Source: Hyphomonadaceae bacterium (lineage in GTDB: Bacteria > Pseudomonadota > Alphaproteobacteria > Caulobacterales > Hyphomonadaceae). Taken from it: DNA of 41,616 nucleotides. Each line of letters starts with the position of its first letter. Within the stretch, counting starts at the first letter, position 1. The DNA lies in assembly GCA_947478925.1 (NCBI GenBank), contig CANJXY010000008.1:1-41616 (forward strand). The letters are read 5' to 3'. The position numbers and the translations under genes were made by a program. Below the pieces are notes generated by a model. That model did no database searches. It worked only from the letters and a program-made list of their open reading frames with translations, and was not told the DNA's origin. Shown here in pieces: positions 1 through 41,616 of the stretch.

Positions 1-456
1 AAGAACGAACTCGGCATACCGCTGCCCTCTGGCCGCGTCATGGTGTTCGAGCGGGCCGGAAGCGGCGCAGCGGCCCAGCGCCTCCTCGCCGGCCAGACCA
101 CGCTGCGCGATCTTGCGATCGACGAGGAAACCGAACTGCGCCTCACGGGCGGCCCGGACATCCAGGCGCGGCAGGTCAATGAAAGCGTCGACATCACCCG
201 CACCCGCCCCGCCCTCCGCCCGATCCCCGGCGTGCGCGTGTCCGGTCGCACCGTCAGCGCGGTAAACCGGATCGAACTCAGCAACGCCCGCCCCTATCCT
301 GTGCAGGCCGAGGTTCGCATCGATCTCGATGACGGCCAGGAAATCGCGAGGTCGGACGTGACGCCCGGCAAGAAGAATGGCCAGCCGATCTTCAAGGTCA
401 CCCTCCCGGCCAACGACACGCTGAACATCCGCTACCAGACAGTGCAGTCCAACTGA
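1..456 (+). CDS. DUF4139 domain protein, C-terminal part (5' end outside window)
   Basis: The reading frame is open from base 1 and ends at TGA 454-456; the start lies upstream of the window. The 151 visible residues closely match the C-terminus of the next gene, for example LPSGRVMVFE, AQRLLAGQT and LRDLAI. This region corresponds to the end of DUF4139 proteins, secreted beta-rich proteins of unknown function. The stop overlaps the next start codon by one base (TGATG), so the two genes are probably translationally coupled. The visible part shows no catalytic motif. The family call rests mainly on similarity to the complete neighbour. Confidence 0.75.
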   Translation, partial: KNELGIPLPSGRVMVFERAGSGAAAQRLLAGQTTLRDLAIDEETELRLTGGPDIQARQVNESVDITRTRPALRPIPGVRVSGRTVSAVNRIELSNARPYPVQAEVRIDLDDGQEIARSDVTPGKKNGQPIFKVTLPANDTLNIRYQTVQSN

Positions 457-2123
457 TGCGCACCGTACACCTGCTTGGCCTCTTCAGCGCCGCCCTGGCC
501 ACCCTCGTCACGGTCCCCGCGGCTCTCGCGCAGGACGTGGCGGCTAGCCCGCCGGCAGACCTCTCGGTCACGGTCTATCGCGACCCGTATCGCCAGGCGG
601 GCGGCTTCAATCTCAACAACCTGAACGGCTTTGCGCTCATCACCGAAACCCGTCGGGTCACCATCCCCGCCGGCCAGCACCGCCTGCGTTTTGAAGGGGT
701 GGCGGATGGCATCGAACCCGCCTCGGCGATCGTGACGGGCCTGCCGTCCGGCGTGATCGAGAAAAACCGCGACGCCGCCCTGCTCAGCCCCTCGGCGCTG
801 GTCGACGCTGCCGCCGACCGCGATGGCCGCGTGATGCTCGCCCGCACCGATCCCGCGACCGGCAAGACGACGCGGGTTGACGGCAAGGTCAGGTCGGGCG
901 CCGGGGGCGGCGTGGTGTTCGAGACACCCGACGGCGTCGAGGCCCTGCGCTGCTCCGGCATGCCGGAGACGTTCAGCTTCGATGCCGACACGACGGGCCT
1001 TTCGGCCAAGCCGACGCTGTCCGTGCTCACGCGCACCGAAAAGCCGATCGAGGCGGTGGTGCAGCTATCCTATCTCTCGCGCGGGTTTGACTGGGCGGCG
1101 GATTACACCGCCGACATGTCGTCTTCCGGCAAGAAGCTCGATCTCGGCGCCTGGCTCACGCTGGCCAACGGCAATGGCACAGGCTTCGCCAATGCCCGCG
1201 TCCAGGTCGTCGCCGGCAAGCTGAACCGCTCCACGGGCTATATCGAGCCCATCAGCCTCGGCCAGCCCATCCTCGCCCGCTGCTGGCCGCAGGGCTCCAC
1301 CAGCGACACGCCCGAGCCGGTCTACATCGAACGCGCCTTCCCCCTCGGCTTCGACCCCTACCGCTATGACGGCCGCGCCGCCATGGCCATGCCAGCCCCA
1401 GCCCCACCCCCTCCTCCCCCTCCCCCCCCCGCCCCCGAAGCCGTGATGGCCGGCGCCAAGAGCGCCGAACAGGAAGACCTCGGCGATCTGAAGCTCTATC
1501 GCGTGCCTGATCGCACGACAGTCGCGAGCCGCCAGTCGAAACAGGTCCGCATGCTGGACCAGGACGACGTGCCGATCACGAAGATCCACGAGGCGTTCTA
1601 CTCAGCGAACTCCGCGCAAGGCTATGCGCCGTTGGCGATCATCCTGCGCACCGTGAATGACAAGAAGAACAATCTCGGCCTGCCACTCCCGTCTGGCCGC
1701 GTGGCTGTCTTCGAATCCGCTGGCTCAGGCGCATCCGCCCAACGTCTTCTGGCTGGCCAGACCAACTTGCGCGACCTCGCCATCAACGAAGAAACAGAGT
1801 TCCGTTTTCCGGGCGGCGCTGCCGTCCAAGCCCGGCAGGTCATCGAAACGCGAGATATCGCTCCGGGCAAGCCGCTTCCTTTCATGCCCGGCAAAGGCGA
1901 CCGCAAGGGCGCAAGCATCAGCGAGGTCAGCCGCATCGAAATCAACAATGCCCAGCCATACGCCGTGCAAGTCGAGATGCGTGTCTATGTGTTCAGCGGT
2001 CAGGAGATCGTGAAAGCCGACCATCCCGTCGCGCAAAAGAATGGCCAGCCGATTTTCCGCCTGACCGTGCCGGCCAACAGCGACGCTACGATCCGCTATC
2101 AGACGCAGGCATCGACGCGCTAG
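456..2123 (+). CDS. DUF4139 domain-containing secreted protein
   Basis: This is a 555-residue protein. An N-terminal signal peptide (about residues 1-25, ending ALA-QDV) predicts export to the periplasm or outer membrane. The body resembles DUF4139 proteins: an N-terminal strand-rich region with a TRRVTIPAGQHRLRFEGVADG segment, then a C-terminal beta domain ending near NGQPIFRLTVPAN. A proline-rich linker lies at about residues 313-330 and is encoded partly by a run of nine C (1422-1430). The start overlaps the stop of the upstream paralogue by one base. Function is unknown for the family, and no catalytic residues can be assigned. Tandem paralogy with the preceding gene indicates a local duplication. 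Confidence 0.8.
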   Translation: MRTVHLLGLFSAALATLVTVPAALAQDVAASPPADLSVTVYRDPYRQAGGFNLNNLNGFALITETRRVTIPAGQHRLRFEGVADGIEPASAIVTGLPSGVIEKNRDAALLSPSALVDAAADRDGRVMLARTDPATGKTTRVDGKVRSGAGGGVVFETPDGVEALRCSGMPETFSFDADTTGLSAKPTLSVLTRTEKPIEAVVQLSYLSRGFDWAADYTADMSSSGKKLDLGAWLTLANGNGTGFANARVQVVAGKLNRSTGYIEPISLGQPILARCWPQGSTSDTPEPVYIERAFPLGFDPYRYDGRAAMAMPAPAPPPPPPPPPAPEAVMAGAKSAEQEDLGDLKLYRVPDRTTVASRQSKQVRMLDQDDVPITKIHEAFYSANSAQGYAPLAIILRTVNDKKNNLGLPLPSGRVAVFESAGSGASAQRLLAGQTNLRDLAINEETEFRFPGGAAVQARQVIETRDIAPGKPLPFMPGKGDRKGASISEVSRIEINNAQPYAVQVEMRVYVFSGQEIVKADHPVAQKNGQPIFRLTVPANSDATIRYQTQASTR

Positions 2124-2256
2124 GCGCGTTCAGTCCTGAAACCCAACGAACACCATCGCCTCGTCCACTGTCTTGCGCCGCGAGACCAGGACAACCTCAT
2201 CTGAGTCCAACGCGAAACTTCGCTTCACGACCAAACAAAAGCGATGAAGCGGCCAA

Positions 2257-2946
2257 TCAGCCGCGGGGGGCCACCGGTGGATTGGGATAGGAGCCAGCTG
2301 CGGTGATTGCGGCGTCCGGCGCCCTGAGCATCTGCAGGTATAGCTCTTGGGGGTAAGCCATGTGCGGTTTGGTCGGATCATATGCCGGCTGCGGAACCGG
2401 GCTCGGCCCCGCATAGGCTGCCGGAGCGCGGAAGCGCGCCGCCTCCTCTCCCGAAATCCCCGCCTTCGCGAGCACGGACGGATCGATCCAGCTGTCTGGG
2501 TCGATGGCGGCGTGCGACGTCGCAACCTCCAACGTCATCTGGTCCGGTCCCGCGAAATAGATCGACCTGCACATGCCGTGATCGATCGGGCCCAGCACAT
2601 TCACACCGTGACTTCTGATGCGATCGCGCATCGCGACGAGATCTGCATCCGTGGCCACTCTGAACGCCAGATGCTGCAGCGTGCCAGGCGCACTCGGCAG
2701 CGCACCATTGCCCGCATGGGTCTTGCCCAGTTCGATCGGTATCTGGTCCACCGCCGGCAACTGCACGATCGAAAAGTACGAGTGATCCTCAAGACGCAGG
2801 AAGGCATGCAGCCCACCCGGCACGCCATGCATGTCGAACAACGCCACGAGTGGACATCCCATCACGTCCGAAAAGAAGGCGATGTGCTTTTTGATATCGC
2901 CCGCCATGAAAGCGAGGTGATGTATGCCGTTCGGGCTTTGCGACAT
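2257..2946 (-). CDS. VOC family (glyoxalase/extradiol dioxygenase fold) protein
   Basis: This is a 229-residue protein starting at the ATG at 2946, where the conserved NGIHHLAF strand begins. The open frame extends further upstream, but that part lacks coding character and runs into the divergent gene. One vicinal-oxygen-chelate unit fills residues 7-145. Candidate metal ligands are His10 (HHLAF), His92 (QHLAF) and Glu140 (MTLEV), the usual His/His/Glu pattern of the superfamily. About 80 further residues are proline-rich and of unknown role. The neighbour is a divergently transcribed alpha/beta hydrolase, a pairing compatible with aromatic or cyclic compound breakdown, but the substrate cannot be read from the sequence. 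It could equally be a lyase or isomerase of the same fold. Confidence 0.8.
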   Translation of the reverse strand: MSQSPNGIHHLAFMAGDIKKHIAFFSDVMGCPLVALFDMHGVPGGLHAFLRLEDHSYFSIVQLPAVDQIPIELGKTHAGNGALPSAPGTLQHLAFRVATDADLVAMRDRIRSHGVNVLGPIDHGMCRSIYFAGPDQMTLEVATSHAAIDPDSWIDPSVLAKAGISGEEAARFRAPAAYAGPSPVPQPAYDPTKPHMAYPQELYLQMLRAPDAAITAAGSYPNPPVAPRG

Positions 2947-3141
2947 CCGAAACTCCGCAGTGGATCCTGGCTGCCGCCAGCTTGAAACATGTTGGCCAGT
3001 GCAGTCTAGCCACCTGCAAATCCGGTTGTCGTCGCGTCCTTGCGTTGTCACGCAGATGCGCTCCGCATGGACTTGCGATTGCCCGCCCCTATTCTCGTCG
3101 TAGCGCTCAAAGGAACGAGCAAATCGAGAGACTGATTGCGC

Positions 3142-4290
3142 ATGGCCCTGATCCGCGAACCCTATGGTTACGTCTATGCCGAAGACAGCGTCCTGAAGGA
3201 GGTCTATGGCGGCCCGTCGGGTCAGGTCTTCGTCGAATGCATGCGTATCCATCGCGACAACACGACCTCGAAGACAGCCATCCTTTTCAGTCACCCGATC
3301 GGCGGCGGATCCTTCCTGCCGCTCGTGACGGCGCTCGCTCGCGAAGGTCATCACGTCATCTATTGCAATACGCGCTACCGCGGAAATGACACGGCGCTTA
3401 TCCTCGAGAAATGCGTACTCGATCTCGGCGCCTGCATTGCGGACCTGAAGCAGCGTTTTGGATATGAGAAAGTGATCCTGGGGGGATGGTCCGGCGGCGG
3501 ATCACTGGCGCTTTTCTATCAGGACCAGGCCGAACGACCGACCATCACCCACACGCCTGCGGGCGACCCGGCTGATCTGATCGGCGCAAAGCTGCAACCC
3601 GCAGACGGCGTCATGCTTCTCGCCGCCCACATCAGCCGCTCTGTTACGCTAACCGAGTGGATGGACCCGTCGATCCGCGATGAAGACCATCCGTTCGACC
3701 GCGGCAACGACCTGAACATATTTGCCGCGAACGCCGCGAAGCCACCTTACACCGACGCCTTTGTCGCCCGCTTCCGTGCGGCGCAGATCGCGCGCAATCG
3801 CCGTATCACGGCGCGTGTGAAGGCGACGCTTGAGGACCTGAAAGCCGCCAGCGAGCCGAATGCCGAGCGCCCCTTCGTCGTCAATGGCACCATGTGCGAT
3901 GTGCGCTGGACCGACCCGACACAGGATCCATCCGACCGCCGTCCCTACACGTGTTATCTCGGCGACCCGCGCATCGCGAATGACGGCCCGGTCGGCCTTG
4001 CCCGCTTCACGACACTTCGATCCTGGCTGTCGCAATGGAGCTATGACGACAGCTGCGCCAACGGCCTCCTCAATGCCGCGCGCATTAGCGTGCCGGTGCT
4101 GGTGATAAACAACACCGCCGATCTCGCCTGCACGCCGAGCCATGCGCAACGCCTGTTCGAAGCGGTCGCGTCCAAAGACAAGCAGTACGTCGATGTGAAG
4201 GGCGCAGATCACTACTACATTGAACGGCCGGACCTGCTGCCGGTTGCTGTCAAAGCGGTTTCGGACTGGCTGTCAGGTCGAGGCTTTTGA
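3142..4290 (+). CDS. alpha/beta hydrolase
   Basis: This is a 382-residue protein from the ATG at 3142; a TTG two codons upstream (3136) is a less likely start. The sequence shows an alpha/beta hydrolase core: ILFSHPIGGG (oxyanion region), the nucleophile elbow GGWSGGG with Ser at about residue 117, and near the C-terminus VPVLVINNTADLACTP (acid Asp) and KGADHYYI (catalytic His). There is no signal peptide, so it is probably cytoplasmic. The gene is divergent from the VOC-fold gene (about 195 bp apart) and convergent with ctaA, overlapping its 3' end by 18 bases. The substrate is unknown; an esterase or C-C bond hydrolase role beside a possible dioxygenase is inference only. Confidence 0.8.
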   Translation: MALIREPYGYVYAEDSVLKEVYGGPSGQVFVECMRIHRDNTTSKTAILFSHPIGGGSFLPLVTALAREGHHVIYCNTRYRGNDTALILEKCVLDLGACIADLKQRFGYEKVILGGWSGGGSLALFYQDQAERPTITHTPAGDPADLIGAKLQPADGVMLLAAHISRSVTLTEWMDPSIRDEDHPFDRGNDLNIFAANAAKPPYTDAFVARFRAAQIARNRRITARVKATLEDLKAASEPNAERPFVVNGTMCDVRWTDPTQDPSDRRPYTCYLGDPRIANDGPVGLARFTTLRSWLSQWSYDDSCANGLLNAARISVPVLVINNTADLACTPSHAQRLFEAVASKDKQYVDVKGADHYYIERPDLLPVAVKAVSDWLSGRGF

Positions 4291-5331
4291 TCCACTGAGC
4301 GTCCATACCAGCCGCGTCGCCGCGAGCAGCACCACAACGCCCAGCGCCTGGTGCGTCAGCGACATGTCGAGCGGTGCAGCTCGCATCAGCGTTGCAATGC
4401 CCAGCACCGCCTGCGCGACGACCAGCCCGCCGAACAACCGGAACAGCGACCAGTGCGTCGCGCGAAATTTCCACCCACACCACACCGCTGTCGCGAGCAA
4501 TCCATACGCTGTCAGGCGATGCAAGAACTGCGTCGTCGCTGTATTCTCGAACAGATTTCGCCAGAACGGATCCAGCGTCCACATCGTGCTCGGGATCGCT
4601 TCGCCCGACATCAGCGGCCAGTCGGTATACCCGCGCCCTGCATCCAGCCCGGCCACCAGCGCGCCCAGCGCCATCTGCACGCCCACGATCCAGACGATCG
4701 CATTCGTCCACGGCCTGGCCTGAACCGGCGCTTCGCGCCGTGTAGCGCCCAGTTCCAGCCACAGCCAGAAACAGTACGCGATGATCAGGAGCGCGAGACA
4801 GAAGTGCGTCATCAGGCGGTAAGGCGCGACGGACGTCAGGTCGGAGTTCACGCCCGACGCCACCATCCACCAGCCGATCGCGCCCTGCAGGCCACCAAGC
4901 ACGAACAGTGTGATCAGATGCGGCAGCAGTTTCTTCGTCGTGCGACCCGTGAGGAGGAAGAACAGGAACGGGATCGCAAACACCACGCCGATCACGCGAC
5001 CAAGCTGCCTGTGGCTCCATTCCCACCAGTAAATGCCCTTGAAGCCCGCAAGGTCCATGTTTGCGTTCAGGATCTGCCCCTGCGCCGTCATGGTCTGGTA
5101 TTTGTGGAAGGCATCCTGCCAGTCGGCATTCGACATCGGGGGGATCGCGCCCAGCAGGGGCTGCCACTCGGTGATCGACAGTCCGCTGTCGGTCAGCCGG
5201 GTCGCACCTCCGACCAGGATCATAAGGTAGACCATCAACGCGATCAGCAGCAGCCACGCGCGCACCAGCCCGACGCCCCTGGCGGGAGCCATGGAATTCA
5301 CTGGGAAATCTGTGGCGACGGCGTCACTCAT
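4273..5331 (-). CDS. ctaA: haem A synthase (COX15/CtaA)
   Basis: This is a 352-residue polytopic inner-membrane protein with about eight hydrophobic segments. CtaA oxidises the methyl group of haem O to make haem A for aa3-type cytochrome oxidases. Family signatures are present: VGGATRLTDSGLSITEW in the first loop, WWEWSHRQLGR (haem-ligand His region), the paired FLHRLTAYG and SLTHQALG histidine segments, and GRGYTDWPLMSG. Length fits the alphaproteobacterial type 2 enzymes. It starts at ATG 5331, diverging from the small DUF2842 gene. Its 3' end overlaps the hydrolase stop by 18 bases on the opposite strand. Oxidase subunit genes are not in the window. Confidence 0.95.
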   Translation of the reverse strand: MSDAVATDFPVNSMAPARGVGLVRAWLLLIALMVYLMILVGGATRLTDSGLSITEWQPLLGAIPPMSNADWQDAFHKYQTMTAQGQILNANMDLAGFKGIYWWEWSHRQLGRVIGVVFAIPFLFFLLTGRTTKKLLPHLITLFVLGGLQGAIGWWMVASGVNSDLTSVAPYRLMTHFCLALLIIAYCFWLWLELGATRREAPVQARPWTNAIVWIVGVQMALGALVAGLDAGRGYTDWPLMSGEAIPSTMWTLDPFWRNLFENTATTQFLHRLTAYGLLATAVWCGWKFRATHWSLFRLFGGLVVAQAVLGIATLMRAAPLDMSLTHQALGVVVLLAATRLVWTLSGSKAST

Positions 5332-5395
5332 TGCGCGCTTATCCTACCTGTGAGAACGGAAGACCAGCGGAGAGAAAGCCGCAGGAGCCTGTCAC

Positions 5396-5608
5396 GTGCG
5401 CAAAATGATTGGATCGCTGATCCTGCTGGTCTGGATGGTGGGCTACATCGCCGTGGCCGCCGTTGTGGGCGATCGCATCGCCAGCGAGCACTGGGCCTGG
5501 AAGCTGCTCTATTTCCCTATCGTCGGCATGGCTTGGGTTATTCCGCTGCGCCCGCTCCTCCGTTGGATTCACGCCAGGGACGTTCCGCGCGAAAGCCCGG
5601 ACGTCTAG
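5396..5608 (+). CDS. DUF2842 small membrane protein
   Basis: This is a 70-residue protein starting with GTG at 5396, preceded by a good ribosome-binding site (GCAGGAG, about 8 bases upstream). The ATG at 5405 is an alternative. It contains two hydrophobic helices (about residues 5-25 and 35-52) and ends with the PLRPLLRWI segment that I associate with the alphaproteobacterial DUF2842 family. It is divergent from ctaA, and this family is often found beside that gene; a role around cytochrome oxidase or haem A is guilt by association only. The family function is unknown. Confidence 0.7.
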   Translation: MRKMIGSLILLVWMVGYIAVAAVVGDRIASEHWAWKLLYFPIVGMAWVIPLRPLLRWIHARDVPRESPDV

Positions 5609-5807
5609 TAAACACCTCCGCGCCGAAGCCTATGGGGAGAACCACCAAAACGGAGGCGGTGAAGACATGCTATTTCATCGTGTATCCCGCCGATAGAAGC
5701 GAGCCCCAACGCCCGCAGAACGCGATCGTTCAGGCCCGATCCTCATTCGTGCAACGCAGCAGTCCGCATTGCTTCGTTTGCTCAACGATGTGAAAGACGT
5801 TTCATCT

Positions 5808-6287
5808 TCACGCGAGCGCCTTCTCTATGGCGCCACGTAACTCTGCACTGGTCGGCTCGACCTTGGACTTAAACGCGGCCACCGGCTTGCCCGTCCTGTC
5901 AGTCAGCAGCTTGTGAAAATTCCACGCGGGATGCGCGGCACGCCCCAGCTGTTCACGCATCCAGTGAAAGTAGGGATGGGCGTGCGCGCCCTTAACGTGC
6001 GTCTTTCCCGTCATCGGAAAAGTCACTGCATAGGTCACCGCACAGAACGCGGCGATCTCGGTTTCCTTCGCAGGTTCCTGCCACAGGAATTGGTTGCAAG
6101 GTACGCCCAGCACGGTGAGCCCTCGGCTATGGTAATCCTGGTAGAGCTTCTGGAGCCCCGTATACTGAGGCGTGAACCCGCACCTGGAAGCGACGTTCAC
6201 AACCAACAATGCTTGCCCCTCGAAGCTTTTCAGCGGCAGCGGCGCCCCATTGATGCTGGTAAACTCGAAATCGAATGCAGTGCTCAT
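5808..6287 (-). CDS. glutathione peroxidase family protein (copy 1)
   Basis: This is a 159-residue protein from ATG 6287. It is a thioredoxin-fold peroxidase of the Gpx/BtuE family that reduces peroxides with a thiol reductant. The catalytic set is visible: peroxidatic Cys36 in NVASRCGFTPQY, Gln66 in GVPCNQF, Trp122-Asn123 in WNFHKLL, and a candidate resolving Cys82 (FC). The usual GGQEP following NQF is changed to LWQEP. The gene begins one base after the stop of the second gpx copy (TAG at 6289-6291 on this strand), so the pair forms a two-gene operon. Cysteine-type bacterial enzymes often use thioredoxin rather than glutathione; the donor here is unknown. Confidence 0.92.
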   Translation of the reverse strand: MSTAFDFEFTSINGAPLPLKSFEGQALLVVNVASRCGFTPQYTGLQKLYQDYHSRGLTVLGVPCNQFLWQEPAKETEIAAFCAVTYAVTFPMTGKTHVKGAHAHPYFHWMREQLGRAAHPAWNFHKLLTDRTGKPVAAFKSKVEPTSAELRGAIEKALA

Positions 6288-6288
6288 G

Positions 6289-6765
6289 CTAGAGCGCACC
6301 GTCGATGGCTTGCGCAATCTCGGGAGCCAGCGGCTCCGTGCGCGGGCCGAATGCAGCGACTGCCTTGCCATCCTTGCCAAACAGCAGCTTGTGAAAATTC
6401 CACAGCGGATCCGCCGGCTCGCCCAGCTCCTTCTTCATCCACTTGTAGAACGGATGCGCCGAGTCGCCTTTCACGTCAGTCTTCTCCGTAAGCGGGAAAT
6501 CGACCCCGAACGTCGTCGAACAGAAGGTCGCGATCTCCTCGTTCGTCCCGGGCTCCTGCCCCATAAACTGGTTCGACGGTACGCCGAGCACGACGAGACC
6601 TTTCTCGCGCTTGTCATGATAGAGCTGCACCAGTCCCTCATACTGCGGCGTCAGCCCGCACTTTGAGGCGACATTCACCACCAGGACTGGATGCCCGGCG
6701 AACTGGCTGAGCGACAGGAGCTTGCCGTCGATTGTGTTGAAGCTGAAATCGTGTGCTGTGGTCAT
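6289..6765 (-). CDS. glutathione peroxidase family protein (copy 2)
   Basis: This is a 158-residue paralogue of the adjacent gene and the first of the pair, starting at ATG 6765. Catalytic residues occupy identical positions: Cys36 (NVASKCGLTPQY), Gln66 (GVPSNQF), Trp122-Asn123 (WNFHKLL) and Cys82 in the resolving region. It keeps the near-canonical MGQEP after NQF, so it looks the more typical of the two. The two proteins are clearly related but differ at many positions, so the duplication is not recent. The role is peroxide or lipid hydroperoxide detoxification in the cytoplasm; there is no signal peptide. Confidence 0.92.
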   Translation of the reverse strand: MTTAHDFSFNTIDGKLLSLSQFAGHPVLVVNVASKCGLTPQYEGLVQLYHDKREKGLVVLGVPSNQFMGQEPGTNEEIATFCSTTFGVDFPLTEKTDVKGDSAHPFYKWMKKELGEPADPLWNFHKLLFGKDGKAVAAFGPRTEPLAPEIAQAIDGAL

Positions 6766-6903
6766 GCGCCTCTCCGGATTTGCTCGGCTTTTGCATCGTG
6801 CTAGGACTCATACGCAAGCGCGCAGCGTCTGCACAGGGTCGGCGGCGTATGCTTCACCTAAGACTGGCATGGGCGCTCACTCGCAACTAGCTGGAGCGAT
6901 CGT

Positions 6904-7539
6904 ATGCAAGGGGGAATGTTCGGCGCAGCCCTCGCGACCGCGATCCTTTCCACGTCCTGCGGTCAATCCGAGGAGGCGGTGAGGCCCCCCGGGCCAGAAT
7001 CCGCCGCCAGCCCACCCATGGCGCCCGTCTCCGACTTCGCTGTCGCAGGCCAAGACGTCACCTTCCTGTTTGGTCGCGGCCATCTGCGTATTCCAGATGG
7101 CTGGCAGCAGCTGGCAAACGCTGCACACCCACTCGAAATCGAAATTGAATCGGTCCGCCACAGAAAATCGGCGGACACATGGGCAATCTGCCGCCTCACA
7201 AAGATGAGCGCCCCAAACTTCGCGCTCGCCTCGCAGGACACGTTGAACCGCTACATCGATACACTCTGGGACTCGACGGTCGCCCGATACACATCGACTG
7301 GCGTCGATGTTGCGGTCGACTATCCCGTCCTGAGCTCCGGCATACGCGCCAAGTCTTTGAGATTCACGATCGAAGATACAGACATGCTTGTGTACGGCAT
7401 CGCCCTGGTCAACGGCCCCGTGCTGCACGGGACCGTGATCTCCTGCGACGGCAGTTCCCCGATGGCCGCTAAGGATCGCGCCGAAATCGCGACGTTGGCA
7501 GCGTCCTTCCGATACGACCGCGCCCAGGTCGCCGACTAG
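6904..7539 (+). CDS. putative lipoprotein, unknown function
   Basis: This is a 211-residue protein. The ATG at 6904 is preceded by TGGAG at a suitable distance. The N-terminus is hydrophobic and followed by STSCGQSEE, a weak lipobox, so membrane attachment is possible rather than certain. After a proline-rich linker, one compact domain (about residues 45-205) contains GRGHLRIPDGWQQL and LAASFRYD, a layout seen in small periplasmic proteins, but I do not recognise a family. The gene is convergent with the acyltransferase: both stop codons lie in the same CTAG (7536-7539). Base composition matches its neighbours. Confidence 0.6.
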   Translation: MQGGMFGAALATAILSTSCGQSEEAVRPPGPESAASPPMAPVSDFAVAGQDVTFLFGRGHLRIPDGWQQLANAAHPLEIEIESVRHRKSADTWAICRLTKMSAPNFALASQDTLNRYIDTLWDSTVARYTSTGVDVAVDYPVLSSGIRAKSLRFTIEDTDMLVYGIALVNGPVLHGTVISCDGSSPMAAKDRAEIATLAASFRYDRAQVAD

Positions 7540-8303
7540 TTAGTCACGTCTTCGATGACACGCGAAGGCTTCCGCTTCACTCCATTCGCCCTGTCCCACT
7601 CACGGCCTTCCTCAACAAGCCGATCCGTGTTCAGGCGGATCGCATCCCCCAGCGCCTTGACCATTTCATCTTTGCCGAGCCCCGGCGCGATCGGATCGAG
7701 AAACTCGATCACCGCTGGACCCGGGTACTTCGCGTAGTCCTGCTCCTGCCAGCGCAGCCCGAGGCTCGTCGCCACAGGTACGACGGGCCATTGCGAGGCT
7801 TCCTGCATGTGCCACACACCGGCGCGAATGCGTTTGTGCTCGCCCACCTTGCAGAGATGACCTTCCGGATAGATCAATACGATGCGCTTGTCCTCGGCCG
7901 CCTTTGCAAAACTCTGCGCCAGATCCTTGCGCGCTTCCGGTCCGCCGCAATTGTCGATCACGATGGCGCCCAGCTTCTCCAGCACCTTGGGTACAAGCGG
8001 AAACCGCTCAAGGTGGTCGCCCGTCACGAACGCGACATCGTCGAATTGGACATACATCAGGAAGCCATCGCCATAGCTCGAGTGTTTCGGCGCGAGGATG
8101 AACGGCGCCGGCGGGAGGCGTTCGCGCCCGCGCACCTCGGGTCGGATGCCGACCAACTTCATCAACTGCACCATGCGTCTGGTGTACCGCTTCACCGCCC
8201 AGCGCACGCCCTTGCGCCCCGGCGCCAGCGCCAGCAGCGCCGCCATCAAAACGTAGAGAATGGAAATCCACCAGAACCCGACGCAGAAAGCGAACGCGCG
8301 CAT
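7536..8303 (-). CDS. 1-acyl-sn-glycerol-3-phosphate acyltransferase (PlsC family)
   Basis: This is a 255-residue protein from ATG 8303; an upstream in-frame start at 8342 would add 13 unlikely residues. An N-terminal membrane segment (about 5-28) precedes the LPLAT domain. The HX4D catalytic motif is His74-SSYG-Asp79, and the downstream YPEGHL segment (about 145-150) corresponds to the acceptor-binding EGTR-like block. The predicted reaction is transfer of an acyl chain to lysophosphatidate, giving phosphatidate at the inner membrane. Many genomes carry several PlsC paralogues, so this may be an accessory acyltransferase with another lysolipid acceptor. It is convergent with the preceding putative lipoprotein gene. 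Confidence 0.88.
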   Translation of the reverse strand: MRAFAFCVGFWWISILYVLMAALLALAPGRKGVRWAVKRYTRRMVQLMKLVGIRPEVRGRERLPPAPFILAPKHSSYGDGFLMYVQFDDVAFVTGDHLERFPLVPKVLEKLGAIVIDNCGGPEARKDLAQSFAKAAEDKRIVLIYPEGHLCKVGEHKRIRAGVWHMQEASQWPVVPVATSLGLRWQEQDYAKYPGPAVIEFLDPIAPGLGKDEMVKALGDAIRLNTDRLVEEGREWDRANGVKRKPSRVIEDVTN

Positions 8304-8365
8304 GTGCCCCCCACCAAAAAGGTCTCCATGCCCGCGTCGCATTCGCCGCGTATCAGGTCAACGTC

Positions 8366-9238
8366 TCAAGCAGGTTTGCCAATCCTGTCCTGTGTCCTGG
8401 TGTCAAAATCCGAAGCGTCATGTCGTTCGAACAGCTGGCTAGCCGGAGCGCCGAACGTACGGTTCACCATCCGTCCGCGCTTCACGGCCGTCCGGTCGGC
8501 AATCTGATCCGTCCAGCGAATGACGTTCTTGTATTCATGCACCGACAGAAACTCGGCCGCCTCGTAGAGGACACCCTTCACCATCGCGCCGTACCAGGGC
8601 CACACCGACATGTCGGCAATCGTATATTCGCTACCCGCCAGATACTCCGTCTCCGCGAGTCTGCGGTCCAGTACGTCCAGCTGCCGCTTCACTTCCATCG
8701 CGTAGCGGTCGATCGGATATTCCAGCTTCATCGGCGCATACGCATAGAAATGCCCGAACCCCCCGCCGAGAAACGGCGCCGCGCCCATCTGCCAGAACAG
8801 CCAGTTCAGTGTCTCCGTCCGCGTCGCACGCTCCGTCGGCAGGAAAGCGCCGAACTTCTCCGCGAGATACATCAGGATCGATCCGGACTCGAACACACGG
8901 ACCGGTTTCGGCTCGCTGTGATCCACCATTACCGGGATCTTTGAGTTCGGGTTTATGTCCACATACCCGCTCGAGAACTGTTCACCCTTCCCGATATTGA
9001 TAAGCCACGCATCGTACTCGGCGCCTGCGTGACCCAGCGCCAGCAGCTCCTCCAGCAAGATCGTCACCTTCACGCCGTTCGGTGTGCCGAGCGAGTAGAG
9101 CTGGATCGGATGCTTCCCGACCTGCAGCTCCTTGTCATGGGTTGGCCCAGCGATCGGCCGATTGATGCTGGCGAAGCGCCCCCCGCTCTCCTTGTTCCAG
9201 GTCCAGACCTTCGGCGGGGTGTAGACGTCGTCGCTCAT
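8366..9238 (-). CDS. yghU: glutathione-dependent disulfide-bond oxidoreductase (YghU-type GST)
   Basis: This is a 290-residue protein from ATG 9238. It matches E. coli YghU nearly end to end: PPKVWTWNKESGG, INRPIAGPTH, QLYSLGTPNGVKVTILLEEL, NPNSKIPVMVDH, VFESGSILMYLAEKFG, LGGGFGHFY and VNRTFGAP. It has an N-terminal thioredoxin-like half (about 40-130) and an all-helical C-terminal half. YghU/Nu-class enzymes bind two glutathione molecules and show disulfide-bond reductase activity. There is no signal peptide, so it is cytoplasmic. It is monocistronic: about 60 bases separate it from plsC and 175 from the divergent cupin gene. Its context with two peroxidases and an Atm1-type exporter is compatible with thiol homeostasis. 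Confidence 0.93.
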   Translation of the reverse strand: MSDDVYTPPKVWTWNKESGGRFASINRPIAGPTHDKELQVGKHPIQLYSLGTPNGVKVTILLEELLALGHAGAEYDAWLINIGKGEQFSSGYVDINPNSKIPVMVDHSEPKPVRVFESGSILMYLAEKFGAFLPTERATRTETLNWLFWQMGAAPFLGGGFGHFYAYAPMKLEYPIDRYAMEVKRQLDVLDRRLAETEYLAGSEYTIADMSVWPWYGAMVKGVLYEAAEFLSVHEYKNVIRWTDQIADRTAVKRGRMVNRTFGAPASQLFERHDASDFDTRTQDRIGKPA

Positions 9239-9413
9239 GTGCGTGAGATCCTTCGTGAGGTTCGGCCCCCAGATGTGCGGCCCGTCGCGTCGCGTTACAA
9301 GGTCGAATTTTCGAGGCCTTCGACCGCACCGATGAGTAGCCCTACTCAGTTCATCCAGCCCAACTGACACAGCGCCCAACACACGATAGACTCACCTCAA
9401 ACAAGGGGTTTTC

Positions 9414-9848
9414 ATGCGCCTGTCCATCATTGCTCTCGCTGCGTCAGCCGTTGGCTGCGCACATCTCCCAACAGCGAACACGGCCTGGACAGAGGGCGTG
9501 ACGTTCACTTCCATGGGGCCTGGAACCGGGGCATTTTCCGCACTGATCGACGGCGCCACGTCTGCCCCCGCGCCCTACACGATCCGCGTTCACATGACGA
9601 AGGGTGGAAAGATCATGCCGCACTCCCACCCCGATCCGCGTGTGATCACGGTGGTGGATGGCGAGCTCTGCTACGGTTTTGGCGACGTGTTCGATCCCGA
9701 CAGATGCACGCTCTATCCCGAAGGGAGCTATTTCGTCGTACCCGCGAACGCCTCGCACTTCGGTTACGGAAAGACAGGCGACGCGGTCTACCAGGAATCC
9801 GGCGTCGGCCCGTCTGCTTTCAACCCTGTGAAGTCGCCCGCGCCGTAG
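9414..9848 (+). CDS. cupin-domain lipoprotein
   Basis: This is a 144-residue protein from ATG 9414, preceded by AAGGGG. The signal sequence ends with a good lipobox (SAVGC, Cys15), so the mature protein is probably anchored in the envelope. A single small cupin follows. Motif 1 is visible as HSHPDPRVITVVDGEL (candidate metal ligands in HSHP), and motif 2 lies around GSYFVVPANASHFGYG with a His ligand. Bacterial relatives are often uncharacterised. Substrate and metal are unknown. Its 3' end is 21 bases from the convergent ABC transporter stop. Confidence 0.8.
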   Translation: MRLSIIALAASAVGCAHLPTANTAWTEGVTFTSMGPGTGAFSALIDGATSAPAPYTIRVHMTKGGKIMPHSHPDPRVITVVDGELCYGFGDVFDPDRCTLYPEGSYFVVPANASHFGYGKTGDAVYQESGVGPSAFNPVKSPAP

Positions 9849-9869
9849 GATTGCCCTGCGGCGCTAACG

Positions 9870-11726
9870 CTAGGCCACCCGCACCGCTTCCGCCGCCGCC
9901 GCGTCCGCATCTTCATGCGCCCGCGACTGCCGGCTCCACAGATCCGCGTACAGCCCAGCGCGATCCAACAGCTCGCGATGCGTTCCGCGTTCCACGATCT
10001 TGCCTTCGTCCAGCACGATGATCTCGTCTGCGCCTGCAACGGTCGATAGCCTGTGCGCCACCATCAGCGTGGTGCGTCCCTTGGCTGCTTCTTCCAGCGC
10101 GCCCTGGACGTCCTGCTCGGTTGCTGAATCCAGCGCGCTCGTCGCCTCGTCCAGAACCAGGATCGCCGGATTCTTCAGGATCGCCCGCGCAATCCCCACG
10201 CGCTGCCGCTCGCCGCCCGACAGCTTCACGCCACGCTCGCCTACGCGCGTCTCCCAGCCTTTGGGCAAGCGATCGATGAACTCCAGCAGCTGCGCCCGTT
10301 GCGCCGCTTCGCGCAACTCGGCATCGGTTGCGCCCGGCTGGCCATAGAGCAGGTTCTCCTTCATCGAGGCATTGAACAGCACCACTTCCTGCGGCACCAG
10401 CCCGATGGCCTCGCGTAGGCTCTCCTGCTTCAACCCGCGCACGTCCTGCCCATCGATGAGGACGCTCCCGCCCTTGGTATCGTAGAACCGGAACAGCAGC
10501 TTTAGTAACGTCGACTTGCCAGAGCCCGACGGCCCGACCACCGCTAGCTTGGATCCCGCCGGCACGATAAAGCTGACATGATCGATTCCCGCCGCGCGCG
10601 CATCGTGCGTAAACGAGACATCCTCGAACCGCACTTCGCCGCCCTTCACCATCAACGGTTTGGCATCCGGCGCGTCCGATACTTCGGCCTTCATGTTCAT
10701 GAGACCATAAAGCTTCTCGAGATCGATCGCGCCCTGTTTGATCTCGCGGAACGCAAAACCAAGGATCGACAGTGGTCGGTAGAGATTGCTCATGATCAGC
10801 ACCACCGCTGCCATGTCGCCCGCCTGAACTGTCCCGTTGAACGTCGCCGTCGCCGTGATCACCGCAACGCCGGTCAAACCCAGCGCCATGATGATATCCT
10901 GTCCGGCGTTCAGCAACGCCAGCGACCGTGTCACCTCCACCATGCTCTTGTTGTAAGTCCGCATCGCGCTGTCATAGCGCTGTGTCTCGCGCGTCTCCGC
11001 AGCGAACGCCTTCACGGTCTCGAAATTGGTCAGACTATCGACCGCCAGCGCGCGCAACTCGGTATCCGCCGCGTTCAGCTTGCGCCGCTGCTCGGTCCGC
11101 CAGTTGGTCAGCACCGCAGTGAACACCGCATAGAGCGCGACCGTCACAACCGCGATCACCGCCGCGATCCAGCTATACCGCGTCGTCAGCACGAACGCCG
11201 CCAGCGCCAGCTCAATCAGCGTCGGTCCTATGTTGAACGCCAAAAAGCGGATCAGGTAATCCAGCGCCGCCACGCCCCGATCGATGATCCGGTTCAGCGC
11301 CCCGGTCCGCCGCGTCTGGTGAAACGCCAGCGACAGGCCCTGCGCGTGTCCGTACGCCTCCACAGCGATCAGCCGCTGCGCGTCCTGACTGACCGGCGCA
11401 AAAAGCGCATCGCGCAGATAGGGAAGGTTTGACGACAGGATCCGGGCGCCCGTCCACCATGCGATCAGCATGATGACTGCCGCCATCGTGGCGTCCGGCC
11501 CGCTCATCCGGTTGATGGCGTCCCCAAAGAACACCGGAGCGTAAACCGCGAATACCTTGCTCGCCAGCGTCAGCACTAAGGCTGCAACCATCACCAGCCG
11601 CCACCGCTTCAGCTCCGGCCGCGCCATGATCCGGCCGATCCGCGCCAGCGATATGCCCAGCCCTGCATCCCCCGTCTCCAGACCATCGACGTCGGAGGGG
11701 GATTTCGCGTGCGGATGCATGGCCAT
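9870..11726 (-). CDS. ABC transporter, Atm1/HMT1-type (fused permease and ATPase)
   Basis: This is a 618-residue half-transporter. Six membrane helices lie in about residues 40-330. The nucleotide-binding domain has Walker A GPSGSGKST (398-406, Lys404), signature LSGGERQR, Walker B ILVLDEATSALD and the H-loop AHRLST. The segment HQTRRTGALNRIIDRG in the membrane half matches the glutathione-interacting region of Atm1-type exporters, which move glutathione conjugates or polysulfides and protect against heavy metals. Homodimer formation is expected. The start is ATG 11726; ATG 11720 is also possible and neither has a strong ribosome-binding site. Other type IV half-transporters share the ATPase motifs, so the Atm1 call rests on the membrane domain. 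Confidence 0.88.
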   Translation of the reverse strand: MAMHPHAKSPSDVDGLETGDAGLGISLARIGRIMARPELKRWRLVMVAALVLTLASKVFAVYAPVFFGDAINRMSGPDATMAAVIMLIAWWTGARILSSNLPYLRDALFAPVSQDAQRLIAVEAYGHAQGLSLAFHQTRRTGALNRIIDRGVAALDYLIRFLAFNIGPTLIELALAAFVLTTRYSWIAAVIAVVTVALYAVFTAVLTNWRTEQRRKLNAADTELRALAVDSLTNFETVKAFAAETRETQRYDSAMRTYNKSMVEVTRSLALLNAGQDIIMALGLTGVAVITATATFNGTVQAGDMAAVVLIMSNLYRPLSILGFAFREIKQGAIDLEKLYGLMNMKAEVSDAPDAKPLMVKGGEVRFEDVSFTHDARAAGIDHVSFIVPAGSKLAVVGPSGSGKSTLLKLLFRFYDTKGGSVLIDGQDVRGLKQESLREAIGLVPQEVVLFNASMKENLLYGQPGATDAELREAAQRAQLLEFIDRLPKGWETRVGERGVKLSGGERQRVGIARAILKNPAILVLDEATSALDSATEQDVQGALEEAAKGRTTLMVAHRLSTVAGADEIIVLDEGKIVERGTHRELLDRAGLYADLWSRQSRAHEDADAAAAEAVRVA

Positions 11727-11873
11727 GCCGGGCTATGTAGGTCCGCAAGCGGGGAAACGCCAGAGTTCCCCCGAAAACGCAACGAACTCTGCCCTGTGGA
11801 CAACCCGACCGCGCGAACTGCTTTGCGCTGGGTCCGAACCATCGCATCTATGAAGCAGAAAAAGAGGACAAAA

Positions 11874-12431
11874 ATGCCCGGAATCAAATCCGTCACGGTC
11901 TACTGCGGCTCCGCTCCTGGATCCGACCCCAGCTATATCAAGCTCGCCCAACGGCTCGGCACGGCGATCGCCAGCCGTGGCTGGCGCACCGTCTATGGCG
12001 GCGGCGATGTCGGCTTGATGGGTGCAGTCGCCACGTCCGCGCGCAATGCCGGTGGCAAGGTCCTTGGCGTGATGCCCCACTTCTTGCGCGACCTCGAAGG
12101 CGTGCTCGACGGAATCGAGAACCGCTACACGGACAACATGCACCAGCGGAAACAGGCGCTCCTCGATGAAGCCGACGGCCTTATCGTCCTCCCCGGTGGC
12201 ATCGGCACGCTGGAGGAGGCTGTCGAGACGCTCAGCTGGGCCAAGCTCTCCCTGCATCGCAAGCCGATGGCGTTCCTGTCGGAGAACAATTACTGGCAGC
12301 CCTACTTCAAGCTGGTCGACCATATGATCGAAGGTGGCTTCCTGCCGGCGAGCTTCCTGCAGCTGATGGCAGACACCAACAGCCCCGAAGCTGCCCTCGA
12401 TGCGCTACATGAACGGGCCGTGGTAATCTAG
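11874..12431 (+). CDS. LOG family protein (TIGR00730), nucleotide 5'-monophosphate phosphoribohydrolase
   Basis: This is a 185-residue Rossmann-like protein. I chose ATG 11874 because AGAGGA sits about six bases upstream; ATG 11850 in the same frame lacks this. Family motifs are present: YGGGDVGLMG (41-50), the MHQRK segment (Arg92) and PGGIGTLEE (107-115, Glu115). Characterised LOG enzymes cleave nucleoside monophosphates, including cytokinin ribotides, into base and ribose 5-phosphate; bacterial members often act in purine turnover. There is no signal peptide. It is divergent from the ABC transporter, with about 150 bp between starts. Confidence 0.9.
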   Translation: MPGIKSVTVYCGSAPGSDPSYIKLAQRLGTAIASRGWRTVYGGGDVGLMGAVATSARNAGGKVLGVMPHFLRDLEGVLDGIENRYTDNMHQRKQALLDEADGLIVLPGGIGTLEEAVETLSWAKLSLHRKPMAFLSENNYWQPYFKLVDHMIEGGFLPASFLQLMADTNSPEAALDALHERAVVI

Positions 12432-12535
12432 CCACGCTCGCCGTCCCGGAGGCCACATGGCGGCTTGCGGGGTCATGTCTCGGGAACGTGTTCCGGACCG
12501 CCCAAAAGCCGCAGCCCGCGGGAAACCAGCCCATA

Positions 12536-12564
12536 TTGCCGCCGCGCCCACACCCCTCTAGTTT
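12536..12564 (+). promoter_or_regulatory. putative sigma70-type promoter of the PQQ dehydrogenase
   Basis: TTGCCG (12536-12541) and TAGTTT (12559-12564) are separated by 17 bases, a sigma70-like pair. A start site near 12571 would leave a leader of about 80 bases before the ATG at 12651. No activator site was identified. Confidence 0.35.
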
Positions 12565-12650
12565 GTGCCCAGGCGGAATGCGGGGGAGAGACGCGCAGCC
12601 GCTTGAACAACGATAAAGGGCCGAAAAGGCCTTCGAGGGAGAGTAAGGAC

Positions 12651-14825
12651 ATGCGCGCCTATCTGATGACGCTGGCAGCGGCCGCGTCTGCCCTGACGCT
12701 GGGCCTTGTAGCTTGCAGCAACAACCCGCCGACCTCGACCGAACCCGCGCAGGCCGCGAACGCGCTTGGCGCCGCCGCTGTGACCCAGGAACGCCTGCTC
12801 AAGGCTGACAGCGAGCCCGGCTCCTGGCTGGCTGTCGGCGGCACATATGACGAGCAACGTTTCAGCAAGCTTGAAGCGCTCAACGAAACGAACGTCGCGA
12901 ACCTCGGCCTCGCCTGGTATTCCGACATCGACACAGAACGTGGCCAGGAATCTACGCCCGTCGTCGTCGATGGTGTGATGTACCTCACCACCGCCTGGAG
13001 CATGGTGAAGGCCTACGATATCAAGACGGGTGGCAAACTGTGGGAATACGATCCCAAGGTGAACCGCGACAAGGGAAGCGACGCCTGCTGTGACGTCGTC
13101 AACCGCGGCGTCGCGGCCTGGAATGGCAAAATCATTTTCGGATCGCTCGATGGTCGTCTGATTTCGCTAGACGGCAAGACGGGTAAGGAAGTCTGGTCGG
13201 TGAAGACCGTGCCGGAAGGCACGCACCACACCATCACCGGCGCGCCCCGCATTGCGAACGGCAAAATCTTCATCGGCAATGGCGGCGCCGAATACGACAT
13301 TCGCGGCAACATCGCAGCGTTCGATGCCGAAACCGGCAAGAAGCTGTGGAACTGGTTTGCCGTGCCGGGTGATCCCTCCAAGCCCTACGAGCAACCCGAA
13401 CTTGTCGAAGCCGCGAAGACGTGGAAGGGCGACCAGTACTGGAAGCTCGGCGGCGGCGCGACGATCTGGGACACGATCGTCTACGACCCCAAGACCAACC
13501 TCGTCTTTTTCGGCACCGGCAACGGCCTGTCGTGGGCGCAGGAAGCGCGCAGCCCCGGCGGCGGCGACAACCTCTACGTCTCTTCCATCGTCGCGCTCGA
13601 CGCCGACACCGGCAAATACGCCTGGCACTATCAGGAAACGCCCGGCGACGAATGGGATTACGACAACACCAATCCCCTCATGATCGCTGACCTGCCCATG
13701 AAGGATGGCAAGAAGCATGTCGTGATGCAGGCTTCGAAAAACGGCTTCTACTACATTCTCGATGCCAAGTCCGGCAAACTCCTGTCCGCCGAGAAGTACG
13801 TTCCCGAGACCAACTGGGCCACACACATTGACATGGCGACGGGCCGCCCGGTCGAAAATCCCGACGCACGCTACTCCAAGAGCGGCAAGCCGGTCATCAT
13901 CTGGCCGGCAGCGCTTGGCATGCACAACTGGCATCCGATGGCCTACAGCCCGGAGACTGGCTACGTGTATATCCCCGTCACGGTCTCCAACGCCGCCTAC
14001 GACGCTCTGGACAATTTTGTCTACAACCCGAATGGCTGGAACACCGGCACCGACTTCGCCGGCGGCGCCTCACTCTACACCAAGCCCGGCGCCCCGCCGC
14101 GCGGCAATGTCACCAGCTACATCCTCGCGTGGGATCCGGTGAAAGCGAAGGAAGTCTGGCGCATCCCCAACAAGGAATACGGCGCCTCGGGACTGCTCGC
14201 GACCTCGGGCAACCTTATCTTCTCCGGCAACCACAATGGCGAGTTCGCCGCGTACGACAGCCGCACCGGCAAGGAACTCTGGACCGCACCGACACAGGCG
14301 CGCGTCGTCGCCGCCCCCTCGACCTACATGGTCGACGGCCAGCAGCAGGTCGCCATCCTTGTTGGCGCGCGCGGCCTGCCCCCGGGCCAGACCCGCACCG
14401 TCGGGGTCAGCGCCAACAACTCCCGCATACTCGTCTTCCGTCCGGGCGGCTCAGCGATGTTGCCGACCGCACTCGTCGCTGCCGCCACGCCCTCGGGCAA
14501 GGTGACGATCAGCCCGCCGCTGCAGACCGCGAACAATGAAACCGTCGCCGCCGGTGAGCAGGCGTTCGCGGCCAACTGCGCTGTCTGCCATGGCGTCACG
14601 GCTGTTCCGGGCGCTGGCGCCACGGCGCCTGATCTACGCTACAGCTCGCTCCTCCCGTTCAAGGCGCAGTTCAACGGTCCGGTCCGGGCAGGCGAACGCG
14701 CCACGCGCGGCATGCCCGGGTTCGGCAACATGCTGAACGAGGAAACCACGGACGCGATCCTCGCCTACATCATCAAGCGCGCCAACGACGAGAAAGCCTT
14801 GCAAGAGGCTGCCGCGAAGCAGTAG
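12651..14825 (+). CDS. PQQ-dependent quinohaemoprotein dehydrogenase, lipoprotein
   Basis: This is a 724-residue protein from ATG 12651 (AAGGAC just upstream). The N-terminus is a lipoprotein signal with lipobox LVAC (Cys22) and Ser at +2, suggesting outer-membrane anchoring. Residues of about 45-600 form a PQQ beta-propeller. Visible signs are the vicinal Cys146-Cys147 that forms the disulfide over PQQ in this family, GDEWDY with the candidate catalytic Asp336, and repeated GK.LW blade motifs. The C-terminal cytochrome c domain has CAVCH (643-647) and a likely axial Met688 (RGMPGFG). The fusion fits alcohol dehydrogenase-like quinohaemoproteins that pass electrons to the respiratory chain. 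The substrate is not readable and no PQQ synthesis genes are in the window. Confidence 0.9.
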   Translation: MRAYLMTLAAAASALTLGLVACSNNPPTSTEPAQAANALGAAAVTQERLLKADSEPGSWLAVGGTYDEQRFSKLEALNETNVANLGLAWYSDIDTERGQESTPVVVDGVMYLTTAWSMVKAYDIKTGGKLWEYDPKVNRDKGSDACCDVVNRGVAAWNGKIIFGSLDGRLISLDGKTGKEVWSVKTVPEGTHHTITGAPRIANGKIFIGNGGAEYDIRGNIAAFDAETGKKLWNWFAVPGDPSKPYEQPELVEAAKTWKGDQYWKLGGGATIWDTIVYDPKTNLVFFGTGNGLSWAQEARSPGGGDNLYVSSIVALDADTGKYAWHYQETPGDEWDYDNTNPLMIADLPMKDGKKHVVMQASKNGFYYILDAKSGKLLSAEKYVPETNWATHIDMATGRPVENPDARYSKSGKPVIIWPAALGMHNWHPMAYSPETGYVYIPVTVSNAAYDALDNFVYNPNGWNTGTDFAGGASLYTKPGAPPRGNVTSYILAWDPVKAKEVWRIPNKEYGASGLLATSGNLIFSGNHNGEFAAYDSRTGKELWTAPTQARVVAAPSTYMVDGQQQVAILVGARGLPPGQTRTVGVSANNSRILVFRPGGSAMLPTALVAAATPSGKVTISPPLQTANNETVAAGEQAFAANCAVCHGVTAVPGAGATAPDLRYSSLLPFKAQFNGPVRAGERATRGMPGFGNMLNEETTDAILAYIIKRANDEKALQEAAAKQ

Positions 14826-14846
14826 GCAATACCGCAGACAGACATC

Positions 14847-14878
14847 ACGCCTCCGGCCATGGGTCGGAGGCGTTTTTG
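14847..14878 (+). terminator. rho-independent terminator after the PQQ dehydrogenase
   Basis: A perfect 9-bp stem (ACGCCTCCG at 14847-14855 and CGGAGGCGT at 14865-14873) with a nine-base loop is followed by a T-rich run. It lies 21 bases after the dehydrogenase stop codon. Confidence 0.9.
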
Positions 14879-15377
14879 TTGGCGCGCCACGCTTAGAATT
14901 GCACCGCATTTTGTCGAAAAGCCCCCGCGCAGTTTCAGGGGAAATTCGGACAACCTCCGCCACGATCTCAAAGACTAGCGCGAAAAATTTGGCGGATTGG
15001 AATGCCCCAAGTTTCACGGGCACCGGGTGCACCCAACACTCATGCCCATGGCACCCCGCACGAACCGTATCATACGGACGAACAAACCCGTCGCCTCTGC
15101 AGCTCTGGCTGCAGGCTGTGCAGATGCTGTCCACCGAACTGCTGCAGCGCGCTGTCTCAACCTGCAGGATGATCTGCGCACACTTCCGACGTGATTAGGG
15201 TGCGGTGGCAGTGAGTGAAGGTCTGCCCGACAGGACGAGCAGCATCCAACTCTGGAGACCTGATCAAGCCGCAACAACCGGCATCTCCCCTGGAAGCGGC
15301 CTCTTGGCCGTGTTCCCCGCGGAGGTAAGCAACGCGCCCTCGCGCGCCCCACCCAAACCCGCTAGCATCGCGCGCAC
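14879..15377. other. intergenic region of about 500 bp with several palindromes
   Basis: No convincing gene was found between the terminator and recG. Short open frames here have poor third-position GC bias. The stretch contains a perfect 10-bp palindrome GGGTGCACCC (15025-15034), an inverted repeat CCGTAT-C-ATACGG (15065-15077), a strong hairpin (arms CTGCAGC and GCTGCAG around TCTG, 15097-15114) and four CTGCAG sites between 15097 and 15167. It may hold the recG promoter or an unrecognised small RNA. I saw no SRP RNA, tmRNA or RNase P core. Confidence 0.5.
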
Positions 15378-17453
15378 ATGCGCGACCCGGTCACCTTTCC
15401 CTTTTACAACGATCTCTCGAGCCTCCCCGGCGTCGGCCCGAAACTGCGTCCGGTGCTGGCGCGCCTGATCGACGGCGAAACCTGGCTCGACCTTCTGTTT
15501 CATCTGCCGACCAGCTGGATCGACCGCCGCAACCGCAACACTATCGACGAAGTCCAGATCGGCGAAATCGCTACCGTCACGGGCACGGTCGACAAGGTCG
15601 AACATGCCCGACTGAAACTTCCCGCTCGCGTCAGAATCAGTGACGAAACCGGCTTCATCACACTGACCTATTTCCATGCCAATCGTCAGTGGCTCGAAAA
15701 GACGTTCGAGATCGGCAAGACAATCATCGCCTCCGGCAAGGTTGGCGATTATCAGGGCGGACGGCAGATCGTACATCCCGATCACGTCGCCGATCCCGAG
15801 AAAGACGACGAACTCCCTGAGGTCGAACCGGTCTACCCGATGACCGCCAATCTCACGCCGCGGCAGATGCGCAAGTTCATGGCCGTAGCCCTCGATGGCA
15901 TTCCCGATCTCGATGAGTGGATCGATCCGCACCTGATGAGGCGCAATGGCTGGCCGACGTTCAAGCAGGCGCTCATTCGCCTGCACCAGCCGAAAGTCTA
16001 CGACCTCGACAGCTTCGTCGTCGCCCGCCAGCGCCTCGCTTATGACGAAGCCCTCGCTCGCGAAATGGCGATGGGGCAGGCTCGCCTCGCCCGCGAACGT
16101 CGCCACTCCCGCGCAATCCCACGCGCCGTCGGCGTCGAAAAAACATTGGTCGATGCCCTTCCGTTCAAGCCCACCCGCGCCCAGATGGATGCCTACAAGG
16201 ACGTCGCAACGGACATGGGCCGTCCCATTCCGATGCGGCGCATGATCCAGGGCGATGTCGGCTCCGGCAAGACATTGGTCGCCGCCCTTGCAGCAGCCCT
16301 GGTCGCAGCCGATGGCGGCGTCACCGCTTTCATGTCGCCAACCGAAGTGCTCGCCCGCCAGCAAGCCGAAGCCATCGGTCGCTTCCTCGCCCCGCTCGGC
16401 ATTCGCGTCGCGGCCCTCACAGGACGCGACAAGGGCGCAGGCCGGGAAGACATCCTCGACAGCGTCCGTTCGGGCAAAGTCCAAGTCCTCTCCGGCACCC
16501 AGGCGCTCTATCAGTCTGACGTTGATCTGCCCGATCTCTCGCTCGTCGTCATCGACGAACAGCACCGCTTCGGCGTCGCCGACCGCCTGAAACTTACCGC
16601 CAAAGGTGTTTCTCCCCACATGCTCGTCATGAGCGCGACCCCGATCCCGCGTACAATGGCGCTCGCTGTTCACGGCGATCTCGACATCTCGGTCATCCGG
16701 GAAAAGCCTGCCAACCGGCAGGAAGTGGTGACTGCCGCCGTCCCCGACACCCGCATAAATGACGTCATAGCTGCGGTCGCGCGCGCCGTCGAACGCGGCG
16801 AGCGCGCTTTCTGGGTCTGCCCTGCGGTCGATAGCGAAGACGCCGGCGATGCTTCGGCAATTGCGCGCCGCGATGTCCTGTCAAACTATGTGAACGCACC
16901 AGTCGAACTGGTTCACGGGCGCATGCCGCCAGCTGATCGCGACGCGGCGCTCGAAAAACTCCGCAGCGGCGAAGCTCCCGTCCTCGTGGCGACAACCGTC
17001 ATCGAAGTCGGCGTCGACGTTCCTGAAGCCACCATCATGGTGATCGAACACGCAGAGCGCTTTGGCCTCGCACAGCTTCACCAGTTGCGCGGCCGCGTTG
17101 GCCGTGGCGAGAAGGCGTCCAGCTGTCTTTTGCTCTACCAGGCTCCGCTCACCGAGAACGGCAAGGAACGCCTCGACACGCTCCGCAAGACCACTGACGG
17201 GTTCGAGATAGCGGAAGCCGATTTCCGCCTGCGGGGTCCAGGTGACATTCTTGGCTTGCGCCAGTCAGGCGCGGCTGATTTCCGTGTGCTCGACATCACG
17301 CAGGACGCCAACCTCATTGAAACTGCGCGTACCGACGCCAAGTCCATCCTGATGGCGGACCCGACGCTGCAGGGCCCGCGCGGCGTCGCTGTCCGTCGGG
17401 CCCGCGATCTCTTCGCGCCCCGTATCGCAGAACTGGTGGCGGAAAGCGACTGA
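15378..17453 (+). CDS. recG: ATP-dependent DNA helicase RecG
   Basis: This is a 691-residue protein from ATG 15378. RecG is a superfamily 2 translocase that remodels stalled replication forks and branches Holliday junctions. The N-terminal wedge/OB domain (about 1-200) includes LPGVGPKL and the region around VTGTVDKVEHAR. The helicase core has Walker A GDVGSGKT (292-299), the DEQH box (393-396), MSATPIPRTMAL (motif III) and QLRGRVGRG (motif VI). The C-terminal FRLRGPGDILGLRQSG segment is diagnostic of RecG. Length matches the family. A 16-base gap with a GGGGAG ribosome-binding site separates it from the following hydrolase, so co-transcription is likely. Confidence 0.97.
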   Translation: MRDPVTFPFYNDLSSLPGVGPKLRPVLARLIDGETWLDLLFHLPTSWIDRRNRNTIDEVQIGEIATVTGTVDKVEHARLKLPARVRISDETGFITLTYFHANRQWLEKTFEIGKTIIASGKVGDYQGGRQIVHPDHVADPEKDDELPEVEPVYPMTANLTPRQMRKFMAVALDGIPDLDEWIDPHLMRRNGWPTFKQALIRLHQPKVYDLDSFVVARQRLAYDEALAREMAMGQARLARERRHSRAIPRAVGVEKTLVDALPFKPTRAQMDAYKDVATDMGRPIPMRRMIQGDVGSGKTLVAALAAALVAADGGVTAFMSPTEVLARQQAEAIGRFLAPLGIRVAALTGRDKGAGREDILDSVRSGKVQVLSGTQALYQSDVDLPDLSLVVIDEQHRFGVADRLKLTAKGVSPHMLVMSATPIPRTMALAVHGDLDISVIREKPANRQEVVTAAVPDTRINDVIAAVARAVERGERAFWVCPAVDSEDAGDASAIARRDVLSNYVNAPVELVHGRMPPADRDAALEKLRSGEAPVLVATTVIEVGVDVPEATIMVIEHAERFGLAQLHQLRGRVGRGEKASSCLLLYQAPLTENGKERLDTLRKTTDGFEIAEADFRLRGPGDILGLRQSGAADFRVLDITQDANLIETARTDAKSILMADPTLQGPRGVAVRRARDLFAPRIAELVAESD

Positions 17454-17469
17454 CGGGGAGATAGCCTGA

Positions 17470-18141
17470 ATGCCAACCAAGCCTGTCACCCTGCGCGTCG
17501 ATCCAGCGACCGAGGTCTCCGCCCTCTGGGACAAGCCGCGCGACGCCAAGGCGGCGCTTGTGCTCGCTCATGGCGCTGGCGCTGGCATGACGCACCAGGG
17601 AATGGCCGACACAGCCGAAGGCCTAGCCGCACGCGGCATCGCGGTCCTGCGCTTCAATTTTCCCTATATGGAGCGCGGTTCGAAGCGACCGGACAGTCCG
17701 GCCATAGCGCACGCCGCCATCCGCGCCGCAGTCGCGCAAGGCAGGAAGCTGGCAGACAATCTTCCGCTCTTCGCAGGCGGACGCTCCTTCGGCGGCCGCA
17801 TGACATCGCAGGCTCAGGCGCTTGATACGCTGCACGGGGTGAAGGGCCTCATCTTCTTCGCGTGGCCGCTTCATCCTTCCGGCAAACCCGGAACGGACCG
17901 CGCCGAGCATCTGTCGCAGGTGAAGATACCAATGCTCTTCCTGCAAGGCACAAACGACATGCTGGCCGAAACACGATTGCTGAAACCTGTCGTCGGCGGT
18001 CTTGGCAAGCGCGCGAAGCTGTACCTCGTTGAGAACGCAGACCATTCCTTCCACGTTCCCGCGAAATCAGGCCGCAAGGATGCCGAGGTGCTGGCAGAAT
18101 TTCTCGATGCCACGGCGGCGTGGACGACGAAGAACGCGTGA
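17470..18141 (+). CDS. KANL3/Tex30-like alpha/beta hydrolase
   Basis: This is a 223-residue protein from ATG 17470. It shows the small alpha/beta hydrolase layout of the KANL3/Tex30 (dienelactone-hydrolase-like) family: VLAHGAGAGM near the N-terminus, a nucleophile elbow FAGGRSFGGRM (Ser106), an acid in LFLQGTNDMLAE and a histidine in ENADHSFH. There is no signal peptide. It follows recG by 16 bases and is convergent with DUF502, two bases from its stop. The bacterial substrate is unknown; the KANL3 name is by fold and motif only. Confidence 0.82.
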   Translation: MPTKPVTLRVDPATEVSALWDKPRDAKAALVLAHGAGAGMTHQGMADTAEGLAARGIAVLRFNFPYMERGSKRPDSPAIAHAAIRAAVAQGRKLADNLPLFAGGRSFGGRMTSQAQALDTLHGVKGLIFFAWPLHPSGKPGTDRAEHLSQVKIPMLFLQGTNDMLAETRLLKPVVGGLGKRAKLYLVENADHSFHVPAKSGRKDAEVLAEFLDATAAWTTKNA

Positions 18142-18143
18142 CG

Positions 18144-18824
18144 CTACTTGTTCAGCGCGTCGACCTGCTCGGCTGAGCGCATCCCGAAAGAGATGACCAG
18201 CTTCGCTGCCTTCTCGACCGGCATATCGAGTGGACGAATGCGCTCCGGCGTCACATAGACCAACTGACCCATGGCCGGGTTTGGCGAGCTCGGCACAAAC
18301 ACGCCGACCACGCCTGCGAACTGGCCTGAAATCTCGACGTCTGGCGAACGGCTCGTGACGAAACCGATGACCCACAATCCCTTGCCCGGATATTCGACCA
18401 GCACCGCTTCCTTGAATGATGAGCTATCGTTCGACGCGATAGTCTCCACCACCTGCTTCAGGATCGAATAGATCGACCGCACCAGCGGCACGCGGGCGAG
18501 CAACAATTCGCCCAACCGCACCATCGTCTGCCCGAACAGGTTGGCGACAAACGCGCCAAGCATGGTCAGCGCGACAACCGCGATCACGATGCCAAGGCCC
18601 GGCAGTGGGAAACCCAGCCAGCTTTGCGGATTCCACGAATGCGGCAGCCACGGGGTCACTGCATCGTCAACGAGGACGACGAAGCTCCAGACCAGCCAGA
18701 CGGTAATGCCCAACGGGGCCGCCACCACGACGCCCGCAAAGAACCAGTTGCGGAGCGTGGTCAACACGCCCGCCTTTGGCGACGACGGAGACGGCTGCGC
18801 TGGTCGTTTCTGCATGTCGGGCAT
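18144..18824 (-). CDS. DUF502 family membrane protein
   Basis: This is a 226-residue protein. I chose ATG 18824, which has GAGG six bases upstream; the extended frame begins with TTG at 18830. Two hydrophobic segments (about residues 25-45 and 70-95) follow a short proline-rich N-terminus. Family features include APLGITVWLVW, the LARVPLVRSIYSILKQVVETI amphipathic stretch, a soluble C-terminal half with VEYPGKGLWVIGFVT, and FVPSSPNPAMGQLVYV. DUF502 proteins are conserved inner-membrane proteins without an assigned biochemical role. It is convergent with the KANL3-like gene. Confidence 0.9.
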   Translation of the reverse strand: MPDMQKRPAQPSPSSPKAGVLTTLRNWFFAGVVVAAPLGITVWLVWSFVVLVDDAVTPWLPHSWNPQSWLGFPLPGLGIVIAVVALTMLGAFVANLFGQTMVRLGELLLARVPLVRSIYSILKQVVETIASNDSSSFKEAVLVEYPGKGLWVIGFVTSRSPDVEISGQFAGVVGVFVPSSPNPAMGQLVYVTPERIRPLDMPVEKAAKLVISFGMRSAEQVDALNK

Positions 18825-18925
18825 CGCCAACCTCTAGAGGCATCGTCGCGCGATTCGCTGCGGCCGTGCGGACCTTCGTCCTCACCACCGTGAATCACGC
18901 GCCAACTGCCCAGCTTTGCGGCGCG

Positions 18926-19393
18926 TCAGACGTCAGCTGCAACCTTGGCTGACACGATCTTGCCAGGCTTTCGCGGCGGCTCGCCCTTGGGCAGCGCATC
19001 CACGGCGTCCATGCCGCTGACGACCTTGCCCCACGCCGTGTATTTGCGGTCGAGGAAGGAAGCATTGTCGAGGCAGATGAAGAACTGGCTGTTGGCCGAG
19101 TTCGGCGCACTCGAACGCGCCATCGAACAGATGCCACGCTGGTGGCTGGTGTCGTTGAACTCGGCGCGAAGGTCGTCCTTCTCCGAACCGCCCATGCCCG
19201 TGCCGGTCGGATCGCCGCCCTGCGCCATGAAGCCATCAATCACGCGGTGAAACACCACGCCATCGTAAAACCCCTCGCGCGCCAGTTCCTTGATGCGCTC
19301 AACGTGCCCCGGCGCCTTGTCGGTCAGCAGCTCAATCGTCACCACGCCGGTATCCAGCGTGAGGATAAGGGTATTCTCTTTGTCTGCGCTCAC
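18926..19393 (-). CDS. ppiB: peptidyl-prolyl cis-trans isomerase, cyclophilin type (cytoplasmic)
   Basis: This is a 155-residue protein. The start is GTG 19393, overlapping the stop of the upstream cyclophilin by four bases (GTGA), so translation is probably coupled. Cyclophilin catalytic blocks are present: VVFHRVIDGFMAQGGDPTGTG (catalytic Arg), RGICSMARSSAPNSANSQFFICL, and DRKYTAWGKVVSGMDAV. The protein has no signal peptide, so it should act in the cytoplasm on proline peptide bonds. The tryptophan of the AWGKV segment is the residue that contacts cyclosporin in many cyclophilins. It is the last gene of the gyrA-coaD-ppi cluster. Confidence 0.93.
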   Translation of the reverse strand: MSADKENTLILTLDTGVVTIELLTDKAPGHVERIKELAREGFYDGVVFHRVIDGFMAQGGDPTGTGMGGSEKDDLRAEFNDTSHQRGICSMARSSAPNSANSQFFICLDNASFLDRKYTAWGKVVSGMDAVDALPKGEPPRKPGKIVSAKVAADV

Positions 19394-20286
19394 GGCTGTG
19401 CCCTTTCGACGATGACTTCAACGGGGGGCAGGTAGCATGCTTCGTTTGGATCGGTAACCGCCAACTCGGGAAGCTTTTTCGCGAATTCCGGACCTTCTGT
19501 GCGCCGCACGTAAACCGCGGGTTGTTTCGCGGCCGGAAGGTCGGCCACGATCACGGCCTTGGTCAGAAGATCGGCCGCACCCTTGGGCAGGACACCATTC
19601 TCTTCATCCTTGCCCTGCTTGATGCTGCGGATCACATCTAGCCCGGTAACGGCCCAGCCCCACGGCGTGTATTTCTGGTCGAGGCCTGTCGGTCCAGTAC
19701 GCGCCTGGCGCATCAGGAAGAACTGGGTGTCGGCGCTGTTGGGATCATCGGCCCGCGCCATCGACGTCACGCCCGCACAATGCAGCATCCACGTCTTGGC
19801 AACGGCCGGATACGAAATCGCGGCTAGCTCGTCCGACTGGCCCTGCACCAGGAAGCCATCGAAATAGCCGATCTTGTCGCCCTCAGGCGTCATGCCGAGC
19901 CACGTCACTTTCTGCTTGGCCGGATCGCGCCCCCAGGTGAACTCGGCCTTGAGGTTGGGATACCTCGCTTTCGGATGGGCCAGTTCGACATCGCCGCCCT
20001 GCGCCATGAAATCGTTGATCACACGGTGGAATGGCACGAGATCAAAATCCCCCGCACGCGCGACCTTCTTGATCTGCGCGATGTGAGCTGGCGCGACATC
20101 CGGTCTCAGCTCGACCAGGATCTCCTTGCCGTTCACACTCAGCTGCATCAGGTTTTCAGGATCGACCTTGCGCCAGTTGGCCGGATCATCGCCCGGTCCA
20201 GCCGCCCAGGCCGCACCCGCTGCAGCCACGCCCGCAATAGTCAGGGAGGTCGCAACCGCGACCGCGATCAGACGAGGTCGAATCAT
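19390..20286 (-). CDS. exported cyclophilin-type peptidyl-prolyl isomerase
   Basis: This is a 298-residue protein from ATG 20286. The N-terminal signal peptide ends near AWA-AGP, so it should be periplasmic. The cyclophilin domain follows (about residues 45-250), with VPFHRVINDFMAQGGDVE, CAGVTSMARADDPNSADTQFFLM and QKYTPWGWAVTGLDVI. It is longer than a minimal cyclophilin because of an insertion between the HRVI and MARADDP blocks and a C-terminal tail (about 45 residues). The start is one base after the coaD stop, and the stop overlaps the next ppi gene, so the three genes form a coupled unit. A role in envelope protein folding is inferred from export. Confidence 0.9.
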   Translation of the reverse strand: MIRPRLIAVAVATSLTIAGVAAAGAAWAAGPGDDPANWRKVDPENLMQLSVNGKEILVELRPDVAPAHIAQIKKVARAGDFDLVPFHRVINDFMAQGGDVELAHPKARYPNLKAEFTWGRDPAKQKVTWLGMTPEGDKIGYFDGFLVQGQSDELAAISYPAVAKTWMLHCAGVTSMARADDPNSADTQFFLMRQARTGPTGLDQKYTPWGWAVTGLDVIRSIKQGKDEENGVLPKGAADLLTKAVIVADLPAAKQPAVYVRRTEGPEFAKKLPELAVTDPNEACYLPPVEVIVERAQP

Positions 20287-20287
20287 C

Positions 20288-20884
20288 TCACTTGCCCTTC
20301 TTGACGCCATACTTGGCCAGCAGTCGCGCATGGACCGCTTCAGGGACGAATAATTCGGCGCTTCCGCCCAACCGCGCAATCTCTTTTACCAGTCGGGACG
20401 ACACGGCCTGATGATGGGGATCGGCCATCAGGAAGACGGTCTCGATGTCCTTGTTCATCTGCTGGTTCATCGCAACCATCTGGAATTCATACTCGAAATC
20501 CGAGACGGCCCTCAGACCGCGGATGATCATCTGCGCGTCGCACTCTTCGGCGAAATGCATCAGAAGGTTATCAAAAGGCCGCGCCTCGATCTCGGTGCCG
20601 TTGGACAGCTTTCGCGCCTCCTCCAGGACCATTTTCGTGCGCTCTTCCAGTGTGAACAGAGGGCCTTTGCCCTCATTGATCGCCACGCCGATGATCAGCT
20701 TGTCGACCAGCTTCACCGCCCGACTGATGATATCGAGATGACCGTTCGTAATGGGATCAAACGTTCCGGGATAGAGCCCGATCCGCTGCTTCGCGCCGCG
20801 CCGAACCGCTGGCGCGGCTACACTGCGTGCGCCACGCACCGGGCGAGGTTCACCCGCCGCCCGTCTTTCCGGCCGTCTCGTCAC
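20288..20884 (-). CDS. coaD: phosphopantetheine adenylyltransferase
   Basis: CoaD joins ATP and 4'-phosphopantetheine to make dephospho-CoA, the penultimate CoA step. The core is unmistakable: RIGLYPGTFDPITNGHLDII with the T/HxGH nucleotide-binding motif (41-49 in this numbering), RGLRAVSDFEYEFQMVAMN and AVSSRLVKEIARLGG. The open frame starts with GTG 20884 inside the end of gyrA and gives about 33 residues before the core. An internal GTG at 20839 would shorten this to about 18, which is closer to normal family length, so the true start is uncertain. It sits between gyrA and the exported cyclophilin in one transcriptional unit. Confidence 0.93.
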   Translation of the reverse strand: MTRRPERRAAGEPRPVRGARSVAAPAVRRGAKQRIGLYPGTFDPITNGHLDIISRAVKLVDKLIIGVAINEGKGPLFTLEERTKMVLEEARKLSNGTEIEARPFDNLLMHFAEECDAQMIIRGLRAVSDFEYEFQMVAMNQQMNKDIETVFLMADPHHQAVSSRLVKEIARLGGSAELFVPEAVHARLLAKYGVKKGK

Positions 20885-23660
20885 CGCTTTGATCCTCCAG
20901 CCTCTCCACGGAGACGACTCGCTCCCCAGCCGCTACACGCAGCACGCGAACGCCCTGTGTTGCACGGCCCGCAATGCGGACCTGATCCACGGCGCAACGT
21001 ATCAACTGGCCAGCGTCTGTCACCACCATGATTTCGTCGTCGTCGCCGATCGGGAAGCTGGCGACCAGCTTCTGGCCCTTCGACAACTTGTGCGCGATCA
21101 GCCCTTTGCCGCCCCTGCCGGTTCGACGGTAGTCGAAGGCAGAGGCACGCTTGCCCATGCCTTCGTCGGTGATCGTCAGGATGTATTGCGCGGCAGCGCT
21201 GAGCTGATTGAAGCGTTCTTCCGTCAGCTCGACGTCGCCATTGCCTTCAGTATCGGCGGCTTCGGCGTCCGCCGCCGGCGCCGCCTCCTCGCCATCGGCG
21301 ACGATATCTTCCTCGGCCTCGATATCCTCAATCGCTTCATCGCCTTCGGCGCGGCGTGCAGCGTTAGCGCGCTTCAAGTAGGCACGCGCCTCGGCCGGCG
21401 TGACATCGATCTTGCCGAGCACGCTCATCGCGATAAGCGCATCGCCCGCGCCCAATTTGATGCCGCGAACACCAGTCGACGTCCGGCCGGTGAACACACG
21501 CACCTGTTCCACGGGGAAACGGATGCACTGGCCCAGAGCTGTCGTCAGCAGAACATCGTCTTCCGGCGCGCAGATCTGAACATCGACGATGGCGTCGCTG
21601 TCGTCGTCCAGCTTCATAGCGATCTTGCCGGCGCGGTTCACAGACAGGAAGTCTGTCAGCAAATTACGCCGCACGCCGCCTGACTTGGTAGCGAACAGGA
21701 TGTTGAGCTTGGCGCGCTCTTCCTCGTCCTGCGGCAGCGGCATCACCGACGTGATACGCTCGCCATTCTTCAGCGGGAGGATGTTGACCAGCGCCTTGCC
21801 ACGCGCCTGCGGCGCGCCGAGCGGCAGTCTCCAGACCTTCTGTTTGTAGGCCATGCCAGTGGAGGAGAAGAACAGAATCTCGGTGTGTGTGTCGGCGGAG
21901 AACAGGCGGATGATGAAATCATCTTCCTTGGTCTCCATGCCGCCGCGACCTTTTCCGCCACGGTTCTGCGTGCGGTAAGCCGACAGCGCCGTGCGCTTTA
22001 CATAACCGCCATGGGTGACCATGACGACCATGTCTTCCTTCTCGATGAAGGCTTCGTCCTCGAGATCGAGATCCGCCTCGACGAATTCCGAACGGCGCGG
22101 CACACCGAACCGGTCGCGATAATCCGCCAGCTCGGCCTTGATGATGCCGAGCACGCGGGCACGTGAAGACAGTATGTCGAGAAGGTCCTTGATCTGCTCG
22201 GACAGGCCGGACGCTTCCTTGCCGATCTCGTCGCGACCAAGGTTGGTCAGGCGGGACAGTTGCAGCGCGAGAATAGCGCGCGCCTGTTCGTCCGACAGGC
22301 GGATCTCGCCCTTGTCGTTCATCACCGTGCGGCGGTCCGCAATCAGGCCGATGAGCGGGCCCATGTCCATCGCCGGCCACGCGCGATCCAACAGCGCCAC
22401 GCGCGCCGAATCTGGATCAGCCGAATAGCGTATGATGCGAATGATCTCGTCGATGTTAGCGACCGCGAGCGCCAGGCCGATCAACACGTGCGCCCTGTCG
22501 CGCGCCTTGTTCAGCTGGAACTTGGTGCGCCGCGCCACCACTTCCTCGCGGAAGCGGATGAACGCCTGCAGCATCGTGCGCAGATTCAGCAGTTCCGGCC
22601 GGCCTCCATTCAGCGCCAGCATGTTGACGCCGAACGAAGTCTGCATCGGCGTCAGGCGATAGAGGTTGTTCAGGACGATGTCGGCGGACGAATCCCGCTT
22701 GATCTCTATGACCATGCGAATACCGGTGCGGTCGCTCTCGTCGCGCAGATCGGAGATGCCTTCGATCTTTTTCTCGCGCACCAGTTCGGCGATCTTCTCG
22801 ACCATGCCGGCCTTGTTCACCTGGAACGGCACTTCGGAGACGATGATGGCTTCACGGCCACCTTTCAATGTCTCGATCTCGGTCTTCGCCCGCATGATCA
22901 CCGAGCCGCGCCCGGTCATCAGACCGTTGCGCGATCCGGCGCGACCAATAATCAGGCCGCCCGTGGGAAAGTCCGGCCCCGGCACGATGTCGAGCAGCGC
23001 GGCATCCTCGATCGCAGGATTGTCGATCAACGCAAGCGTCGCTTCGATGATCTCGCGGAGGTTGTGCGGCGGAATATTGGTGGCCATGCCCACGGCGATG
23101 CCGCCCGCGCCGTTGACCAGCAGGTTCGGGAACGTCGCCGGCATGACGCTCGGCTCGGTTTCCTTGCCGTCATAGTTGGCGACGAAATCGACTGCATCCT
23201 CGCGGATGTTGGCCATCAGGCCCATCGCCGCCTTGGTCATGCGGCATTCGGTGTAACGCATAGCCGCCGGCGGATCATTGTCGATCGAGCCGAAATTGCC
23301 CTGGCCGTCGATCAGCATCAGGCCCATCGAGAATGGCTGGGCCATACGCACCAGCGCATCATAGACCGATTGGTCGCCGTGCGGGTGGAAGCGCGCGAGC
23401 ACGTCGCCGACGGCACGCGCCGATTTCGAGTACGACTTGTCCGGCGTCATGCCGATATCGAACATGGAATACAGAATGCGGCGGTGAACCGGCTTCAAGC
23501 CATCGCGCACGTCGGGAAGCGCGCGTGAAACGATCACGCTCATCGCGTAGTCGAGGTACGACTTCTTGAGTTCAGTCGTAATGGAGATCGGCGCAATTTC
23601 GCCAGCGCCGTTCGCGCCTTTATCGCCCTTCGGGGCGGTTTCGTCAGGGGTGTCGGTCAA
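20850..23660 (-). CDS. gyrA: DNA gyrase subunit A
   Basis: This is a 936-residue protein. The only plausible start is TTG 23660: no ATG or GTG lies in frame upstream before a stop, and the next internal Met is residue 40. GyrA cuts and rejoins DNA in type II topoisomerase action. The catalytic Tyr is residue 136 (AMRYTECR), and the GyrA box is QNRGGKG. The quinolone-determining region reads HPHGDQSVYD (93-101), with Gln97 and Ser98 where E. coli has Ser83 and Ala84; the Asp87 equivalent (Asp101) is kept. The C-terminal beta-pinwheel carries an acidic insert (about 780-830) and a second RGGKG motif. coaD starts within its 3' end. Confidence 0.97.
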   Translation of the reverse strand: MTDTPDETAPKGDKGANGAGEIAPISITTELKKSYLDYAMSVIVSRALPDVRDGLKPVHRRILYSMFDIGMTPDKSYSKSARAVGDVLARFHPHGDQSVYDALVRMAQPFSMGLMLIDGQGNFGSIDNDPPAAMRYTECRMTKAAMGLMANIREDAVDFVANYDGKETEPSVMPATFPNLLVNGAGGIAVGMATNIPPHNLREIIEATLALIDNPAIEDAALLDIVPGPDFPTGGLIIGRAGSRNGLMTGRGSVIMRAKTEIETLKGGREAIIVSEVPFQVNKAGMVEKIAELVREKKIEGISDLRDESDRTGIRMVIEIKRDSSADIVLNNLYRLTPMQTSFGVNMLALNGGRPELLNLRTMLQAFIRFREEVVARRTKFQLNKARDRAHVLIGLALAVANIDEIIRIIRYSADPDSARVALLDRAWPAMDMGPLIGLIADRRTVMNDKGEIRLSDEQARAILALQLSRLTNLGRDEIGKEASGLSEQIKDLLDILSSRARVLGIIKAELADYRDRFGVPRRSEFVEADLDLEDEAFIEKEDMVVMVTHGGYVKRTALSAYRTQNRGGKGRGGMETKEDDFIIRLFSADTHTEILFFSSTGMAYKQKVWRLPLGAPQARGKALVNILPLKNGERITSVMPLPQDEEERAKLNILFATKSGGVRRNLLTDFLSVNRAGKIAMKLDDDSDAIVDVQICAPEDDVLLTTALGQCIRFPVEQVRVFTGRTSTGVRGIKLGAGDALIAMSVLGKIDVTPAEARAYLKRANAARRAEGDEAIEDIEAEEDIVADGEEAAPAADAEAADTEGNGDVELTEERFNQLSAAAQYILTITDEGMGKRASAFDYRRTGRGGKGLIAHKLSKGQKLVASFPIGDDDEIMVVTDAGQLIRCAVDQVRIAGRATQGVRVLRVAAGERVVSVERLEDQSGDETAGKTGGG

Positions 23661-23906
23661 GCAGGGAACGTCCGGACAGGGGGCGGGCGAACCGCCGGGA
23701 TATGATCCCGACTTCTAGCCCAGTTGTGCACCGCCACACAAACGTTTCGACAGGTTGATCCACAGCCCAGAAGATATTGATTTTGCTTTGCTTTTTGTCT
23801 TTGACAGCGCCTTCGAAGACGTTATCGCCTGGAATGTCTCTGTCAGGCTCAATCCGGCGCACGGAATCGCTGTTCTGCAGGCCGGAGATGGTGGCCGGAA
23901 TGCGCT

Positions 23907-25988
23907 CTAGCCAAGCGTCCAGCGCGCCCTGATCTGTCCCATAACCTGCGAGTTGCGACGCTCGGTTTCGATCTCGCTGAGGCTCCCCACGTCACGGGAG
24001 TTATCGAATATCTGGCGCTCGATGTTGAAACTGTAAGGGTCAAAATTGTTGAGTTCGGCTCGCAGCGAGAATGTCGGATCGGGCTTCCACTCGATGAAGG
24101 AGAAAAGGAAGTCGCGCAGGCGCAGGCTCTGCACTTCCTCGAGATAGTAGGCCGTCTCGCTGAAGCCAGCGAACCAGCCAAACCCGTAGGTGAGGTTGAG
24201 GTCAGGCAGATCGTGCCGAAAGTTGAGGTTGATGGTGTTCGGGCGCTGGCCCGAGATGCGTCGCTTGTCGCCCGTCAGCGGATCGGTAACCTCGCTGTTT
24301 TGCCAAGTGGTCTCAGCCTTGAACTCGCCACCCTTGATGCCGATGCCGGCAAGCGGCAGCGTCAGGTCGAGCGAGATCACGTCATTCTTGCCCGAGCCGA
24401 TGTTTCCCGGTCCCGCGATCAGGCGTTGCACGTCAGGCCTGCCATCAGCGTCGGTGTCCACGCCGACGAGGAAGGGAAAGAGATCCACGACATCGGAAAT
24501 CTCGTCGTGGCGGTATGTCAGAACAACCGCCGCGCCATCCCAGAATCGCTTTTCGTAAGCCGTCTCATAGATCCAGGTCTTGTCGGGACGCAGGTCGGAG
24601 TTGCCGCCGCTCACCACGTTGGAGCTTAGATTCACGCTGGAGCTGAAGTCGCGGAAGTTCAACTGACCCACCTCGCGCTCGATGCGCAAGCGCAGCTGAT
24701 CGTCTTTGGTTGGCGACCAGGTCGCAGCCAGACGAGGCTTCGGATAGGTGAAGGACCGCTCCCTGGCGAGGTCTCCCGACTGCTTGATGGTCGAGCGTTC
24801 GACACGCACGCCCCCTTCCAGTGACAGCTCCGGCGACAGGCGCCAGGTACCCTGCACAAAGCCCTCGCCCCGTAGTTCCTCGACGCGAACATCGGTCAGG
24901 GGCAGCGGCACCGGCGTTCCATTGTCGAACAGTGCAACGCTCTGGTCGCGATAGTTGAACGCCACTTCACCGCCGCCTTCAAACGAGAGTTCGGGCGAAG
25001 CCTTGTAGCGCAACACGCTGCGGCCGATGGATTCACCCGCTTCGGCCTTCACCTTGAAAGTCTGCGTGTCGGAAACCACGATGCCGAGGCTGTCCCCCGA
25101 GCCCTGCGCCCATTTGTTGAGACCCAACACCTCAAGTTCGAGGATGTCACCCAGCGGACGTTTATAGTTGACGCCGATCTCGGTGCGGTCGTTTGCGTTG
25201 CGATCGATGAACCGTTCGTCCGATGTCGGGCTGATGAAATGGGACTCATTCTTGAATGTATCTGTGCTCGCGAGGCCGTTGACGCTCAGCGTCCCGTCGA
25301 ACAGCGGACCCTTATAGCCGCCGCGCACGGTGTAGACGTAGCCGTCGCCTTCCGTGTCCGCGTTTTCGAACCGCGTCACGGCGCCAGTGGCGACATCCGT
25401 ACGCGTGCGCCAGCCAAAACCGACCGAGTCATCGAGCGACAGACCACGGCTGAAGTTGAAATCAAACTGATGCTCACCGATCCGGCGCGTCGCCGTGTAG
25501 CCGTAAGTCGGTATGGTGTCGCCCGTCTTGGCATAGAGCAGGCCGCCGGCAGAGATGACCTGCTGGAACGTGTCGGACGTCTTGACGATCACGTTGGCGA
25601 CCACGGTTTGGCCCTGCATGTCGATGCCCGGCGCGCCGCCGCGGATTACGTCGATCCGCTCCACCTGAGAGATCTGGATGCGCGAGAGCACGCTGTCGAG
25701 CGAATCCGTCTTCACGGTCGGACGCTGGCCGTCGATCAGCACGTTGCCGGCGGCGCCCGCAAAGCCGCGCACCTCATCGCCGCTCTTGAAGCTGAAGCCC
25801 GGAATGCGGTTGATCATGTCCAGCGCCGTGTTCGGACGCGACGCCGCAAAATCCGCCGGCGTATAGGGGATCACACCTTCCTGCTGGGTCGCGGTCTGCG
25901 CCGCAGGCTGGGCCTCCTGGCCGAACGCGGGCGCAGCCAGCACCAGCGTCAGAATTGACGCCAAACTAAATGAATAGTAGATACGCAT
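23907..25988 (-). CDS. TonB-dependent outer-membrane receptor
   Basis: This is a 693-residue protein from ATG 25988 (GGAGA upstream). The signal peptide ends near AFG-QEA. The plug domain (about 40-145) includes PNTALDMINRIPGF, RGFAGAAGNVLIDGQRP and VERIDVIRGGAPGIDMQG. The rest is a strand-rich barrel with alternating aromatic residues. It belongs to a group of hyphomonad and sphingomonad-like receptors without carboxypeptidase extension. No clear TonB box was found in the short N-terminal linker. The last residues are RARWTLG rather than ending on Phe or Trp, which is unusual for an outer-membrane barrel. The ligand is unknown. No ExbB, ExbD or TonB gene is nearby. Confidence 0.88.
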   Translation of the reverse strand: MRIYYSFSLASILTLVLAAPAFGQEAQPAAQTATQQEGVIPYTPADFAASRPNTALDMINRIPGFSFKSGDEVRGFAGAAGNVLIDGQRPTVKTDSLDSVLSRIQISQVERIDVIRGGAPGIDMQGQTVVANVIVKTSDTFQQVISAGGLLYAKTGDTIPTYGYTATRRIGEHQFDFNFSRGLSLDDSVGFGWRTRTDVATGAVTRFENADTEGDGYVYTVRGGYKGPLFDGTLSVNGLASTDTFKNESHFISPTSDERFIDRNANDRTEIGVNYKRPLGDILELEVLGLNKWAQGSGDSLGIVVSDTQTFKVKAEAGESIGRSVLRYKASPELSFEGGGEVAFNYRDQSVALFDNGTPVPLPLTDVRVEELRGEGFVQGTWRLSPELSLEGGVRVERSTIKQSGDLARERSFTYPKPRLAATWSPTKDDQLRLRIEREVGQLNFRDFSSSVNLSSNVVSGGNSDLRPDKTWIYETAYEKRFWDGAAVVLTYRHDEISDVVDLFPFLVGVDTDADGRPDVQRLIAGPGNIGSGKNDVISLDLTLPLAGIGIKGGEFKAETTWQNSEVTDPLTGDKRRISGQRPNTINLNFRHDLPDLNLTYGFGWFAGFSETAYYLEEVQSLRLRDFLFSFIEWKPDPTFSLRAELNNFDPYSFNIERQIFDNSRDVGSLSEIETERRNSQVMGQIRARWTLG

Positions 25989-26033
25989 GCACGCCGTCTC
26001 CGCTCGTGGGCGGACTCACGCCGCCTGACCCGG

Positions 26034-26054
26034 ATTTATCGATATTCGATAAAT
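26034..26054. promoter_or_regulatory. perfect inverted repeat over the TonB receptor promoter (putative operator)
   Basis: Arms ATTTATCGA (26034-26042) and TCGATAAAT (26046-26054) flank TAT. The repeat lies about 46-66 bases upstream of the receptor start. On the minus strand, TTGCCG, 17 bases, then TATCGA form a sigma70-like pair whose -10 falls inside the repeat, so a bound regulator should block transcription. The regulator was not identified; the sequence does not look like a Fur box. Confidence 0.6.
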
Positions 26055-26123
26055 AGGAGGCCGGCAAGAACTCAAATTGGGCTTTTTGGCCTCAATTGGA
26101 TCTGCCCGGACGCCGCCGAGACG

Positions 26124-27249
26124 CTAGTCGAGATCTTGCACAACCGTTTCCGGTCCGAGCTTGTGGCTCAAAGATGCCTGCAGGAAGGCTTCCAGATCGC
26201 CATCCAGAACGCCGCCGGTATCGGAGGTTTCGACGCCCGTGCGGAGGTCTTTGACCATCTGATAAGGCTGCAGCACGTAGGAGCGGATCTGACGACCCCA
26301 GCCGATTTCGGTCTTGGAATCAGCCTCGGCCTGCAGCGCGGCCTCGCGCTTCTTAAGTTCCATCTCGTAGATTCGCGCGCGCAGCATGTCCCATGCCTTG
26401 GCGCGGTTCTTATGCTGCGAGCGTTCTGCCTGCACGGCCACGACAATACCGGTTGGCGCGTGCGTGAGACGAACGGCCGAGTCGGTTTTGTTGATGTGCT
26501 GACCGCCCGAGCCTGACGCCCGGTAGGTGTCGGTGCGGACGTCCTTCTCCTGGATGTCGACCACGATGGAGTCGTCGATCACGGGATAAACCCACACGGA
26601 TGCAAAGCTTGTGTGGCGACGCGCGTTGGAATCGTAGGGAGAGATGCGCACAAGCCGGTGCACGCCGCTCTCGCTCTTCAGCCAGCCATAGGCGTACTCG
26701 CCCTTGATCAGCATGGTGGCCGACTTGATGCCCGCCGTCTCGCCGCCGTGCTCGTCGATCTCTTCGACCTTGTAGCCGCGCGCATTGGCATAGCGCACAT
26801 ACATGCGGCGCAACATTGAGGCCCAGTCCTGACTTTCCGTGCCGCCGGCGCCCGCATTGATCTCGATATAGCAGTCGTTGGCGTCCACCTCACCCGACAG
26901 CAGCGCCTTCAGCTCCGCGTCTTTCGCCTTCTGCAGCGCTGCGCGAATACTGGCTTCCACTTCGGCGATCGCGCCCTTGTCGCCCTCCGCCTCCGCCATG
27001 TCCCACAGCTCGACTGCGTCGCTCGCCTCGCGCTCGAGTTCGCGGATATCGTTCATGCCGGACTCAAGCCGGTTGCGTTCGCGCATCAGCGGTTGGGCCT
27101 TCTGAGGATCATTCCAGAAGTCAGCGCGCTCGGAGAGTGCGTTCAGTTCCGCGAGGCGCTTTTCGGCAAAGCCCCAGTCAAAGACGCCTCCGCAGCAGAC
27201 TGACCGACTGCCGAATCGTCTCGACCATGTTTTCGGCTTCAGGCGTCAT
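26124..27249 (-). CDS. prfB: peptide chain release factor 2, made by programmed +1 frameshift
   Basis: RF2 terminates translation at UGA and UAA. Frame 0 starts at ATG 27249 and gives 23 codons ([10 protein letters not shown] to RRRL) ending CTT at 27181-27183, followed by TGA at 27178-27180. Skipping T27180 places the ribosome in the frame that begins DWGFAEKRL and runs to 26124, for a total of about 374 residues. The peptidyl-hydrolysis motif GGQ is at 248-250. The codon-recognition tripeptide is SPY (203-205) instead of the SPF of E. coli RF2. A frame-only call would wrongly begin at the internal ATG 27086 and lose the first 54 residues. The start is about 60 bases after the mrcA stop, so co-transcription with mrcA is likely. 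Confidence 0.95.
27177..27192 (-). promoter_or_regulatory. prfB programmed +1 frameshift site
   Basis: On the minus strand the sequence reads CGGAGG-CGT-CTT-TGA-C. The internal Shine-Dalgarno-like CGGAGG (27187-27192) is three bases from CTT, the same spacing as in E. coli prfB. The slippery CTT is followed by the in-frame stop TGA and C, the poorly terminated context. When RF2 is scarce the ribosome slips +1 and makes full-length RF2. Confidence 0.93.
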
Positions 27250-27311
27250 AGCGTGCTCTATTCTTTTATCGGGCGGGTCGCGCGGTAGATGGGACTGTCC
27301 AGCAGCGCCGT

Positions 27312-29975
27312 CTAGAAGGTGCCGTCCTCGAAAGTCAATTCGCCCGGCGGTTTGTTAGGGTCGACCGGTGGGTTCGGATTGTTCGGATCGACCGGCTGGC
27401 TGGGATCGGTCGGCGTCAGGCCCTGGCCATCGTGGGTGGAAGAAGCAGTCTCGTCGCCCGCACCCATCTTGCTGTAGTCGACGCGATAACCGTCCGCCCC
27501 GATCGGCGCCGCACAACGGTCCGTCGGCGCAGAACCGGGTTTGAAGGCCTCTGTGATAATCAAGCGAGTGTCCGGCCCCGGTTGGCATCCCGTGTCGGCG
27601 TCAACTTCGACGTGCTCGACGCCGTTGGGCACACGGAAGGTCACGGCCGGGCGGTCTTTCAGGGCGGCGAGCATGAAGTCGCGGAACACGGGCGCCGCGA
27701 GACGGCCACCGGTTTCGCCTGTGCCCATGTCGTGCGGCTGGTCGAAGCCGATCCAGACGCCTGCAACAAGGTCAGGGCTGAAGCCCATCGTCCACGCATC
27801 GAACTGGTCATTCGATGTGCCCGTCTTGGCCGCGATCGGTTTTCCCACCGAGCGTATGGTCGAGCCGGTTCCGCGCTGCACGACGCCCTCGAGGATCGAG
27901 ACGATCTGATAGGCGGTGACGGAATCCAGCAGCTGCGCGCGATCGTCCGGCAGTTCAGGCGGCGGCAGTCCATTCTTCCATTCCGCACTGCAGCCCGTGC
28001 ACGCGCGCTGGTCGGTGCGATAGACGGTCTTGCCATAGCGGTTCTGGATCCGGTCGAACATGACAGGACGAACCTGCTTGCCGCCATTCACCAGTTCGGC
28101 ATAGCCGATCGCCATGCGCATCAGGGTCGTGTCGCCCGCGCCTAGCGCCATCGATTCATACGGCGGCAACGAGTCATACATGCCCATCCGCACACCCATC
28201 GCCGACACCTTCTCGAATCCGATCTCGGACGCGAGGCGAACGGTCATTGCGTTACGCGATTTCTCGACACCTATGCGCAGCGGCGTGAGGCCATAAAACT
28301 CCTTCGAGTAGTTCTCCGGCTTGTAGCAGGTCTCCTGGCCCGCGATCGTCTGGCACGACACATAAGGCGTATCGAGCACGCGATAGGACGGGGTCCATTT
28401 GAACAGACCGGTCGCCGGATCCGGCGTCTCCAACGCCGCCGCATAGACGAACGGCTTGAACGACGAACCCGGCTGGCGCTTGGCCTGGATGGCGCGGTTG
28501 AATTTGCTCGCCTCGAACGAATAGCCGCCGCTCATCGCCAGAACGCGGCCGGTGTGCGGGTCCATCGCGATCAGCGCACCCTGCAGGGCCGGCACCTGGC
28601 GCAGACGCCATGCCGCGTTGGCAGCACGTTGTTTTGGCACGCCATATTCGGTGATCAGCTGCACAGTGATATCCGGCGGCGCCTGTCCGGCGACAAAGAT
28701 CACGTCGCCCGCCTTCAGGCCCGTGCCTGCGCCACCGGCGCGTTTGTAGGTCGAGGCCCATTTTACGTCATCTGCTTGCAGCGTACCGGTCTCGCCACTG
28801 TGCAAGCCCAGCCGCACGCTCTCGCGCGAGACCGAGCGTACGACGGCGAGCTGCCAGTCATTGCGGCCACCAGCGACCTTGACCTTGTTGGCTTCGGTGT
28901 TGGCAAAGGCCTTCAGGTTCTCTTCGAACTTGTCATCAACAGCGACATTACCGAGCGGCCCGCGCCAGCCATGACGCCGGTCATAGCTGTCGAGGCCAGC
29001 CTGCAGCGCAGTCTGGGCGATCAGCTGGAGGTTGGAGTCGAGCGTCGAACGGATTGAAAGGCCGCCGCCGAGCAAGGCCTTCTGCGCATCTTCGCGACTG
29101 CCTATGCCTTCCAGCTTCTGCTTCTCGCCGAGCGAAAGGATTTCCTTGCGCAGTTCCTCGACATAGTAGGCCGAGGCCTGGTTCTCGTTGGTGTTGAGGC
29201 GATCAACGACGTGCAGCGGTTCGGCGAAGGCGGCATCGGCTTCCGCCTTGGTGACGTAGCCGTTCTCGAGCATCCGTCCGATCACGTAGTTGCGGCGCTT
29301 GATCGCCGCCTCGGGATTGAGGATCGGGTTCACACGCCCCGGCTGCTGCGGCAGACCGCCGAGCATGGCGCTTTCGGCGAGCGTCAGGTCGCCCAGCGAC
29401 TTGCCGAAATAATTCAGCGCAGCCGCGCCGACGCCATAGGACCGTCCGCCGAGATAGATCTCGTTCATGTAGAGTTCGAGGATCTGGTCTTTCGTCAGCT
29501 GGCCTTCGATACGCATCGCCAGCACAGCCTCGCGCACCTTGCGGTCGATGGAGCGCTCGTCGCCAGTCAGCATGTTCTTCACGACCTGCTGCGTGATCGT
29601 CGATCCGCCGGTCATGCGCTTGCCCTGCAGCGCGTTCAGCACCGTGCCGCGGAACATCCCCCAGAGGTCGATGCCGGAGTGTTCGTAGAACGTCTTGTCT
29701 TCGGCGGAGATGAAAGCCTTGATCAGCTGGTCCGGCAGTTCTTCCGACGGCACATAGACACGATGCTCGGTTGCGAATTCCGCCACCAGCTTTCCGTCAC
29801 CCGCGTGGACGCGGCTCATGATCGGCGGTTCGTAATTCCGGAGCTGCTCTTCGGACGGCAGGTTCTGCGTCACGAGGAAGAACCACACCACAGCAGCGAC
29901 AATCACGATGCCGATTACCGAGGCGATCCCGAGCAGGATCGTCTTCCAGTTCATTCGAGGCATCGACAGTTCCAT
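27312..29975 (-). CDS. mrcA: penicillin-binding protein 1A (bifunctional transglycosylase/transpeptidase)
   Basis: This is an 887-residue class A PBP that polymerises and cross-links peptidoglycan. A single N-terminal membrane anchor lies at about 12-36. The GT51 domain follows with catalytic Glu92 (SAEDKTFYEH) and GGSTITQQ. The transpeptidase domain has the SxxK motif GSSFK (Ser504, Lys507), SRN in KSRNAMT, and KTG in AKTGTSND (Lys717). The C-terminal tail is rich in Pro, Asn and Asp (VDPNNPNPPVDP) and probably disordered. The start is ATG 29975; ATGs four and seven codons later are possible. It lies just upstream of prfB on the same strand, as in related genomes. Confidence 0.96.
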   Translation of the reverse strand: MELSMPRMNWKTILLGIASVIGIVIVAAVVWFFLVTQNLPSEEQLRNYEPPIMSRVHAGDGKLVAEFATEHRVYVPSEELPDQLIKAFISAEDKTFYEHSGIDLWGMFRGTVLNALQGKRMTGGSTITQQVVKNMLTGDERSIDRKVREAVLAMRIEGQLTKDQILELYMNEIYLGGRSYGVGAAALNYFGKSLGDLTLAESAMLGGLPQQPGRVNPILNPEAAIKRRNYVIGRMLENGYVTKAEADAAFAEPLHVVDRLNTNENQASAYYVEELRKEILSLGEKQKLEGIGSREDAQKALLGGGLSIRSTLDSNLQLIAQTALQAGLDSYDRRHGWRGPLGNVAVDDKFEENLKAFANTEANKVKVAGGRNDWQLAVVRSVSRESVRLGLHSGETGTLQADDVKWASTYKRAGGAGTGLKAGDVIFVAGQAPPDITVQLITEYGVPKQRAANAAWRLRQVPALQGALIAMDPHTGRVLAMSGGYSFEASKFNRAIQAKRQPGSSFKPFVYAAALETPDPATGLFKWTPSYRVLDTPYVSCQTIAGQETCYKPENYSKEFYGLTPLRIGVEKSRNAMTVRLASEIGFEKVSAMGVRMGMYDSLPPYESMALGAGDTTLMRMAIGYAELVNGGKQVRPVMFDRIQNRYGKTVYRTDQRACTGCSAEWKNGLPPPELPDDRAQLLDSVTAYQIVSILEGVVQRGTGSTIRSVGKPIAAKTGTSNDQFDAWTMGFSPDLVAGVWIGFDQPHDMGTGETGGRLAAPVFRDFMLAALKDRPAVTFRVPNGVEHVEVDADTGCQPGPDTRLIITEAFKPGSAPTDRCAAPIGADGYRVDYSKMGAGDETASSTHDGQGLTPTDPSQPVDPNNPNPPVDPNKPPGELTFEDGTF

Positions 29976-30189
29976 GTATTCACCGACCAGGCGCGAAAGT
30001 GTCCGTCCCTTCGCACAGAACCGGCCCCCCAGGCAGTGGCGGGCAGACGTCTGGCGCTGGAAGGTCCGGAATCACCGAGATTTGGGGTGACTTTAAGGCG
30101 TCGGACCCCCGTATGACAGGGCCATGCCGGGTTAAACTCAGCTCATGGTTACGGCGCAAATGGATCTTTCAGGGACACGATCCTTCCGC

Positions 30190-31119
30190 CTACGCGACGT
30201 TCCTGACGCCGGGGGCGGCGGCGCCGATCTCGCGGATGTCGAACGGGGTAGTCTGGTAGATCTCGTTGATCCAGTTGCCGAAAAGCAGGTGGGCGTGGCT
30301 GCGCCAGCGGTTCTGCGGCGGTTTGGTAAGATCATCGCCCGGGAAATAGTTGGCCGGAACCGCCCCACCGTCGCGGCTGAACTCGCCATCCAAGGTCTCG
30401 GTGTCGTACTCGACATGGTTGAACATGTGGATCGACCGGCGCTGGGGGTCGTTCAGCAGGCAGAGCCCGGTCTCTGCGCTGTCGGCAAGCACCCGCATGC
30501 CGCTGCTCGCGGGGAGATCCTCGGTGCGGACTTCGGTCCAACGCGAGACGGGGATGGCGAAATCGTCCGAGAAGCCGCGCAGGTAGGGCGATGCCGGCTC
30601 GCAGTTGCGCTGCAGGTAGACGCCGAATGCCTTGCCCGGCAGGTCGTGCTTCGGCACGCCGTGAAAGTGATAGACCGCCGCCTGCGCCGCCCAGCAGATA
30701 TTGAACGTCGAATGCACATGGGTCTGCGTCCAGTCGAAAATCTGCTGCAACTCCTGCCAGTAACGCACGTCCTCGAACGGCATCCGTTCGACGGGGGCGC
30801 CGGTGATGATGAAGCCGTCGAACTTCTCATGCCTGACTTCCGACCACGGACGATAAAACGCCGACATGTGGTCGGGCGAAGCATTGCGCGCGACGTGATC
30901 CGTGATCCGCACCAGGGTCAGCTCGATCTGCAGCGGCGTCGCGCCCAGCAGGCGGGCAAGCTGCGTCTCGGTCGAGATTTTGTTCGGCATCAGGTTGAGG
31001 AGACCGATGCGCAGGGGGCGGATGTCCTGCCGGATGGCGTCCGTTTCACTCAAGACCGCGACGCCCTCGGTCTGAAGCGTCTGGCGGGCGGGAAGGTGGT
31101 CGGGAATCTTGATCGGCAC
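30190..31119 (-). CDS. metA: homoserine O-acyltransferase (MetA family), probable acetyltransferase
   Basis: This is a 309-residue protein from GTG 31119, exactly the length of E. coli MetA. AGAGGA lies upstream of the start. Catalytic residues fall at the E. coli numbers: Cys142 (NICWAAQAA), His235 and Glu237 (NHVEYD). Residue 111 is Glu (TGAPVERM). In characterised MetA enzymes Glu111 selects acetyl-CoA and Gly111 selects succinyl-CoA, so the likely product is O-acetylhomoserine, the first committed step to methionine. The protein is cytoplasmic. A structured leader of about 140 bases precedes it and probably regulates it. The gene and the divergent amidase sit between amiC and mrcA. Confidence 0.95.
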
Positions 31120-31153
31120 GGCGCGTCTGTCCTCTAAACTCTGAAGCGACGCT

Positions 31154-31260
31154 TGTGGCTTGATCCGTATCGTTGCCGGCTCGGCCACATCCTCCTTTCG
31201 GAGCGCCACCTTGCCCGGTCGGCAGGTTGGCGTTGGGCGTCGCCCCAACTCTTGATGCTG
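31154..31260 (-). ncRNA. metA leader RNA: candidate SAM-I-clan (S-box-like) riboswitch
   Basis: Read 5' to 3' on the minus strand, helices abut exactly. P1 is GCATC (31254-31258) with GATGT (31187-31191); the joining strand is AAGAG (31249-31253). P2 is a short hairpin TTGGG/CCCAA (31233-31248). P3 runs 31204-31232 and carries CCAACC and AAGGTGG. P4 is CTCC-GAAA-GGAG (31192-31203). The strings ATCAAGAG, CAACC...GGCAAGGTG and TCC...GGA-GAT match S-box core blocks. TGTGGC (31184-31189), overlapping the 3' strand of P1, can instead pair with GCCACA (31154-31159), giving a plausible switch. P2 lacks the usual kink-turn, so this would be a variant. Confidence 0.6.
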
Positions 31261-31266
31261 CGCCCT

Positions 31267-31294
31267 TTTAGAATATCGATATGCTCTTTGGCAA
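31267..31294 (-). promoter_or_regulatory. putative metA promoter
   Basis: On the minus strand TTGCCA (31289-31294) is followed after 16 bases by TCTAAA (31267-31272). A start site near 31260 would place P1 of the leader at the very 5' end of the transcript. The -10 match is moderate. Confidence 0.35.
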
Positions 31295-31367
31295 TAAGGC
31301 CGATCACACTTAAGACCGATGACAGGGCGTCCCGCCCCGGCAGGTCGACCAGCCGGAGGGCGAGCTC

Positions 31368-32792
31368 ATGGACGAGTATTCCAGCTTTGACGGCGTCGGA
31401 CTGGCCGAACTGGTCGCCAAAGGTAAAGTGTCGCCCGCCGAGTTGACCGAGGCGGCCATCGCGCGGGTCGAGCGCCACAATCCGAAGCTGAACGCCGTGG
31501 TTTTCAAGGGCTATGACGATGCCCGCCGCGATGCCGTCGGCAAACTTCCAGAAGGCCCGTTCAAGGGTGTCCCCTTCCTCATCAAGGATCTCGCCATGCC
31601 AGTCGCGGGCTGGCCGCGCACCTCCGGCAGCCGCTACACGCGGGGCTTCGTCGACGCGCAGGATGGCGGGCTGACGGCGCGCTACCGGGCGTCGGGCGCC
31701 GTCCTGCTCGGCAAGACCAACACGCCCGAGTACGGCATCACCGGCACGACCGAGAGCAGAGCACTTGGGCCCTGCCGCAATCCATGGAATCCCGCCCACA
31801 TCTCTGGCGGCTCCTCCGGTGGATCAGCGTCCGCCGTCGCGGCCGGCATCGTGCCGCTGGCGCATGCCTCCGACGGCCTCGGCTCGATCCGCATTCCGGC
31901 GGCGTGCTGCGGACTGGTCGGATTGAAAGTCACGCGCGACCGCGTTCCCAACCTGCCCGATGGCTATGACTATGCCTTCGGCAATGTCGTCGATCACGTC
32001 GTAAGCCGCACGGTTCGCGACAGCGCCGTGATGCTGGATGCGACGGGTTATGCGGAGCCGAACGCGCCCTATCCTGCGCCGCCCAAGGATCGTCCGTATG
32101 CCGAGGAGGTTCAGCGAAGCCCCGGCAGGCTCCGCATCGCTGTCTCGTCGGAGACGCCAAATGGCCGCCCGATCGACCCCGAGATTGAGGCTGCGCTTCA
32201 GCGCACCGCCGCGCTGCTCAAAGGCCTCGGCCATGAGGTGATCGAGCGCGGCCTCGGCATCGACTATCGCGCGCTCTACGCCTCACGTGGCTCAGCGTCT
32301 GCCGGCAATTTCGCGGCCGGCATGGCGCGCCTCGCCGATGAGCTTGGTCGCCAGCCCGAGCCCGACGAACTTGAACCCCTCACCTGGGCTATCCTGAAAG
32401 CAGGTCAGCGTCAGACCGGCGCTGATGTCATGCGCTCACTGCAGGAAACGCGGATGCTGAACTACCAGACGCTAGCCGCCTTCGGCGATATTGACGTCTT
32501 TCTCTGCCCGGTCATGGGCCAGCCCGTGCCCGAGATCGGCTACGTCGATCCGGTGAATGTCGAACCGCGCGAGATCAACAAGAGGCAGGGCCGCCTCTAC
32601 CCCTTCACGCCGCCATTCAATTTCTCGGGCCAACCCTCGATGAGCCTGCCCCTTGAAGTCGACGCGAGGGGCCTGCCCATCGGCATGATGTTCACCGCCA
32701 AATTCGCCGACGAAGCGACGTTGTTCCGCCTTGCCGCCCAACTGGAAAAAGAAGCGCCGTGGCGCGGGCGCAAGCCGCAGGTCTGGGGCTGA
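31368..32792 (+). CDS. amidase signature family enzyme (6-aminohexanoate-cyclic-dimer hydrolase-like)
   Basis: This is a 474-residue protein from ATG 31368, with CGGAGGG upstream. The Ser-cisSer-Lys triad of the amidase signature family is visible: Lys73 (LIKDL), cis-Ser149 in SGGSSGGSA, and nucleophile Ser173 in [10 protein letters not shown]. The segment [13 protein letters not shown] followed by GSIRIPA resembles cyclic-dimer hydrolases of the NylA type, but this subgroup hydrolyses many amides and esters, so the substrate is open. There is no signal peptide. GatB and GatC are absent nearby and the GatA reading is not favoured. The gene is divergent from metA, about 250 bp between starts, and convergent with amiC. 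Confidence 0.88.
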
Positions 32793-32978
32793 AAAGGACG
32801 CGCCCCGCCCAAAGTCCCAATTCCGACAGCCGCGAATGATCTAAGGGACGTGGGCCCGGAGCGGACCAATGGAACCTGCGATCGCCGACCTCTATCATCA
32901 CGTCGTTGATCGAGGCTTCGCGGCGGCGCATCAATCCAGACGGGCCACTATTCACGGACTGGGAATACGCGCCCCGAC

Positions 32979-34190
32979 CTACCGTCCCGCCATCAGTTTC
33001 GTCTGATCGTCGAAGAACGCGTCAATCGCGCCGACAACGCCGCGCACGAGTTTAAGGCGTTTGGCTTCGGACACCATCGCCGCTGCGTCGTCGGCGTTGG
33101 TAATGAAACCCATTTCCAACAGGACGGCGGGCACGTCTGGGCTGAGAAGGACGTAGAGGCTTTTCTTGCGGTGGGTATTCTGCAGCGTGGGCCAGCCGGC
33201 CTCGCCGGCTTTGGTGGCGAGGATTTCACCGAAGCGGGCAGACTGGTTTTTGGTCTCGCGCTGAACGAGATCAGCGAGGATCTGGTTGACCATTTCAGGT
33301 CGGCCGGAATCGACTTCAACGTCGAGTATCCAGTCGTTCTGCTTGCGGGCGCCATCGATGCGTTTCTCGCCTTCGGGCGAAAGCGTGTAGACTGACGCTC
33401 CGCGCGTTTCCGGTTTCGGTCCGGCATCGGCGTGCAGCGAGATGAACAGGTCGGCGCCGAGATTGCGCGCCTTGGTGGGGCGATCCTCCAGCTCGATGAA
33501 AATGTCGGTCGAGCGGGTCAGGGCGACGTCGTAGCGATCGGTTTTCATCAGCTCGTCCCGCAGCGCCAGCGCGGCGGCGAGCGTCAAGTCCTTTTCCTTG
33601 AGACCGGTCTTCGAGGTCGAGCCCGGATCCTTGCCGCCATGGCCCGCGTCGACGACGATCAGCGGCTTGCGCGAGGTCTGCTCGGCGACCGGCTTGGGCC
33701 CGGACATGTCGCCGACGGCTTCCTGCGAGAACTGGGCGGCGGTTGTCGGCTCGAGGTCTAGGACAATCTTGTGACGCTCCGCGCTGGTCTTGGGGGCGAG
33801 GGCGAAGTCGCGGGCGACAATGGCGGGGCCGGAGAGGTCGAGGACGAGGCGTGAGGTGGTGGCGGTGTTGTGGGCGTAGCGGTAGCCCGCGACTGCGCCC
33901 GAGCCCTTGCCGGAGCCTGCCTCGGACGTCAGCCCGTTGAGCGACCAGCGCACGCGGGGGAGATCGAGCACGACGCGGTAGCTGCCGGCAGAGAGAAGGA
34001 AGACATGGTAGCTGAGGGGGGTGTCGGATTCGACAATGACGCGGGTCGCCTTGCCCTCTCCGCCCATCCTGACCGACAGGACACGGCCAGCCTGAGATGC
34101 GGCCGGAGGCGCGGCCTGCGCAACCGAACCAGTCATCATGACCAGTCCGAGAAAAGTCATGAGGGTCAGGAGCCAGGCCCGCACGCGCAA
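32979..34190 (-). CDS. amiC: N-acetylmuramoyl-L-alanine amidase (AMIN plus Amidase_3)
   Basis: This is a 403-residue exported amidase that cleaves the stem peptide from peptidoglycan during daughter-cell separation. The signal peptide ends near AQA-APP (about 27). An AMIN domain (about 35-150) precedes the zinc amidase domain (about 176-395) with ligands His184 (DAGHGG), Glu199 and His253 (SLHAD), and catalytic Glu359 (LLEMGFITN). The frame begins with TTG 34190, which follows GAAGGG closely; GTG 34184 is an alternative and also keeps the signal peptide. Homologues usually lie directly beside mrcA, but here metA and an amidase gene intervene. Activation by an EnvC-like factor is expected from the family. 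Confidence 0.95.
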
Positions 34191-34359
34191 CGCACCCTTC
34201 AGGAAGCGACTTGAACAAGGGCCATTCTGGCCCAGGGTCTCAGCCTTATCTTTGTGTCGTTAACTGTTCGTTGGAATCAGTGCTGACGCTCGACAGCAGG
34301 CAGGTAATGGGGTGTGGTCTGCGTTCACGGCTGCCCGGGGGCGCACGGGACCGCTTTCC

Positions 34360-34842
34360 ATGACCCATTTGCGCCTGAGGTTTGCCGCCGTCGCCCTGCT
34401 CCTCAACACTGCCTGCGCGTCCACCCCGCCCGACCTGCACGACAATCTTGTGGTTCCGGGCAAGCGCATCGGCGTCGTGGAACTGGGTATGCCGCTCTCC
34501 CTCCTGCTGGCGGCGCAGGGCCAGCCCCTGCGCACCGCCTCGATCCCGAACACGACGGCGACCACGTACACGTTCGCGAACGGCCTGACCGTGGGCGCCG
34601 AAGAAAGCGTCTACTGGATAATCACCGAGGACGAGCAGTTCAGGACGGCCAACGGGGTCGGCCCGGGGGTCGAGCAGATCGTGGCGCGGTCGGCGCTGGG
34701 CAAGCCGCGGTGCGTCGAATCCCGGCCTGATGTCACGGTCTATGACTATGGCGACGTGTATTTCGAGACCGGTAACGCTGACGGGCGCGTCAAGCGCGTG
34801 GGGGTGATTGCGCACCAACGCCCGTGCGCGCAACAAGGCTAG
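34360..34842 (+). CDS. small lipoprotein, unknown function
   Basis: This is a 160-residue protein from ATG 34360; an in-frame GTG at 34312 would put extra residues before the signal peptide. MTHLRLRFAAVALLLNTACAS is a lipoprotein signal with lipobox NTAC (Cys19). The mature part contains KRIGVVELGMPLSLLLA and ends near RVKRVGVIAHQRPC. Two mature cysteines (in KPRCVES and RPCAQQG) could form a disulfide. I do not recognise a family. It is divergent from amiC with about 170 bp between starts, and precedes the rne leader on the same strand. Confidence 0.7.
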   Translation: MTHLRLRFAAVALLLNTACASTPPDLHDNLVVPGKRIGVVELGMPLSLLLAAQGQPLRTASIPNTTATTYTFANGLTVGAEESVYWIITEDEQFRTANGVGPGVEQIVARSALGKPRCVESRPDVTVYDYGDVYFETGNADGRVKRVGVIAHQRPCAQQG

Positions 34843-35230
34843 AATAAAACATTAGGCAATTCAGGTATATAGAAGATCGCTGACTTGGCGCATTTGTGGA
34901 TGAAAGGGCCTGGGGCCGTCATCGCCCTTCCCCTCCGTACGCAATATGTGCATAGGTGAGTCCCAAGGCGGTCCCAGCGACATGTCTTTCGCGCTCTCGC
35001 GTGGGTTTTTCCGAAAAAACCTAAGCATTCCAGAGCGTTAGCCGGCTTCGAGCGTATCGGAGGTCAGCGATCCAGCTGTCTCCATGGTCAGGGCATTATG
35101 AACGCGATTTCGCGAGATTCAGTCAGCCAGACCGGACGCCGAGCCCCCTCGTTCCCTGCATATTCCATCATTTCGCAGGCTGGAGCCGCGCTTTCGCGCG
35201 CCGCCTGCGCTTACGAAGAGGTTCCCCTAC
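34843..35230 (+). other. rne 5' leader region, about 390 bp without a gene
   Basis: No convincing gene lies here. There is a perfect 7-bp AT-rich hairpin, GGTTTTT-ccga-AAAAACC (35004-35021), not followed by a T-run, and an AT-rich TATATA (34866-34871) that could be part of a promoter. RNase E mRNAs in enterobacteria carry long structured leaders through which RNase E limits its own synthesis. A similar role here is inference from position and length. Confidence 0.45.
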
Positions 35231-37765
35231 ATGAGCAAGCTCATGCTGATCGACGCTACCCACCCGGAGGAGACCCGGGTGGCCGTCGTTTCGAATGGTC
35301 AGATCGAAGACTTTGACTTTGAAGCCCGAAACAAGCGCCAGCTTCGCGGAAACATCTACCTCGCCAAGGTAACGCGGGTCGAGCCGTCGCTCCAGGCGGC
35401 GTTCGTGGACTATGGCGGCAACCGCCATGGCTTCCTCGCTTTCGCGGAAATCCATCCCGACTACTATCAGATCCCCAAAGAGGATCGCGAAGCCCTGCTC
35501 GCCGAAGCCGACGAGGAAGAGGAAGACGATGACGCCGAAGAGGGCGCCGAGACCGTCAGCGATGAAGAGGCCGAGGAGGCCGAAGAGCGCAAGCAGAACC
35601 GCCGCAACGCCCTCTTCCAGCGCAAATACAAGATCCAGGAAGTGATCCGACGCCGGCAGGTGATGCTGGTGCAGGTGGTAAAGGAAGAGCGCGGCAACAA
35701 GGGCGCGGCGCTGACGACCTATCTGTCGCTGGCCGGCCGTTACTGCGTGCTGATGCCCAACACGTCGCGGGGCGGTGGCATCTCGCGCAAGATCACCAAT
35801 GCGGGCGACCGCAGGCGCCTCAAGGCCATCACCTCCGAATTCGCCATTCCGCGCGGCGCAGGCTTGATCGTCCGTACGGCGGGGGCGAAGCGCACTAAGA
35901 ACGAAGTGCGCCGCGACTTCGAGTATCTGACCAAGCTGTGGCAGCAGATCGTCGGCAAGACGATGGAGTCCATGGCGCCCGCCCTTATCCACGAGGAAGG
36001 GCATCTCGTACTGCGCGCCGTTCGCGATCTCTACGACAAGGACGTCGAGCGGATCATCGTCGAGGGTGATGAGGCGTATGCCGAGGCCCGCAACTTCGTG
36101 AAGATGCTGATGCCCTCGCATACGCGGAAGGTTGTCCACCATGAGGACAATGGCCCGCTGTTCGTGATGACCGGCGTCGAAGACCAGCTCGAGAGCATTT
36201 TCGGAACGACCGTGCAGCTGCCGTCGGGCGGCTACATCGTGATCAACCAAACCGAGGCGCTGGTCGCCATCGACGTCAACTCGGGCAAGGCCACGCGCGA
36301 GCGGAACGTTGAGAACACCGCCCTTAAGACCAACATGGAAGCGGCCGCCGAGGCCTGTCGCCAGATGCGCCTGCGCGATCTCGCGGGCCTGATCGTTATC
36401 GACTTCATCGACATGGAAGACGGCAAAAACAACCGCGCCGTCGAGAAAAAGATGAAGGACAGCCTGAAGATCGACCGCGCGCGCGTCCAGACAGGCCGTA
36501 TCTCGCAGTTCGGCCTGTTCGAGATTTCGCGCCAGCGCCGTCGCGCCGGCGTGCTGGAGCTGTCGTCAGAAATTTGCGATCATTGCGGCGGCACCGGCCG
36601 CATGCGGTCCATCGAGAGCGCCGCCATCCAGCTGCTGCGCACGATCGAGGCCCGCGCCGCGGATGATCGCGTCCAGTCAGTTCACGTCAGCGCCTCCTCT
36701 GAAGTTGCGCTCTACCTGCTCAACGAGAAACGGTCGTCGATCGCTGATATTGAGGCGGACTGCCATGTCGCCGTCCGCATCGAGGCCGATGAAGACCTCA
36801 AGGCTGGCGAGTTCAACATCGAAGGCCGCGCCGACGGCAACGTCATCCAGCCCAAGCCGATGACGCCGATCGACCTGCGCAAACTCAAGCCGCTGCCACC
36901 GCCGGCGCCGGATGAGATCGAGGAAGAAGACGACGAGATCATCGACGACGGTGAAGGTGACGAGGAAGACGATCACGAAGGTCATGACCATGACCACGAT
37001 CACGATCACGACGAAGAGGACGGCGAGGAAGCCAGTTCCGACGCCGAGGAAGACGAAGACGAGGGACGCAAGGAACGCGGAGGTCGTGGCCGCCGTGGCG
37101 GACGCCGCCGGCGTGGCGGGCGTGAGAGTGGACGCGAAGGCGGACGTGATCGGGGCCGCGACACGGCTGACGCGGATGCCGGTGAATCGAGAGAGGATGC
37201 ACCCCCCTCAGTCGTCGCACGCGACGACAGCGAACGTGATGATAGCCGTGGACGCGGCGGACGTCGCCGTCGCCGCGGTGGTCGTGACCGTGCCGAGCGC
37301 CCGGAACGCAGCCGTATTCCGGATATCGCCGCCGATGGCGGCGAGATGCTGGATTCGATCGCTTCGGCGCCGTTCCTGATTGCCGCTACTGTGGTCGAAC
37401 CGGTCGCACTGGATGCGGCGCCGATCGAGCCGGCGCCTGTGTTTGCAGCTCCCGTGGAGAGCGAGCCCGTGGACGTTGCGGCCCCGATGAAAGCCGTGGA
37501 ACCGGCTGCGGACCCCACGCCGGTCACTGAGCCTGTACGTGCGAAAATCGCGGCCCCGGCCCCGGCCACGGAGCCCGAACACGAAATCGCCGCAACCGCA
37601 CCGCAGCCTGCGCCTGCCGAACCTCAACCTGCTCCCCCTGCAACTGCAGAAGAACAGGCCGAGGCCCGGCGCCACGCCATCCATGGCGCCCCTGAAGAAC
37701 CGGCTCCGGCCGACGGACAGGCGCCCAAGAAGGCTGGCTGGTGGAGCAAGCGCAGGACGGGCTGA
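35231..37765 (+). CDS. rne: ribonuclease E
   Basis: This is an 844-residue endoribonuclease and degradosome scaffold. The start is ATG 35231 with AGAGG upstream. The N-terminal catalytic half has an S1 domain (about 35-140) interrupted by an acidic insert (93-121) usual in alphaproteobacteria. Catalytic Asp348 (VAIDVNSGKATR) and Asp391 (IVIDFIDMED) and the Zn-link Cys449/Cys452 (CDHCGGTG) follow. The C-terminal half is disordered: acidic, then an HDHDHDHD run (about 580), RGGRR-type arginine-rich blocks that can bind RNA, and an Ala/Pro/Glu tail. The terminus KKAGWWSKRRTG contains GWW (836-838), the motif that Caulobacter RNase E uses to bind PNPase. The leader is unusually long. Confidence 0.97.
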   Translation: MSKLMLIDATHPEETRVAVVSNGQIEDFDFEARNKRQLRGNIYLAKVTRVEPSLQAAFVDYGGNRHGFLAFAEIHPDYYQIPKEDREALLAEADEEEEDDDAEEGAETVSDEEAEEAEERKQNRRNALFQRKYKIQEVIRRRQVMLVQVVKEERGNKGAALTTYLSLAGRYCVLMPNTSRGGGISRKITNAGDRRRLKAITSEFAIPRGAGLIVRTAGAKRTKNEVRRDFEYLTKLWQQIVGKTMESMAPALIHEEGHLVLRAVRDLYDKDVERIIVEGDEAYAEARNFVKMLMPSHTRKVVHHEDNGPLFVMTGVEDQLESIFGTTVQLPSGGYIVINQTEALVAIDVNSGKATRERNVENTALKTNMEAAAEACRQMRLRDLAGLIVIDFIDMEDGKNNRAVEKKMKDSLKIDRARVQTGRISQFGLFEISRQRRRAGVLELSSEICDHCGGTGRMRSIESAAIQLLRTIEARAADDRVQSVHVSASSEVALYLLNEKRSSIADIEADCHVAVRIEADEDLKAGEFNIEGRADGNVIQPKPMTPIDLRKLKPLPPPAPDEIEEEDDEIIDDGEGDEEDDHEGHDHDHDHDHDEEDGEEASSDAEEDEDEGRKERGGRGRRGGRRRRGGRESGREGGRDRGRDTADADAGESREDAPPSVVARDDSERDDSRGRGGRRRRRGGRDRAERPERSRIPDIAADGGEMLDSIASAPFLIAATVVEPVALDAAPIEPAPVFAAPVESEPVDVAAPMKAVEPAADPTPVTEPVRAKIAAPAPATEPEHEIAATAPQPAPAEPQPAPPATAEEQAEARRHAIHGAPEEPAPADGQAPKKAGWWSKRRTG

Positions 37766-37858
37766 TCTTCCAGGTTGGCCCTGAGCAGCGCGGAGGCTTT
37801 GTTTGCGCCATATCCGGGGCTAACCTCCGGTTCGCTTTGGGCTGAAGGAGACGTTCGC

Positions 37859-39277
37859 ATGGGCGTTATGCAGAAGGCCCTTCGTGGCAGGATTCTGGGC
37901 GCCATCGCCGCGACCGCACTGATGGCCGTGCTGCCTCTGACGGCATCGGCGCAGGGCCTGATCCGTGACGCGGAGATCGAAAAGATCCTGCGCGACTATG
38001 GCGACCCCCTCTTCGAGGCCGCGGGCCTGAAGCCGGAAGACGTCAGGATTTACATCGTGCAGGACGATACCCTGAACGCCTTCGTGGCAGGGGGGCCGAA
38101 CCTATTCCTGCACACCGGCCTGATCATGGAAACCAAGACGCCCGAAGAACTGAAGGGCGTCATGGCGCACGAGACGGGCCACATGGCTCTTGGCCACAAC
38201 GTGACCCGCGAGAAGCAGGCTGGAGGCGCTTTCCAGAACACCTCGCTCATCACCATGGGCCTCGGCGCCCTCGCTCTTTTCGCGGGTGCGCCGGATGCGG
38301 CGCTGGCGCTGTTTGGCAGCGCATCGCAGTTCGGCATGCTGTCAGCATTCAAGTTCACCCGCGCGGAGGAAAGCGCCGCGGATCAGTTCGGCCTCAACAT
38401 ACTGGAGACTACTCACCAATCCGCCGATGGCCTGCCGGGCTTCATGGAGCACTTCCGCTATGAAGAGCTTATGTCGGAATCGCGCCGCGATCCGTATTTT
38501 CGCTCTCACCCGATTTCGAGCGATCGTATCTCCGCCATCACGCGACGCGCGAAGGAAATCAGCGCGCACGCGCAACCGCAATCGCAGAAGGCGATCGACG
38601 ATCTTGCGATGATGAAAGCCAAACTGGTCGGCTTCATCGGACCACCGAGCCGCGTGCTGTCGCGCTACCCCGCATCGGACACCTCGGAGCCCGCCAAATA
38701 TGCACGCGCCATCGCGGCCTATCGCGCCGTTGATATCAAGGCGGCGCTGTCGATGATCCAGGAGCTGATCGATACAGATCCGACCGATCCCTATTTCTAC
38801 GAACTGAAAGGCCAGATCCTGTTCGAGAGCGGCCGCGCCGAGGAATCTGTCGGCCCGCACCGCAAGTCGGTGAACCTGTCGCCGCACGCAGCCCTTCTGA
38901 AAGTGAACCTCGCGCGCTCGCTTATCGCTACCAAGTCAGACGAAGCGGTGAAGGAAGCCGAGGGCCTCCTGATGGATGCCCTGCAGCTCGAAGCTGACAA
39001 CGCGTTCGCCTGGAACCAGCTGGCGGTCTGCTATGCCAAGCAGGACCGGATCGGCGACGCCGACCTTGCCACGGCCGAGGAAGCCTACATCACTGGCGAT
39101 ATGGCGCGGGCCTTCACATTCGCGCGCCGGGCGCGCGACAAGCTGACGCTTGATACGCCAAATGGACAGCGAGCCGACGACATTATGGCGCTTGCTGACC
39201 CGCGCAACCGACCGCAAGGCCAGCAACGCCGCGGTCTTTCCGACATGACGCTGAAATTGGAGGGCGCCGGACACTGA
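37859..39277 (+). CDS. M48 family metalloprotease with C-terminal TPR-like region (BepA-like)
   Basis: This is a 472-residue protein. I chose ATG 37859, which has AAGGAG at ideal distance; the frame is open further upstream. A signal peptide ends near ASA-QGL (about 32). The zinc protease domain has HETGH (104-108) and third ligand Glu171 (ESAAD). The C-terminal half (about 280-440) is helical with TPR-like repeats such as DPTDPYFYELKGQILFESGRAEES and LEADNAFAWNQLAVCYAKQ. E. coli BepA has this architecture and handles misassembled outer-membrane proteins. The same role here is likely but unproven. It lies 94 bases after rne and 122 before the DsbA-like gene. Confidence 0.9.
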   Translation: MGVMQKALRGRILGAIAATALMAVLPLTASAQGLIRDAEIEKILRDYGDPLFEAAGLKPEDVRIYIVQDDTLNAFVAGGPNLFLHTGLIMETKTPEELKGVMAHETGHMALGHNVTREKQAGGAFQNTSLITMGLGALALFAGAPDAALALFGSASQFGMLSAFKFTRAEESAADQFGLNILETTHQSADGLPGFMEHFRYEELMSESRRDPYFRSHPISSDRISAITRRAKEISAHAQPQSQKAIDDLAMMKAKLVGFIGPPSRVLSRYPASDTSEPAKYARAIAAYRAVDIKAALSMIQELIDTDPTDPYFYELKGQILFESGRAEESVGPHRKSVNLSPHAALLKVNLARSLIATKSDEAVKEAEGLLMDALQLEADNAFAWNQLAVCYAKQDRIGDADLATAEEAYITGDMARAFTFARRARDKLTLDTPNGQRADDIMALADPRNRPQGQQRRGLSDMTLKLEGAGH

Positions 39278-39398
39278 CCCCCGGACAGCCGACCCCGGAC
39301 ACTGAACATTGATCTCGCAATCTGGGCATTCGCCCCCATTTTGCGTTAAAGCCCATCCGGCAAACTTGACGGTAAACCGGCTCGGAAGGAATTCGTTC

Positions 39399-40157
39399 AT
39401 GCGCCTAAAGCTCTTCCTCGCCACCACGCTGGCACTTTGCGCGGCAGCCTGTTCCCAGGCCGGGCAGAGCAAAGCACCCGCTTCGATCGACAAGATGGCC
39501 AAGGCCGATGTCGAAGCCATCGTGAAAGAATACCTGCTGCGCGAGCCCGAAATCCTGCTTGAGATGCAGACGGCGTATGAGAAGAAACAGCTCGAGCAAC
39601 AGACGGCGCAAGCCGAAACGGCATGGCCCGCAATGCTCGCGAGCGCCAAGGATGATCCGTTTATCGGACCGAAGGACGCGCCGATCACGATGATCGAGTT
39701 CAGCGACTACGATTGCGGCGTGTGCAAATCGGCGATGCCATGGGTGATCAACCAGGTCGACGATCGCCGGGGCGACATCAAGCTCATCATTAAGGAAGCC
39801 GCCTGGCGTGGCGAAGGCTCGCACCGCGCGGCGATGTCGGCGCTGGCGGCGCACCAACAGGGCAAGTATCGCGAGATGCACATCGCGCTGATGAAGATGC
39901 CGTCGAGCGCTTACACCCCGGAAATCCTCGAGAAGGTCGCGGAGTCGATCGGTCTCAATATCCCGCGCTGGAAGTCGGACATGGCGAAGGCTGAGACCAG
40001 CAGCCATGTCGACCGTTCACTAAAGGAATTCGAGACGGCGGGCATGCGCGGTACGCCAGCCTTCCTGATCAACGGCAAGTTCGTCGGCGGCTTCGGCCAA
40101 CAGGAACTGGAGTCGCTGATCGAGGCGACGCGCCAGATGGTCAGCAAGAAGGGCTAG
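39399..40157 (+). CDS. DsbA-family thiol oxidoreductase, lipoprotein
   Basis: This is a 252-residue protein from ATG 39399 with GGAAGGA upstream. The N-terminus has a lipobox (CAAAC, Cys18), so it is anchored in the envelope. A helical charged stretch (about 30-80) precedes the thioredoxin-fold domain with active site CGVC (106-109) and cis-Pro220 (GTPAF). The layout resembles Com1/BdbD/ScsC-like DsbA proteins that act as disulfide oxidase or isomerase in the periplasm. A redox partner such as DsbB or DsbD is not in the window. It follows the M48 protease on the same strand and ends seven bases from the convergent thiG stop. Confidence 0.9.
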   Translation: MRLKLFLATTLALCAAACSQAGQSKAPASIDKMAKADVEAIVKEYLLREPEILLEMQTAYEKKQLEQQTAQAETAWPAMLASAKDDPFIGPKDAPITMIEFSDYDCGVCKSAMPWVINQVDDRRGDIKLIIKEAAWRGEGSHRAAMSALAAHQQGKYREMHIALMKMPSSAYTPEILEKVAESIGLNIPRWKSDMAKAETSSHVDRSLKEFETAGMRGTPAFLINGKFVGGFGQQELESLIEATRQMVSKKG

Positions 40158-40164
40158 TTGCAGG

Positions 40165-40956
40165 CTAGATCAGACCGCCAAGCGGGCTAGACGGATCAGC
40201 GTAGCGCTTCTTCGGCATGCGGCCCGCGAGATAGGCGTCGCGGCCCGCGATCACGGCGTGCTTCATCGCGCGAGCCATGCGGATCGGGTCTTTCGCCGCG
40301 GCGATCGCCGTATTCATCAACACACCATCGACGCCAAGCTCCATCGCGATGGTTGCGTCTGAGGCGGTGCCTACGCCTGCATCAACGATGACCGGCACTT
40401 TGCATTGCTCGACAATAAGCCGGATGTTCACGGGGTTCTGGATGCCAAGGCCCGAGCCGATCAGCGAGCCAAGCGGCATTATCGCGCAGCAGCCCGCGTC
40501 CTCCAGCTTGCGCGCATAAACCGGATCGTCGGAACAGTAGACCATCACATCGAAGCCGTCCTTGATGAGGGTCTTGGCGGCGACAAGCGTCTCTTCCATG
40601 TCGGGGTATAGCGTTTTCTGATCGGCCAGCACTTCCAGCTTCACGAGGCTCCAGCCGCCGGCTTCGCGGGCGAGACGGAGCGTGCGGACGGCGTCGTCTG
40701 CGGTGTAGCAACCGGCCGTGTTGGGAAGGTAAGTGAAGTGCTTGGGATCGACGTGATCGATCAGGCGCTCGGAGCCTTTGTCTGCCACGTTCACGCGGCG
40801 CAGGGCGACAGTGACAATCTCGGCGCCGGCGGCTTGAGCGGCCTTGGCGTTCTGGGCATAGCTCGTGTACTTGCCGGTGCCCACGATAAGGCGCGAGGTG
40901 TACGCCTTGCCCGCTATGATGAGCTTGTCGTCAGTTGAAACTGTCGTGTCCGGCAT
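40165..40956 (-). CDS. thiG: thiazole synthase
   Basis: This is a 263-residue TIM-barrel enzyme from ATG 40956. ThiG makes the thiazole phosphate of thiamin from deoxyxylulose 5-phosphate, the ThiS thiocarboxylate and a glycine-derived imine. The family blocks are intact: [10 protein letters not shown] at the N-terminus, the Schiff-base Lys106 in [38 protein letters not shown], and [15 protein letters not shown]. The ATG overlaps the thiS stop by one base (TGATG), so the two are translationally coupled. ThiO, ThiE and ThiF are not in the window. Confidence 0.97.
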
Positions 40957-41156
40957 CAGCCGCCTCCCACAAACTGTACGATTTCGATCCGGTCGCCTTC
41001 GGCAAGATCGGTGGTTTCATATAGGGACTTGGGCACGATTTCCCGGTTGCGTTCCACGGCAACGCCCTTCAGCGGCAGGCCGAGCTGCTTGAGCAACAAA
41101 GTCACCGTGGCGGCATCCGGTACGGAAGTCGCCTCGCCGTTGAGAAATAGGTTCAT
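40956..41156 (-). CDS. thiS: sulfur carrier protein ThiS
   Basis: This is a 66-residue beta-grasp protein from ATG 41156, with [22 protein letters not shown] at the N-terminus. The last residues VQFVGGG provide the C-terminal Gly-Gly that is adenylated and converted to a thiocarboxylate as sulfur donor for thiazole. Length and fold match the family. There is one extra terminal Gly beyond the usual GG end, seen in some members. It is the first gene of the thiSG pair and diverges from aroQ. I saw no TPP riboswitch in the 115 bp upstream. Confidence 0.95.
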
Positions 41157-41226
41157 TTAACCAACTCGGCACGCCACTCAGGCATTTGATCTCTTTCAGG
41201 ATTCGCCTATTCATTCGCCTGCGCCA

Positions 41227-41245
41227 CGATGGCCTTTGGCCGTCG
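41227..41245 (+). promoter_or_regulatory. stem-loop in the thiS-aroQ intergenic region
   Basis: CGATGGCC (41227-41234) and GGCCGTCG (41238-41245) pair around TTT. The one non-Watson-Crick pair is U-G on the plus-strand RNA but would be A-C on the minus strand, favouring the aroQ leader. Outer bases CCA and TGG could extend the stem across a four-base bulge. There is no T-run, so it is not a terminator. Confidence 0.35.
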
Positions 41246-41271
41246 GGCGTGGTTCGGGTAAAGGGTCTTCC

Positions 41272-41616
41272 ATGAGCTTGACCATCTACCTCCTGAACGG
41301 CCCCAACCTCAACCTGTTGGGCGAGCGGGAACCGGCTATCTATGGCAAGGGAACGATAGCTGATCTTGAGAAGCTCTCGCAGGACGCTGCGGCGGCTCTA
41401 GGCGCAACTTTGGTTTTTCGGCAGTCCAACCACGAGGGCGAGCTTGTGGACTGGATACAGGAAGCCCGTAGACAGGCGGGCGGCCTGATCATAAATGCGG
41501 GCGGCTATACCCACACCTCGGTCGCGATTCACGACGCGCTCAAGGTGTTGACCATTCCTGTCGTGGAAGTTCATCTCAGCAATCCCGGGGTTCGGGAAGA
41601 ATTCAGGCACAAGAGC
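41272..41616 (+). CDS. aroQ: type II 3-dehydroquinate dehydratase, N-terminal part (truncated by window end)
   Basis: The ATG at 41272 opens a frame that continues past the window end; 115 residues are visible. AroQ removes water from 3-dehydroquinate in the shikimate pathway. Type II signatures are clear: [20 protein letters not shown] with the catalytic Tyr, [30 protein letters not shown], and [18 protein letters not shown] with the catalytic His region. This flavodoxin-like enzyme forms a dodecamer. It is divergent from thiSG. In many alphaproteobacteria aroQ is followed by accB and accC; that cannot be checked here. Confidence 0.96.

Follow-up and report, generated by a model that had tools for sequence, protein, structure and literature searches.

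A SAM-I/IV riboswitch before metA in a Hyphomonadaceae bacterium and the possible role of its P2 hairpin in switching

Introduction

The riboswitches of the SAM-I/SAM-IV clan have core motifs in common, and SAM-I/IV RNAs are distinguished from SAM-IV by an undivided P2, the absence of PK-1, and the presence of P4 (available text of PMC6890682). Variants of the SAM-I/IV family (RF01725) with a P2 free of any internal loop are described in the accessible part of PMC2864571, and the SAM-I/IV RNA that has been crystallised is PDB 4L81 (excerpt of PMC5393176). In a survey of methionine control in Proteobacteria, the riboswitches considered are SAM-II, SAH, and SAM-SAH, with no mention of SAM-I/IV in the portions consulted (PMC4239095). 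No description of P2 as a switching strand was found in the excerpts of the SAM-I/IV literature retrieved by searches in which the slash blocked the term "SAM-I/IV" itself.

The DNA considered here, referred to as the window, is the whole stretch of 41,616 nucleotides from a Hyphomonadaceae bacterium (contig CANJXY010000008.1, assembly GCA_947478925.1). A 16S gene was looked for in this assembly and not found. An initial annotation had placed an aptamer of the SAM-I/SAM-IV clan in the leader of metA, and this assignment is borne out by a full-length match to RF01725. The best overall explanation of the leader is, with good probability, a SAM-I/IV riboswitch that would lower metA translation at high SAM by means that include strand exchange at P2.

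Class and Anatomy of the Aptamer

The element before metA is almost certainly a riboswitch of the SAM-I/IV class. In the window, cmscan matched 31159-31263 of the minus strand to model positions 1-99 of 99 of RF01725, with 55.2 bits against a gathering score of 41.1 and an E value of 1.6e-6. This is the sole RF01725 match of the window's genome at E 0.001, and the covariance model of SAM-II (RF00521) has no match in the window or its genome. The analysis shows class membership by sequence and structure model, as well as conservation and covariation of the pseudoknot, and SAM is the presumed ligand. The parts of the aptamer, all on the minus strand, are as follows.

31159..31263, minus strand: SAM-I/IV aptamer, RF01725 model 1-99 (cmscan)
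31254..31258, minus strand: P1 5' strand, GCATC (Rfam alignment)
31232..31249, minus strand: P2 hairpin, GTTGGG-GCGACG-CCCAAC, unbroken by an internal loop (Rfam alignment; 29 metA leaders)
31205..31231, minus strand: P3, with the loop GACCG at 31220-31216 (Rfam alignment; 29 metA leaders)
31192..31203, minus strand: P4 hairpin, CTCC-GAAA-GGAG (predicted fold; metA-leader alignment)
31187..31191, minus strand: P1 3' strand, GATGT (Rfam alignment; 29 metA leaders)
31175..31185, minus strand: P5 hairpin, GCCG-AGC-CGGC (Rfam alignment; 29 metA leaders)
31162..31167, minus strand: PK-2 3' strand, CGGATC (alignment column pair 48:111)

The succession of P1, P2, P3, and P4 with an AAGA(G) joint, proposed in the initial annotation, is found at 31258-31187, and the S-box core motifs that it quoted are present. 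Its P2 of 16 bases is in fact 18 nt long (6 bp and a 6-nt loop), and its anatomy stopped at P4, so that P5 (31185-31175) and PK-2 (31220-31216 with 31167-31162) were overlooked. In PK-2, the tail CGGATC faces the P3 loop GACCG, and inspection by eye gives CCG:CGG and GA:UC on either side of an unpaired A. Since only a single base lies between P3 and P4 (by eye), the PK-1 strand is absent.

A new class or an undescribed variant within the SAM clan had also been suggested, on the strength of a comparison with SAM-I. It was rejected and is extremely unlikely, as RF01725 is matched over its whole model and every SAM-I/IV feature that can be tested from sequence is present. The small P2 had counted as the novelty, but RF01725 was published in 2010 with a P2 of that kind (accessible part of PMC2864571).

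The conservation of the aptamer was followed across 29 aligned metA leaders, namely that of the window, 3 from loci of the order, and 25 from the 28 named metA loci that carry RF01725 (L026, L027, and L030 being left out). Pairing is kept in 98.6% of cells in P1, in 100% in the 6 bp of P2, and in 81.9% in PK-2, and four of the five alignment pairs of P4 change on both sides. Taken together, the named pairs of the aptamer are paired in 95.1% of cells. Both-sided changes occupy 33 cells compared with 10.4 in shuffles, and none of 500 shuffles reached this value. The PK-2 column pair 48:111 is UA in 20 rows, CG in 6, UG in 1, and unpaired in 2; these two rows belong to the window and to L098, its genus mate, and have a mismatched or bulged A. 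Taken by itself, the aptamer folds at -43.4 kcal/mol versus -35.9 when shuffled (z -2.2; 6 of 200 shuffles equal or better). The aptamer is also conserved beyond one strain, standing before metA in 28 of the 40 named metA loci that were scanned.

The Expression Platform and the Mode of Control

The strands of the leader that take part in alternative pairings, some of them within the aptamer, are listed here together with metA.

30190..31119, minus strand: metA, homoserine O-acyltransferase, GTG start at 31119-31117 (PF04204, E 1e-125; start aligned with those of relatives)
31123..31152, minus strand: Shine-Dalgarno hairpin, GCGTCGCTTC...GAGGACAGACGC (predicted in platform and full-length folds)
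31141..31152, minus strand: platform strand GCGTCGCTTCAG, the P2 complement, of which the part GCGTCGCTTC is the 5' strand of the Shine-Dalgarno hairpin
31237..31248, minus strand: P2 5' arm and loop TTGGGGCGACGC, the proposed switching strand, complement of 31152-31141
31184..31189, minus strand: TGTGGC, 5' half of the anti-P1 pairing (alignment; predicted folds)
31154..31159, minus strand: GCCACA, 3' half of the anti-P1 pairing (alignment; predicted folds)

The GTG of metA lies 39 nt beyond the end of the aptamer. The nearest NCBIfam model of the window's MetA is MetA_acetyl, whose score of 445.8 bits is just below the cut-off of 460.5. On the other side, a divergent amidase gene (PF01425; window 31368-32789) starts about 105 bases from the aptamer 5' end, and the same neighbour was seen by eye in the genus mate (genome G367, locus L098).

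A Shine-Dalgarno-like GAGGA is located at 31134-31130 of the minus strand, and in the predicted fold GCGTCGCTTC pairs with GAGG...GACGC across it. Across the 29 metA leaders, pairing is preserved in 80% of cells for the outer five pairs of this hairpin. When the platform is folded alone, 36 of 41 metA loci have at least four bases of the P2 complement paired to the final 32 nt ahead of the start, and 26 of 41 have at least three of the four Shine-Dalgarno-like bases paired. A rule-based search found no Shine-Dalgarno-like word in six of the 41 (L027, L088, L089, L091, L094, and L096).

Because a hairpin is predicted over the Shine-Dalgarno sequence and the leader is devoid of terminator-like sites, translational control is favoured, and the element is very probably a translational off-switch on metA, with a presumed direction of control. 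Transcription termination, whether intrinsic or Rho-dependent, is a quite improbable alternative. Some relatives that precede genes other than metA have, by eye, a hairpin followed by a T-run beside the Shine-Dalgarno sequence (e.g., L144 and L163), but in the window the one terminator-like site found is inside metA, compared with 0.8 expected by chance. A pattern search gave no promoter of the sigma-70 type.

The pairing of TGTGGC with GCCACA, which the initial annotation had set against P1 as the expression platform, is real, with 87.9% of cells in the metA leaders paired, and would undo P1; both-sided changes are absent from it, and alone it leaves the Shine-Dalgarno hairpin in place in the predicted full-length fold. 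Scored jointly in the metA leaders, the anti-P1 pairing and the Shine-Dalgarno hairpin show covariation no better than that of shuffles (78 of 500 as high).

Complementarity between P2 and the Platform

P2 was initially described as having neither a kink-turn nor a pseudoknot partner. It is indeed an unbroken hairpin, but it does have a complement, located in the expression platform at 31152-31141. TTGGGGCGACGC and GCGTCGCTTCAG form 12 of 12 possible pairs when G-U is counted, and for the window this complementarity has a z of 4.7, and none of 100 dinucleotide-shuffled platforms scored as well. For comparison between loci, each P2 was scored by its best ungapped complement within the platform of the same locus. 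In the control the platforms were re-dealt among loci, a procedure that leaves relatedness in; thinning of the loci lowers it but does not remove it.

With 59 distinct P2 segments, the mean for own platforms was 20.7 compared with 16.6 (sd 0.44) for re-paired ones, and none of 5000 re-pairings was as high; 84 of 86 loci were used (L128 and L130 were dropped), and part of them were the metA and order loci that had suggested the P2 idea. Tested by aptamer segment, with loci thinned to 36-57 and 17 of the 84 dropped for a missing P1 3' anchor, P2 reached z 7.5-7.9, and P1 5', P3, P4, and P1 3'/P5 lay between 0.5 and 2.0. A cleaner test is the replication on 15 loci, 13 of which were fetched after the idea and 2 of which had been unreadable before, although the sequences were viewed ahead of scoring. 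There, P2 gave z 6.0 (0 of 10000), the other segments at most 1.5, and P2 5.6 after thinning to 12 loci. In the tests of the replication stage, the segment borders were shifted by 2-3 bases from those of the 59-segment test, and the P2 segment of L128 overruns into P3. Among 47 distant representatives, P2 had z 9.4, and P1 5' (3.2) and P4-P5 (2.7) were also above the re-paired controls. These comparisons between loci show that the P2-platform complementarity covaries across the SAM-I/IV class.

These results bear on the possibility that the same class of riboswitch switches by P1 alone, through TGTGGC:GCCACA as in classic SAM-I, and that the P2 complementarity is secondary. The conservation of the anti-P1 pairing and its appearance in the window's predicted folds are in keeping with this, and a 2024 review states, in the part available, that the switching sequence is most often in the first helix (PMC10907184). 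However, this pairing is unaccompanied by both-sided change in the 29 metA leaders and coexists with an intact Shine-Dalgarno hairpin. The segment that holds P1 3' and P5 has an unclear own-pair signal (z 0.9-1.4), and the value for P4-P5 jointly in the most distant set falls to -0.5 in the replication set. Switching by P1 alone is judged improbable.

The signal is not uniform within P2. In the distant set (n = 47), z is 6.0 for the loop, 1.7 for the 5' arm, and -0.9 for the 3' arm; in the replication set, it is 2.8 for the loop by itself (44 of 10000 as high) and rises to 4.1 when the loop is extended by one base in each direction. When only metA loci are considered, thinned to 24, z is 1.8 and 354 of 10000 re-pairings are as high, a weak signal that is due to the small variation of P2 in these loci. 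For the loop part GACGC:GCGTC, 89.5% of cells are paired across the 29 metA leaders, and there are 7 double changes versus 1.4 in shuffles (0 of 500). This alignment is not decisive alone, since 6 double changes are still counted, with 57.3% of cells paired, when the register is slid by +3 columns.

Single loci reach p <=0.05 against shuffles in 30 of 84 cases, of which 12 come from the set of 40 metA loci. Striking matches are ATGATTTGACG/CGTCAAATCAT in L101, GGGTCGACGC/GCGTCGACCC in L085, GAGCAGGGCTGACGC/GCGTCAGCCCTCCTC in L127 (14/15), TGGCTTTGTCGC/GCGACAAACCCA in L163, and GAGAAGGGCTGGCGC/GCGCCAGTCCTCCTC in L165. The centring of covariation on the loop would also be expected of a pseudoknot between the P2 loop and the platform, that is, an extra tertiary contact with P2 intact, possibly a part of the SAM-bound state, and the 11-bp match of L101 and L102 places 10 of its bases inside a 13-nt loop. 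This reading is nevertheless unlikely. Of the 30 individually significant duplexes, 28 engage at least three bases of the P2 stem (mean 6.5 stem bases), so that P2 would be excluded by the duplex, and many of the loops have 4 nt. In the window, moreover, a loop pseudoknot would free the Shine-Dalgarno sequence when SAM is bound, presumably the wrong direction for metA.

The Proposed Switch

Folding of the growing chain is consistent with an exchange of P2. At chain lengths of 85-109 nt, the best fold of the window's leader is the aptamer. At 121-145 nt it is a fold that combines P2:platform with TGTGGC:GCCACA, and from 151 nt onward the Shine-Dalgarno hairpin is formed. The appearance of both pairings at 121-145 nt makes it plausible that they would be nested in one anti-aptamer fold, with TGTGGC:GCCACA as its inner and P2:platform as its outer half. 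In prefix folds, at least five P2:platform pairs occur in 71 of 99 native leaders compared with 238 of 594 mixed ones. In the best full-length fold of the window, P2 and the Shine-Dalgarno hairpin are retained, at -65.5 versus -62.1 kcal/mol for the P2 exchange; the predicted SAM-free equilibrium, in a calculation that omits PK-2 and the ligand, thus favours the hairpin by 3.4 kcal/mol over the exchange fold. For this reason, switching by P2 exchange needs a kinetic decision that is made during transcription.

In the proposed mechanism, binding of SAM would hold P1, P2, P5, and PK-2, and the strand 31152-31143 would be available for pairing to GAGG/GACGC at the Shine-Dalgarno sequence, so that ribosomes would be excluded from the GTG. 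At low SAM, the same strand would invade the 5' arm and loop of P2 over up to 12 bp, and GCCACA would take the 3' strand of P1, by which the aptamer would be dismantled. The Shine-Dalgarno hairpin would then be blocked and metA translated. The assignment of the P2:platform pairing to the SAM-free state is the one we infer, and there is a reasonable case from sequence comparison and predicted folds that P2 strand exchange switches the metA riboswitch.

The generalisation to other leaders is more tentative. There is about an even chance that in Alphaproteobacteria, and in a few bacteria outside this class, SAM-I/IV riboswitches switch via P2 and not P1, with co-evolution of P2 and platform but not of P3. 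It is equally a matter of balance whether many SAM-I/IV leaders have a complement of the P2 loop and 5' arm beside or inside the anti-Shine-Dalgarno strand. If true, a second role of P2 as switching strand may be what keeps it simple in SAM-I/IV.

Distribution and Origin

RF01725 was detected in 4 of 105 genomes of the family, 25 of 398 of the order, 35 of 385 of the class, and 19 of 398 of the phylum, in samples that overlap and with stricter filters in the large searches, by which weak matches are lost. Among the class-search matches listed, 29 were taken as loci in addition to that of the window. In the 99 loci kept, the next gene was called by BLAST of the following reading frames against three references: 41 loci have metA, 10 a PLP aldolase, 7 a DUF3293 gene, and 41 another or an unread gene. 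By eye, translations of the next gene are metF-like at L145, L147, and L149 and metK-like at L173.

From 80 named metA loci, 40 were chosen for variety and scanned. SAM-I/IV stands before metA in 28 (20 of 20 in one batch and 8 of 20 in the other), SAM-II in 8, all from Rhizobium and kin, and neither in 4. The metA of Alphaproteobacteria can thus carry either of two unrelated SAM riboswitches.

SAM-I/IV elements precede DUF3293 genes at L082, L083, L085, L099, L104, L109, and L125 (PF11697 for L082 and L083; the others by BLAST to L082). This arrangement hints that the DUF3293 family is connected with SAM or methionine, and the literature search found no description of DUF3293 with a riboswitch. 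PLP aldolase genes follow the element at L090, L093, L095, L097, L101, L102, L167, L170, L171, and L172 (PF01212 for L097; the others by BLAST to L097). The nearest NCBIfam models of L097 and L101 are the GntG aldolase and the low-specificity L-threonine aldolase, with scores far under the cut-offs.

Within the family, metA (HTS above cut-off) occurs in 69 of 105 genomes, and SAM-I/IV is found before it only in the window's genome and G367. The remaining two RF01725 matches of the family, in G379 and G264, precede DUF3293 genes. G264 has SAM-I/IV before DUF3293 (L085) and SAM-II just upstream of metA (L112).

In a MetA tree of 69 of 101 proteins, from which most Rhizobium rows had been thinned beforehand, the window and G367 are sisters (100/99). 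Eight other MetA proteins of the family group with SAM-II-linked Rhizobium (16 rows, 100/98), apart from the window; of their metA loci, three have SAM-II at gathering score and five have neither riboswitch. The deepest forks are weak, and the SAM-I/IV-linked L146 lies near the SAM-II set. L022, recorded as "Mycobacterium sp. KBS0706", has a MetA that groups with Inquilinus (100/99) and a similar riboswitch, and its genome is possibly mislabelled. Large plasmids can bear metA with SAM-I/IV, as in Aureimonas pAU20a (L175, 2441-2548) and Phyllobacterium pPT1018 (L176, 2439-2545); the kinship with these plasmids concerns metA and not the host. On the simplest reading, it looks as though the window's metA and riboswitch were gained together by horizontal transfer, and metA probably arrived with a riboswitch class that is rare in its family.

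Comparison with Known Systems

With SAM-I/IV (RF01725; PDB 4L81), the element shares the P1-P4 core, the single P2, the absence of PK-1, and the presence of P5 and PK-2. It differs in the unpaired or mismatched A of PK-2, shared with its genus mate, and has as a further feature the P2-complementary expression platform. Trausch in 2014 is reported to have tied the switch to a pseudoknot. The comparison of relatives offers a testable account of SAM-I/IV leader switching in a group for which the survey of methionine control in Proteobacteria considers other riboswitches (PMC4239095).

The ligand-binding core motifs are like those of SAM-I (S-box, RF00162), whereas the kink-turn and the P2 pseudoknot (PK-1) are missing, the 6-bp P2 is unbroken, and P5 and PK-2 are present. 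The latter two are shared with SAM-IV (RF00634), from which the element is set apart by the presence of P4, the absence of PK-1, and a P2 that is not split into two helices. SAM-II/SAM_alpha (RF00521) likewise precedes metA in other alphaproteobacteria, some of which belong to the same family as the window, but its fold is unrelated. As a riboswitch, the window's element is ordinary. What is new here, at the level of base complementarity, is that the strand which forms the hairpin over the Shine-Dalgarno sequence has a second complement in the loop and 5' arm of the aptamer's own P2.
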